From a filamentous cyanobacterium CCP2 (lineage in GTDB: Bacteria; Cyanobacteriota; Cyanobacteriia; Elainellales; Elainellaceae), in NCBI GenBank assembly GCA_003003615.1, contig PVWD01000014.1, positions 1-46,236 on the forward strand: 46,236 nucleotides of DNA, given 5' to 3'. Position 1 is the stretch's first letter; each line of letters starts with the position of its first letter. The position numbers and the translations under genes are program-made. A model generated the notes under the pieces. That model saw only the letters and a list, made by a program, of their open reading frames with translations. It did not search any database and was not told the DNA's origin. This document shows, piece by piece, positions 1 through 46,236 of the stretch.

Positions 1-263
1 GGGTGAAGCAGGAAGCGGAAGCGGAAGGGTTAGACAAAATTTTTGAGGCGGCGGGTTTTGAGTGGCGCGAACCGGGTTGCTCCATGTGCCTTGCCATGAA
101 CCCCGACAAGCTGCAAGGTCGGCAAATCAGTGCTTCCTCTTCCAACCGCAACTTTAAAGGGCGGCAAGGTTCCTCCTCTGGACGAACTTTGTTGATGAGT
201 CCGGCAATGGTGGTGGCAGCGGCAATCACAGGGCAGGTTTCTGACGTGCGATCGTTGTTGTAG
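1..263 (+). CDS. leuC: 3-isopropylmalate dehydratase large subunit, C-terminal part (partial at window edge)
   Basis: The frame is already open at the first bases, so the gene begins upstream of the window and only about the last 87 codons are present. The fragment carries the [10 protein letters not shown] motif, whose two cysteines belong to the three that hold the 4Fe-4S cluster of the aconitase superfamily. It ends with the family's [12 protein letters not shown] and [14 protein letters not shown] segments. With LeuD it isomerises 2-isopropylmalate to 3-isopropylmalate in leucine synthesis. leuD lies 930 bp downstream on the same strand, which is unusual because the two are commonly adjacent; an antisense Uma2 gene fills the gap. 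The identification is from motif recognition and is secure. Confidence 0.95.
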
Positions 264-306
264 ACAGTGAGGAGTGAGGGAGTGAGGGAGTGGGGGGAAG
301 AGATGT

Positions 307-1071
307 TTAGTCGGGTGAAGTTCCGCTTGCTGAATTCTCTGCCAAGAGCGATCGGAGTCTTGCTAGTTCTGCTTCTGCCGCTTCTGCCCTTTGGCGTTCT
401 TGTTCAGCCCGTTGATGTTCCTGCTCGGCTTTTTCTGCACTCCAAAGCAGCAAATTTCCGGCTTCATCCCACCAGCGCAACCAATGAATCGTCCTTCCCA
501 AGCGTTTTCCATGCCAGATGCCCAAAAATAACCGCAATGCTGGAATCCAAAAACGTCCTTGCTCATTGGGGGATTGCAGGGCATATTGCTTTTCCTGAAG
601 CTGGCGGACTTCCAGTGTGAGGCTATGGGGGTCAAAGATGACGTAAGTTGGAACCTGAAGAATCTGCTCGTAAAAGTACAGCTTGCCATAGGGGTAAATT
701 GGACGGACGGAATATTCGCCGGTTTCGGTATCCGAGAGGAATTCCATCACAACTGCGATCGGGTCGCCTTCCAACTGGGGGGTGTAGTTGCGGCGAATTG
801 TTCCTTCAGGGATGGGAAACACGCGGGGTACGTACAGCCAGTCTGGTGCTTTTACAACAATCTGCTGGTTCACTGATGCCACCAGTCCAAAGTTGGAAGC
901 AATCAGCATTTCAGGTTGAATCAATCCGGCTTCTCCCAAAGCATCCGTTAGGGCAGCGGCGAGTAAGGGTTGCAGCAAATTTTCCACAGGATCATCCGGC
1001 AGTACAAAGTCATCGGGCAGCTTTTCCCAGGTAATGGTCAGGTGGGGCGATCGAGCGGTTTGAAATACCAC
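307..1071 (-). CDS. Uma2 family (DUF820) putative endonuclease with C-terminal coiled coil
   Basis: A 254-residue protein of the PD-(D/E)XK-like Uma2 family, which is strongly expanded in cyanobacteria; the cellular role is not established. The expected active-site pattern is visible: Asp77 in APDWLYVPRV, Glu110 in VVMEFLSD and Lys130 in YPYGKLYFYE, followed by the VPTYVIFDP strand. The last 45 or so residues are a Glu/Arg/Ala heptad-rich coiled coil (EKAEQEHQRAEQERQRAEAA), common in this family. It is encoded antisense between leuC and leuD, only 43 bp from the leuC stop, so it looks like an insertion into a leuCD unit. The family call is secure; nuclease activity is inference. Confidence 0.9.
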   Translation of the reverse strand: MVFQTARSPHLTITWEKLPDDFVLPDDPVENLLQPLLAAALTDALGEAGLIQPEMLIASNFGLVASVNQQIVVKAPDWLYVPRVFPIPEGTIRRNYTPQLEGDPIAVVMEFLSDTETGEYSVRPIYPYGKLYFYEQILQVPTYVIFDPHSLTLEVRQLQEKQYALQSPNEQGRFWIPALRLFLGIWHGKRLGRTIHWLRWWDEAGNLLLWSAEKAEQEHQRAEQERQRAEAAEAELARLRSLLAENSASGTSPD

Positions 1072-1193
1072 AGGTTTCCTTCCTTCAGGCGTGTCTGGGG
1101 AACTGCTTTCATCCTAATCGGATGCTACCAGCCTGATTTGTTCGGTCATACAGTTTTGCTATTTCGTATTATCCAAAAGGAGAATGAATCATC

Positions 1194-1796
1194 ATGAGTC
1201 AAGTTCAATCTGTTTCTGGTCGTGCCGTTCCCCTCGTGGGAAATGATATTGATACCGATCGCATTATTCCAGCGCGGTTTCTCAAGTGCGTTACGTTTGA
1301 TGGGTTAGGCTCTCACGCCTTTGAAGACGATCGGGCCCAATTTCAAGGAAACCATCCCTTTGATCAGTCCCAGTATCAGGGGGCAGAGGTGCTGGTGGTA
1401 AATCGTAATTTTGGTTGTGGGTCGTCGCGGGAACATGCACCGCAGGCAATTTCCAAGTGGGGAATTAAAGCCTTGGTGGGGGAAAGTTTTGCAGAAATTT
1501 TCTTTGGTAACTGCGTAGCAATGGGGATTCCTTGCGTTACGGCAGACCCAACAGATGTGCAAACCTTACAAAACTGGATCGCGGCTAACCCCCAAACCCC
1601 AGTAACGGTTGACTTGGAAACGCTGCAAGTCCGATTTGGTGAATCTGCAATTCCAGTGCAAATGAATGAAGGATCGCGCCAGATGTTTACAACTGGAACC
1701 TGGGATGCCTGCGGTCAACTGGTAGCCCAAGCAAATGCAATTCGCGAAACGGCGGCTCGTTTGCCCTACGTGAGTTGGAGTCAAGCAGCCAGTTAA
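1194..1796 (+). CDS. leuD: 3-isopropylmalate dehydratase small subunit
   Basis: A 200-residue protein of normal family length. The N-terminal half shows [14 protein letters not shown] (residues 16-29) and the substrate-loop motif [12 protein letters not shown] (72-83), followed by [14 protein letters not shown], all diagnostic of LeuD. It partners LeuC in the second step of leucine biosynthesis in the cytoplasm. The ATG is preceded by a good ribosome-binding site (AAAGGAG, 1175-1181). Because the antisense Uma2 gene separates it from leuC, leuD is either read through from leuC over about 0.9 kb or has its own promoter in 1072-1193. Confidence 0.97.
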
Positions 1797-1807
1797 GGAA
1801 CTTTGGG

Positions 1808-1840
1808 TCAGCATCTTGCTTGGAGTGGGCAAGGTGCTGA
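1808..1840 (+). repeat. Stem-loop after leuD, GCATCTTGC-type repeat copy
   Basis: TCAGCATCTTGC (1808-1819) pairs with GCAAGGTGCTGA (1829-1840) over 12 positions with one G-U pair, around a 9-nt loop, 11 bp past the leuD stop. There is no T-run, so it is not a classical terminator. Its left arm AGCATCTTGCTTGG resembles the core of the other GGCA-TCT-TGCC elements at 12264, 15073, 22106 and 40498. Confidence 0.6.
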
Positions 1841-1865
1841 TGTCGCGTGATTGCTGCGACAAACG

Positions 1866-1890
1866 AAAAAGGTAGGCACAGGGCCTACCC
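1866..1890 (-). terminator. Intrinsic terminator of aqpZ
   Basis: GGTAGGC (1871-1877) and GCCTACC (1883-1889) form a perfect 7-bp stem with a 5-nt loop. Read on the minus strand it is followed by TTTTT (1870-1866), as expected for termination of aqpZ, whose stop is 70 bp away. The same hairpin with one swapped base pair follows ftsH. Confidence 0.75.
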
Positions 1891-1959
1891 ATAGCAATTA
1901 ATGTGATGAATGGGAATGTGATGAATGGGAAACTACATAGATTAAGCAGTACTCAACTG

Positions 1960-2745
1960 TTAGACAATTTCTCTGACCCGATCGTCTGCTGTAATCACAG
2001 GGGGGGCTGCAAATACGGTGGAGTAGACCCATCCTGCTAAAATCGCACCCAAAATGGGGGCAAGCCAGAACAGCCACACCTGACCAAACAGTTCCAGATT
2101 GCCGCCAAAAACCCCAGTAATGAGGGCTGGCCCTGTACTGCGGGCTGGGTTAACAGAAGTGTTGGTGACAGGAATGCTGATTAGGTGGATGAGAGTGAGG
2201 CACATGCCGATCGCAATGGGAGCAAACCCCTGCGGAGCACGGCCGTCTGTGGCACCCAAAATCACAATTAAGAATAGGAATGTGAGCAGTAGTTCGGTTA
2301 AGAAGGCTGAAAACAGGCTGTAGCCGCCTGGAGAATGGACACCGAACCCGTTTGTGGCAAGCGGATTGGAGCCAGAAAAGTCTAGGGGGCCATTTCCACT
2401 CGCAATGATGAAAATGACAACAGCAGCGACGATTGCCCCTAAAACCTGAGCCACGATGTAAGGCACAAGTTCATTTCCAGGAAACTTTTTACCTGCCCAC
2501 AGTCCAAAAGAGACGGCCGGATTCAGGTGACAACCAGAAATGTGGCCAATGGCATAGGCCATTGTTAGCACGGTTAAACCGAAGGCTAAAGAAACCCCCA
2601 GAAACCCTAAACCAAAAAAGTTGGCAGTGTCAGGAAACTGAGCATCAGCCGGAAATGCTGCTGCTAATACAGCACTTCCACACCCGCCTAACACTAACCA
2701 AAATGTACCGATAACCTCGGCAATGCACCGTTTTCCAAGAGGCAT
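1960..2745 (-). CDS. aqpZ: Aquaporin Z, water channel
   Basis: A 261-residue MIP-family protein with six hydrophobic segments and both pore loops: HLNPAV (NPA at 75-77) and SVNPARS (NPA at 199-201, Arg202). The selectivity-filter set of a water-specific AqpZ is present: Phe in SLAFGLTV, His187 in [13 protein letters not shown], a small residue and Arg202. It sits in the cytoplasmic membrane and passes water down osmotic gradients. The ATG is preceded by AAGGAG on the minus strand (around 2754-2759). The downstream hairpin at 1866-1890 ends the transcript; it appears monocistronic. Confidence 0.96.
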
Positions 2746-3059
2746 ATTACTAAACTCCTTGCAAGTTCTGAGATGGAGCCAATCAAACGCGATTTGAAGT
2801 CACCCACCCACAGGGCATTTCAATGAACCCCATTTCTACCTTTGATCCCAAATGATCCCAAAAATGAGCTTGATCAATCGCGGACGTAGAACAGAACGAC
2901 ACTCAAAAGCTTGCTTTACAAAGCACAATCGAACGAAGCGATCGACTAGGTGCTTGGAGGCAAATGGTTTTAACTTCACGAAATGAATGATAACTGAAAA
3001 CTCATGAATTTTGAATAGAGGACACGCAGCCTGCCCCAATGAAAGCTCGCCAGCCTGTT
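2746..3059. other. Intergenic spacer between aqpZ and the RluE-like gene
   Basis: Both flanking genes are on the minus strand, so this spacer holds the aqpZ promoter and the 3' region of the pseudouridine synthase gene. The only structure I see is a short direct repeat TGATCCCAAA (about 2840-2862). No supported gene. Confidence 0.5.
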
Positions 3060-3692
3060 TCAATTCCGTTTGCGGAATGAATTCGATCGCGGTTGTGGTT
3101 GGCTTTTTGGAAAAGACTTTTGGAGGAGCGGAGCCAGTTCTGTGGAGGTTAAATCTCGCCATTGTCCAGGTTTCAGCTCTTCTAAACGCAAATGCCCGAT
3201 CGCCACTCGTACGAGACGCAACGTTGGGAACCCGATCGATGCAGTCATACGGCGCACCTGGCGATTTCGCCCTTCAGTTAAAGTTAGTTCCAGCCAGGCC
3301 GTTGGCACAGATTTGCGAAACCGAATGGGTGGCTCACGCGGAGGTAGATCAGGTTCAGTGAGTAATTTTACCTGAGCGGGTCGGGTGCGGTAGTTTTGAA
3401 TAGTAACCCCTTGGCGAAGCGGTTCTAAGTCAGCTTCAGTGGGGATTCGTTCAACTTGTACCCAGTAAGTACGGGGATGAGCAAATTTTGGATCGGTGAG
3501 CCAGTGCTGAACGCGCCCATTGCTGGTTAGTAACATTAGCCCTTCACTATCGCGATCGAGCCGCCCAACGGGATAAACATTTGGAACTGAAATAAAGTCT
3601 TTCAGGGTAAAGCGATCGTCTGGCGTTTTTTCGCCCGTAAATTGCGAGAGAACGTCGTAAGGTTTGTAGAACAAAAGGTAGCGATCGGTCAC
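3060..3692 (-). CDS. 23S rRNA pseudouridine synthase, RluE-like (RsuA family)
   Basis: A 210-residue protein with the RsuA/RluB/E/F catalytic motif GRLDRDSEG (catalytic Asp46) and the C-terminal [10 protein letters not shown] motif plus GFPTLRLVR, matching the RluE branch, which isomerises a uridine of 23S rRNA. There is no N-terminal S4 domain, also as in RluE. The frame stays open upstream to a TTG at 3740, but that extension codes for a Phe/Leu-rich stretch unlike the family. I therefore prefer the GTG at 3692, which starts directly before [11 protein letters not shown]. No clear ribosome-binding site precedes either start. The exact target base is inferred from homology only. Confidence 0.88.
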
Positions 3693-4083
3693 AGGCAGAA
3701 AGGTAAAAAACAAAAGTAGAAGAAAAAAGAATTGGAGCAAAGAGGGAAGTAAAGGTAACAGTTAAAGTATGACTAATCTATTTTAGAAAAATCGTTTCAG
3801 AGAATATCTATATAACTTCTATTTGCTAGCTAAAAACTAGAAACAAATCGCGAAATTCTACTTGTACAATAGAAACGCTCACTCGATCGCCCTCCCCCAA
3901 AACTCAGCTTGTGAGCTAGAGCTTGCTTTTTAGAAATGAAATTCTTCTTAATAGATTTAGATAATAACCTGCGTATTTTCTGTGAAGAAACATTGCGACC
4001 CTTTAATAAAGATTTAGATAAAGTTCCTATCTGTCTCAATCCCCTTTAATCTACTTTAATAAGCATATTGCTGGGGTAACGAT
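3693..4083. other. AT-rich intergenic spacer with a short direct repeat
   Basis: The flanking genes are divergent, so two promoters are expected here. AGATTTAGATAA occurs at 3953-3964 and again at 4010-4021, each preceded by a TTAATA word. The 57-bp spacing and the closeness to the start at 4084 make a regulatory role possible. No convincing gene. Confidence 0.4.
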
Positions 4084-4392
4084 ATGGACATGAAAAATTA
4101 TCGAGTGATTTGCACCCTTACCTTTGGCGACATTTATGGTCAGGTGATCGTGTGGCTAGGAGTGATTTTTGCCAGCTTGGCTGCTGCTCTGGCATTGATG
4201 GGGGCAAGCCGTCCAGTTTATGCCCTAGCGACAGTAGGGTTAATTCTGGTTCTCTCTCTACCCTTCTTGCTGTTTGCTTTTGTGACAACGTTGCTCAATC
4301 ATATCGAACTGGTAATGGTTGATCCGGCTAAACAGGCAAAAACAAAGTCAACACTTAAGGCAACTCAAAAACCGGCTCAGGCAGCAGGTTAG
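4084..4392 (+). CDS. Small membrane protein of unknown function
   Basis: A 102-residue protein with two hydrophobic segments (about 21-40 and 47-72), a short charged N-terminus (MDMKNYRVICTLTFGD) and a Lys/Ala/Thr-rich cytoplasmic-looking tail. It gives no family I can name, although its layout is like small conserved cyanobacterial membrane proteins. The ATG at 4090 is an equally possible start. It converges with the Eda-type aldolase gene, 66 bp apart at the stops. Function unknown. Confidence 0.65.
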   Translation: MDMKNYRVICTLTFGDIYGQVIVWLGVIFASLAAALALMGASRPVYALATVGLILVLSLPFLLFAFVTTLLNHIELVMVDPAKQAKTKSTLKATQKPAQAAG

Positions 4393-4458
4393 TATCGTTC
4401 TTCTTCGCTCAAGGATGGGTTAATGCAGGGTGCAGCAGATGTACCCTGATTTTTTTGT

Positions 4459-5091
4459 TTAATTAAGCGATTGCATGAGTTGTTCAGCTCTTTGGGTAAT
4501 GCTTGTCCAATGGGCTGCTTCGATCGTTGCCTTGGGAAAAAGCTGGCTGGATACCCCAACGGCGATCGCCCCTGCATCAATGAAGGTTCTGGCATTATCC
4601 AACGTTACCCCTCCAGTTGGAATTAAAGGAATTTGCCCTAATGGGCCCTGGAGATGGCGAATGTAGGCGGCACCTCCCACCGACTGGATTGGAAAAACCT
4701 TGATGGCGGAAGCTCCTAATTGCCATGCTGTGACAATTTCCGTGGGAGACAACGCTCCTGGAATAATCGGAACTTGCTGGTTAACTGCCGTTTGGATCAT
4801 GTCTGGATTGGTGTGCGGCATGAAGAGGAAAGCGGCCCCCGCAGCGATGGCTTCCCACAGTTGGTCAGGGCTAAGTAAGGTGCCTGCCCCAATCAGGCAA
4901 TCGGGTAATTCAATTCGCAGTTGGTGAACCAGTTTGGCCGCTTGATGACTATTCCAGGTAATTTCAATCAGCCGCATCCCTCCCGCCGCAACAGCTTGCG
5001 CCATCTGTACACCCAACTCTAGCTGAGGGGCGCGAATCACGGCAATCACTCGCTGGGATTGAACTTGTGATAACCAGGATTGTTCCGTCAT
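4459..5091 (-). CDS. eda: 2-keto-3-deoxy-6-phosphogluconate / 4-hydroxy-2-oxoglutarate aldolase
   Basis: A 210-residue TIM-barrel class I aldolase. Glu43 in RLIEITWNS and the Schiff-base Lys131 in SAIKVFP are at the expected places, with GAGTLL and IPTGGV strands. It cleaves KDPG to pyruvate and glyceraldehyde-3-phosphate (Entner-Doudoroff) or 4-hydroxy-2-oxoglutarate to pyruvate and glyoxylate; no dehydratase gene (edd) lies nearby. An upstream in-frame ATG at 5121 would add 10 residues and has AAGG 7 nt before it. I prefer the start at 5091 because it gives the usual family N-terminus. It is divergent from the ArsR-type regulator at 5277, so the two could share control. Confidence 0.9.
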   Translation of the reverse strand: MTEQSWLSQVQSQRVIAVIRAPQLELGVQMAQAVAAGGMRLIEITWNSHQAAKLVHQLRIELPDCLIGAGTLLSPDQLWEAIAAGAAFLFMPHTNPDMIQTAVNQQVPIIPGALSPTEIVTAWQLGASAIKVFPIQSVGGAAYIRHLQGPLGQIPLIPTGGVTLDNARTFIDAGAIAVGVSSQLFPKATIEAAHWTSITQRAEQLMQSLN

Positions 5092-5180
5092 AGCTGAACC
5101 CAACCCATTGCAACTGAGCATTGCACGACCTTAACTCTTAACTCTTAGCACTGAACCCTTCGCATTCCTGGCAATTGGCA

Positions 5181-5240
5181 ATCTAATTTGACATAATTTC
5201 AATTAGATAGTCATCTACTTAGACGCATATCTATTTAATT
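5181..5240. promoter_or_regulatory. Candidate ArsR operator and promoter region
   Basis: ATCTAATT (5181-5188) and AATTAGAT (5201-5208) form a perfect 8-bp inverted repeat around a 12-nt centre that contains TTGACA (5188-5193), a consensus -35 box. A third related half-site, ATCTATTTAATT, lies at 5229-5240. The arrangement is AT-rich and palindromic as in many ArsR-family operators, and sits 70-100 bp before the regulator's ATG and between two divergent genes. The -10 box is not obvious. Binding is inferred. Confidence 0.55.
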
Positions 5241-5276
5241 GCTGAGAAGTTAGAACAATAGTTGTAGGACAAATGC

Positions 5277-5855
5277 ATGGAAGCATCAGATATCCAAACC
5301 CTTCTGCGTTTCTTTAAAGTCATGGCGAATGAGAGTCGCTTAAAAGTTGTGGGGCTGTTAGCCCAGCGAGAGTGTAGTGTTGAAGAACTAGCAGCATTAT
5401 TGAACTTAAAAGAACCAACGATTTCCCATCATCTCGCTAAATTCAGAGAGTTAGATTTGGTACAAATGCAGCCGAAGGGAAATACCCATTTGTATCGCTT
5501 GAATATGGAACGGTTGAATGAATTAAACAAATCAGTTGTTGTTGCTTCCCCGATCGCCCTTGCAGAGGATGTGGAACCGGAAGCTTGGGAAACAAAGGTG
5601 TTGAAGAGTTATCTAGAAAACGATCGGCTAACAAAAATCCCTGCCAGTCGCAAAAAACGCTGGATTATTCTCAAATGGTTAGTAAAACAGTTTGAACCTA
5701 ATGTCACCTACCCAGAGAAAGCAGTCAATGAAATAATTCAGCAGGCTCACCCGGATTCTGCCACTCTGAGGCGAGAGCTGGTGGGCTATCAAATGATGCG
5801 GCGTGAGAATGGGATCTATTGGCGATTACCAGAGTCAGAATGGAAACCTGTCTAG
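5277..5855 (+). CDS. ArsR-type winged-helix regulator with C-terminal DUF2087 domain
   Basis: A 192-residue protein. Residues 1-80 are an ArsR-like winged helix-turn-helix (FFKVMANESRLKVVGLLA, then the recognition helix KEPTISHHLAKFRELDLV). Residues 115-190 match DUF2087 (RLTKIPASRKKRWIILKWL, MMRRENGIYWR). There is one cysteine and no CxC pair, so a metal-sensing role of the SmtB/ArsR type is not supported; the ligand is unknown. It is divergent from eda, and the spacer carries a palindromic operator candidate, suggesting autoregulation. The ATG at 5277 is used; an out-of-frame ATG overlaps it at 5273. Confidence 0.9.
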   Translation: MEASDIQTLLRFFKVMANESRLKVVGLLAQRECSVEELAALLNLKEPTISHHLAKFRELDLVQMQPKGNTHLYRLNMERLNELNKSVVVASPIALAEDVEPEAWETKVLKSYLENDRLTKIPASRKKRWIILKWLVKQFEPNVTYPEKAVNEIIQQAHPDSATLRRELVGYQMMRRENGIYWRLPESEWKPV

Positions 5856-5870
5856 AAAAAGCCTATTGAT

Positions 5871-5926
5871 CAGGACTGACGCAGTTTCCTTGAGATCAAT
5901 TTCAGGCTAAAAGCGAAAACCCATTG
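5871..5926 (+). repeat. Dispersed repeat, copy 1 (56 bp)
   Basis: This stretch aligns with the reverse complement of 31572-31625 over its full length with a few substitutions and two single-base gaps. The central 26 bases, beginning CTTGAGATCAATTTC and ending GGCTAAAAGC, are identical. It starts 16 bp after the ArsR gene stop. No coding capacity is evident. Confidence 0.8.
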
Positions 5927-5940
5927 AAATGGGTTGTTTT
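5918..5940 (+). terminator. Intrinsic terminator of the ArsR-type gene
   Basis: AACCCAT (5918-5924) pairs with ATGGGTT (5929-5935) around TGAA, followed by GTTTT. The left arm is the end of the 56-bp dispersed repeat, so here the repeat contributes half of the hairpin. Confidence 0.6.
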
Positions 5941-6046
5941 GGGAATTTGAGTTCGTTTCAACGGTCTTGAGCGTTGAGCCGGAAGTTGATTTCCAAGTAC
6001 GAAGTGCGTAAGTCCTATTGATGCTCTTTGCCCTTGAATCCAAATT

Positions 6047-6071
6047 AAAAAGGCAGGCCCTGTGCCTGCCT
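6047..6071 (-). terminator. Intrinsic terminator of ftsH
   Basis: AGGCAGGC (6051-6058) and GCCTGCCT (6064-6071) form a perfect 8-bp stem with a 5-nt loop. On the minus strand TTTT follows (6050-6047), 33 bp past the ftsH stop. Apart from a T-A to C-G swap in the stem it is the same hairpin as the aqpZ terminator. Confidence 0.8.
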
Positions 6072-6103
6072 CGATTAAGTTAGTCGAACGTCACTCAGAA
6101 AAA

Positions 6104-7945
6104 CTATGCGATCGATGCCATTCTGACATCACTGGTTGCCAGCAACTCTTGAAGCTCTTCTGCATCCACCGTTTCCTTTTCAATCAGCATTTCTGCTAAG
6201 TGATCCAGAACGGAGCGGTTTTCCTGCAAGACAGACTTTGCTCGACGGTAAGCCTGATCCACCAGATTACGAACCTCATCGTCGATCGCAGAGGCCGTTT
6301 CCTCAGAAAAGTCCCGCTCTGCCATGATGTCTCTTCCCAGGAACATGCCTCCCTGAGCGCGACCCAAAGCAACAGGGCCCAGACGATCGCTCATGCCAAA
6401 CCGAGTTACCATTTGCCGAGCCACGCGGGCCACCTGCTGAAGGTCATTCGATGCTCCAGTGGTGACTTCCTCTTCCCCAAAGACAAGTTCTTCAGCAATT
6501 CGTCCGCCCAATGCCACCGCCATCTGGTTTTGCAGGTAAGAGCGAGAGTACAAGCCTGAATCCATCCGGTCTTCGCTGGGGGTGAACCAGGTCAAACCAC
6601 CCGCACGACCACGAGGAATAATGCTGATTTTCTGCACAGGGTCATAGTCTGGCATTAATGCACCCACCAGTGCGTGTCCCGCCTCATGAAATGCCACCAA
6701 CTGCTTCCGCTTCTCGCTCATCACCCGGTCTTTCTTTTCTGGACCTGCCAAAACGCGATCGATCGCATCATTGACTTCATCCATTGAAATTTCCGTAAGG
6801 TTACGACGAGCCGCCAGAATCGCCGCCTCATTTAACAAGTTGGACAGGTCAGCCCCGGTAAAACCAGGAGTCCGACGGGCAATCTTCTCCAGATCAACAT
6901 CTTTGGAGAGGGTTTTGCCACGAGCGTGAACGTTCAGGATCTCTAAGCGTCCTTGATAATCTGGGCGATCGACCACCACTTGACGGTCAAAGCGTCCCGG
7001 ACGAAGCAGAGCCGCATCTAGTACATCGGGGCGGTTCGTTGCAGCAATAATGATGATTCCAGTGTTGCCCTCAAACCCGTCCATTTCTGTAAGCAATTGG
7101 TTCAGGGTTTGTTCCCGCTCATCGTTACCGCCGCCTAGACCAGCACCGCGCTGCCGACCTACGGCATCAATTTCATCGATAAATACGATACAGGGTGCAT
7201 TTGCTTTAGCCTGCTCAAACAAGTCCCGCACGCGAGATGCCCCAACTCCCACAAACATCTCCACAAACTCGGAACCGGAGATAGAGAAGAAAGGCACCCC
7301 TGCCTCACCAGCTACTGCTTTTGCCAACAGGGTCTTACCCGTTCCCGGAGGCCCAACCAGCAACACCCCCTTCGGAATTTTTGCCCCAATAGCGGTGAAG
7401 CGATCGGCGTTTTTCAAGAAGTCCACCACTTCAGCCAGTTCGAGCTTGGCTTGCTCAATCCCTGCGACATCGTTAAACGTGACCTGAGTTTGAGGCTCCA
7501 TTTGCACTCTGGCTTTTGACTTACCAAAGTTCATGGCTTGGCTACCGGGCCCACTCTGAGCGCGACGTAGCACAAAGAACAGCACGACCAACAGCAGGAA
7601 GGGAATGAACAAGGTACTCAGTACCCTCGCCCAAACGTTGTCTTCTGTTTGAGGAGAGACAGAAATATCAACATCGTTCTCCTGCAAGGTATTCAGCAAA
7701 CCGGGATCATTTGGCAAATTAACGAGTGAGCGTTGCCCATCGTTGGTTGTCACCTGGGCCCTGGTGCGGTCTGCACTGATAATGACTTTCGCAACCTGGT
7801 TATTTTCCACTTGTCCAATGAATTCGCTGTAGCGCAACGTTGTGGCCGTTTGCGTTGGGCGATCGAACAGGGCAGTTGCTAAGAAAATTACAACGACAAC
7901 CAGAAGGGCATATAATCCGGCATTTCTCCACCGCTTGTTATTCAC
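6104..7945 (-). CDS. ftsH: ATP-dependent zinc metalloprotease FtsH
   Basis: A 613-residue membrane protease with a membrane segment at about 11-27, an extracytoplasmic domain, a second segment at 109-127, an AAA+ domain and a zinc protease domain. Visible motifs are Walker A GPPGTGKT (198-205), Walker B IVFIDEID (253-260), the second region of homology [20 protein letters not shown], the pore FVG, and HEAGH (420-424), the zinc site. Cyanobacterial FtsH complexes degrade damaged photosystem II D1 and misassembled membrane proteins; which of the usual four paralogues this is cannot be settled here. The start is a GTG with AGGAGG 10 nt before it, and the terminator at 6047-6071 closes the unit. 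Confidence 0.97.
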
Positions 7946-8280
7946 CGAGGCTTTTCCTCCTACATTCTCAAGGCGAGGGCAGTTTCATTTCTTAATATTT
8001 ATTAATGTAGCTCATCCTACCAAAGGATGCAGAGTTCTACATCCGTCTTGTCTGCAAGACTTCATTAAAAATGAGAGACTGCCAACCCCATCGCTCATTA
8101 ATACCTCTATTGTGCCATCTGCATTTGGAATTGCGAGGTTTTTGGGGGTAAGCGGATTGCATAGGGAAGCACAGAAGACTCAATTACATTGCTCAATTAC
8201 ATTAATTAACTTGCCTGAAATTTCCTGAAATGAGGGCTTACAGCGGATCACCCCAGTTTTGCCCCAACAAAAATAGTGTC
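7946..8280. other. Divergent spacer between ftsH and the symporter gene, with tandem duplications
   Basis: No gene is supported here. GTCTTG-TCTG-CAAGAC (8045-8060) is a small perfect hairpin. CTCAATTACATT is repeated in tandem (8179-8190, 8192-8203), and CCTGAAAT follows twice at about 8214-8230. Promoters of ftsH and of the symporter should be in this stretch, but I do not see a convincing -35/-10 pair. Confidence 0.4.
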
Positions 8281-8349
8281 GCGTTGTACAATTCTGCTTT
8301 ACGACGCAAGGCAGGTAGGGTGCTAACCCACGTGCATTAGACTCCTGCC
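8281..8349 (+). promoter_or_regulatory. Structured 5' leader before the symporter gene
   Basis: Two consecutive stem-loops lie 90-160 bp before the ATG at 8440. The first is GCGTTGTA (8281-8288) with TACGACGC (8300-8307), 8 pairs including one G-U. In the second, an outer stem GGCAGG (8310-8315) with CCTGCC (8344-8349) encloses a hairpin GGGT-GCTA-ACCC (8318-8329). No T-run follows. It matches no riboswitch consensus I can place. Confidence 0.45.
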
Positions 8350-8439
8350 ATCAGCGATTCACTCTGCGGTATCAGGCATTGTGACAAAGCACATTTTGCA
8401 ATAGAACGCATTTGTTGAAACAAGTGGAGCATCTGTCTA

Positions 8440-9810
8440 ATGGAAGCGATTGAAGAAATTAACAGTGTCATTAATGGGATTGTTTGGGGCCCTCCCTTTA
8501 TGATCCTTTTGATTGGAACAGGGCTTTTCTTAACGGTTCGTTTAGGCTTTTTCCAATTTACCCATCTCGTTGATGCCTGGAACCAAACGTTTGGGCAGTT
8601 TCTTGCCCGATCAGCTACTGCCGAAGAACAAGGGACGATTACTTCCTTTCAAGCGGTTAGTTCGGCAATGGCAGGAACGATCGGGGTAGGAAATATTGCT
8701 GGGGTCAGTACGGCGTTGGCTCTCGGTGGCCCCGGTGCAGTGTTTTGGATGTGGATGTCAGGGCTGGTGGGGATGGCGACCAAGTTTGGTGAGGCGGCCC
8801 TGGGTGTTCGCTATCGGGAAATTGATGCCAGTGGTAATGTGTCTGGCGGCGTGATGTACTACATCGAAAAGGGGTTGGGTTCCCGCTGGCGATGGCTGGC
8901 AGTTCTGTATGCTTTGTTAGCCGGGTTAGCAGCCTTTGGCATTGGCAATATGGTGCAGGCGAACACGGTGGCGCAGGAGTTAAATCTGCGGTTGGGGGTT
9001 CCCACTTGGGCAACTGGAATCGCCATTGTGATCTTGGTGGGGGCCGTGACTTTGGGAGGTATTACTCGCATTGCCAGCACCGCCGAGAAAATTGTGCCGT
9101 TTATGGCCATTCTTTATGTTGCAGGTTCACTCATCATTTTGCTGCTGAACCTTCCCCAAATTCCTGGGGCGATCGCGTCAATTTTTGCCAATGCCTTTTC
9201 TACTGATTCCATTACCGGGGCAACAGTCGGGCTGGCGATCCGCTATGGAATTGCGCGGGGGATCTTTTCCAATGAAGCTGGGCTAGGAGCTGCATCGATC
9301 GTCCATGCTCAGGCTAGGAATACGCCCGCTCGCCAAGGAATGTGGGGTATGTGGGAAGTGTTTATTGACACCATTATTGTGTGCAGCATGACGGCCCTTG
9401 TGATTTTGGTGACAAATACTTTACCCACCGGAGCTACCGGAGCCGAGCTTGCTTCCACTGCCTTCGATGCGGGCATTCCGGCTGGGGGCTTCCTGGTGAT
9501 GATTGGGCTGATTTTGTTTGCCTACACCACCATGCTGACCTGGAACTTTTATGGCGAGAAAAGCTGGGAATATGTTTTTGGTCGGGCAGTGGTTGTGCCG
9601 TATCGCTTTTTGTTTTTAGCGTTTTTATTTATTGGGGCGATCGGTGGTTTAGTTCTAATTTGGGATGTTGCAGATACGCTCAATGGCTTGATGGCGGCTC
9701 CAAACCTGATTGCGCTGCTGCTGTTGAGTAAACCCCTGGTATGGGAAAAGAATCGCTATCTTCGCGGTGGCACATCCGAGGAAGTGGCTGACCCAGTGGG
9801 GGATGTGTAG
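8440..9810 (+). CDS. Sodium:alanine/glycine symporter, AGCS family
   Basis: A 456-residue polytopic membrane protein with about ten hydrophobic segments. The AGCS signature region is clear at residues 79-120: GTIGVGNIAGVSTALALG, then GPGAVFWMWMSG and MATKFGEAALGVRYRE. Further on are ARGIFSNEAGLGAASIVHA and TTMLTWNFYGEKSWEY, also family-typical. It takes up a small neutral amino acid (alanine or glycine, possibly glutamine) driven by sodium. It is preceded by a structured leader and followed by a hairpin at 9837-9876 shared with the convergent gene. Substrate is not determined by sequence. Confidence 0.95.
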   Translation: MEAIEEINSVINGIVWGPPFMILLIGTGLFLTVRLGFFQFTHLVDAWNQTFGQFLARSATAEEQGTITSFQAVSSAMAGTIGVGNIAGVSTALALGGPGAVFWMWMSGLVGMATKFGEAALGVRYREIDASGNVSGGVMYYIEKGLGSRWRWLAVLYALLAGLAAFGIGNMVQANTVAQELNLRLGVPTWATGIAIVILVGAVTLGGITRIASTAEKIVPFMAILYVAGSLIILLLNLPQIPGAIASIFANAFSTDSITGATVGLAIRYGIARGIFSNEAGLGAASIVHAQARNTPARQGMWGMWEVFIDTIIVCSMTALVILVTNTLPTGATGAELASTAFDAGIPAGGFLVMIGLILFAYTTMLTWNFYGEKSWEYVFGRAVVVPYRFLFLAFLFIGAIGGLVLIWDVADTLNGLMAAPNLIALLLLSKPLVWEKNRYLRGGTSEEVADPVGDV

Positions 9811-9831
9811 GGTGAATTAAGCATAGAAGCA

Positions 9832-9876
9832 TAAAAATGGGTAGTGGGATCGATCGAGTCGTAACCCATTACCCAT
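9832..9876 (-). terminator. Hairpin between two convergent genes
   Basis: ATGGGTA (9837-9843) pairs with TACCCAT (9870-9876), and TGGG (9845-9848) with CCCA (9865-9868), giving an 11-bp stem with one mismatch. On the minus strand TTTTTAT follows, so it fits as terminator for the gene at 9922-10392. It may also stop the symporter transcript. Confidence 0.6.
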
Positions 9877-9921
9877 ATGTAATTCATGCTCTGATTTTTG
9901 CCAAGCTCTATTTGCCAAGCC

Positions 9922-10392
9922 CTATTTTGTATTTACCTGCCGAGCCATGTCCTTGAACATATCAAGGCTGGGGCCAGGGCGGCGACGGGGCGTATTGGTT
10001 GGCAGTAGATGATCGGTAGCAAAATTAGTTGCTTGCGGTTCGGGTTTCGTGATTGATGCAGTAACGGTTTCCTTAACAGGAGTAACTTCTACCCCTTTTG
10101 CTTCCGTTTTCTTGGCCTGTTTCTTCGTCTTTTTAGACTTTGCGTCTGCTTCCGGGGACTCAGAAGCTTCAGGTGCAGACTCAGGAACTGTTTCAATCAC
10201 AACGGCCTCTACCGATTTGGGCTGGTCTGCCTCAGCCGGTTTGGGTGCTGCTACTTCTTTCGCTTCTGGTTTTACAGGTGCTTTTTCTTTTGCTTCTGGC
10301 TTAGCCGCCGGTTCAGACCCGTTGGGGGAGGCGGGTTCTGCTTCCAGGAAATATTCGCTTTTTTTACCAAGCCCTAAAAACTTTAATACCAT
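9922..10392 (-). CDS. Conserved low-complexity protein of unknown function
   Basis: A 156-residue soluble protein. The N-terminus MVLKFLGLGKKSEYFLE and the C-terminus (LPTNTPRRRPGPSLDMFKDMA) look ordered and conserved. The middle 100 residues are a Pro/Ala/Lys/Glu-rich linker (KPEAKEKAPVKPEAKEVAAP). I recognise this layout from unnamed cyanobacterial proteins but not a function. The frame is open to a GTG at 10476; I choose the ATG at 10392 because AGGAG lies 11 nt before it and the ordered N-terminus begins there. It is downstream of ffh on the same strand, 184 bp from its stop. Confidence 0.7.
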   Translation of the reverse strand: MVLKFLGLGKKSEYFLEAEPASPNGSEPAAKPEAKEKAPVKPEAKEVAAPKPAEADQPKSVEAVVIETVPESAPEASESPEADAKSKKTKKQAKKTEAKGVEVTPVKETVTASITKPEPQATNFATDHLLPTNTPRRRPGPSLDMFKDMARQVNTK

Positions 10393-10576
10393 TGTTGCGA
10401 TCGCTCCTAACGTCTTCTCTCCAGCAAGATCCAACACAGCCTTAAAGACAACGGCACGTCTAAAAGGCGTTGACACAATTGATGCTATAGATACGAGACT
10501 ATCACGAGATGGGGGCGGGAAAGAAAGGATAAATCAAGGATAAATCTTGGCTCAATCGCTAACCCAAGATTCTTTT

Positions 10577-12052
10577 CTACAGCGTCCCAAAACCCTTCTT
10601 TTTCTTATCTTTTTTCTTTTTCTTACCGGGAGAAGGAGTGTTATATCCACGCCATCCTGGAGGAGGCGCACTAGGGGCCCCACCCATTGGGTCTCCACCG
10701 CCAAACATACCGCCCATGCCACCCATACCAGGCATTCCCATTCCTGGAAACCGTCCTTGTCCCATTTGCTGCATCAGCGATCGCATTTTTTGGAAATCTT
10801 TGACGAGCTTACTGACATCATCCAGCCCATAGCCAGAACCTCTGGCAATTCGTTTGCGTCGGCTAGGGGAACCAGACAGCAAATCAGGATCGCGCCGCTC
10901 TTCGGGGGTCATGGAGTTGATCATGGCTTCCACCCGTTTGAGTTGCTCTTCTCCCTTTTGCAGTTGGTCATCCGACAGCTTGCCCCCCATGCCGGGAATC
11001 AGTTTCATAATGCCCGACAGCGACCCCATGTTTTTCATCAAGCGGGTTTGCTTCAGGAAGTCAGTGAAGTCAAATTTAGCAGTGAGGATTTTTTCCTGAA
11101 GTTTTTCAGCTTCTTCTAAATCAACCTCTTCCTGGGCTTTTTCCACCAGGGTCAGTACATCGCCCATGCCCAAAATGCGGGATGCCATGCGATCGGGGTA
11201 AAAAGGCTGTAATGCCTCTACTTTTTCACCCACCCCAATAAATTTAATCGGCTGACCGGAGATCCGCCGCACCGAAAGGGCCGCTCCACCCCGCGTATCG
11301 CCGTCCATTTTAGTAAGAATGGCTCCAGTAATGCCGATTTGCTCATGGAAAGTCCGGGTCAGGTTGGCGGCTTCTTGCCCCGTCATAGCATCCACGACCA
11401 ATAGGACTTCGTGGGGCTTCACGGTGTCCTTGATTTGGGCTAATTCTGCCATCATCGACTCGTCAATTTGCAATCGACCAGCCGTATCGATAATGACCGT
11501 ATCAATGCCATCCGCCTTTGCCTTTTCGACCCCCTGACGGGCAATTTCCACCGGGTTTGCATCACTGCCCATGTCAAATACGGGCACATCAATTTGCTTA
11601 CCCAGGGTGATCAATTGGTCGATCGCCGCCGGACGATACACATCGGTCGCCACCAGTAAGCAATTGCGGTCTTGCTTCCGTAAATGAAGGGCTAACTTGG
11701 CAGTGGCAGTAGTTTTACCTGTTCCCTGAAGTCCTGCCATCAGGACGATCGTAGGGGCTGTATCCACATGGGCCATAGGAACATTCGTTTCCCCCATCAC
11801 CGCCACTAGCTCATCATGGACAATTTTGATGAACTGCTGCCCCGGATTCACTCCGGAAATGACCTCTTCACCCTGCGCCTTTTTCTGGACTTCTGCCACA
11901 AAGTCCTTTACCACTTGGAGGTTGGCATCTGCCTCTAACAGGGCACGACGAACTTCCCGTAGGGCTTCCTGAATATTTGACTCCGAAATTTTGTCTTGAC
12001 CCCGGAGCTTCTTCCAGGCAGACTCCATGCGATCGGCAAGGGCTTCAAACAT
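10577..12052 (-). CDS. ffh: Signal recognition particle protein
   Basis: A 491-residue SRP54-type GTPase with N, G and M domains in order. The G domain shows GLQGTGKT (107-114), DTAGR (189-193) and TKMDGD (247-252). The M domain carries the RNA-binding motif RRKRIARGSG and ends in a Met/Gly-rich tail followed by a Lys-rich end (GKKKKKDKKKKGFG). It binds 4.5S RNA and nascent membrane-protein signal sequences and docks at FtsY. I chose the ATG at 12052 (MFEALADRMESAW), the usual Ffh start; an in-frame GTG at 12079 would add nine unsupported residues. It is not in an evident operon, apart from the low-complexity gene downstream. Confidence 0.97.
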   Translation of the reverse strand: MFEALADRMESAWKKLRGQDKISESNIQEALREVRRALLEADANLQVVKDFVAEVQKKAQGEEVISGVNPGQQFIKIVHDELVAVMGETNVPMAHVDTAPTIVLMAGLQGTGKTTATAKLALHLRKQDRNCLLVATDVYRPAAIDQLITLGKQIDVPVFDMGSDANPVEIARQGVEKAKADGIDTVIIDTAGRLQIDESMMAELAQIKDTVKPHEVLLVVDAMTGQEAANLTRTFHEQIGITGAILTKMDGDTRGGAALSVRRISGQPIKFIGVGEKVEALQPFYPDRMASRILGMGDVLTLVEKAQEEVDLEEAEKLQEKILTAKFDFTDFLKQTRLMKNMGSLSGIMKLIPGMGGKLSDDQLQKGEEQLKRVEAMINSMTPEERRDPDLLSGSPSRRKRIARGSGYGLDDVSKLVKDFQKMRSLMQQMGQGRFPGMGMPGMGGMGGMFGGGDPMGGAPSAPPPGWRGYNTPSPGKKKKKDKKKKGFGTL

Positions 12053-12263
12053 AACAATGTATCTCTGGCAGTACGGCACATATTAAGACTTCCTTACCAT
12101 TTTAGAGATTCACGTCCAGGATGTTGAAGCCGTTTACGCAATATCGTTCGGAAAATCAGAATTTCGGGGAATGGGGAGAGACGTGAAATTCCATCATGTT
12201 TGTACGGGGAGTGGAGAGCAGGAATAGAGTCGATCGCAGGTAAAACATCCTCACAGAAGGAAA

Positions 12264-12293
12264 GGGGCAGGCACGATACCCACCCCACAAGAT
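12264..12293 (+). repeat. GGCA-TCT-TGCC-type stem-loop repeat, copy at 3' side of the beta-barrel gene
   Basis: This 29-30 bp stretch reads GGGGCAGGCACGATACCC followed by ACCCCACAAGA. It aligns with 22106-22134 (TGGGCGGGCAAGATGCCC then ACCCCACAAGA) and with the reverse complement of 15073-15100. The hairpin pairs survive partly through G-U wobbles. It lies 48-77 bp downstream of the beta-barrel gene stop. Confidence 0.65.
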
Positions 12294-12302
12294 ACTCAGT
12301 CT

Positions 12303-12341
12303 TCAGTTCTCCTCGCTCCTTACTCCTCGCTCCTCACTTCC
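12303..12341. repeat. CTCCT/CGCTCCT simple repeat
   Basis: A pyrimidine-rich run made of repeated CTCCTCGCTCCT-like units (TCTCCTCGCTCCTTACTCCT, then CGCTCCTCACTTCC) directly at the 3' end of the beta-barrel gene. Similar runs occur at 268-300, 28067-28093 and 44600-44650; they are typical slippage-prone spacers. Confidence 0.6.
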
Positions 12342-12868
12342 TAAAACCGATAGGCACCGCCGACCTGAACGCTGACAGCCGTATCAGAACTGTCGCGGTA
12401 TGCATCAAAGCCAACTTTGACATCGCCGTATAGAGCCACATTGCGCTGTACCGCCGTTTCAGCACCCAGCGTTACAAACGGAGCATTTTGGTTGCCTAAG
12501 GGTGAAGAATTGACTTCATTTCCAAGGACAAAAGAGTAGCCACCGCCAACATAAATATTCGTGTTTGGAGCAACACCAATGTCATAGGAAAGAACAGGCA
12601 TGAGGGCACTGTTATCTCCATTGAATAGGTAGGCAGCACGCAAAGAAACTGGTAATTCTTGAATGTCTAAACGACCTTGAACATTTCCACCTAAAACCTG
12701 ATCATCATCTGAGTTTGTTGCGCCAACAGATACGCCAGCACCTAGATAGCTACCATCCATACCTCTGGCAACTTGGGCTGAAGCTGACTCAGCAGAAAAT
12801 AGAACAGGTAAAACAGCAAATGTAGAGAAAAGAGAAACTGTTGCGATCGTCTTTAGAGAGAGTTTCAT
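12341..12868 (-). CDS. Secreted outer-membrane beta-barrel-like protein
   Basis: A 175-residue protein with a clear Sec signal peptide (residues 1-31, cleavage after ASA). The mature part is made of alternating polar/hydrophobic strands with glycine turns: YLGAGVSVGA, VSLRAAYLF, NIYVGGGYSFV, VALYGDVKVGF, VSVQVGGAYRF. It ends with phenylalanine after an aromatic pair, the usual C-terminal signal for insertion by the outer-membrane machinery. I infer a small 8-strand barrel in the outer membrane; the function is unknown. The 600-bp upstream region is AT-rich and may hold a regulated promoter. Confidence 0.8.
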   Translation of the reverse strand: MKLSLKTIATVSLFSTFAVLPVLFSAESASAQVARGMDGSYLGAGVSVGATNSDDDQVLGGNVQGRLDIQELPVSLRAAYLFNGDNSALMPVLSYDIGVAPNTNIYVGGGYSFVLGNEVNSSPLGNQNAPFVTLGAETAVQRNVALYGDVKVGFDAYRDSSDTAVSVQVGGAYRF

Positions 12869-13514
12869 GAGATATTTTCCTTCCAGGGTTAGTTTGACAT
12901 AGATGGGTTTTGTCGCATTAACACTACAGTTGCGATCGGTTTATTTTCCAGATTCTTATTAGTTGAAGAATTCAAGATTGCCGATCGTATCTGCATTAGA
13001 TTGAGATTTGTCTCTTTAGATTCATCTCACTGAGGGGGGAATGCAGATGAATGATCTAAGAAATGTTTTTGCGACTTTTTGTTTGCTGCTCATATTCCTG
13101 TTATAGTTTTTCGATGAGCAAAGTTGTGATGAGTTATGGTCTGTTCTTCAACTGTCACATGAATGATGAATGTAAACTCAAATAAATCAACTCTTGCTTA
13201 AGAAAAATGCAAAAAGTTCCCGAAGTTTGAGAAATTAAAAAGACAGTATTTAGACATCAAAAATATGCAAAAAGTTCCCAGTTCAAAATTCACTTTCCTG
13301 GGATAGAGTGCGTTTTCTTTTACACGCCTTTTTATGACTGCTCGAAAATTAATTTAGAAAAATGTCACGAATTCAGCCGCAAACCTTGTCTGACCTGTGC
13401 AAGATGCTGCACTATAGCAAATGTTGATAAATATTAAAGAATCGTTATTGCACCTTAAGGTTCCTAATCAGGCAGTAGGGAAAACCGAAACAGATTAAGA
13501 AGCACAGGGGAATT
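12869..13514. other. Long AT-rich divergent intergenic region with direct repeats
   Basis: It separates the divergent beta-barrel and GH13 genes. ATGCAAAAAGTTCCC occurs twice in direct orientation (13207-13221 and 13265-13279), 58 bp apart. TCCCAG (13275-13280) can pair with CTGGGA (13298-13303). A 19-codon hydrophobic open frame at 13047-13106 has a G-rich sequence in front of it but is not enough to call a gene. Confidence 0.5.
13207..13279 (+). promoter_or_regulatory. Paired direct repeat upstream of the GH13 gene
   Basis: Two identical 15-mers, ATGCAAAAAGTTCCC, at 13207-13221 and 13265-13279, about 240-310 bp before the GH13 start. The 58-bp period (about 5.5 helical turns) and exact identity suggest a protein-binding pair or a small duplication; no known operator is recognised. 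Confidence 0.4.
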
Positions 13515-14987
13515 ATGCCAATTCACACACCAGACTGGGTTAAACACGCCGTTTTCTACCAAATCTTTCCCGATCGCTTTGCTAGAGGGGCACAATCTCT
13601 CATGCCAAAGCTAGATTCTGTGCCGTTAGAAGCATGGGACGCGCCACCAACTCCTCAAGGTTACAAAGGGGGGAATCTTTGGGGTGTCATTGACAAGCTC
13701 GATTATTTACGCGATTTGGGGGTGACTGCTATCTACTTCACGCCCATTTTTCAGTCTGCCTCTAACCATCGTTATCACACCCACGATTACTACCAGGTTG
13801 ACCCCTTACTCGGCGGTAATGCAGCTTTATATCGTTTGCTGGAAGCAGCCCACTGGCGCGGCATGAAGGTTGTGCTGGATGGAGTCTTCAACCATGCCAG
13901 TCGGGGTTTCTTTTTCTTCAACGATATTTTGGAGAACGGGCCCCACTCTCCCTGGATTGATTGGTTCAAGGTGGAAGGCTGGCCCGTTTCTGCCTATGAT
14001 GGCGATCGTCCGGCAAATTATGAATCTTGGACGGGTAATCGGGCTTTGCCAGAGTTTAACCACGCCAACCCTGCGGTGCGGGAATACATTATGCAAATTG
14101 CTGAACACTGGATTCGCCAAGGAATTGATGGCTGGCGGCTAGATGTTCCTGCTTGCATTAAAGAACCTGGATTTTGGCAGGAGTTTCGCGATCGGGTTAA
14201 GGCGATCAATCCCGAAGCCTACATCGTGGGAGAAATTTGGCGAGATGCGCGGCAATGGCTAGACGGAACCCAGTTTGATGGTGTCATGAATTATTGGTTT
14301 GCTGGCACAACCATTGCCTACACCGCAGGCGATCGGGTGATTCGAGAAGAAGTCCAAGACCGGGATTATGACCCCTATCCGGCAATGGATGCTGCTACCT
14401 ACGCCGAAAAGATCCAACTGTTGCTGCATCGCTATCCCTGGGATATTCAACTCACCCAGCTAAATTTGTTGGCAAGCCATGACACCGCCCGTTTGCTGAC
14501 CCTGGCAAGTGGCGATGTGGATAGCGTCAAATTGGCCACACTTTTGTTAATGACCTTCCCCGGAGCACCCAGCATTTACTACGGTGATGAGGTGGGTTTG
14601 GCAGGAGCACTTGACCCAGACTGCCGCCGCAGCTTCCCTGAAAAAGAGCAGTGGAACCAGGAAATTTTAGACTGTCATCGCAGCCTCATCTCCCTCCGCC
14701 ATGCCCATATTGCCCTTCGCACGGGGGAGTACCGCCTCTTAGGTGCTGATGGGCTAATGTATGTTTTCGCCCGCCTCTGGGAAGGTGATGTCTTGATCAT
14801 TGCGGTAAACTCAGACGACATTCCCGCCCGGATTGATCTGGAAGCTGTGGGCACCCGCCTGCACGCCCAACCCACTAATATTCTTTACAGCACGAACCCA
14901 GAGGCTCCCAAGAAAACCTCCATCCTGTGGACAGATGATAACTTGTTCATCTCTCTCCCACCTCGAACGGCGATCGTGTTGGGGTAA
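13515..14987 (+). CDS. Glycoside hydrolase family 13 (alpha-amylase/cyclomaltodextrinase type)
   Basis: A 490-residue GH13 enzyme without a signal peptide, so cytoplasmic. Conserved regions are in order: DGVFNHAS (122-129), GWRLDVP with nucleophile Asp210, VGEIW with acid/base Glu240, and ASHDT with Asp323. The N-terminal AVFYQIFPDRFARG segment is typical of the cyclomaltodextrinase/neopullulanase/maltogenic amylase group, although the extra N-terminal domain of that group is missing. It probably acts on glycogen-derived maltodextrins. A stem-loop with a T-rich tail at 15081-15111 follows. Exact substrate is unknown. Confidence 0.93.
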   Translation: MPIHTPDWVKHAVFYQIFPDRFARGAQSLMPKLDSVPLEAWDAPPTPQGYKGGNLWGVIDKLDYLRDLGVTAIYFTPIFQSASNHRYHTHDYYQVDPLLGGNAALYRLLEAAHWRGMKVVLDGVFNHASRGFFFFNDILENGPHSPWIDWFKVEGWPVSAYDGDRPANYESWTGNRALPEFNHANPAVREYIMQIAEHWIRQGIDGWRLDVPACIKEPGFWQEFRDRVKAINPEAYIVGEIWRDARQWLDGTQFDGVMNYWFAGTTIAYTAGDRVIREEVQDRDYDPYPAMDAATYAEKIQLLLHRYPWDIQLTQLNLLASHDTARLLTLASGDVDSVKLATLLLMTFPGAPSIYYGDEVGLAGALDPDCRRSFPEKEQWNQEILDCHRSLISLRHAHIALRTGEYRLLGADGLMYVFARLWEGDVLIIAVNSDDIPARIDLEAVGTRLHAQPTNILYSTNPEAPKKTSILWTDDNLFISLPPRTAIVLG

Positions 14988-15072
14988 CAAAGGGTTGAGA
15001 ACAGCAGCTAAGTACGGTTTATAGAGATAGGTCGCTTCTGCAAATTAGAGCCTTGGACGAAAGGATAAAACG

Positions 15073-15111
15073 CTTGTGGGGTGGGCATTTTGCTCGCCCA
15101 ATTCTTTTTAT
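15073..15111 (+). terminator. GGCA-TCT-TGCC-type stem-loop repeat acting as terminator
   Basis: The 28 bases 15073-15100, read in reverse complement, match the 22106 repeat (TGGGCGAGCAAAATGCCC then ACCCCACAAG). On the plus strand, TGGGC and GCCCA can pair and are followed by ATTCTTTTTAT, so this copy can terminate the GH13 transcript. It lies between the convergent GH13 and ParA genes. Confidence 0.65.
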
Positions 15112-15189
15112 AATGGGCATCTGTAGTAGGGAAATTTTGTCTTCGATCGTCCCACTCCCTGTACAGACCTGAAATTTCGCGTCTCTCCC

Positions 15190-15828
15190 TCAATCCTTAA
15201 TTTCGACAATCTCCTCAAATAGCTGCTCAAATTCTTCCGCTGCTTCCACAGAGGCTTTGCCTAGAAGCTCCCAGACGGTAGCAGCTTGCCCGAAGGTGTC
15301 GGCGATCGCCTGTCGCTGATGAATCACAGTGTCTAAAACGGGTACACCAATATTCGTTAGAAGGGTGATGGCTTCATCTTTTAGGCGAGTACCTTTGACG
15401 GCTCTGGACAAAAATACGGCTGCTTGGGGCTTGCCTTCGCGTTGGGTTTGGGCTTGTCGGATCAGGCGGATCGCGTCAGAAGCCGATCGCAGATCAACAC
15501 CCGTAGGTTGGCAAGGGATGATGGCTAAATCGGTGCAGTAAAGGATGGCTTTGGTGGCATCGGAGAGTCCTGCGGGGCCGTCCACAACCACATAGCTATA
15601 TTTTTTCGCCAACTTGGGAATACAATCCAACAGTTCTTGGGAAGTTTGGGCAACCACACAGGGAATCTTGTCTTCTAGCGAATCAATCCAAATTGAGCTA
15701 GAACGCTGAGCATCGGCATCCACCAGAACAACTTGATTTCCCCGATGGACAAGCCAATAGGCAAAGTGGACGGCAGTTGTGGACTTGGCACATCCACCCT
15801 TTTGGTTGACAAAGGCAATGATTGACAT
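15190..15828 (-). CDS. ParA/MinD-type ATPase, stand-alone
   Basis: A 212-residue deviant Walker ATPase. KGGCAKSTTA (10-19) is the deviant P-loop with the signature first lysine, LVDADAQRSS follows at 35-44, and VVVDGPAGLSD at 80-90 is switch-II-like. The length and lack of an N-terminal helix-turn-helix fit small ParA-type proteins such as chromosomal orphan ParAs. No ParB, MinC/MinE or cargo-adapter gene is next to it. It would form ATP-dependent dimers for positioning a cargo; the cargo is unknown. Confidence 0.92.
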   Translation of the reverse strand: MSIIAFVNQKGGCAKSTTAVHFAYWLVHRGNQVVLVDADAQRSSSIWIDSLEDKIPCVVAQTSQELLDCIPKLAKKYSYVVVDGPAGLSDATKAILYCTDLAIIPCQPTGVDLRSASDAIRLIRQAQTQREGKPQAAVFLSRAVKGTRLKDEAITLLTNIGVPVLDTVIHQRQAIADTFGQAATVWELLGKASVEAAEEFEQLFEEIVEIKD

Positions 15829-16184
15829 GCTTTAGGAACTCCCTCACTGCACTCAACGATCCAGCAAATCTGGCTAGCAAATCTGGTATGCATCTTGCTT
15901 CTACAGATTCAGTGATGCACCAAATGGTGGAAGCTAAACAGGATAAAACCAGGCTAAGATTCTAAAAAATCTTAGTGGACAATGGGCGATCGAACCAGTT
16001 TGCTCCCATAATCTGAGAAGTTTATCGCGGTACACTAGATTTGGCTCAAAGGGATTTGCTCTCCAAGCAAAGCACCCTTGCAGATTACCATCTGTGTAGC
16101 AACGAAGTTCCTCCTGTTCTAGGAATTAGCGAATTTCCTTAGCTGTTCCCCTAAAATCTCTATCGGAAACGAAGTTTCAAACCT
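15829..16184 (+). promoter_or_regulatory. Divergent spacer with tandem hairpins in the leader of the 40-residue protein
   Basis: No gene is supported apart from the flanking ones. CTAAGATT-N6-AATCTTAG (15954-15975) is a perfect 8-bp inverted repeat. AAGGG (16049-16053) pairs with CCCTT (16075-16079), enclosing TTTGCT (16055-16060) with AGCAAA (16066-16071). CAGAT-TACC-ATCTG (16081-16094) follows at once. The last two would be in the leader RNA of the gene at 16185. Confidence 0.45.
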
Positions 16185-16307
16185 ATGGATGTCAAATTGA
16201 TTTTACTGGGTTTTACCCCTATCTTTATCCTCGCCTGCTTGTTCTTTGGCACACGCAACGGGTTCTACGATACTGATAACTATCACGGTAATGGCTCTGC
16301 TCATTAG
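16185..16307 (+). CDS. Small single-helix membrane protein (40 residues)
   Basis: An ATG at 16185 opens a 40-codon frame ending in TAG at 16305. The protein has one membrane helix (about residues 4-22, KLILLGFTPIFILACLFFG) and a polar, tyrosine/histidine-rich tail, NGFYDTDNYHGNGSAH. It ends 12 bp before the start of the MBL-fold gene, so the two are probably co-transcribed. The size and layout resemble one-helix photosystem subunits or assembly factors (for example the Psb35 type), but I cannot confirm a match. The composed, well-delimited sequence makes it a likely real gene; the function is unassigned. Confidence 0.7.
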   Translation: MDVKLILLGFTPIFILACLFFGTRNGFYDTDNYHGNGSAH

Positions 16308-16319
16308 GGCAGGCAAGTC

Positions 16320-18032
16320 ATGGAGCAATTGGAGTGTTTACCTTACGGCGTAGGTCATGCCGATGAGGGTGTTTGTTTACTGGTGCAGCTTGGCCCGCAC
16401 CGCGTTTTGCTAGACTGTGGCCTGAATAGTGTGGCCCCTCTCATTGTTGATCGCCACCATCCCCTTCCTGCTGATCTGGTGCTGTGTACCCATGCCCATC
16501 CTGACCATGCGCGGGGGTTGTTAGAGCTACATCAGATGTATCCAAAGCTACCAATTTATGCCAGCGAGGTGACAACCCAACTGTTACCCCTCAACTGGTT
16601 GGGTGCAGCGAATGGTGGAGGAGTCGAGGCCGTTCCGTCCTTTTGCCAAGCATTGCCTTGGCGAGTTCCCGTTGAGTTCTCCGATGGTTTGAGTGCGGAA
16701 CTTTATCCTGCTGGGCATTTGCCGGGTGCTGCTGCCTTCTTGCTCACATACACAACAGAGCAACGATCGTACACGCTGTTTTATACAGGTGATTTTTTGC
16801 TGTCCAATTCGCGGTTGGTAGATGGACTACCGCTTGAAGAACTGCGGGGCTTGAAGCCAGATGTGCTAATTCTAGAAGGCAGCTACGGCACGGCCCGCTA
16901 TCCCCATCGTAGACAGCAGGAAAACCAGCTAGCAGAACGGCTCCATCGGGCGATTCTTGACCAGCAATCAATTTTGTTGCCCACGCCGACCCTTGGTATG
17001 GGGCAAGAGTTACTCATGCTTTTGCGGAGCCACCATCACTTCACAGGGCGCGACCTAGATATTTGGGTGGGAGGAAGCGTAGCTCTGGGATGCGATCGAT
17101 ACCTGGAAATGTTGCCCCACTTTCCCAGCACTGTGCAGAATTTTGCTCGCCATCAGTCGTTGTTTTGGGATGAGCGAATTCGCCCCAGAGTTCGCTCCTT
17201 ACAGAATCTGGGACGTAACGCTAAAGGTTTTACTGTCGGACAAGCTCCCTGCATTGTGATTACTGATGAAGCAGCTGACTTAGGGCAATATTGTGCTCCA
17301 CAGTCAGGAGAGTGGCTACTGTTGATTCCCATGCGGCCCGGTCAGATGGGTTCAGTGGAGGCAGCCATTGCCCGCACACTTGAAACTTCCCCCGGTTTGC
17401 GATCGCAAATTCAAACGGGACGCATTACCGTTGAAACGTATTTGTTGGGCGACCATTGCGATGGGCCGGGAACCACTCAACTGATTCATAATCTCCGTCC
17501 GCAACACGTCGTCTTTGTCCACGGTGCCCCAACCTACCTTAGCGATTTAGCAAGCCTAGAAGAATTGCAAAACCGCTATCACCTTCATACGCCTTCCACT
17601 GGAGTACAGGTAGAATTGCCGATCGGAGAAACGTTTTTACAGCCAGCCGCACCCGAAGCCAACTATGAAGGTGAACTAACGGAAGAAGAGATGGCAGTTA
17701 GCATAACCCTGCCAGATGCAATTACCCGTGATCCAAGATGGCAGACCTTTGCTGATACGGGACTTGTTGAGGCACGGTGGCAGGGCGATGAGTTGGTTTT
17801 GCGTGGATTATCCCAGCGGGAGTTGCTCAACCAGGGTACAGAGTCAGTTTCGCCAGTTGTTGTAGAATGCTGTGAAAATTGCCTGCACTGCCGGGGACAA
17901 CGCTGCTGGAACCAGGCTTCTCCCTTATTTGGGTTTAAAGTGACACCAGAAGGCTACTGTCCTGTGTTTGAACCCGCACCGATCGTCCGAGAAGAATTTC
18001 CCTCAGACGAAGACCGCCCCAAAAAGCCTTAA
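16320..18032 (+). CDS. MBL-fold/beta-CASP metallo-hydrolase with Cys-rich C-terminus
   Basis: A 570-residue protein. The metallo-beta-lactamase motif HAHPDH (58-63), the downstream PAGHLPGAAAF histidine, FYTGDF and, near residue 400, the beta-CASP-type VVFVHGAP place it in the RNA/DNA-processing MBL branch (RNase J/CPSF-like) rather than simple hydrolases. The C-terminal tail is unusual: C517, C518, C521, C524, C529 and C547 in a CxxCxxC-like cluster, probably binding zinc or iron-sulfur. It follows the 40-residue membrane protein gene by 12 bp. I infer a nuclease; substrate and the role of the cluster are unknown. Confidence 0.88.
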   Translation: MEQLECLPYGVGHADEGVCLLVQLGPHRVLLDCGLNSVAPLIVDRHHPLPADLVLCTHAHPDHARGLLELHQMYPKLPIYASEVTTQLLPLNWLGAANGGGVEAVPSFCQALPWRVPVEFSDGLSAELYPAGHLPGAAAFLLTYTTEQRSYTLFYTGDFLLSNSRLVDGLPLEELRGLKPDVLILEGSYGTARYPHRRQQENQLAERLHRAILDQQSILLPTPTLGMGQELLMLLRSHHHFTGRDLDIWVGGSVALGCDRYLEMLPHFPSTVQNFARHQSLFWDERIRPRVRSLQNLGRNAKGFTVGQAPCIVITDEAADLGQYCAPQSGEWLLLIPMRPGQMGSVEAAIARTLETSPGLRSQIQTGRITVETYLLGDHCDGPGTTQLIHNLRPQHVVFVHGAPTYLSDLASLEELQNRYHLHTPSTGVQVELPIGETFLQPAAPEANYEGELTEEEMAVSITLPDAITRDPRWQTFADTGLVEARWQGDELVLRGLSQRELLNQGTESVSPVVVECCENCLHCRGQRCWNQASPLFGFKVTPEGYCPVFEPAPIVREEFPSDEDRPKKP

Positions 18033-18041
18033 TTCATTGGA

Positions 18042-18854
18042 TTAGTGAATCTGCCGTTTGGGACGACCTGCTTTTGCTCGTTTTTGTCCTACTAGGCCTA
18101 ATCCGCTGCCTGCAATGACCAGATAGCCGATCGCCAGAAACAGGCTGTTTAGCGTAACGCGCACCCGCGATTTTCTCAAATCTGCCGTTAGCTCAGCAAT
18201 TTGTTCCTGTTGCTGTTCCTGGATTTGTTCTAGCCCTTGCTGGCGAGCCTCTGCGACTTTTTGCTCTAGGGCATTTGGATCATTTTCTACCTCTGCCAGA
18301 GTCTCTTGAACCTGCTGTAAAAACTGCTGTTGCTCCGCTGCCAATTCACCAGAAGAACTTTGTAATTGCTGCTGTACTTGCTCCAATAACTCAGGATTAG
18401 ACAAAACGGTAGACAATTGACCACGCTGCTGTTCCAACTGAGCTTCTAACTGGCGTTCTGCTAGAGCCGCTTCTTCATTAACACGGCGGGTTTCTGTTGC
18501 ACTTGCCAGTTGATTATTTCTAAAGTAAACCGGAGCCAGTAACAAGAACATTAACCCCAATACACCAGCAGCAATCAGCGTACCTGACAGCCATTTTTGG
18601 GGAAGACGGTTGCGGCTCGTGCCCGTCTGCTCAACCCAAATACCAAACAAAATCAAGGCTACGCCAATGAGCGGAATTGTTCCCCGCCCGACCCATTCAC
18701 TGATCAAGTTAGATAACCACGCGCTATTTAAAAAATTTGGTGGAATTGCTAAAACAATGTAGTCCACAAAGACTCCCAAGATGAGGAGTAGTCCTGCCAC
18801 TTTTAAGATGAGGGCGGCAAAGGAAGTAGCGGTGGTTTGGCTCTCTGGTTTCAT
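18042..18854 (-). CDS. HpsJ-like membrane protein with coiled coil
   Basis: A 270-residue protein. Two or three membrane segments in residues 15-115 (KVAGLLLILGVFVDYIVLAIPPNFL, then GRGTIPLIGVALILFGIWVE, then LIAAGVLGLMFLLLAPVYF) are followed by a 100-residue Gln/Glu-rich coiled coil and a final membrane helix near residue 250. The DYIVLAIPPNFLN and IPLIGVALILFGIW patterns resemble HpsJ of the hormogonium polysaccharide pathway, which is needed for slime export and gliding. The ATG at 18854 is chosen over a GTG at 18875. It is convergent with the MBL gene, 9 bp apart. Family call probable, function inferred. Confidence 0.68.
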   Translation of the reverse strand: MKPESQTTATSFAALILKVAGLLLILGVFVDYIVLAIPPNFLNSAWLSNLISEWVGRGTIPLIGVALILFGIWVEQTGTSRNRLPQKWLSGTLIAAGVLGLMFLLLAPVYFRNNQLASATETRRVNEEAALAERQLEAQLEQQRGQLSTVLSNPELLEQVQQQLQSSSGELAAEQQQFLQQVQETLAEVENDPNALEQKVAEARQQGLEQIQEQQQEQIAELTADLRKSRVRVTLNSLFLAIGYLVIAGSGLGLVGQKRAKAGRPKRQIH

Positions 18855-19012
18855 AGGGCGGTGAAAAATTGGCACTAAAAATGTAGTTTAGTTTACTGTT
18901 GTGGCAATGGATAAAAGTTCAGGGAGAAAATAAGCTGGGCAACCATAAACTGTCCTTGTTATTTTCTACTGTCTTCCTGAAGGAGACAGAGCTAACCTAG
19001 GATGCCCACAAA

Positions 19013-19080
19013 TTCTGATTCCCTGACACTTCTGATTCCCTGACACTGGCTGCCTCGTCCTGCCTCGTCCTACCTCTTCG
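19013..19080. repeat. Two short tandem duplications beside the GHL10 gene end
   Basis: TTCTGATTCCCTGACAC is present twice back to back (19013-19029, 19030-19046). Shortly after, TGCCTCGTCC is present twice (19051-19060, 19061-19070) with a degenerate third unit. They lie just past the stop of the gene at 19085-20593 and look like recent slippage. Confidence 0.75.
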
Positions 19081-19084
19081 TGCG

Positions 19085-20593
19085 CTACAGGCGGCAAAAT
19101 TTTCGCTCGCGATCGTGTTCTGGCTCCTGCCAGGAGTAGGCAAAGTGGCTAATCGTATTGATCTGTGGGGCAGATTGGTAAATTGCACGCATCTGATTTT
19201 CAAGGGGAGGATGTCCACCATTGGTTTGTCCCCACGTTCCTGCTAACACAGGCATGACCTGCGTTCCAGAGGGAGCCATGCTTAACACGCGCTGCACCTG
19301 CTCAACAATACAGCTTGAGTCTGGGCAAATGGCATAGGACATTGGATGCCACTCCATGGTGCTAGGGAACCGATCCCAAGGCTGAAGCCGCGAATCATAG
19401 CCGCCTGTTCCCACCTGTCGATTTGCCTCTGGGAAAAAAACGGCTCCGCTTGGCAATCCTTGCTGCTGGACTGGATATGCTGCGAGTTGTAAAAAGTCTA
19501 AAATCCCTTGCACTGCATGGGCAACGCTAAGCAACCAAAGCTCTGACTGTAACTGCTCCACCGTTACAGCACTGTTAGGGTCGCGCCCTTGCCAAAGGGG
19601 AGCCTCCTCGTTAGGGTAAAGGGAATTGACGGCAGAAAGGTCGGCAGCCGTAATCCGCCCTTGGCTGAGGTAGCGGTAGATTAAATCTCGGCCTTTCTGA
19701 TTTATTGCTCGTGCGAAGAGGGCCTGCTGTGCAGATGTTCCGTAAATCCAAAGGCTTTGAACGTGGCTAGCAACCGATTCGCCACCTTGCCCCCAAGGAT
19801 ATCGAACATAGTCAAACAGCACCCCGTCAGGCTGTCGCTTTAGGATGGACTGCACCAGCGTGTAATAATCTCGCTTAGCTTGAGTATTGTAGGGGTCAAC
19901 AAAGACCTCGTTGGCATGAATTGTTCCGGCTCCACCGGAGGCCAAGGCTGTTAGGGTATTGTCTCCTCTGCCATTGCGGGCCAGAGTTTGCTCGGCTTCA
20001 GGCCGCAGGCTGTAGGAATAGCCAAAATTGAGGGTGAATAACCAGGCATAAACTTTGAGTCCACGTTCTCGTCCTTTATCGATCGCGGCTTGCAACAAGT
20101 CGATTTCTTCCTGTCCTTGCCCTCGAACGATCGAAGCCCAAACGGTCGGGTTGTCTGCGGCGGGTAGTAGCACTTGCCCATCGTAGAATGCTTCGATGTA
20201 AACTTTGTTGTAGCCTTTGCTAATGATGCGATCGAACAATTCGTCTAACGCTCCGGGATTTGCATCGCAGGGGTAAAGCCGTACCCAAAGAGCTTGGTTT
20301 TGAGGCCAGGTACGGGCCCGACATTGCCGCAATTGTTCTGCTTGTTGTGCAACCAATGTTGTGTAAGCCTGCTGAGCTTCAGCATTTCCCTCTTGGGCAG
20401 CTTGACGTAGAGCGTTTGTTTGTGTGATTGCTTCCGCTGTCAAGTGGCAATAGGCAGTCACTTGGCTCTGGGCATGGGCAACTTGGCCCAACCCAAATGG
20501 GTTCACTAAACTGCCAGCTAGCGTTGCCAGAATGAAGCGATGATAAAACCATCGGGACTGTTGCCGAACGGCTGAAATGCTAAAACGTGACAT
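19085..20593 (-). CDS. Secreted glycosyl hydrolase-like protein (GHL10/family 10 type)
   Basis: A 502-residue exported protein with a signal peptide ending around VAHAQS. The body has a TIM-barrel pattern: YNKVYIEAFYDGQVLLP, GLKVYAWLFTLNFGYSY, the VFVDPYN strand, DGVLFDYVRYPWGQ and MEWHPMSYAICPD. This fits GHL10/DUF187-type putative glycosidases that occur as cell-surface proteins in cyanobacteria. DYVRYP is the most diagnostic segment. I chose the ATG at 20593; the in-frame GTG at 20608 overlaps the AAGGAG box. Polysaccharide hydrolysis is inference; the neighbourhood (HpsJ-like, sugar transferase) fits a role in extracellular polymer. Confidence 0.8.
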   Translation of the reverse strand: MSRFSISAVRQQSRWFYHRFILATLAGSLVNPFGLGQVAHAQSQVTAYCHLTAEAITQTNALRQAAQEGNAEAQQAYTTLVAQQAEQLRQCRARTWPQNQALWVRLYPCDANPGALDELFDRIISKGYNKVYIEAFYDGQVLLPAADNPTVWASIVRGQGQEEIDLLQAAIDKGRERGLKVYAWLFTLNFGYSYSLRPEAEQTLARNGRGDNTLTALASGGAGTIHANEVFVDPYNTQAKRDYYTLVQSILKRQPDGVLFDYVRYPWGQGGESVASHVQSLWIYGTSAQQALFARAINQKGRDLIYRYLSQGRITAADLSAVNSLYPNEEAPLWQGRDPNSAVTVEQLQSELWLLSVAHAVQGILDFLQLAAYPVQQQGLPSGAVFFPEANRQVGTGGYDSRLQPWDRFPSTMEWHPMSYAICPDSSCIVEQVQRVLSMAPSGTQVMPVLAGTWGQTNGGHPPLENQMRAIYQSAPQINTISHFAYSWQEPEHDRERKFCRL

Positions 20594-21171
20594 GGATAGC
20601 CTAATCACTCCTTAACCAAAATCAAAACCATTACGAATATCTAATTTCACTAAGTAAGCTACGCCGTCCACAAGTTATAGCTCATTTTACAAACCGCGTT
20701 GCGCTTCCTTGAAATTTGTTGGTTATGGAATTTTGGGCACATCGAGTTCAAAGGGTTTGGTATAAAACTCTTCCCTTGAAAAACTGGAAAAACTGAATTC
20801 AATGTTTTACTTTACACGCCTGCCCAACTTTACCCGTATCCTTTCTTTACTCACGCTTCATACACATTAAGCAAGGCTGCTCTTGGCAATGTGGCAATCA
20901 GCCTGGCACAAATATCTCGATAATATCCTTATAACATTCTTATATTATTTCGCTATTTTTCGTTATTGAGAGTCTCCCCCTGAAACTACGCAACCTTCTA
21001 TCTAAAGGTTATTTCGGACACCAGGGTGGAAACTTCATAAAAACTTGGTCTAGTTAAAAGATTAGGCAAATCTCAGCGGATTTACTACCTGTCCTTTAAC
21101 GCACCCGCTTAGGATGTCAGTAATGACAACGAGTTACCCCAAGCGGTTCACCAGTTGGAGCTTAGCAAGCT
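20594..21171 (+). promoter_or_regulatory. Long AT-rich divergent region upstream of the sugar transferase gene
   Basis: It holds promoters for both flanking genes. TGGTATAAA (20758-20766) is an extended -10 element pointing to the sugar transferase, which would leave a leader of about 400 nt. AACCTT-N7-AAGGTT is a small hairpin near 21000. The stretch 20920-20970 is very AT-rich. No gene is supported. Confidence 0.4.
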
Positions 21172-21870
21172 GTGATTACCACACCCAATTTTATTAACTC
21201 CTCACCTGAAATTCCGCCAATGCTGGTTCGTTCTTCTGAAATCGGGATGAATTCAGAAACATCCCATCCTTCCGTTACGAGCAAAGCCAAACGCCTACTT
21301 GACATTGTTGGCTCCGTCATTGGCTTAACGATTACAGCCATTATTACTGTACCCATCGCGATCGCGATTCAGTTAGACAACCCCGGGCCGATTCTGTACA
21401 GTCAAACTCGCTGCGGTTTGAATGGCCAAACTTTCCGGATCTGGAAGTTTCGCTCAATGGTGACAAATGCCGACAAGATGAAACACCTTGTCACCAACGA
21501 AGCCAAAGGCAACATTTTTAAGAATCGCAATGATCCTCGCATCACGAAAGTGGGACGGTTTTTGCGCCGCACTAGTTTAGATGAACTACCCCAGTTCTGG
21601 AATGTTCTCAGGGGTGAAATGAGTCTAGTGGGGACTCGCCCTCCAACGCTGGATGAAGTGAGCAAGTATGAACAGCATCACTTTCAACGGTTGCGCGTTA
21701 AGCCCGGAATTACAGGCGAGTGGCAAGCAAACGGGCGATCGAGGGTCGAAGACTTTGAAGAGATCGTGCAGATGGATATTGATTATCAGAAAAAATGGTC
21801 TGTCACCTACGATCTATACCTCATTTTTAAGACCATTCGCTCGGTTCTTGTGAAGGATGGAGCTTACTAA
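21172..21870 (+). CDS. Exopolysaccharide-type sugar transferase (polyprenyl-phosphate hexose-1-phosphate transferase)
   Basis: A 232-residue protein of the WbaP/PglC-like bacterial sugar transferase family without the large N-terminal multi-membrane domain. One membrane segment (about 44-67) is followed by the catalytic domain: GPILYSQTRCGLNGQTFRIWKFRSM, DPRITKVGRFLRRTSLDELPQFWNVLRGEMSLVG (positions about 118-151) and RVKPGITGEWQANGR. It transfers a sugar-1-phosphate from UDP-sugar to undecaprenyl phosphate, starting a repeat unit. The GTG start has TTGGAG 11 nt upstream; ATGs at 21220 and 21247 are alternatives. A strong terminator follows. The assigned sugar is unknown. Confidence 0.93.
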   Translation: MITTPNFINSSPEIPPMLVRSSEIGMNSETSHPSVTSKAKRLLDIVGSVIGLTITAIITVPIAIAIQLDNPGPILYSQTRCGLNGQTFRIWKFRSMVTNADKMKHLVTNEAKGNIFKNRNDPRITKVGRFLRRTSLDELPQFWNVLRGEMSLVGTRPPTLDEVSKYEQHHFQRLRVKPGITGEWQANGRSRVEDFEEIVQMDIDYQKKWSVTYDLYLIFKTIRSVLVKDGAY

Positions 21871-21959
21871 AACAGTGCCTCAAGTTTGATGAGCTAACCA
21901 GGTTTGTGAGTTAACAGGGTGTAATGACATGGCTAGAGTTGGTCTCTGCGACTAAAACT

Positions 21960-21996
21960 CCCCTCGACAAACACGGATGTCAAGGGGATTTTTTTT
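21960..21996 (+). terminator. Intrinsic terminator of the sugar transferase gene
   Basis: CCCCT-C-GACA (21960-21969) pairs with TGTC-A-AGGGG (21978-21987) with one mismatch and an 8-nt loop. Eight T residues follow (21989-21996). It lies about 90 bp past the stop. Confidence 0.9.
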
Positions 21997-22105
21997 GAGA
22001 GTTTATTCAATGGTAAAAACAGCCTGCTTTGTCCACTCTGGGAGAGAGTTTCAGTCCATTGATGGGATTAAAAATTTAACCCAGTCACGATGCCCTTCCT
22101 CGGAC

Positions 22106-22134
22106 TGGGCGGGCAAGATGCCCACCCCACAAGA
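22106..22134 (+). repeat. GGCA-TCT-TGCC-type stem-loop repeat, reference copy
   Basis: The sequence TGGGCGGGCAAGATGCCC plus ACCCCACAAGA is the best-formed copy of the family. In reverse complement its core is GGGCA-TCT-TGCCC. It lies between two convergent genes (sugar transferase and fatty-acid-hydroxylase-like), 38 bp from the end of the latter. Confidence 0.75.
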
Positions 22135-22171
22135 CAATTGCGCTAACACAGTAAAATTTACAGTTCCAGCA

Positions 22172-22657
22172 TTACCACCAGCGTAATTGCAAATATCCTC
22201 GATCGGGTTGGTTTTGCTCTTCTTCTGTAATCCAATCTACCGGCTTGTACGTCCCAAAAACGTAATCCCACCAATCAACGCCCAGACCAAAGTTGTGGTG
22301 CCACATTCCATACTTGTGGTGGACGTAATGCACAGGCATCTTCATCCAGAAGCATTTTGTGGGGTTTTCATGCTGAAGCTGATGGGCATAGGCGGAGAAA
22401 GCGGCATAGGTTAAGGCACCCAGAAACCAGCCCACCCCAAGCTGCCAGGAAAACAAGAAGGGAAGACACATAATAATTAGGCTGCCCTTCACATAGTCCA
22501 GGAATTCCCACACTACGCCTTGCCCTTCGTTTCGACGATGATGATCACGGTGACGTTCGCCCACTTTCGGCGAGGCGTGCATTAATCGATGCATCCAATA
22601 TTCAACGAGGCTCGCAAGGATGAAGGCAGCAATAAAACTAACGATCGCAACCCACAT
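22172..22657 (-). CDS. Sterol desaturase/fatty acid hydroxylase family protein
   Basis: A 161-residue membrane di-iron protein. The histidine clusters are complete: HRLMH (23-27), HRDHH (36-40), HQLQH (92-96) and HYVHHKYGMWHH (110-121). These sit among hydrophobic segments at about 3-19 and 58-86. The layout matches the short hydroxylases of the fatty acid hydroxylase superfamily, which use non-haem iron and oxygen, such as carotenoid or lipid hydroxylases; the exact substrate is not readable. The gene is flanked by the reference copy of the stem-loop repeat and a 369-bp spacer. Cytoplasmic membrane. Confidence 0.9.
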   Translation of the reverse strand: MWVAIVSFIAAFILASLVEYWMHRLMHASPKVGERHRDHHRRNEGQGVVWEFLDYVKGSLIIMCLPFLFSWQLGVGWFLGALTYAAFSAYAHQLQHENPTKCFWMKMPVHYVHHKYGMWHHNFGLGVDWWDYVFGTYKPVDWITEEEQNQPDRGYLQLRWW

Positions 22658-23026
22658 AGATCAATTTTCTCCTATCACACCGATTGCACATACTCTAAAC
22701 CTACCATTCAGCCTAGCGTGTCCTTGCATGGCTGGGAGTCTGAAAGGCCAAAAGACGAGCAAAACCCTGGCTAAGTTTCGCGATCGCTTAAAAAACAGCT
22801 TGCCCTTTCCTGAAAAATCTTGCCTCAAGCACCGCCAAAACTCGGATTTTTGGTATTGACTCTAGCCATAGCGTAATTTGTTCTTGAAGTTCTGATCATT
22901 TCTGTATCTGTGCTGTTTCGCTCAATTGGATTGTTATTATCATTGGAAAAGTCAAATCTGAGCTTTTCAGATGAACAGGGTGTCGAAACGTTTGGCAATT
23001 GGCCGTGGTGGAAAGGTGAATAGCGA
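22658..23026. other. Divergent spacer before the coiled-coil membrane protein
   Basis: Two promoters are expected between the divergent genes. A TTGACT box lies near 22855 and points to the plus-strand gene but no matching -10 is convincing. ATCTGA-N5-TCAGAT near 22955 is a small perfect hairpin. No gene. Confidence 0.35.
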
Positions 23027-23779
23027 ATGAGTGATACTGCGGCATTTTTAGCGGGTTGCGCTGTAACGGGTGTTGCAGTACTCTTCGTCATGCGAAACGA
23101 TTTTGCTAGCAGTCAGACAGGAGTACCACCGTCCCTCCAGCCTCCCTCGGTCGTTCAACCCTCCCATACGCCGATCCCCGTTCCACCATCCCCCCCGAAT
23201 GGGTCACAGGATGATGGGCGCAATCTCCGCTTGGAAAACGAGCTTGACCAGCAGCGCAACCTGGCGAGAGACTTAAACGATCAAATGAGACGGCAGCAGG
23301 AACGGGCAGATGAACTCAGAAACCAGCTAGAACGACAGCAGCGACAAACTGATGATTTAAAGAGCCAACTGGAACGGCAGGAACGAAATACAGAAATTTT
23401 GATTTCTCGCATGGAGGAACAGCAGCGCATCCTCGATCGCCTTTCTGATCAACCCATGCGTACCCAGCTGCCCCCTTCGGCAGATGTTGTTTCTAGTAGC
23501 CAGTCTAACCATTCAGATGTTTACGCCCTCATTACTGGGGCGATCGGAGTAGTTGTTTTAGTGGTTGTTGCAGGCGGCGGATTGATTTTATTTGCGATCG
23601 TGGTTGTGGTTTTGTTTTCCACTCGCCGTCGTCGAACTCGCACTGTTCATATTGTTCACCCGTTTTCTCCGTCGTCCTATGCGGCAATGCCACCTCAATC
23701 TCTTTTGCCCGCCCGCGCCCGCACCCGGCCCGCCAGACAAATTGATGTGGAATATTACAACGGTGAAGACTACGACTAG
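23027..23779 (+). CDS. Two-helix coiled-coil membrane protein of unknown function
   Basis: A 250-residue protein. A short N-terminal membrane segment (residues 4-22) is followed by a proline-rich linker (33-60), then a long Gln/Arg/Glu heptad coiled coil (about 66-135). A second membrane helix rich in valine and glycine follows at 166-197, with an Arg-rich basic stretch (STRRRRTRTVH) after it. I recognise no family. Topology suggests a coiled coil in the periplasm or cytoplasm held by two anchors. It is 108 bp upstream of the ABC-2 permease on the same strand, so it may belong to that unit, but this is inference. Confidence 0.65.
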   Translation: MSDTAAFLAGCAVTGVAVLFVMRNDFASSQTGVPPSLQPPSVVQPSHTPIPVPPSPPNGSQDDGRNLRLENELDQQRNLARDLNDQMRRQQERADELRNQLERQQRQTDDLKSQLERQERNTEILISRMEEQQRILDRLSDQPMRTQLPPSADVVSSSQSNHSDVYALITGAIGVVVLVVVAGGGLILFAIVVVVLFSTRRRRTRTVHIVHPFSPSSYAAMPPQSLLPARARTRPARQIDVEYYNGEDYD

Positions 23780-23914
23780 CTCCTGTGTAACCGCAAAGGA
23801 TGAGGGGATTAGCCTACGCTCATCATGCCTTCACAGAATGCGTTAGTCTAAAAACAGAGCCGTCGTGAGTTTGCATCGGGGCGATTCATGCCCCATCAGA
23901 AGAGGACACAGAAG

Positions 23915-24805
23915 ATGAGTCAAACTGTTACACCGTCTCCCACGAACCTAGAGAAAGCACGGTCTGAAGGAGTAACCGAAACGGCTTCTTCGTCCGGCTT
24001 CAGTGCATTTAGCCAAGAAACGTTGGCCTTAACTCGTCGCTTGTTTATCCAGCTTCAACGTCGTCCCTCTACCCTGGTTGCTGGCATTATTCAGCCTGTG
24101 ATGTGGCTGGTTTTGTTTGGGGCTTTGTTTCAAAATGTCCCTCAGGGTTTGTTTGGAGAAAGCCAAAATTACGGGCAGTTTTTAGCGGCTGGAGTGATTG
24201 TGTTTACTGCCTTTGGAGGTGCCCTGAATGCAGGATTGCCCGTCATGTTCGATCGCGAGTTTGGGTTTCTCAACCGCTTGCTGGTGGCTCCTTTAGAGTC
24301 TCGCTTTTCCATTGTGATTGCTTCTGCCATTTTTATCGCCACGATGAGCTTGGTGCAAACGGCTGTCATTATTGGGATGAGTGCATTTCTGGGAGCAGGA
24401 TTACCTGATCCAGTTGGTTTAGGTTTAGTCACTGCGATCGTTTTGCTTCTGGTTTTGGGGGTGACGGCTCTGAGCCTGGGTTTGGCGTTTACCCTACCTG
24501 GACATATTGAACTGATTGCCGTAATTTTTGTCACGAACTTGCCGCTTTTGTTTGCCAGCACGGCCTTAGCTCCGCTTTCCTTTATGCCAACTTGGTTGCA
24601 GGTAGTTGCCAGCCTCAACCCCTTGAGCTATGCGATCGAACCGATTCGCCACATCTACACGCATAGCAACTGGCTGCTGAGTGATGTTGTGATGCAGACT
24701 CCGTTTGCCAATGTGACAATGGGGGTTGCGTTGATGGTGCTGCTTGGGTTTAGCGCGATCGTGTTTTTGAGCATTCGTCCCTTGCTACGGCGATCGTTTG
24801 CTTAG
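23915..24805 (+). CDS. ABC-2 type transporter permease
   Basis: A 296-residue protein with six membrane segments, the first at about 50-70 (AGIIQPVMWLVLFGALFQ). FDREFGFLNRLLVAPLESR and ALAPLSFMPTWLQVVASLNPLSYAIEPIRH are the ABC-2 (DrrB/NodJ-like) signatures. It would form the membrane part of an exporter for a drug, lipid or polysaccharide. No ATPase gene is near it, so its partner must be elsewhere. I chose the ATG at 23915 because GAGG lies nine nucleotides before it; the frame also starts at an ATG at 23888. Confidence 0.9.
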   Translation: MSQTVTPSPTNLEKARSEGVTETASSSGFSAFSQETLALTRRLFIQLQRRPSTLVAGIIQPVMWLVLFGALFQNVPQGLFGESQNYGQFLAAGVIVFTAFGGALNAGLPVMFDREFGFLNRLLVAPLESRFSIVIASAIFIATMSLVQTAVIIGMSAFLGAGLPDPVGLGLVTAIVLLLVLGVTALSLGLAFTLPGHIELIAVIFVTNLPLLFASTALAPLSFMPTWLQVVASLNPLSYAIEPIRHIYTHSNWLLSDVVMQTPFANVTMGVALMVLLGFSAIVFLSIRPLLRRSFA

Positions 24806-24968
24806 TACGGGGATTCGGTAATCTGAATTTTCGGTTATGGACTAAACTAAGTGGCCAAGCTTTGAAACGAACTGTTCTTGAGGTTTGAAAGTTGGGAGCA
24901 AAGCAGTTTTGGTTTCGTCATAGAAAATGATTTGAATCCTATCGTTCAGTTTTGAAATCAGGAAAACC

Positions 24969-25337
24969 ATGAAAAGAGTGGTGAATCAATCTAAGTTTTG
25001 CCGATCTTCGCTATCACGATTGACATTTGCTGTATTGGGGGGTGGGGTGTTGTTGCTGGCGGCAGTTCGTCCGGCATTGGCCCAAACAGCTCCGCTTTCA
25101 GGAGGTGGTAGCGATCGCAGCTTCAATCAATCAGATGATCTGCCAGATATGTTCAACTTGCTGCACCAACTCCAGCGAGGGCAAATTCGTAGCCCTTACG
25201 AGTTTCAGCAAGAGCAACAACAAAATATTACTAATGAAGCAGCAGATTTTCGGGAACAACGGCGTAGGGCCTTGGAGCAGCAATCGCAGCCTGGAACCGT
25301 TGACACTTCACCTGCTGAATCGTCTGAGTTCAATTAA
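24969..25337 (+). CDS. Small secreted Gln-rich protein of unknown function
   Basis: A 122-residue protein. Residues 1-39 are a Sec signal peptide: basic N-region, hydrophobic FAVLGGGVLLLAAV, and cleavage after ALA. The mature 83 residues contain a DMFNLLHQLQRGQIRSPYEF segment followed by Gln/Arg-rich helix (QQEQQQN, EQRRRALEQQS). It looks like a short exported helical protein. I do not recognise a family. AGGAAAACC before the ATG is a reasonable ribosome-binding site. The DUF924 gene starts 17 bp after it, so they are probably one transcript. Confidence 0.75.
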   Translation: MKRVVNQSKFCRSSLSRLTFAVLGGGVLLLAAVRPALAQTAPLSGGGSDRSFNQSDDLPDMFNLLHQLQRGQIRSPYEFQQEQQQNITNEAADFREQRRRALEQQSQPGTVDTSPAESSEFN

Positions 25338-25354
25338 TTTCAGGACAGTGAACC

Positions 25355-25957
25355 GTGACTTCTGAATTAACCGCGTCTCCCATTGAAGAGATTCTGCGGT
25401 TTTGGTTTGGAACCCCTCATACAGAAGCGTCTCAATATGCCACACGGCGCAAGCTATGGTTCAGTAAAAAGCCCAAGCTGGATCAGGAAATCCGCGATCG
25501 ATTTGCTTCAGTCTATGAGCAAGCTGCTTTAGGGGAGCTAGACCATTGGCAGCAATCTCCCCATAGCTGTTTGGCTCTGCTGATTGTGTTGGATCAGTTT
25601 TCGCGAAATATGTTTCGTGATACGCCCAAAGCCTTTGCCACTGACGCGAAGGCTCTTTTCATTGCGAAGGCGGCGATCGAGCAAGGATTAGACCAAGTAC
25701 TGGAGCCGATCCAGCGCATTTTTATGTATCTTCCGCTAGAGCATAGTGAAAACCTGGAAGATCAATTGCAGTCTGTCTCGTGCTTTCGAGATTTGGTGGC
25801 GATCGAGCCTCAGCTATCTGATGTTTTTGACTATGCCCTGCGGCACTATGAAGTCATTAAACAGTTTGGACGGTTTCCGCATCGAAATGGAATTTTGGGA
25901 CGAGAAACAACTCTAGAAGAGTCAAAGTTTCTGCAACAGCCCGGTTCGTCATTTTAA
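25355..25957 (+). CDS. DUF924 family protein
   Basis: A 200-residue, all-helical, cytoplasmic-looking protein that matches DUF924 well: ILRFWFG near the N-terminus, WFSKKPKLDQEIRDRF, then LLIVLDQFSRNMFRDTP and RIFMYLPLEHSENLEDQ, and the C-terminal HYEVIKQFGRFPHRNGILGR. The family resembles TPR-like folds; its biochemical role is unknown. The start is a GTG with AGGA nearby, 17 bp after the preceding gene. Confidence 0.93.
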   Translation: MTSELTASPIEEILRFWFGTPHTEASQYATRRKLWFSKKPKLDQEIRDRFASVYEQAALGELDHWQQSPHSCLALLIVLDQFSRNMFRDTPKAFATDAKALFIAKAAIEQGLDQVLEPIQRIFMYLPLEHSENLEDQLQSVSCFRDLVAIEPQLSDVFDYALRHYEVIKQFGRFPHRNGILGRETTLEESKFLQQPGSSF

Positions 25958-26026
25958 TTTCAATCTTAAAAAAGGGTGGACATTGCCACCCTGTCAAAAC
26001 AATCTATTCAGAAAAGAAAGCCTGAT

Positions 26027-26992
26027 CTAGTTGGCGAAATTACGCGGCCCTTGATAGCCCGATGCATCTGCAAGCTGACTCAGGGATTGTCTCCCAACAT
26101 AATATCGCCCGTTGATTTCCCAGGTGGGGAATCCGAAGCTGCGCCCGGTTTGCGCCTCAATATCTGGGGCAACTTCCTGGCATAGAGCAGCCTGAGAATT
26201 ATACCCATCCTCCGCACACTCTACGTTATTAATTAAGGCAAAGGCTTCACTGCCAAAAGCTTGCTTTTGATCATGACAGTGAGGGCACCAGTAGGCACTA
26301 TACATTTTCGCCCCAATCGATGTGAGGTGCTGCGCCAGTGCAATTTCAGACTCTCCTGAGGTTGTGGTAATCGGTGCTCCTGTGGCCCCAGCGGTTTGGG
26401 CAGTTGTCGCTCCACCATTTCCTGCTCCCGCATACACACCCAGTGTGCCAACGATCGTCACCATTGCCACAATCACGCCTGTAAAAAACAGTTGTCCTTT
26501 GTCTTCCCAGTCTCGCCCTTTCAAAGTCAGAATGAACAACGTCAGGGCAAACAGGGCTGAGAGAATACAAAAAACGCAAATTCCCCCTGCTCCAAAGGGA
26601 ACAACATACTGAGTGTACATGATGTACATCAAGTAGCCGCTAAAGACCATCATGGCAGTTGACCCCATGAATAGAAGCAGCCACGTCCAGTTCTCCAAAT
26701 TATTGCGGAGTTGCTTGTTGGTATCGGGGTTCACCAACAAAGGGGCGATCGCAAATCCAGTGATGGCGAGATAGGCCAACAAGCCAAACAGTGCTAGCGG
26801 CAAGCCAAACACGTAGGCATATGGGCCCGAAAGCACCTGCTGACACCCCGTCGTTGGGCAGGCTGTTTCTGTGCCAATCAGCTTTGTTGCAGTGATGTAT
26901 CCTGTGTTGAGTGCTCCAAGAATTCCGACCGCAGCAATCAAGTAGCGCGATCGACGATGCATCCAAGGAACCTGACGGCGACGGCTTCTCAT
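26027..26992 (-). CDS. Vitamin K epoxide reductase family protein fused to a thioredoxin-like domain
   Basis: A 321-residue oxidative-folding enzyme. The N-terminal VKOR part has four to five membrane helices, the loop cysteines C45 and C50 (TACPTTGC) and the active CxxC at C139-C142 (ICVFC). After a Gly/Thr-rich linker, residues 215-320 form a thioredoxin-like domain with WCPHC (C236-C239), cis-proline in FGFPTW and extra cysteines C259 and C271. Such fusions oxidise exported protein thiols with quinone as acceptor; the plant counterpart LTO1 is needed for photosystem II. It is 81 bp downstream of btpA on the same strand. Confidence 0.95.
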   Translation of the reverse strand: MRSRRRQVPWMHRRSRYLIAAVGILGALNTGYITATKLIGTETACPTTGCQQVLSGPYAYVFGLPLALFGLLAYLAITGFAIAPLLVNPDTNKQLRNNLENWTWLLLFMGSTAMMVFSGYLMYIMYTQYVVPFGAGGICVFCILSALFALTLFILTLKGRDWEDKGQLFFTGVIVAMVTIVGTLGVYAGAGNGGATTAQTAGATGAPITTTSGESEIALAQHLTSIGAKMYSAYWCPHCHDQKQAFGSEAFALINNVECAEDGYNSQAALCQEVAPDIEAQTGRSFGFPTWEINGRYYVGRQSLSQLADASGYQGPRNFAN

Positions 26993-27073
26993 AGAACCTT
27001 ACCTAGAGACTCAGCTTTTATATCTTGACGTATCTATTCTGTTCCATGATGCCCAAGATTGCGAATTTTGGGG

Positions 27074-27952
27074 TCAGATTTTAGATTTTTTGAGATTTGA
27101 AGTCTGGGATACGGATGAGGACGACGATTTAGTTTGATGTTGATCCCTGGAGGAAATGCTTCGCTGCATCGCTTCAACAAACTGACTGACTCGAATGGGG
27201 TCGATCGGCTGGTTGATGCGGCCATGCCGTTTCAAAGAGCTAGACACAATCACCCCATCAGCCGCCTGAATCAGTTGGGGAATGTTTTCCCAATTTGCTC
27301 CACTACCGATAAAAACCGGAGTGCCATCCGCTGCCGCACTGGCCAGTTCCAAATCTTCCAGGCTAGGAGGGCTACCCGTTGCCCAACCCGACAAAATTAC
27401 CCCGTCTGCCAACCCTCGATCGATCGTTTCTTGGACTGCCGTTGTTAGGTTCGGCGATCCCAACGGACGAGCATGTTTCACCAAAACATCAGCCAGAATC
27501 TTAATATCACTGCCTAGCTCGCGACGATACCGCAAAAGTTGATGTGCTTGTCCCTCAATCAGCCCTTGATCAGTCGCCATTACCCCCGTCAAAACGTTCA
27601 CCCGAATAAACTGCGCCTGAGAGCAAGCAGCGATCGCCATCGCACTATGGGCATCGTTTCGTAAAACATTGATCCCGATCGGTAATGTCACTAGATTTTG
27701 TAATCGTTGCACCACAATGCTCATCGCACTGACCACCGCCGGATCAACGCAATCCTTGGGAAAAGGAGCATCAAAGAAATTTTCAACGATAATGCCATTG
27801 ACCCCGCCCGATGCTAATGCCGTTGCCTCCCGTTCTGCGCGATCGATCACCGCTTTGAGGCTGCCTCCCCAGCGTGGTGAAGTGGGTAACGGCAGCAAAT
27901 GAACAACACCGATGATGGGATTAGCAGTTGCGAAAATTTGATTTAAGTCCAC
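27074..27952 (-). CDS. btpA: Photosystem I biogenesis protein BtpA
   Basis: A 292-residue TIM-barrel protein of the BtpA/SgcQ family: IIGVVHLLPLPTSP at the N-terminus, GVNGIIVENFFDAPF, LPIGINVLRNDAHSAMAIA, RVNVLTGVMATDQG, KILADVLVKHARPL and the DGVILSGWATGSPPS loop. In Synechocystis BtpA stabilises photosystem I and is a thylakoid-associated protein. The last 35 residues (SSSSSVSQTSNLKKSK) are a Ser/Lys-rich extension. The start is a GTG. The VKOR-Trx gene follows 81 bp downstream, possibly in one transcript. Confidence 0.93.
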   Translation of the reverse strand: MDLNQIFATANPIIGVVHLLPLPTSPRWGGSLKAVIDRAEREATALASGGVNGIIVENFFDAPFPKDCVDPAVVSAMSIVVQRLQNLVTLPIGINVLRNDAHSAMAIAACSQAQFIRVNVLTGVMATDQGLIEGQAHQLLRYRRELGSDIKILADVLVKHARPLGSPNLTTAVQETIDRGLADGVILSGWATGSPPSLEDLELASAAADGTPVFIGSGANWENIPQLIQAADGVIVSSSLKRHGRINQPIDPIRVSQFVEAMQRSISSRDQHQTKSSSSSVSQTSNLKKSKI

Positions 27953-28391
27953 GTCTCTAACAGCTTAATTTTCCGGACTCAGCCACAGCAAAATGTTCTA
28001 TCACATTTGAGGAGGTTTAATCTCCTCATCTTATAAATCTACCCTATTGGTGGAGTCGTTTTTGAAGTGAGGTGTGAGGTGTGAGGCGTGAGTGAGCTGG
28101 GAATGGGAAATGGAGAGTGGGGAGAAAGGAGAGATTTTGCGTCTACACTGGAGTAGGGGAGTGAAGGTGAGAATATTTTTTGTAGACAAAAATAAATTTA
28201 ATCCATTTAATCTAGATCAAATCAGAACCCTCTCTAAAGAAATCAGGCTTTAACTCCATCTAGAGATAGAATGAGTAGCCGAAGACGGTTTAATAAATTC
28301 CCACTTTTTAGCCTCCTCCATACAGGCTTCGCATGTCGCGGCTTTCCTATCCCAAAATATGTAGTTATATTGCGACTACTCCCTGAGCTTG
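27953..28391. other. Spacer between divergent btpA and rimO, with simple repeats
   Basis: TGAGGAG-N7-CTCCTCA (28008-28028) is a perfect 7-bp hairpin. GTGAGGT/GTGAGGC is repeated about 3.5 times from 28067 to 28093, with further G-rich purine runs to 28130. I see no gene and no clear btpA promoter. Confidence 0.45.
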
Positions 28392-28400
28392 TGTTAAGAT
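28370..28400 (+). promoter_or_regulatory. Candidate promoter of the rimO-crhR unit
   Basis: TGTTAAGAT (28392-28400) is an extended -10 element, with TTGCGA at 28370-28375 as a weak -35 at 19 bp. It would give a leader of about 215 nt before rimO, in keeping with the long leaders of cold-regulated transcripts. Not proven. Confidence 0.4.
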
Positions 28401-28621
28401 TGTTATCACGTTGGATAAGATGCGATTACGGCTGACGGTATCCGTTAGACATGGGTCAAGTAGACATGAGTCAAAGCGGGTGATGGGGCAAAAGTCTGAT
28501 CCGTTGATGATGTGATCGCTGCGATTTCGCAAATTGACTACGGTTCTGCCGCCTGTTTAATCTTCTCCCTGCTGGGGTCTACTTACACCTGTCAACTGTC
28601 ATTTTTAGAGTAAAGGACTGC

Positions 28622-29989
28622 ATGGGCAATAAGCCAACTCTTGCCATTTCTCATCTTGGCTGTGAAAAAAATCGAATCGATACGGAGCATATGCTGGGCT
28701 TGTTAGTGCAAGCAGGCTATCAAGTCGATTCAAATGAAGAATTAGCGGATTACGTCATTGTGAACACGTGTAGTTTCATTCAGGCTGCACGGGAGGAGTC
28801 CGTTCGCACTCTGGTTGAACTGGCTGAAGCAGACAAAAAGATTGTAATCACTGGCTGCATGGCCCAGCACTTTCAGCAGGAACTTCTAGATGCGATCCCG
28901 GAAGCGGTGGCTGTAGTCGGAACGGGTGACTACCACAAGATTGTAGACATTGTGCAGCGGGCGGAAGCCGGAGAACGGGTCAAGGAGATTTCCGAGGAAC
29001 CTGTATACATTGCTGACGAAACCACTCCCCGCTATCGCACTACTACAGAAGGGGTTGCTTACCTGCGCGTTGCAGAGGGGTGTGACTATCGGTGCGCCTT
29101 TTGCATCATTCCCCATCTGCGGGGCAATCAACGATCGCGCTCCATTGAGTCGATTGTTGCAGAAGCAGAGCAGCTTGCTTCGGAAGGCGTGAAGGAGATC
29201 ATTTTGATCTCACAAATCACGACTAACTATGGGGTTGATTTGTACGGTGAACCCAAGTTAGCAGAATTATTGCTGGCTCTGGGTAAGGTAAATGTTCCCT
29301 GGATTCGGATGCATTATGCCTACCCGACAGGGCTAACTGCAAAAGTGATCGAAGCGATTCAGGAAACGCCAAATGTGTTGCCATACCTGGATTTGCCCCT
29401 TCAACATTCTCACCCTGACATTCTTCGGGCAATGAACCGTCCTTGGCAGGGTCGTGTGAATGACGGAATTATCGATCGCATCAAAACTGCTTTGCCAGAT
29501 GCGGTGCTACGAACCACGTTCATTGTCGGATTTCCTGGCGAAACCGAAGAACACTTTGAACACCTGCTTCAATTTGTTCAGCGTCATGAATTTGACCATG
29601 TTGGTGTGTTTACCTTCTCGCCCGAAGAAGGCACACCTGCCTATGACTTACCAAATCAACTTCCCCAGGAAGTCATGGACGATCGTCGAGAACGCTTGAT
29701 GCAAGCTCAGCAGCCCATCTCTCTCAAGAAAAACCAGGCGGAGATCGGGAAAGTCGTGGATGTTCTGATTGAACAGGAAAATCCAGACACCGGGGAATTG
29801 GTGGGTCGCTCTACCCGCTTTGCTCCTGAAGTAGACGGTTTAGTTTACGTTCAGGGAGAAGCCAGCCTGGGATCGATGGTGGCAGTTGCCATTGAAGATG
29901 CGGATGTCTATGACCTCTATGGGCACGTCGCGGATACCACAACTCAACTGCATGGTGCGCTTAACCGCGTCGCTGTTAACACCCATTAA
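28622..29989 (+). CDS. rimO: Ribosomal protein S12 methylthiotransferase
   Basis: A 455-residue radical-SAM methylthiotransferase. The N-terminal domain has its three cluster cysteines (C14 in HLGCEKNR, C50 in NTCSF, C79 in ITGCM). The radical-SAM site is C154, C158 and C161 in [16 protein letters not shown], and a C-terminal TRAM domain follows. It adds a methylthio group to an aspartate of protein S12. The ATG is preceded by AAAGGAC. The crhR-type helicase gene begins 9 bp after the stop; the same rimO-crhR order is known in Synechocystis, where it is a cold-responsive, processed operon. Confidence 0.97.
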
Positions 29990-29998
29990 GGAGCCTCA

Positions 29999-31444
29999 AT
30001 GACTCTTTCATTTCATAGTCTTGGTTTATCTGAAGCACGAGTTCGTCATTTAGAGAAAGCCGAATTTACGACCCCCACTGCGATTCAGGCGCAGGCGATT
30101 CCCCATTTGCTCTCTGGACGAGATGTGGTGGGACAGGCGCAGACCGGAACTGGAAAAACGGCAGCTTTTTCACTGCCCATTCTGGAACGCATTGACCTGA
30201 AAAACATGGCAGTTCAGGCTTTGATCCTGACTCCGACTCGCGAACTGGCCCTTCAGGTCTATCAAGCCATTCGATCGTTTAGCCATGATAAGCGACTGCA
30301 TGTTTTACCTATCTACGGTGGACAGTCGATCGATGCCCAAATCAAGCGGTTACAGCGTGGTGTTCAAATTGTTGTGGGAACACCCGGTCGAGTTCTGGAT
30401 TTGTTGAGCCGGGGAGATTTGACCCTGAAGCAACTCAACTGGCTGGTTCTGGATGAAGCCGACGAAATGTTGAATATGGGCTTTATTCAGGATGTGGAAA
30501 AAATTCTGAGTCAGGCTCCTGGTGAACGGCAAACGGCATTTTTCTCGGCAACAATGGAACCTTCCATCCGGGAACTGGCGGCTAAGTTCTTGCGATCGCC
30601 TGTCACCGTTACCGTTGAGCAACCCAAAGCGGCTCCTGCCCGCATTAATCAGGTGGCGTACATTGTGCCCAGGGGTTGGACAAAAGCTCGATCGCTCCAG
30701 CCTATTTTGGAGATGGAAGATCCAGAGTCAGCCCTGATCTTTGTTCGGACTCGGAAATCTGCCGCAGAGCTAACCCGCCAACTGCAAGCCGCAGGACATA
30801 GTGTAGATGAGTATCACGGTGATTTGAGCCAGTCTCAACGAGAGCGACTCCTCCTCCGCTTCCGGCAACGGCAAGTGCGTTGGGTGGTTGCTACTGACAT
30901 TGCGGCAAGGGGTCTGCACGTAGAAGACCTGACCCATGTGATTAACTACGATCTGCCGGACAGCGTTGAAAGCTATGTTCACCGGATTGGGCGGACAGGA
31001 AGAGCCGGTAAAGAAGGCACGGCGATCTCCATTGTCCATCCCCTCGACAAGCGCAAACTGCGAGACATTGAACGGCACATTCGCCAAAAGCTTGAAATTG
31101 GCACGATCCCAACCCGCGCCCAGATTGAGGCCCGTCATATCGATAAGTTGCAGGAGCGTCTGCGGGAAACCCTTGCCAGTGAGCGGATTGCCTCCTTCCT
31201 GCCGATCGTCGCTCAACTCAGCGAAGAGTACGAACCGCATACGATCGCAGCAGCAGCACTCCAAATGGCCTATGACCAAATTCGCCCAACCTGGATGCGT
31301 CTAGAGCCAACTTATGATGAGCCTGTTGCAGACGAACCCGTTACCCGCTCGCGCCGTGACTCTAACTACCGCGATCGAGATTCTAAATCCCGGTCTTCCA
31401 TATCCAAGAAGCCGATTAAGCGGAAAGCTGTTCCGCAACAGTAA
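29999..31444 (+). CDS. crhR: DEAD-box RNA helicase, CrhR type
   Basis: A 481-residue helicase with all conserved motifs: Q-motif region TPTAIQAQAI (25-34), AQTGTGKT (47-54), PTRELALQ, GTPGR, DEAD (152-155), SAT (183-185) and HRIGRTGRAG. The C-terminal 70 residues are Arg/Ser/Lys-rich (RRDSNYRDRDSKSRSS), typical of RNA-binding tails. In Synechocystis CrhR is induced by cold and changes of redox state and remodels RNA structure. Position directly after rimO (AAGGAG before the ATG, 9-bp gap) supports the same identity here. A T-rich terminator follows. Orthology is inferred from order and length. Confidence 0.92.
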   Translation: MTLSFHSLGLSEARVRHLEKAEFTTPTAIQAQAIPHLLSGRDVVGQAQTGTGKTAAFSLPILERIDLKNMAVQALILTPTRELALQVYQAIRSFSHDKRLHVLPIYGGQSIDAQIKRLQRGVQIVVGTPGRVLDLLSRGDLTLKQLNWLVLDEADEMLNMGFIQDVEKILSQAPGERQTAFFSATMEPSIRELAAKFLRSPVTVTVEQPKAAPARINQVAYIVPRGWTKARSLQPILEMEDPESALIFVRTRKSAAELTRQLQAAGHSVDEYHGDLSQSQRERLLLRFRQRQVRWVVATDIAARGLHVEDLTHVINYDLPDSVESYVHRIGRTGRAGKEGTAISIVHPLDKRKLRDIERHIRQKLEIGTIPTRAQIEARHIDKLQERLRETLASERIASFLPIVAQLSEEYEPHTIAAAALQMAYDQIRPTWMRLEPTYDEPVADEPVTRSRRDSNYRDRDSKSRSSISKKPIKRKAVPQQ

Positions 31445-31460
31445 AACTTAACCAAGTTTG

Positions 31461-31502
31461 AAGAGGGGGTAGGGTAAGCCGTGCTTATTCTGCCTCTTTT
31501 TT
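31461..31502 (+). terminator. Intrinsic terminator of the rimO-crhR unit
   Basis: AAGAGG (31461-31466) pairs with CCTCTT (31493-31498); inside, GTAAGC (31474-31479) pairs with GCTTAT (31483-31488), including one G-U. A T-run follows directly. It lies 17 bp past the crhR stop. Confidence 0.8.
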
Positions 31503-31571
31503 AAACCGTGAATGCGGCAGATGCTTAGGGATACTTGTTAACAGCAACTAGATTAAATTTTTAACTTGTAT

Positions 31572-31625
31572 CAATGGGTTTTTGCTTTTAGCCTGAAATT
31601 GATCTCAAGCAACTGCGTAATCCTG
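31572..31625 (-). repeat. Dispersed repeat, copy 2 (54 bp, inverted relative to copy 1)
   Basis: Reverse complement of this stretch aligns end to end with 5871-5926; 26 central bases are identical and only two single-base gaps are needed. Here it sits between the crhR terminator and the exonuclease gene, with its left end at CAATGGGTT. Confidence 0.8.
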
Positions 31626-31663
31626 GTACAAATAAAATCGTTTATTCTCAGGAGTCCGATCGC

Positions 31664-32452
31664 GTGTTATCAACTGATCTGCTAGCTTACTACCGCCAAG
31701 TCAGTCAACAACTTTTTACAGTGGTAGATGTAGAAACGACGGGGCATTCTCCAACGGAAAATCGCATAACAGAACTATCAGTGCTTCATGCCACCCTAGC
31801 AGACGGGATTCAGCAGCAGCAAACTGACCTGATCAATCCACAGACTCAGATTCCAATCAACATTATTCGGTTCACGGGCATCACTCAGAAAATGGTGGAG
31901 GCTGCACCAACGGCAACAGAAATTTTTCCAGCCTACACTGAGCTTTTAAATACAGGTATTTTAACGGCACATAACATTGAGTTTGACTATCCGTTTATTC
32001 GGGCGGAGTATGCCCGGTTGGGAGTAAAGTTCGATCGCCCCGAAGCAGAACAGCTATGTACCGTACAGCTTTCCCGGTTGATGTTGCCTGACCTGCCTTC
32101 CCGCAGTTTGCCCAACTTGGTGAAGCACTTTAAATTTAACGTGGGTAAGTCCCACCGAGCAGAAGCAGATGCGATCGCCTGTTGGTTGCTTGCAGAACGG
32201 TTATTCACCGAGATTTTGAATGAATCCGATGATGTGCTTTTGGCGCGGTTTGCCCGCCAGTGGTTGCCTTTGAAATATGCAGCAAAACTTTTAGGATGCA
32301 GCTTACAGGAGAGCCAAACGCAGTTAATGGCGGCAGAGATTCCGTCGCGGTTTGTGGGAAAGGGTAGCCGAGGAACGTGGATGTATCAACGCGGGGATGT
32401 GGAGCGGGTTTTTCACGAACAGCAAGGTGGAACGCAATTATCTATGCTGTGA
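31664..32452 (+). CDS. DnaQ-like 3'-5' exonuclease with additional C-terminal region
   Basis: A 262-residue DEDDh exonuclease. Asp22 and Glu24 (VVDVETTGH), Asp108 (HNIEFDYPF), His164 and Asp169 (SHRAEADA) give the catalytic set. Residues about 190-262 contain LARFARQWLPLKYAAKLLGCS and a predicted helix-turn-helix-like segment, then RGTWMYQRGDVERVF, which is not part of plain epsilon exonucleases. Such proteins are usually proofreading or repair 3'-5' exonucleases. The start is a GTG with AGGAG eleven nucleotides upstream. Confidence 0.92.
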   Translation: MLSTDLLAYYRQVSQQLFTVVDVETTGHSPTENRITELSVLHATLADGIQQQQTDLINPQTQIPINIIRFTGITQKMVEAAPTATEIFPAYTELLNTGILTAHNIEFDYPFIRAEYARLGVKFDRPEAEQLCTVQLSRLMLPDLPSRSLPNLVKHFKFNVGKSHRAEADAIACWLLAERLFTEILNESDDVLLARFARQWLPLKYAAKLLGCSLQESQTQLMAAEIPSRFVGKGSRGTWMYQRGDVERVFHEQQGGTQLSML

Positions 32453-32487
32453 ACCATAACAACGAATCAATCAGGAAAAGTTCCAGG

Positions 32488-33171
32488 TTAAGGACGAACT
32501 ACCACAGAAGTTCCTGGTGTCACTTGTTCAAAAAGAGCCTGAATATCTGCTTCACGCATCCGAATGCAGCCGTGGGATACCGCTTGCCCAATCAAATCCT
32601 CCTGGTTTGTGCCGTGCAGCCCAATTTGCTGTTCGCCATTTGCCCAGAAGCCAATCCAGCGAGAGCCAAGCGGATTGTCGGCACCCGGATAAATAATTTC
32701 ACCTGTGAAGGGATTCTGCCAAATGGGATCAACTTGCATATTGATGACATTAAACTCGCCCACCGGAGTTTCCCAGCCCGATCGCCCGATCGCAATATCA
32801 TAGCTGGCAATTGAGTCTTCGCCAATGTAGAGGTGAACTTGGCGCGCAGTGAGATCAACGATAATGGTCGATCGGTGTAGTCCCAGCAGTGGTTCTAATG
32901 CAGTTTCGAGGGAAGGAGTGAGTTTGGCGTGGGCGATGTTAGCAGGAAGAGATTGGGAGGAGGTAGAGTTTGTTGCTTCAGTTCGGCTTCCTTCAGTCGG
33001 AATAGAATGCGCTAAGGGCGGGCTTAACTGTTGGGCTGGGGAGGCAGCCGTTGCAGAACTGCCTGGAAATTCTCTCGATTGCACGGCAATAATCAAAGCA
33101 GCCGAAACAAACCCCAAGCACATAATGCTACGAGGCAAAAAGTCATCATCTCCACCCGTTGCTTTGTTCAT
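32488..33171 (-). CDS. L,D-transpeptidase, YkuD family
   Basis: A 227-residue protein with one N-terminal membrane helix (about 13-30), a Ser/Ala/Pro-rich linker (35-80) and a YkuD domain from about 100. The active-site motif is SHGCIRM (His200, Cys202) with the upstream IGLHGT histidine (His186), and VHLYIGEDSIASYDIAIGRSG and TPVGEFNVINM are domain-typical. It would cross-link peptidoglycan or attach proteins to it outside the cytoplasmic membrane. It is convergent with the exonuclease gene, 35 bp apart. Confidence 0.93.
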   Translation of the reverse strand: MNKATGGDDDFLPRSIMCLGFVSAALIIAVQSREFPGSSATAASPAQQLSPPLAHSIPTEGSRTEATNSTSSQSLPANIAHAKLTPSLETALEPLLGLHRSTIIVDLTARQVHLYIGEDSIASYDIAIGRSGWETPVGEFNVINMQVDPIWQNPFTGEIIYPGADNPLGSRWIGFWANGEQQIGLHGTNQEDLIGQAVSHGCIRMREADIQALFEQVTPGTSVVVRP

Positions 33172-33320
33172 CTCCCTAAAACGCGCCTCATTGTCTTAAA
33201 GCGGTTATGTCTTAAAGCGGCTATTGCATGGCATCTGGCAAAATCAATCTAACAGAATCTTTACACTGCCTACAATACTGCATTACCTGAGGTGCGATCG
33301 TTTACCCTACTGAAACCCTT

Positions 33321-34871
33321 TTAGATCCAAGAGTCTAGCCATCGCCGCATCTCTAGACCGGAAGGCGAAAGCGGCAAACCCAAATAAAGGGGCAACCAAA
33401 ATACAAGGGCAACCAACACAAGGGCAATCATGCTAAACGCAAGGATACGATAGGTGCGACTCAGGTAAAACAGCCAGCGATCGAGTACAAGAGCCAGGGC
33501 AAGGACTGCAAAAATGAGCGACACCATGTAGTGATAAATGAACACACAGCGCGTTACCCGAATCCAGGGTAAGAGGTTTGCAGACCAATTCATCAGCAAA
33601 TACAGAATGAGCCAACCATAGGGTGTAAGGGTTGCCGTTTGAAGCATGGTGCGGTGGGTGGGTTGAGAAGTTGCTAAGGTCGCAAACCACTGCCAAATGT
33701 ATTGAATCAATGCGCCAATTGTCACCCCGATCGCTGCTGTAGACAGCCACCAAAGAAATGGATTTCCCATTGCATGGACATCATAAATTACCATGCTGGC
33801 ACTGGGCGGTGTGGGTGGCCCAATCACGGGTATGGGTTCATTTATACCGTGTGTGGCTTGGTAAAAATAGGCAACTGGACGGAGCATCAGGGGCCAGGTG
33901 TACCAGAGCGAACAGTAAGGATGGGCATCTAAGCCACCAACCCGTTGATGGTAGTCCAGTGTTTGCAGTTGCAATTCCCAAACGCTGCTTGATGCAAGCT
34001 GTACATAGGGAATCCAACTCAAGTAGTAGGTGAAGGCTGGAATGAAAGCAAGACAAATGAGAACTTGGCCCAGATGAATCTGCGGCAGATTTTGTAAGGG
34101 AAAGCGGTATAACGGCGATCGGGCGGTGGTTTCTCTACTTTGTTCTTGGGTTTGAGGCGATCGGGAACGCAGCATCACTATCCAGCGCAGCACCCAGCCT
34201 GCTATCCACAAACCATAGATTCCCAGCAAAAAGCCTAGCCCATTCCACTTAATTGAAGCCGATGCCCCAAACCCAACCCCAGCCAACCCCAGCCACAGCC
34301 ATCGCTGCCACGATAAGCTTCGCAACGCTAGTAAAAAACAGATATTACCCAGCAGCCCAAATATCACTAAATAAATATTATTCAAGGCATAGCGAGATTC
34401 CACCAAATACAAGCCATCGGCCGCCATCAAAATACCAGCGATTAAAGCGTAGCTACGGCGATGACTGAGTTGATAGGCAATGCTTGAAACCAGCAGGGGA
34501 ATAAATGAACCCGACAAGGCATTGAGCCAACGGTAGCTGAAGGGCGACACATATAAACCCGATAACCCATTTTTTGCGCCTTCTGCACTCCAAGGCAAAT
34601 GCTCTCCCAGCCAAATGCCGATCGCAATGATGTAAGTACTTAGAGGGGGATGGCCCGTAAAAATTAGCTCCTGCTTGAGGAAATGGCCCGCAAACCGAGC
34701 GTAATACACTTCATCAAACACCAGCGTATTAAAACGGCTCAACCCCCAAAACCGCAGAGCCAGCGATACTGTAAAAACACCTAGCATCCCCAGCCAGAAA
34801 ACGGTGGGTGGCAGATCAGGATACTTGGAAGGGACGGTGGGAGGGGCGATCGTTGGCATGGCGTTTGGCAT
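33321..34871 (-). CDS. Dolichyl-phosphate-mannose mannosyltransferase family (PMT) glycosyltransferase
   Basis: A 516-residue membrane glycosyltransferase with about twelve hydrophobic segments. The first loop has the acidic DEVYYARFAGHFL motif and GHPPLSTYIIAIG; further on are SYRWLNALSGSFIP and LNNIYLVIFG, all PMT-typical. It uses a polyprenyl-phosphate sugar to glycosylate proteins or lipids at the outer side of the membrane. The frame is open to a TTG at 34913; I use the ATG at 34871 with residues PNAMPTIAPP, and 34859 is also possible. No neighbouring partner gene is obvious. Confidence 0.88.
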   Translation of the reverse strand: MPNAMPTIAPPTVPSKYPDLPPTVFWLGMLGVFTVSLALRFWGLSRFNTLVFDEVYYARFAGHFLKQELIFTGHPPLSTYIIAIGIWLGEHLPWSAEGAKNGLSGLYVSPFSYRWLNALSGSFIPLLVSSIAYQLSHRRSYALIAGILMAADGLYLVESRYALNNIYLVIFGLLGNICFLLALRSLSWQRWLWLGLAGVGFGASASIKWNGLGFLLGIYGLWIAGWVLRWIVMLRSRSPQTQEQSRETTARSPLYRFPLQNLPQIHLGQVLICLAFIPAFTYYLSWIPYVQLASSSVWELQLQTLDYHQRVGGLDAHPYCSLWYTWPLMLRPVAYFYQATHGINEPIPVIGPPTPPSASMVIYDVHAMGNPFLWWLSTAAIGVTIGALIQYIWQWFATLATSQPTHRTMLQTATLTPYGWLILYLLMNWSANLLPWIRVTRCVFIYHYMVSLIFAVLALALVLDRWLFYLSRTYRILAFSMIALVLVALVFWLPLYLGLPLSPSGLEMRRWLDSWI

Positions 34872-34995
34872 AGCGATCACGAAGGCGAAACTGGCAAATG
34901 CAAACGCCCTCAATAGTAAACTAATGGGGTGGCGAGTGGGGAGGAGTGAGTAAAGGGAGGAGGCGATAAAGGGTCAAAGAGAAAGTGCAATTTGT

Positions 34996-35331
34996 ATGGA
35001 GGGCTGCGTGATGTCAGAGAATTCAGAATTTCCTGCTCAATTTGCGCTGTTAGAAGATGGGTGGAGCCGCCCATGCCTCCGACCAACCTCATCTTTAATG
35101 ACAGGGAGAGGATGGTTGTGGAGTTCGGCCCTTGGACTCTTGCTAGGAACCTGGGACGGCACGATCGATCGCGAGACTGTGACTTGGCTACGATTTTAGG
35201 AGCCATCAGGAAATTTAGTCCTTTTACCTGAAGAAGCGGCTCAACAACAAGCAAACCAGGAACACCAATTGGCCGATCGCCTAGCTGCCCAACTTCGCGC
35301 AATGGGAGTTGAGCCAGATACCCTGTCATAA
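34996..35331 (+). pseudogene. Degenerate Uma2-family gene (5' truncated, internal stop)
   Basis: One frame codes for a C-terminal Uma2-like region, GRGWLWSSALGLLLGTW, then ETVTWLRF, and is broken by TAG (35197-35199). It resumes in the same frame with EPSGNLVLLPEEAAQQQ and ends with the family-type tail RLAAQLRAMGVEPDTLS and TAA (35329-35331). A tyrosine codon would fit at the TAG (WLRF-Y-EPSGN), so a point nonsense change is the likely cause. No N-terminal Uma2 domain with its active site lies upstream, so the remnant is truncated. The minus-strand frames over it are shadows. Confidence 0.8.
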
Positions 35332-35612
35332 CAGCTTTGTAAAATGCGCTGACTGGAACATCCTGCTTTCGGTTTCATACAACACAATCCAGGTGAGGAA
35401 ATCCGATCTCGTGCGGAGGGAACTCCCACTGATTAGAATAAAAGCGATCCTCTAAGCTTGAGCTTAATTAAAGTTGCTGTGTTCCTTATCCAACTCTTTT
35501 GTCGGTGGGCAATGTTCATCTGCCATAGCCCATGTGCAATGTAGAGGTTTGGGGGAGAGGTGCAAAGCGGTTTAGGGAAATAGTCTAGTTGCAATCTCGT
35601 TAACGTAGACCT
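35332..35612. other. Spacer before htpG
   Basis: About 280 bp with no supported gene; AAGCTTGAGCTT is a short palindrome-rich patch near 35454. No CIRCE-type inverted repeat (TTAGCACTC-N9-GAGTGCTAA) is present, so htpG is not obviously HrcA-controlled. Confidence 0.5.
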
Positions 35613-37631
35613 ATGACGACAATTCTGGAACAGGGAAATATTTCTATCCATACCGAGAATATTTTTCCCATCATCAAGAAATGGCTTTATTCTGATCATG
35701 AAATCTTCCTGCGGGAGCTTATCTCCAACGCTGTTGATGCCATTCAAAAGCTGAAGATGGTTGCTCGTTCGGGTGAATATTCTGGTGACATTGGCGAACC
35801 TGAAATTACCATTACGATCGACAAAGAAAACAAAAAGCTGTCTGTGTCTGATACAGGCATTGGCATGACAGCAGATGAGGTCAAGAAATATATTAACCAG
35901 GTTGCATTCTCCAGTGCTGAAGAGTTTGTGCAACGATACAAAAGCAATGAAGAACAAATTATTGGGCACTTCGGATTAGGGTTTTACTCTTCATTTATGG
36001 TGGCCTCACGGGTCGAAGTTGATACATTCTCCTATCAACCGGAGGCACAAGCGGTTCATTGGACGTGTGACGGTTCTACCCAGTTTGAACTGACCGAATC
36101 TAACCGCACCGATCGCGGCACCACCGTAACGCTGACCTTAATGGAGGAGGAACTAGACTATCTGGAACCCTTCCGCATCAAGCAGTTGGTGAAGAAATAC
36201 TGCGACTTCATGCCCTTCCCCATCAAGCTAGAGGGTGAGCAAATCAACCAGCAGAAAGCCCCCTGGAAGGAGTCGCCTAGTAACCTTAGTGATGAAGATT
36301 ATTTAGAGTTTTATCGTTACCTCTATCCCTTTCAGGAAGACCCGCTGCTATGGGTTCACCTCAACACTGACTACCCCTTTGTCGTCAACGGCATCCTGTA
36401 CTTCCCCAAGCTGAAGCCCGATGTGGATGTCACCAAGAGCCAAATTAAGCTGTTCTGCAATCAGGTGTTTGTCAGCGACAACTGCGAAGAGGTGATTCCC
36501 CGCTTCCTGCTGCCCCTACGCGGCGTGATCGACAGCACCGACATTCCCCTCAATGTTTCCCGCAGCTTCCTGCAAAACGATCGCACGGTTCGCAAAATCG
36601 CTGATTACATTGCCAAGAAGGTGGGCGATCGGCTGAAGGAACTTTATCGAGACGATCGGGCCCAATATATTCGCTGCTGGCAAGACCTGGGAACCTTTGT
36701 CAAGTTCGGTTCCATGAATGATGACAAGTTCAAGAAGCAGGTAGAAGATATTTTGATCTACCGGACGACCTATGAGGGAGGTGGGAACCGGGAATCGGAA
36801 GTTAGGGAAACCGAAACCCCATCCGTGCAGGTGCAGTCTGAGGAAGGAGATGTTTGGCAAGATGTCACCCCTACCTCTACTCCCGATTCCCCACTCCCCA
36901 CTTCCCATAGCCCAGATGGCAAGTCTTATACGACGTTGAAGGAATATCTGGAGCGAAATCAGTCACGCCATGAAAATCGGGTGTATTACTGCACCGATGC
37001 GGCTTCCCAGGCGACTTATGTAGAACTGCACAAGAGCCAGGGCTTGGAAGTTCTGTTTATGGATTCCTTCATTGATTCCCATTTCATCAGCTTTTTGGAG
37101 CGGGAATATTCTGAGGTCAAGTTCTCACGGGTCGATTCTGACCTGGATGAAACATTGTTAGATAAAGATCAGTCCAATGACATTGTTGACCCCACCACGA
37201 ACAAGACCCGTAGTGAGACGGTGAAGGAACTGTTTGAGCAGGCACTCAAAAAGCCCAAAGTCACCATTCGTACAGAGGCATTAAAGTCTGACAATGCGGA
37301 AGCAGCTCCTCCAGCGATCGTCCTTCTGCCTGAGGCCCTACGCCGGATGCGAGAAATGAGTGCGTTGCTCACTCAGCAAGCCGCAGAGTTTCCAGAGGAA
37401 CACACCTTACTGGTGAACACCTCTCATCCACTGATTCAAAACCTCCTGAGTATCAGCAAAGGCAGTATTGTCCAGTCGGAAGGACATTCTCCTTCGGCAG
37501 AACTGTCTACGCTGATTTGCCAGCATGTTTATGACCTGGCTCTGATGGCACAGAAAGGCTTTGATGCAGATGGTATGAAAGCGTTTGTGGAGCGATCGAA
37601 CCAGGTGTTAACGCGGTTGACGCAAGCTTAG
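35613..37631 (+). CDS. htpG: Molecular chaperone HtpG (Hsp90)
   Basis: A 672-residue Hsp90. The GHKL ATP site is present: E35 and N39 in LRELISNAVDA, DTGIGM (80-85) and GHFGLGFYSSFMV (118-130). The middle domain includes NVSRSFLQND. Between residues 387 and 437 there is a Ser/Pro/Thr/Glu-rich linker (TPTSTPDSPLPTSHSPDG) whose DNA looks like the purine/pyrimidine repeats seen in the spacers. The C-terminal domain is complete and dimerisation is expected. A long 3' hairpin (37633-37689) follows the stop directly. Confidence 0.96.
   Translation: MTTILEQGNISIHTENIFPIIKKWLYSDHEIFLRELISNAVDAIQKLKMVARSGEYSGDIGEPEITITIDKENKKLSVSDTGIGMTADEVKKYINQVAFSSAEEFVQRYKSNEEQIIGHFGLGFYSSFMVASRVEVDTFSYQPEAQAVHWTCDGSTQFELTESNRTDRGTTVTLTLMEEELDYLEPFRIKQLVKKYCDFMPFPIKLEGEQINQQKAPWKESPSNLSDEDYLEFYRYLYPFQEDPLLWVHLNTDYPFVVNGILYFPKLKPDVDVTKSQIKLFCNQVFVSDNCEEVIPRFLLPLRGVIDSTDIPLNVSRSFLQNDRTVRKIADYIAKKVGDRLKELYRDDRAQYIRCWQDLGTFVKFGSMNDDKFKKQVEDILIYRTTYEGGGNRESEVRETETPSVQVQSEEGDVWQDVTPTSTPDSPLPTSHSPDGKSYTTLKEYLERNQSRHENRVYYCTDAASQATYVELHKSQGLEVLFMDSFIDSHFISFLEREYSEVKFSRVDSDLDETLLDKDQSNDIVDPTTNKTRSETVKELFEQALKKPKVTIRTEALKSDNAEAAPPAIVLLPEALRRMREMSALLTQQAAEFPEEHTLLVNTSHPLIQNLLSISKGSIVQSEGHSPSAELSTLICQHVYDLALMAQKGFDADGMKAFVERSNQVLTRLTQA
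36790..36891. repeat. Inverted repeat within the htpG linker
   Basis: GGGAATCGGAAGT (36790-36802) is inverted as ACTCCCGATTCCC (36879-36891), 12 of 13 pairs. Both arms look like the G/A- or C/T-rich spacer repeats of this genome. The segment between codes for the variable HtpG linker and keeps the frame open. Confidence 0.6.
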
Positions 37632-37632
37632 A

Positions 37633-37689
37633 ACAAATTTCTCGCTGTCTATCTTTTCTGCTCATGGGGATAGGCAGCAGAGAATTTGT
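37633..37689 (+). other. Long stem-loop at the htpG stop
   Basis: ACAAATT...GCTG..CTATC (37633-37653) pairs with GATAG..CAGC...AATTTGT (37669-37689), about 19 pairs with two one-base bulges, starting 2 nt after the htpG TAG. No T-run follows, so an RNA-stability or anti-readthrough role is as likely as termination. Confidence 0.6.
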
Positions 37690-38003
37690 CTGTTGACTGC
37701 ATTACGGCAAAGCCAAAAGTGAATGGCGCAGTTCCAGTTAACGGCAGTAATTAGTAAGTATTTAGACGAATATTCACATGGAATTGCACCTGTCTCATTA
37801 CATTTGGATAACTCACGGCTAAGAACAGCTTGATCTCTAAAGGCATCAAGAAGCTTCACCTGGAATGTTCTTGATCTTTTCACAATTCGCGAATGGCGAT
37901 TAAAGTTATAGCTAGTCGGTTGCGTAATCTCAACAGGCTGCTAATTTTCATGTTTAAATCGAAGGAGCTATGCATCACCCTATCTTCTCAGAGCGGCTAA
38001 CAC
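37690..38003. other. Spacer before the flippase gene
   Basis: No gene supported. The last 100 bases before the flippase ATG hold TAAAGTTATAGC and a TTGCGTAATCTC word. A ribosome-binding site before the ATG is weak. Confidence 0.35.
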
Positions 38004-40438
<2,435 letters not shown>

Positions 40439-40497
40439 AAATGCGAATCTAACGCGATGTGCAACTTAAAGCCTGAAATTCCTGATTTCCGTAGCGC

Positions 40498-40517
40498 AGG
40501 CATCTTGCCTGGCTAGT
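40498..40517. repeat. GGCA-TCT-TGCC-type stem-loop repeat, variant copy
   Basis: AGGCATCTTGCCTGGCTAGT matches the reverse complement of the 22106 copy (GGGCATCTTGCCCGCCCAGT). The stem changes from GGGCA/TGCCC to AGGCA/TGCCT as a paired change. It sits between the convergent tocopherol-cyclase and GT2 genes. Confidence 0.6.
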
Positions 40518-40601
40518 TGATGATGCAGAGGATTACGTAGATTACTGCAATCCACGATCTTTCCCCTCACTGCTTCCCCTACCAGTTACTTCTGTTTCCA
40601 G

Positions 40602-41588
40602 TTACTTATATTCAATGAGTTGATTCGTTTTACCCAACCAACGGTTCCAGTAAAATTTGATCTGCCCAAGGGCATTCGGGAACTTGCCGATAACGCAGGA
40701 TAGGGCATAGAGACTAGCATCTTGCGCTTTCCAGCCGCGATGGGAACCATATTGGTAAATGCGGTAAGTTGTGAGCAGGTATGCTGCCAATAATAATAGG
40801 CTCCAGCCATGCGTTATTCCACTCAAACCGATCGCCCCTAAGGGGAGAAATAATCCCCACAGCCAAATACTGCGACTTTCTTTAACCCAGTGCCGTTCAG
40901 GACTCCCTCCGTGGAGATAGGCTCCCTCAGCATAAGCATGACCCGCCCTCAGCACCCGCTTCCACCATTGGCTAAAGCGAAACATCTGAGCATCATGCAG
41001 CGTCATTTCAGCATCAACTCGTCGCACTTTCCAGCCTTGCTGACGGATTCGCACACACAGTTCTGGTTCTTCGCCTGCAATTAAAGTCGGGTTAAACCCA
41101 CCCACCTGCTGCACCACTGCAACCCGCATCATGGCATCGCCGCCACAGGCTTTTGCTTCCCCAATGGGCGTGTCCCATTCAATGTCGCAAAGCCGATTGT
41201 AGATGGATTGTTCTGGATAACGTTCCCGCCGCCGACCGCATACCACAGCGACTTCCGGGTAGGTATCAAGCTCTTGCTGGGCGCGATCGATCCACCCTGT
41301 CACCAGTTCACAATCGCCATCGACAAATTGCACAAATTCCAAGGCTGAATTCAGTTCTACCAATCGAGCAAACCCTGCATTCCGGGCACGAGCTGCCGTG
41401 AAGGGAGTGGAAAGATCTAGCTCAACCACTTCTACACCCAGCGATCGAGCCATTTTTACACTGTTGTCGGTAGAACCAGAGTCCACGTATACCACTTGAG
41501 CCACCTGCTGTGCGAGAGCAGAGGTCAAACATTGGCGTAAGCGTTCTCCTTCATTGCGTCCAATCGCAACTAAACCTACTCGACTCAC
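40602..41588 (-). CDS. Glycosyltransferase family 2
   Basis: A 328-residue GT-A fold transferase. VAIGRNEGERL and VYVDSGSTDNS form the nucleotide-sugar site, FVDGDCELVTGW has the DxD-like metal site at 90-92, and GGFNPTLIAGEEPELCVRIRQQGW follows. Two membrane segments at about 245-285 anchor it at the cytoplasmic membrane. GTG start. The stop of the upstream GH-like gene is 2 bp before it, so the two are one operon. It adds a sugar to a growing polysaccharide or lipid-linked unit; acceptor unknown. Confidence 0.92.
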   Translation of the reverse strand: MSRVGLVAIGRNEGERLRQCLTSALAQQVAQVVYVDSGSTDNSVKMARSLGVEVVELDLSTPFTAARARNAGFARLVELNSALEFVQFVDGDCELVTGWIDRAQQELDTYPEVAVVCGRRRERYPEQSIYNRLCDIEWDTPIGEAKACGGDAMMRVAVVQQVGGFNPTLIAGEEPELCVRIRQQGWKVRRVDAEMTLHDAQMFRFSQWWKRVLRAGHAYAEGAYLHGGSPERHWVKESRSIWLWGLFLPLGAIGLSGITHGWSLLLLAAYLLTTYRIYQYGSHRGWKAQDASLYALSCVIGKFPNALGQIKFYWNRWLGKTNQLIEYK

Positions 41589-41590
41589 CG

Positions 41591-43411
41591 CTAACCTCCC
41601 AGGGAATTGCGCTCAATGAAATCTATTAACGCTTGGTACTTCGGGGTACTTTCTTGCCCAACGTATTCTAAAGCTCCCCAACTGCCCCAGCGACTTGGGC
41701 GAGAAATGTCAGAAAAGTGCATAAACAGCGTTCCGTTTTCCTGTTTCCAATGCTCCAGCATTTCGGTGTAAACGTCATACATTTCTGGCTGACGGTTGAG
41801 TTCAATGAAGAATTCAGTCAGTGTTTCATCGTCCGATCGCGCCAGATGCTGCCCTCCCTCATACACCACCAGCTTTAATCCTCGGTCTTGAGCCACTTTC
41901 TGATGATATTGGAAGGACACTTCAAGCCCAGGTATCGTGTCGTCAAACTGGTCTGTGTCCAGCAAACTTCCCTGCTTAATTTGGGTAAACGCCTTACCAA
42001 AGCCGCCATCCGAGTCTTCCATCCAGGATTCGATCGCATCCTTCGCCTGATCTGAAGGCAGTTTACCAGAGAAATATCCTGTAATGGCATAAGCATCAAT
42101 GCCATGTCGATAGCAAGGTGAATTGCCTTCTGCCACCCACAGTGAGCAATCCAACGAACTATTTTCTAAGCCCTGCCATGCGGTTTGTGTTGCCATGATA
42201 GAAACGACGCGATCGGGCTGATCAGCAAACACTTGCTTCCAAATATCCGACATTTGCGCAGTCCGCATCCCATACCACTGCATATAGGCATCGCCCTTGT
42301 CTTCACCCCAACGAGCTTGCCCTTGCTCTAGGGCATAATGTGCCTGTTGGAATTGCCAATTCCAGACTTCGTTAGAAAACTCCACATAAGCTCTTAACTC
42401 TGGATTCAGGCAAGTCTTGACGTGCTGGGCAAAGTTAGCCATGTACTCATCCGTTGCCTTGTGGGGCATTGTAAACCAGGGGTTAGCACCCAGCCGATTC
42501 GCCAAAGCCACCATAACTTCAACCGGAACCCCTTTGCCCAAAGCATAGCTGGCATCATCTACCTTAGGACGATTTGCCCATTCGCTTTGCTGAGAGTCGT
42601 TTGTATTCATCCAATCCATAAACCGGAGGGCAGTGAATTGTTTTGTGCGATCGAGGAATACGGGATTAAAGATTTCAGTTTGGAAGGTGTTTTCGTACTC
42701 CACTGGGACAACATGAATATTCCGAATGTAGTTACCCGTACGGTTGGGGTCTGTGGCGGTGATTTGAAGAAAAATACCACTGTCTGACGGAGTGACATTG
42801 ATAATGTCTCGACCGGGACTAGAGGCTGCTACATCTTTTTGAGCATCGTAGCTGTACTCGATCGTGCCTTCCCCATCATAAAGGACAACATATTGCCCTC
42901 CAGGATACTTATCCCCAATGTCACGAAACATCAAGGTGCCAACACGAGTATATTCGGCCGGATCGTCTGCTGCTGGCAAAGATTTGACCCACCCCTGCTC
43001 ATCCAGATCAAGGCGATCGTATTCATCGGTTGACCAACCGCCACTACAACCCGGTTCTCCTGCAACGCATTGAGGTATCCACGAGCGAGCCGACTTAAAA
43101 GCATCCAAAAACGGCAACTGAGTTGACCAATCAGCAACGCCGCTTAGGTTTGTTCCTAGGGCAAGCGCGTCCAGAGAGAGGGGTCTTGCAGGGGCATCGG
43201 CAGAACTTTCCAGGCAATTGACGGGCGTATTGGTGGCGACCATAAACTCTACTGAATTTTCGGCACTGGGAGAGGTAGACGCTTCGATCGCACTTTGCGG
43301 ATCAGAGGATTTGGAGAAAAAGACCACCAAGGATAAGGCAATTCCAAAGAAAACTGCAAAACCGATGATGCGGCGAGTTTTACCTCTTAGTCGAAGCAGG
43401 TTGAATGTCAT
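41591..43411 (-). CDS. Membrane-anchored glycoside hydrolase-like protein (clan GH-A type candidate)
   Basis: A 606-residue protein with an N-terminal membrane anchor (residues 15-32) and a large extracytoplasmic part. Around residue 340 it has AYVEFSNEVWNW, which resembles the Asn-Glu acid/base site of clan GH-A enzymes (Glu348), and VVYEGGQHLA (Glu518) looks like the nucleophile strand. The central region has NPWFTMPHKATDEYMANFAQHV. Proteins of this kind are sometimes labelled cellulose-binding. It is followed after 2 bp by the GT2 gene and lies downstream of rmlB, so I infer polymer trimming or release. Activity is not proven. Confidence 0.72.
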   Translation of the reverse strand: MTFNLLRLRGKTRRIIGFAVFFGIALSLVVFFSKSSDPQSAIEASTSPSAENSVEFMVATNTPVNCLESSADAPARPLSLDALALGTNLSGVADWSTQLPFLDAFKSARSWIPQCVAGEPGCSGGWSTDEYDRLDLDEQGWVKSLPAADDPAEYTRVGTLMFRDIGDKYPGGQYVVLYDGEGTIEYSYDAQKDVAASSPGRDIINVTPSDSGIFLQITATDPNRTGNYIRNIHVVPVEYENTFQTEIFNPVFLDRTKQFTALRFMDWMNTNDSQQSEWANRPKVDDASYALGKGVPVEVMVALANRLGANPWFTMPHKATDEYMANFAQHVKTCLNPELRAYVEFSNEVWNWQFQQAHYALEQGQARWGEDKGDAYMQWYGMRTAQMSDIWKQVFADQPDRVVSIMATQTAWQGLENSSLDCSLWVAEGNSPCYRHGIDAYAITGYFSGKLPSDQAKDAIESWMEDSDGGFGKAFTQIKQGSLLDTDQFDDTIPGLEVSFQYHQKVAQDRGLKLVVYEGGQHLARSDDETLTEFFIELNRQPEMYDVYTEMLEHWKQENGTLFMHFSDISRPSRWGSWGALEYVGQESTPKYQALIDFIERNSLGG

Positions 43412-43492
43412 AACTCTCTCCCAGTGTAGTGAGTTTGAATGGTGTTCCCTCAGTCGTAGTGAGGATTTGGCATTGAGTTTTTTACTGAACGC

Positions 43493-44584
43493 CTAGACGT
43501 AAACTTTTCGGTAGTAGTCCTGATATTCTTGAGACAGCAACGGTTTCCACCATTCTGGGTGGGCCAAATACCACTCAACCGTGCGACGCAACCCTTGTTC
43601 AACCGTAACAGAAGGAGTCCAGCCTAACTCCGTGCGGATTTTGGTGGCATCAATGGCATAACGGCGATCGTGTCCAGGACGGTCTTTAACAAAGGTAATC
43701 AATGTTTCGGCGGGGCGCACGGGTAAGTCAGGGGCTAATTCGTTCATTAAGGAACAAAGCTGACGTACCAGATCGATATTCTTCACTTCATTGTTGCCGC
43801 CAATGTTATAGGTTTCTCCGGGTGTGCCACGATGAATAACTGTATCTAATGCACTGCAATGATCGCCCACATACAGCCAATCTCGAATGTTTTGCCCATC
43901 GCCATATACCGGCAACGGTTTGCCCAGAAGGATGTTAATGCACATCAGGGGGATGAGCTTTTCGGGGAAGTGATAAGGCCCGTAGTTGTTGGAACAGTTG
44001 GTGATGAGGGTAGGCAAGCCGTAGGTGTGATGGTAAGCCCGCACGAGATGATCGCTTCCGGCTTTGGATGCTGAATAGGGGCTATTTGGTGCGTAGGGTG
44101 TGGTTTCTGAGAAGCCCGGCTCGGTTGCCTCTAGGCTGCCGTACACTTCATCGGTGGAAACATGGTGGAAGCGGTAGTCTGCCGATCGTCCATGATTTTC
44201 CCAGTGCTGCCGGAAGGCTTCTAACAGGGTAAAGGTGCCGACAACATTCGTGCGAACAAACTCACCGGGGCCCAAAATCGATCGATCGACATGGGATTCA
44301 GCCGCAAAGTGAGCGATCGTATCAATCTGCTCCTCTTGAAGTAACTGATCGATCAAAGTTCGATCGCAAATATCCCCCTGGACAAAGCGCAGGTTGGCGT
44401 GTCCTTCCAAAGCGGCAAGGTTATTGCGATTTCCAGCATAGGTTAGCGCGTCTAATACAACGACTCGATCGCCTGGATAGGCAGCACACCAGTGATGAAC
44501 AAAATTTGAGCCAATAAATCCGGCTCCTCCCGTAATGATTAGCTTGCGGGGAGGTCTTGATAAAGAGGATTGTTCGATCGTCAT
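43493..44584 (-). CDS. rmlB: dTDP-glucose 4,6-dehydratase
   Basis: A 363-residue extended short-chain dehydrogenase. GGAGFIGS (19-26) binds NAD, STDEVYG carries Thr144-Asp145-Glu146, and YSASK (Tyr170, Lys174) is the catalytic pair; the [15 protein letters not shown] and [13 protein letters not shown] segments are typical of RmlB. It makes dTDP-4-keto-6-deoxyglucose for rhamnose or other deoxysugars. It lies downstream of rmlA and rmlD on the same strand. Confidence 0.96.
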
Positions 44585-44599
44585 AGGTTCGTTTGAAGT

Positions 44600-44722
44600 G
44601 GGTTAGATGGGGAAGTTGGGAGAGGGGTGAGGGGAAGGACGGGTAGGGATAGGGAATAGAATCAAATCGGAGACTGAGTGTTATTCAGAGAGCATGATTT
44701 AGAACATGATTTGGAACATCAG
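44600..44722. repeat. G-rich simple sequence and 12-bp tandem repeat between rmlA and rmlB
   Basis: A purine run rich in GGGGAAG and GGGAGAGGGG words (about 44605-44655) is followed by CATGATTTAGAA and CATGATTTGGAA in tandem (44693-44716) plus a partial third unit. No terminator or promoter is obvious. Confidence 0.6.
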
Positions 44723-44774
44723 TTAGATAACTTAGCTCCAAACAATCCTCAGTTCTCAGCCTTCAGTCCTTGCC

Positions 44775-45851
44775 TCATGCCAGTTCAATTTGACAATCAT
44801 CGCCAACCATAAAGCGGAAGGCTTTGGGGCGTTTGGGTGCTTCGGTAAGCTGCGCTCGTTGTCCAATTAAACTGTCCACAATTCGGTGATGAATCCCTTC
44901 AACGGTTGCCCCTTGCAACAGGACGCTATGTTCTAGATCCACATCAACCATCCTGACGCGATCGGCAATGCTGGTGTAAGGCCCAATGAAGCAGTTTTCA
45001 ATGTGGCAGTTTTCGCCAATGACCACCGGCCCCCGAATGGTGGAGTTGATTACCTTTGTGCCTACACCAAGCTGAACGCGGCCAATAATCTTACTTTCGG
45101 TATCTAATTCACCTTGAATACGGGGTTCCATGCAGCAGGTGTCTAAAATCACCCGGTTAGCTTCGAGCAGGTCGTCTTTCTTTCCGGTGTCTAACCACCA
45201 GCCCCGAATTTGCCGTGCCTCTACCGCCTTTTGCTGTTCAATCAAAGTCTGAATAGCATCGGTGATTTCCAGCTCTCCTCTGGCGGAGGGTTGAATCGCG
45301 GCGATCGCCCCATGAATTCCACTGGAAAAAATATAGACTCCCACCAACGCCAGGTTAGAAGGCGGCACTTTGGGTTTTTCCACTAGCCGCAACAATCGCC
45401 CTTTTTCATCCACTTCAGCTACGCCAAAGGCACTGGGATTTTCTACCGGGCAGAGCAGCGTTAAGGCATCCAGGTGGTTGCTGTGAAAGTGTTCTAGAAA
45501 AAGGCCCAGTTCACTCTGTACCAAGTTATCGCCCAGGTACATGACAAAGGGAGAATCTGCTAAGAAAGACTGAGCAACCTTGACCGCATGGGCCAGCCCA
45601 GCAGGTTTCTCTTGCAGAATGTAAGTGATATTTGCCCCAAACCGATCGCCATTTCCCGTTTTTGCCTTCACCTCTTCCCCGGTTTCCGGGCTGATGATGA
45701 TGCCAATCTCTGTGATACCGGCTTCCACGATCGACTCAATCCCATACCAAAGGATAGGCTTGTTGGCGACAGGAACAAGTTGCTTTGCCCCGGTGTAGGT
45801 AAGCGGACGTAACCGAGTGCCTTTACCGCCGGAGAGAATAATTGCTTTCAT
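44775..45851 (-). CDS. rmlA: Glucose-1-phosphate thymidylyltransferase, long form
   Basis: A 358-residue nucleotidyltransferase. LSGGKGTRLRPLT (6-18) and PVANKPILWYGIESI are the signature; SPFVMYLGDNLV is the metal/nucleotide region. The last 110 residues show isoleucine/valine-rich hexapeptide repeats (KIIGRVQLGVGTKVINSTIRG) that form a left-handed helix, which marks the longer RmlA branch. It makes dTDP-glucose. The rmlD stop overlaps its start by 29 bp, so the two are translationally linked. Confidence 0.93.
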   Translation of the reverse strand: MKAIILSGGKGTRLRPLTYTGAKQLVPVANKPILWYGIESIVEAGITEIGIIISPETGEEVKAKTGNGDRFGANITYILQEKPAGLAHAVKVAQSFLADSPFVMYLGDNLVQSELGLFLEHFHSNHLDALTLLCPVENPSAFGVAEVDEKGRLLRLVEKPKVPPSNLALVGVYIFSSGIHGAIAAIQPSARGELEITDAIQTLIEQQKAVEARQIRGWWLDTGKKDDLLEANRVILDTCCMEPRIQGELDTESKIIGRVQLGVGTKVINSTIRGPVVIGENCHIENCFIGPYTSIADRVRMVDVDLEHSVLLQGATVEGIHHRIVDSLIGQRAQLTEAPKRPKAFRFMVGDDCQIELA

Positions 45852-46236
45852 ATGTTTGTTTGTGAAGTTCAGTTAGCATTTGTCGTAAACCCTGCCGCCA
45901 GTGAGGCGGGTAGGATGGGAGCAACGAGGCAATTTTCTGCCAAGCCAGGGCAGAGTAAGCAGGACGTTTGGTGGGGGTAGGATATTCTGGAGTGGTGATA
46001 GGAACAACACGTTGCAGCTTGATGGGAAAGCCGATCGCCTCTGCTTCTTCAAAAATGGCGACAGCGAAGTCATACCAGCTTGTGATGCCGCTATTGGTGA
46101 AGTGGTAGATCCCACTGGGAGAGTCTTCTGCGGTGGATAAAAACTGGGTTGACAGAGCGGTGATTGCCGTTGCAATGTCCTTTGTCCAGGTGGGTGTACC
46201 GACTTGATCAGCAACCACCCTAACTTCGTCTCGTTC
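45823..46236 (-). CDS. rmlD: dTDP-4-dehydrorhamnose reductase, C-terminal part (partial at window edge)
   Basis: The frame is open to the end of the window, giving 137 codons of the C-terminus. VRVVADQVGTPTWTKDIATAI and GIYHFTNSGITSWYDFAVAIF are characteristic of RmlD, followed by PITTPEYPTPTKRPAYSALAW, which forms the substrate-binding end. It reduces dTDP-4-keto-rhamnose to dTDP-rhamnose. The last 29 bp overlap rmlA. The rest of the gene, and rmlC if present in this cluster, must lie beyond the window end. Confidence 0.93.
   Translation of the reverse strand, partial: ERDEVRVVADQVGTPTWTKDIATAITALSTQFLSTAEDSPSGIYHFTNSGITSWYDFAVAIFEEAEAIGFPIKLQRVVPITTPEYPTPTKRPAYSALAWQKIASLLPSYPPHWRQGLRQMLTELHKQTYESNYSLRR

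Follow-up and report, generated by a model that had tools for sequence, protein, structure and literature searches.

Stem-loops dispersed downstream of genes in a filamentous cyanobacterium are very probably REPs of a RAYT transposase, many of them carried inside MITE-like frames

The small stem-loops that recur between genes of the filamentous cyanobacterium CCP2 are very probably REPs of the GTAG superfamily, substrates of a REP-associated tyrosine transposase (RAYT, or TnpA-REP) to whose activity we attribute their movement. We base this reading on their copy number, their extragenic location at the 3' side of genes, a GTRG foot, a TCT loop and strand-biased pairing, and also on a RAYT gene adjoining the repeat in nine genomes, co-change of stem and RAYT, and inverted pairs in a relative. 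The family exists, but what is already known of REPs and RAYTs accounts for most of it, and its most interesting part is the occurrence of REPs inside MITEs as composite elements. The original prediction, made from one contig stretch of 46,236 nucleotides (the window), had considered that no function was established for such elements, which misses both their identity as REPs with a cognate RAYT and the many copies riding inside MITEs.

Five related stem-loops had been described in the window. Four of these sites fall into two related stem-loop families, A and B, and the fifth, at 1808, is unrelated to them (Table 1). Read foot first, the foot of family A (CTTGTGGGGTGGGCATCTTGCCCGCCCAGTC) is GTGG, its stem is 9 bp long and includes one conserved T.G wobble, and its loop is TCT; in family B (CGTAGCGCAGGCATCTTGCCTGC) the foot is GTAG, the stem is 7 bp long and the loop is again TCT. 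Three sites were said to have a body in common and this was borne out, with matches to GGGCAAGATGCCCACCCCACAAG at 22111-22133, 15073-15095 and 12269-12291 (0, 2 and 3 mismatches, respectively; 0 expected in shuffles). Folded as DNA, the REP at 22103..22133 has an energy of -9.5 kcal/mol (z -4.2) and the one at 40490..40512 an energy of -8.3 kcal/mol (z -3.2). The genes adjoining the window REPs are ordinary ones. The bare core GGCANNNTGCC was found three times in the window versus 1.3 expected, which is no notable excess, hence the case rests on full bodies and on the genome. A Rfam covariance-model search of the window gave no match, a relation to tRNA or tmRNA was sought in the window and none was found, and a literal sequence search of the literature returned unrelated matches only.

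The stretch at 1808 was rejected as a family member, as it is without the foot, without the body and more than five mismatches from both A and B, and it folds into a different, longer hairpin, CAGCATCTTGC...GCAAGGTGCTG. This hairpin is strong (z -4.9), lies between an aconitase_C gene and a MIP gene, is without a T-tail and is not a REP.

Table 1. Repeat elements and frames in the window, and the autonomous element found elsewhere in the same genome
Feature	Position	Strand	Sequence and structure	Basis	Neighbouring genes
Family A REP	22103..22133	-	CTTGTGGGGTGGGCATCTTGCCCGCCCAGTC; GTGG foot, 9-bp stem with one T.G wobble, TCT loop	exact consensus match	sugar transferase; fatty-acid hydroxylase
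Family A REP	15073..15099	+	T-tail AATTCTTTTT	2 mismatches; fold	alpha-amylase; ParA-like ATPase
Family A REP, diverged	12264..12291	-	pyrimidine-rich tail TTTCCTTCTG	3 mismatches; fold	ffh (SRP54); outer-membrane-like protein
Family B REP	40490..40512	+	CGTAGCGCAGGCATCTTGCCTGG; GTAG foot, TCT loop	1 mismatch to B consensus	tocopherol cyclase; glycosyltransferase
Non-member hairpin	1808..1840	+	CAGCATCTTGC...GCAAGGTGCTG	convergent spacer; own fold	
Degenerate F2-type frame, 117 bp, REP near centre	22056..22172	.	arm CCATTGATGGGATTAAAAATTTAACCC and weak opposite arm	one arm above the arm-similarity threshold (F2R); second arm and end point read by eye	
F4 left arm	40453..40489	+	GCGATGTGCAACTTAAAGCCTGAAATTCCTGATTTC	arm similarity, label F4bL	
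Autonomous IS701-type element, 1,055 bp, 337-aa transposase	L272 (G000:C454:5500-6900) 225-1238	+	ends CAGGACTTACGCA		

Across the whole genome (6.95 Mb in 528 contigs) the 11-mer core GGCAAGATGCC has 407 copies versus 3 for its reversed control. Allowing up to two mismatches, there are about 311 copies of family A and about 211 of family B, with 0 for the reversed control in either case, and the genome does hold an excess of copies. Paired changes in the stem, the other sign of a structured family that had been put forward, were examined in 68 distinct A copies from three genomes. Double changes in stem pairs filled 22 cells compared with 8.1 in shuffles, and none of 1000 shuffles reached 22. 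Of these double changes 17 are one G-C to A-T switch, which may have arisen once and been inherited, and independent events are fewer than 22. On the REP (foot) strand 566 of 612 cells in the A stems are paired versus 474 of 612 on the complement, a bias partly due to the conserved T.G wobble; with this wobble left aside, the stems contain 47 G.T pairs against 13 A.C mismatches. Strand-biased pairing is compatible with one strand being recognised as a hairpin, and by itself does not separate DNA from RNA. Selection on structure, for which the stems had been taken as an argument, is real, but a function of the RNA explains it less well than a partner transposase does.

Gene context was assessed in 806 kb of contigs using a simple codon-usage gene caller. 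Some of these contigs were known carriers of the core, which inflates density and should leave orientation and context unaffected. Of the 40 A copies, 16 lay in spacers between convergent genes, 22 in unidirectional spacers and 2 between divergent genes; none was inside a gene. Convergent spacers, which make up 14% of intergenic bases, are thus over-represented (binomial p 6e-5), divergent spacers (35% of intergenic bases; p 2e-5) and genes (73% coding; p 3e-23) are under-represented, and a single B copy of 38 was located within a gene. Distances below 100 bp separate A copies from 32 of 54 neighbouring 3' ends and from 1 of 26 neighbouring 5' ends. The location claimed for the window sites, just downstream of genes and mostly in convergent spacers, is the right one (22106, 15073, 40498 and 1808 are convergent, 12264 lies between two minus-strand genes), and copies are not scattered within genes.

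A chance origin, or a compositional artefact of a G+C-rich core, could draw on the bare core not being in excess within the window, but the genome counts (407 versus 3 for the 11-mer, hundreds versus 0 for full bodies) have already refuted it and it is barely conceivable. The hairpins could also be transcription terminators or mRNA 3'-end stabilisers, maintained by selection on RNA structure. The strong 3'-proximal and convergent bias, the G-T-tolerant pairing on one strand and the individual T-tails at 15073 and 12264 all speak for this, and the T-tail that led the 15073 copy to be proposed as a terminator is indeed there. As a property of the family, however, termination does not hold up: T-rich tails accompany 5 of the 44 A copies and 1 of the 38 B copies versus 8.6% of random intergenic places, neither orientation relative to the upstream gene prevails (12:10 in family A, 10:11 in family B), and REPs in general are reported to have the same bias in location (PMC3733652). 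Terminators or stabilisers would also leave the RAYT linkage and the co-divergence of stem and RAYT, both set out below, unexplained, and we consider this explanation very unlikely.

Linkage to RAYT genes was found in the genome itself (96.9% complete), where three Y1 transposase genes are linked to families A, A and C. The gene on contig C366 is a REP-associated tyrosine transposase (NCBIfam NF047646, 101.7 bits, cut-off 80) and has three A-like repeats in the roughly 110 bp downstream of it, the last of them an exact A. This gene runs off the contig end, and the second, on C445, is a decayed RAYT with a stop and an A copy 40 bp downstream, hence an intact A-linked enzyme was not seen in the own genome. 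The third gene, on C464 (L072/L121; NF047646, 175.9 bits), has its own REP, GTAGGGTGGGCAATGCCCACC (family C), on both sides, and gene and flanking repeats make up a second, separate complete REPtron. None of the three Y1 genes in this 96.9% complete genome is flanked by family B, which meets REP sequence features only.

In other genomes the same arrangement recurs. A Leptolyngbyaceae genome, SL_7_1 (G014, named by sequence), encodes an orthologue with 75% identity (NF047646, 100.9 bits, cut-off 80) and A on both sides, inverted. Seven further orthologues (G108, G162, G062, G137, G114, G068 and G135) are 67-69% identical and have an exact A 15-32 bp beyond the aligned gene end, with an inverted A upstream too in six of the seven. 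A RAYT with adjoining family A is thus present in the own genome and eight others. RAYT paralogues are accompanied by REPs with other stems and the same type of foot and TCT loop (for example GTAGTGGGAGCATCTTGCTCCC, GTGGAACAGCCTTCTAGGCTGT and GTGGGATGGGCCTCTGGCC). Over 17 genes, RAYT protein distance is correlated with REP distance (Spearman 0.69, 0 of 2000 permutations), with one REP per gene, usually the nearest, picked by hand.

Similar words had been said to be frequent in other cyanobacteria, and family A is indeed present in 37 of the 292 genomes sampled throughout the phylum, among them most of one large family. It is concentrated in family f21, likely the Nostocaceae judging by named matches, and in f24 and f1, and is missing from f2 and f40, small-genome families in the sample. 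In the window's own family, four genera have 311, 127, 88 and 85 A copies and the others have 10 or fewer. Copies in G014 often form REPINs, inverted pairs with a spacing of 35-42 bp, those in G023 are solo, and most in the window's genome are single. In G007 (127 A copies) there was no match to the family A RAYT at E 0.001, and G023 (88 A copies) has a distant RAYT match only, with other repeats around it, so A copies can persist or spread without a close RAYT. Some A copies in G007 (L177-L185) have an insert, GTGTTCGCGAAGCGTGTCCGTAGGACATGG, between the REPIN halves, which looks like another nested small repeat.

Many REPs in the window's genome are placed close to the middle of imperfect palindromes some 90-120 bp long, of which we recognised five frames (F1-F5). 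Both frame arms were found for 14 of the 44 A copies, for 24 of the 38 B copies and for 8 of the 14 C copies. REP C is present in 20 of the 21 copies of F5, a 91-bp MITE with a target duplication of 5 bp (87% identity, 14 of 21 perfect, above all shuffles). The autonomous IS701-type element on C454 has the same ends as F5 and a target duplication, TTCAA, of the same length. F3 contains B in all 30 sampled copies, its arms have about 87 matches genome-wide, and its target duplications of 8-9 bp are likewise above all shuffles. A or B can occupy the same place in F2, and A or another REP-like hairpin the same place in F1; in two F1 frames (L046 11506-11580 and 15216-15290) a GTACGGGTTTGGCATTGCCAAACC-type hairpin takes the place of A and is possibly a fourth REP family. 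Full F4 frames hold B and an inverted A. Among the flanks as listed, some F4 copies have repeats of 8-10 bp and F1 has none obvious. At two window REPs remains of such frames are visible (Table 1), and the 117 bp around the REP at 22103 is the modal length of F2 frames. Target duplications and residence in MITEs indicate that spread was partly hitch-hiking, especially as regards the copy number of B.

The frames were first found via the REPs. In a repeat-family search of REP-masked intergenic DNA, F1-F5 came out among the principal families once tandem and CRISPR-like ones are set aside, and a REP-independent palindrome search by exact seeds was too strict and was discarded (15 candidates). 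Further families in the masked search were heptamer-repeat, CRISPR-like and one of 12 segments. The heptamer family is the largest in the masked DNA, and heptamer-like runs (GGAGTAAGGAGCGAGGAG, CCCCACTCCCCACTC) lie beside some REPs, such as at about 12292-12340 of the window and at L040 17743. The CRISPR-like repeat, CGTTCGATATAACCCTTTCCCCGCAAGGGGACGGAAAC, is seen at L093 6365 and has 34 segments in the sample. Two F5-like ends, GACTTACGCA...GCGTCAGTC, span 141 bp at 5874-6014 of the window without REP C, and may be another MITE or chance.

Our results are largely in line with what is known of these systems. Di Nocera et al. 2013 (PMC3733652) describe the GTAG superfamily as having a GTAG or GTRG foot, a stem of 7-9 bp and a loop of 2-3 nt, as lying in convergent or unidirectional spacers and as RAYT-linked; they report it from filamentous cyanobacteria, and its cyanobacterial families include GTAG-12, -15 and -16. 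Families A and B have the foot, the short-loop palindrome and the extragenic 3' placement in common with the superfamily, and A has the RAYT linkage as well. Family A differs in being mostly GTGG rather than GTAG, a variant that the paper reports for one family, and many copies here are inside MITEs, unlike the GTAG REPs it describes. REPINs are hairpin-forming inverted pairs of REPs, RAYT-linked, with Nostoc punctiforme among the genomes of that work (Bertels and Rainey 2011, PMC3116915); in contrast, the window's genome has mostly single REPs, many in MITE frames, and clean REPINs were seen in G014. The motifs of the own RAYT (DHVH, WQ, YIRQNP) fit the signature of TnpA-REP subclass 2.7 ([ND]HVH, WQ, YI[LR][NQ]NP), known from cyanobacteria and few other phyla (PMC6006769), an assignment by motif only, and some orthologues deviate from it (for example G014 with YIQQNP). 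F5 is like IS701-partnered MITEs in its terminal repeats CAGGACTTACGCA, its 5-bp duplication and its 1,055-bp autonomous partner, and unlike them in having a REP hairpin at its centre.

The frames raise the question of whether the units are simply MITEs, with the central hairpin a passenger unlinked to any RAYT. The share of copies with both arms, the target duplications of two frames and the constant presence of B in F3 would all be expected from this. On the other hand, one and the same hairpin is found solo as well as in several frames that are not related to each other, adjoins RAYT genes across families and forms REPINs. Such an account can hold where family B has spread recently, but it does not explain how the family arose, and as a whole it is unlikely. 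In Nostoc punctiforme and relatives, Elhai et al. in 2008 reportedly described small dispersed repeats (SDR) of 21-27 nt with compensatory changes, some of them inside minitransposons. The present families could be such SDR, possibly spread by an RNA route: size, structure, compensatory changes and embedding in minitransposons are alike, and family A occurs in the same clade (Nostoc and relatives). The likeness is one of general description, family A with its RAYT linkage needs no RNA route, and the question is more one of naming than of mechanism; we regard this identification as rather doubtful.

REPs moved by a RAYT remain the preferred reading, and the following course of events is consistent with it. 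RAYTs are HUH-Y1 single-strand nucleases, and the E. coli enzyme binds the GTAG foot and hairpin as single-stranded DNA, cleaves it and rejoins it (PMC6006769). By analogy, the cyanobacterial RAYT would bind foot and hairpin as single-stranded DNA, cut and rejoin, and may thereby have brought REPs, or inverted pairs of REPs, into the DNA between genes. Later spread in the window's genome would have been partly passive, with REPs, above all B, copied as the core of MITEs that were presumably moved by ordinary DDE transposases. Selection may have removed copies that damaged genes or promoters and so left those 3' of genes, in which case no host function is needed.

Several MITE families that are unrelated to one another (F1-F5, and another in Nostoc) have REPs at their centre, and one frame can have differing REPs in the same position, which might tentatively be explained in either of two ways: RAYT single-strand transposition targets the hairpin tips of MITEs, or the REP core helps its MITE. 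We hold this only as a possibility, and if true, two transposition systems of different chemistry would be spreading one composite element. The REP-inside-MITE composites are a concrete case of one unit common to two mobile systems. A RAYT clade in which stems switch and foot and TCT loop stay constant offers matched pairs for testing RAYT specificity. The conspicuous hairpins 3' of genes in filamentous cyanobacteria are very probably REPs with a named transposase lineage, not unknown regulatory RNAs.
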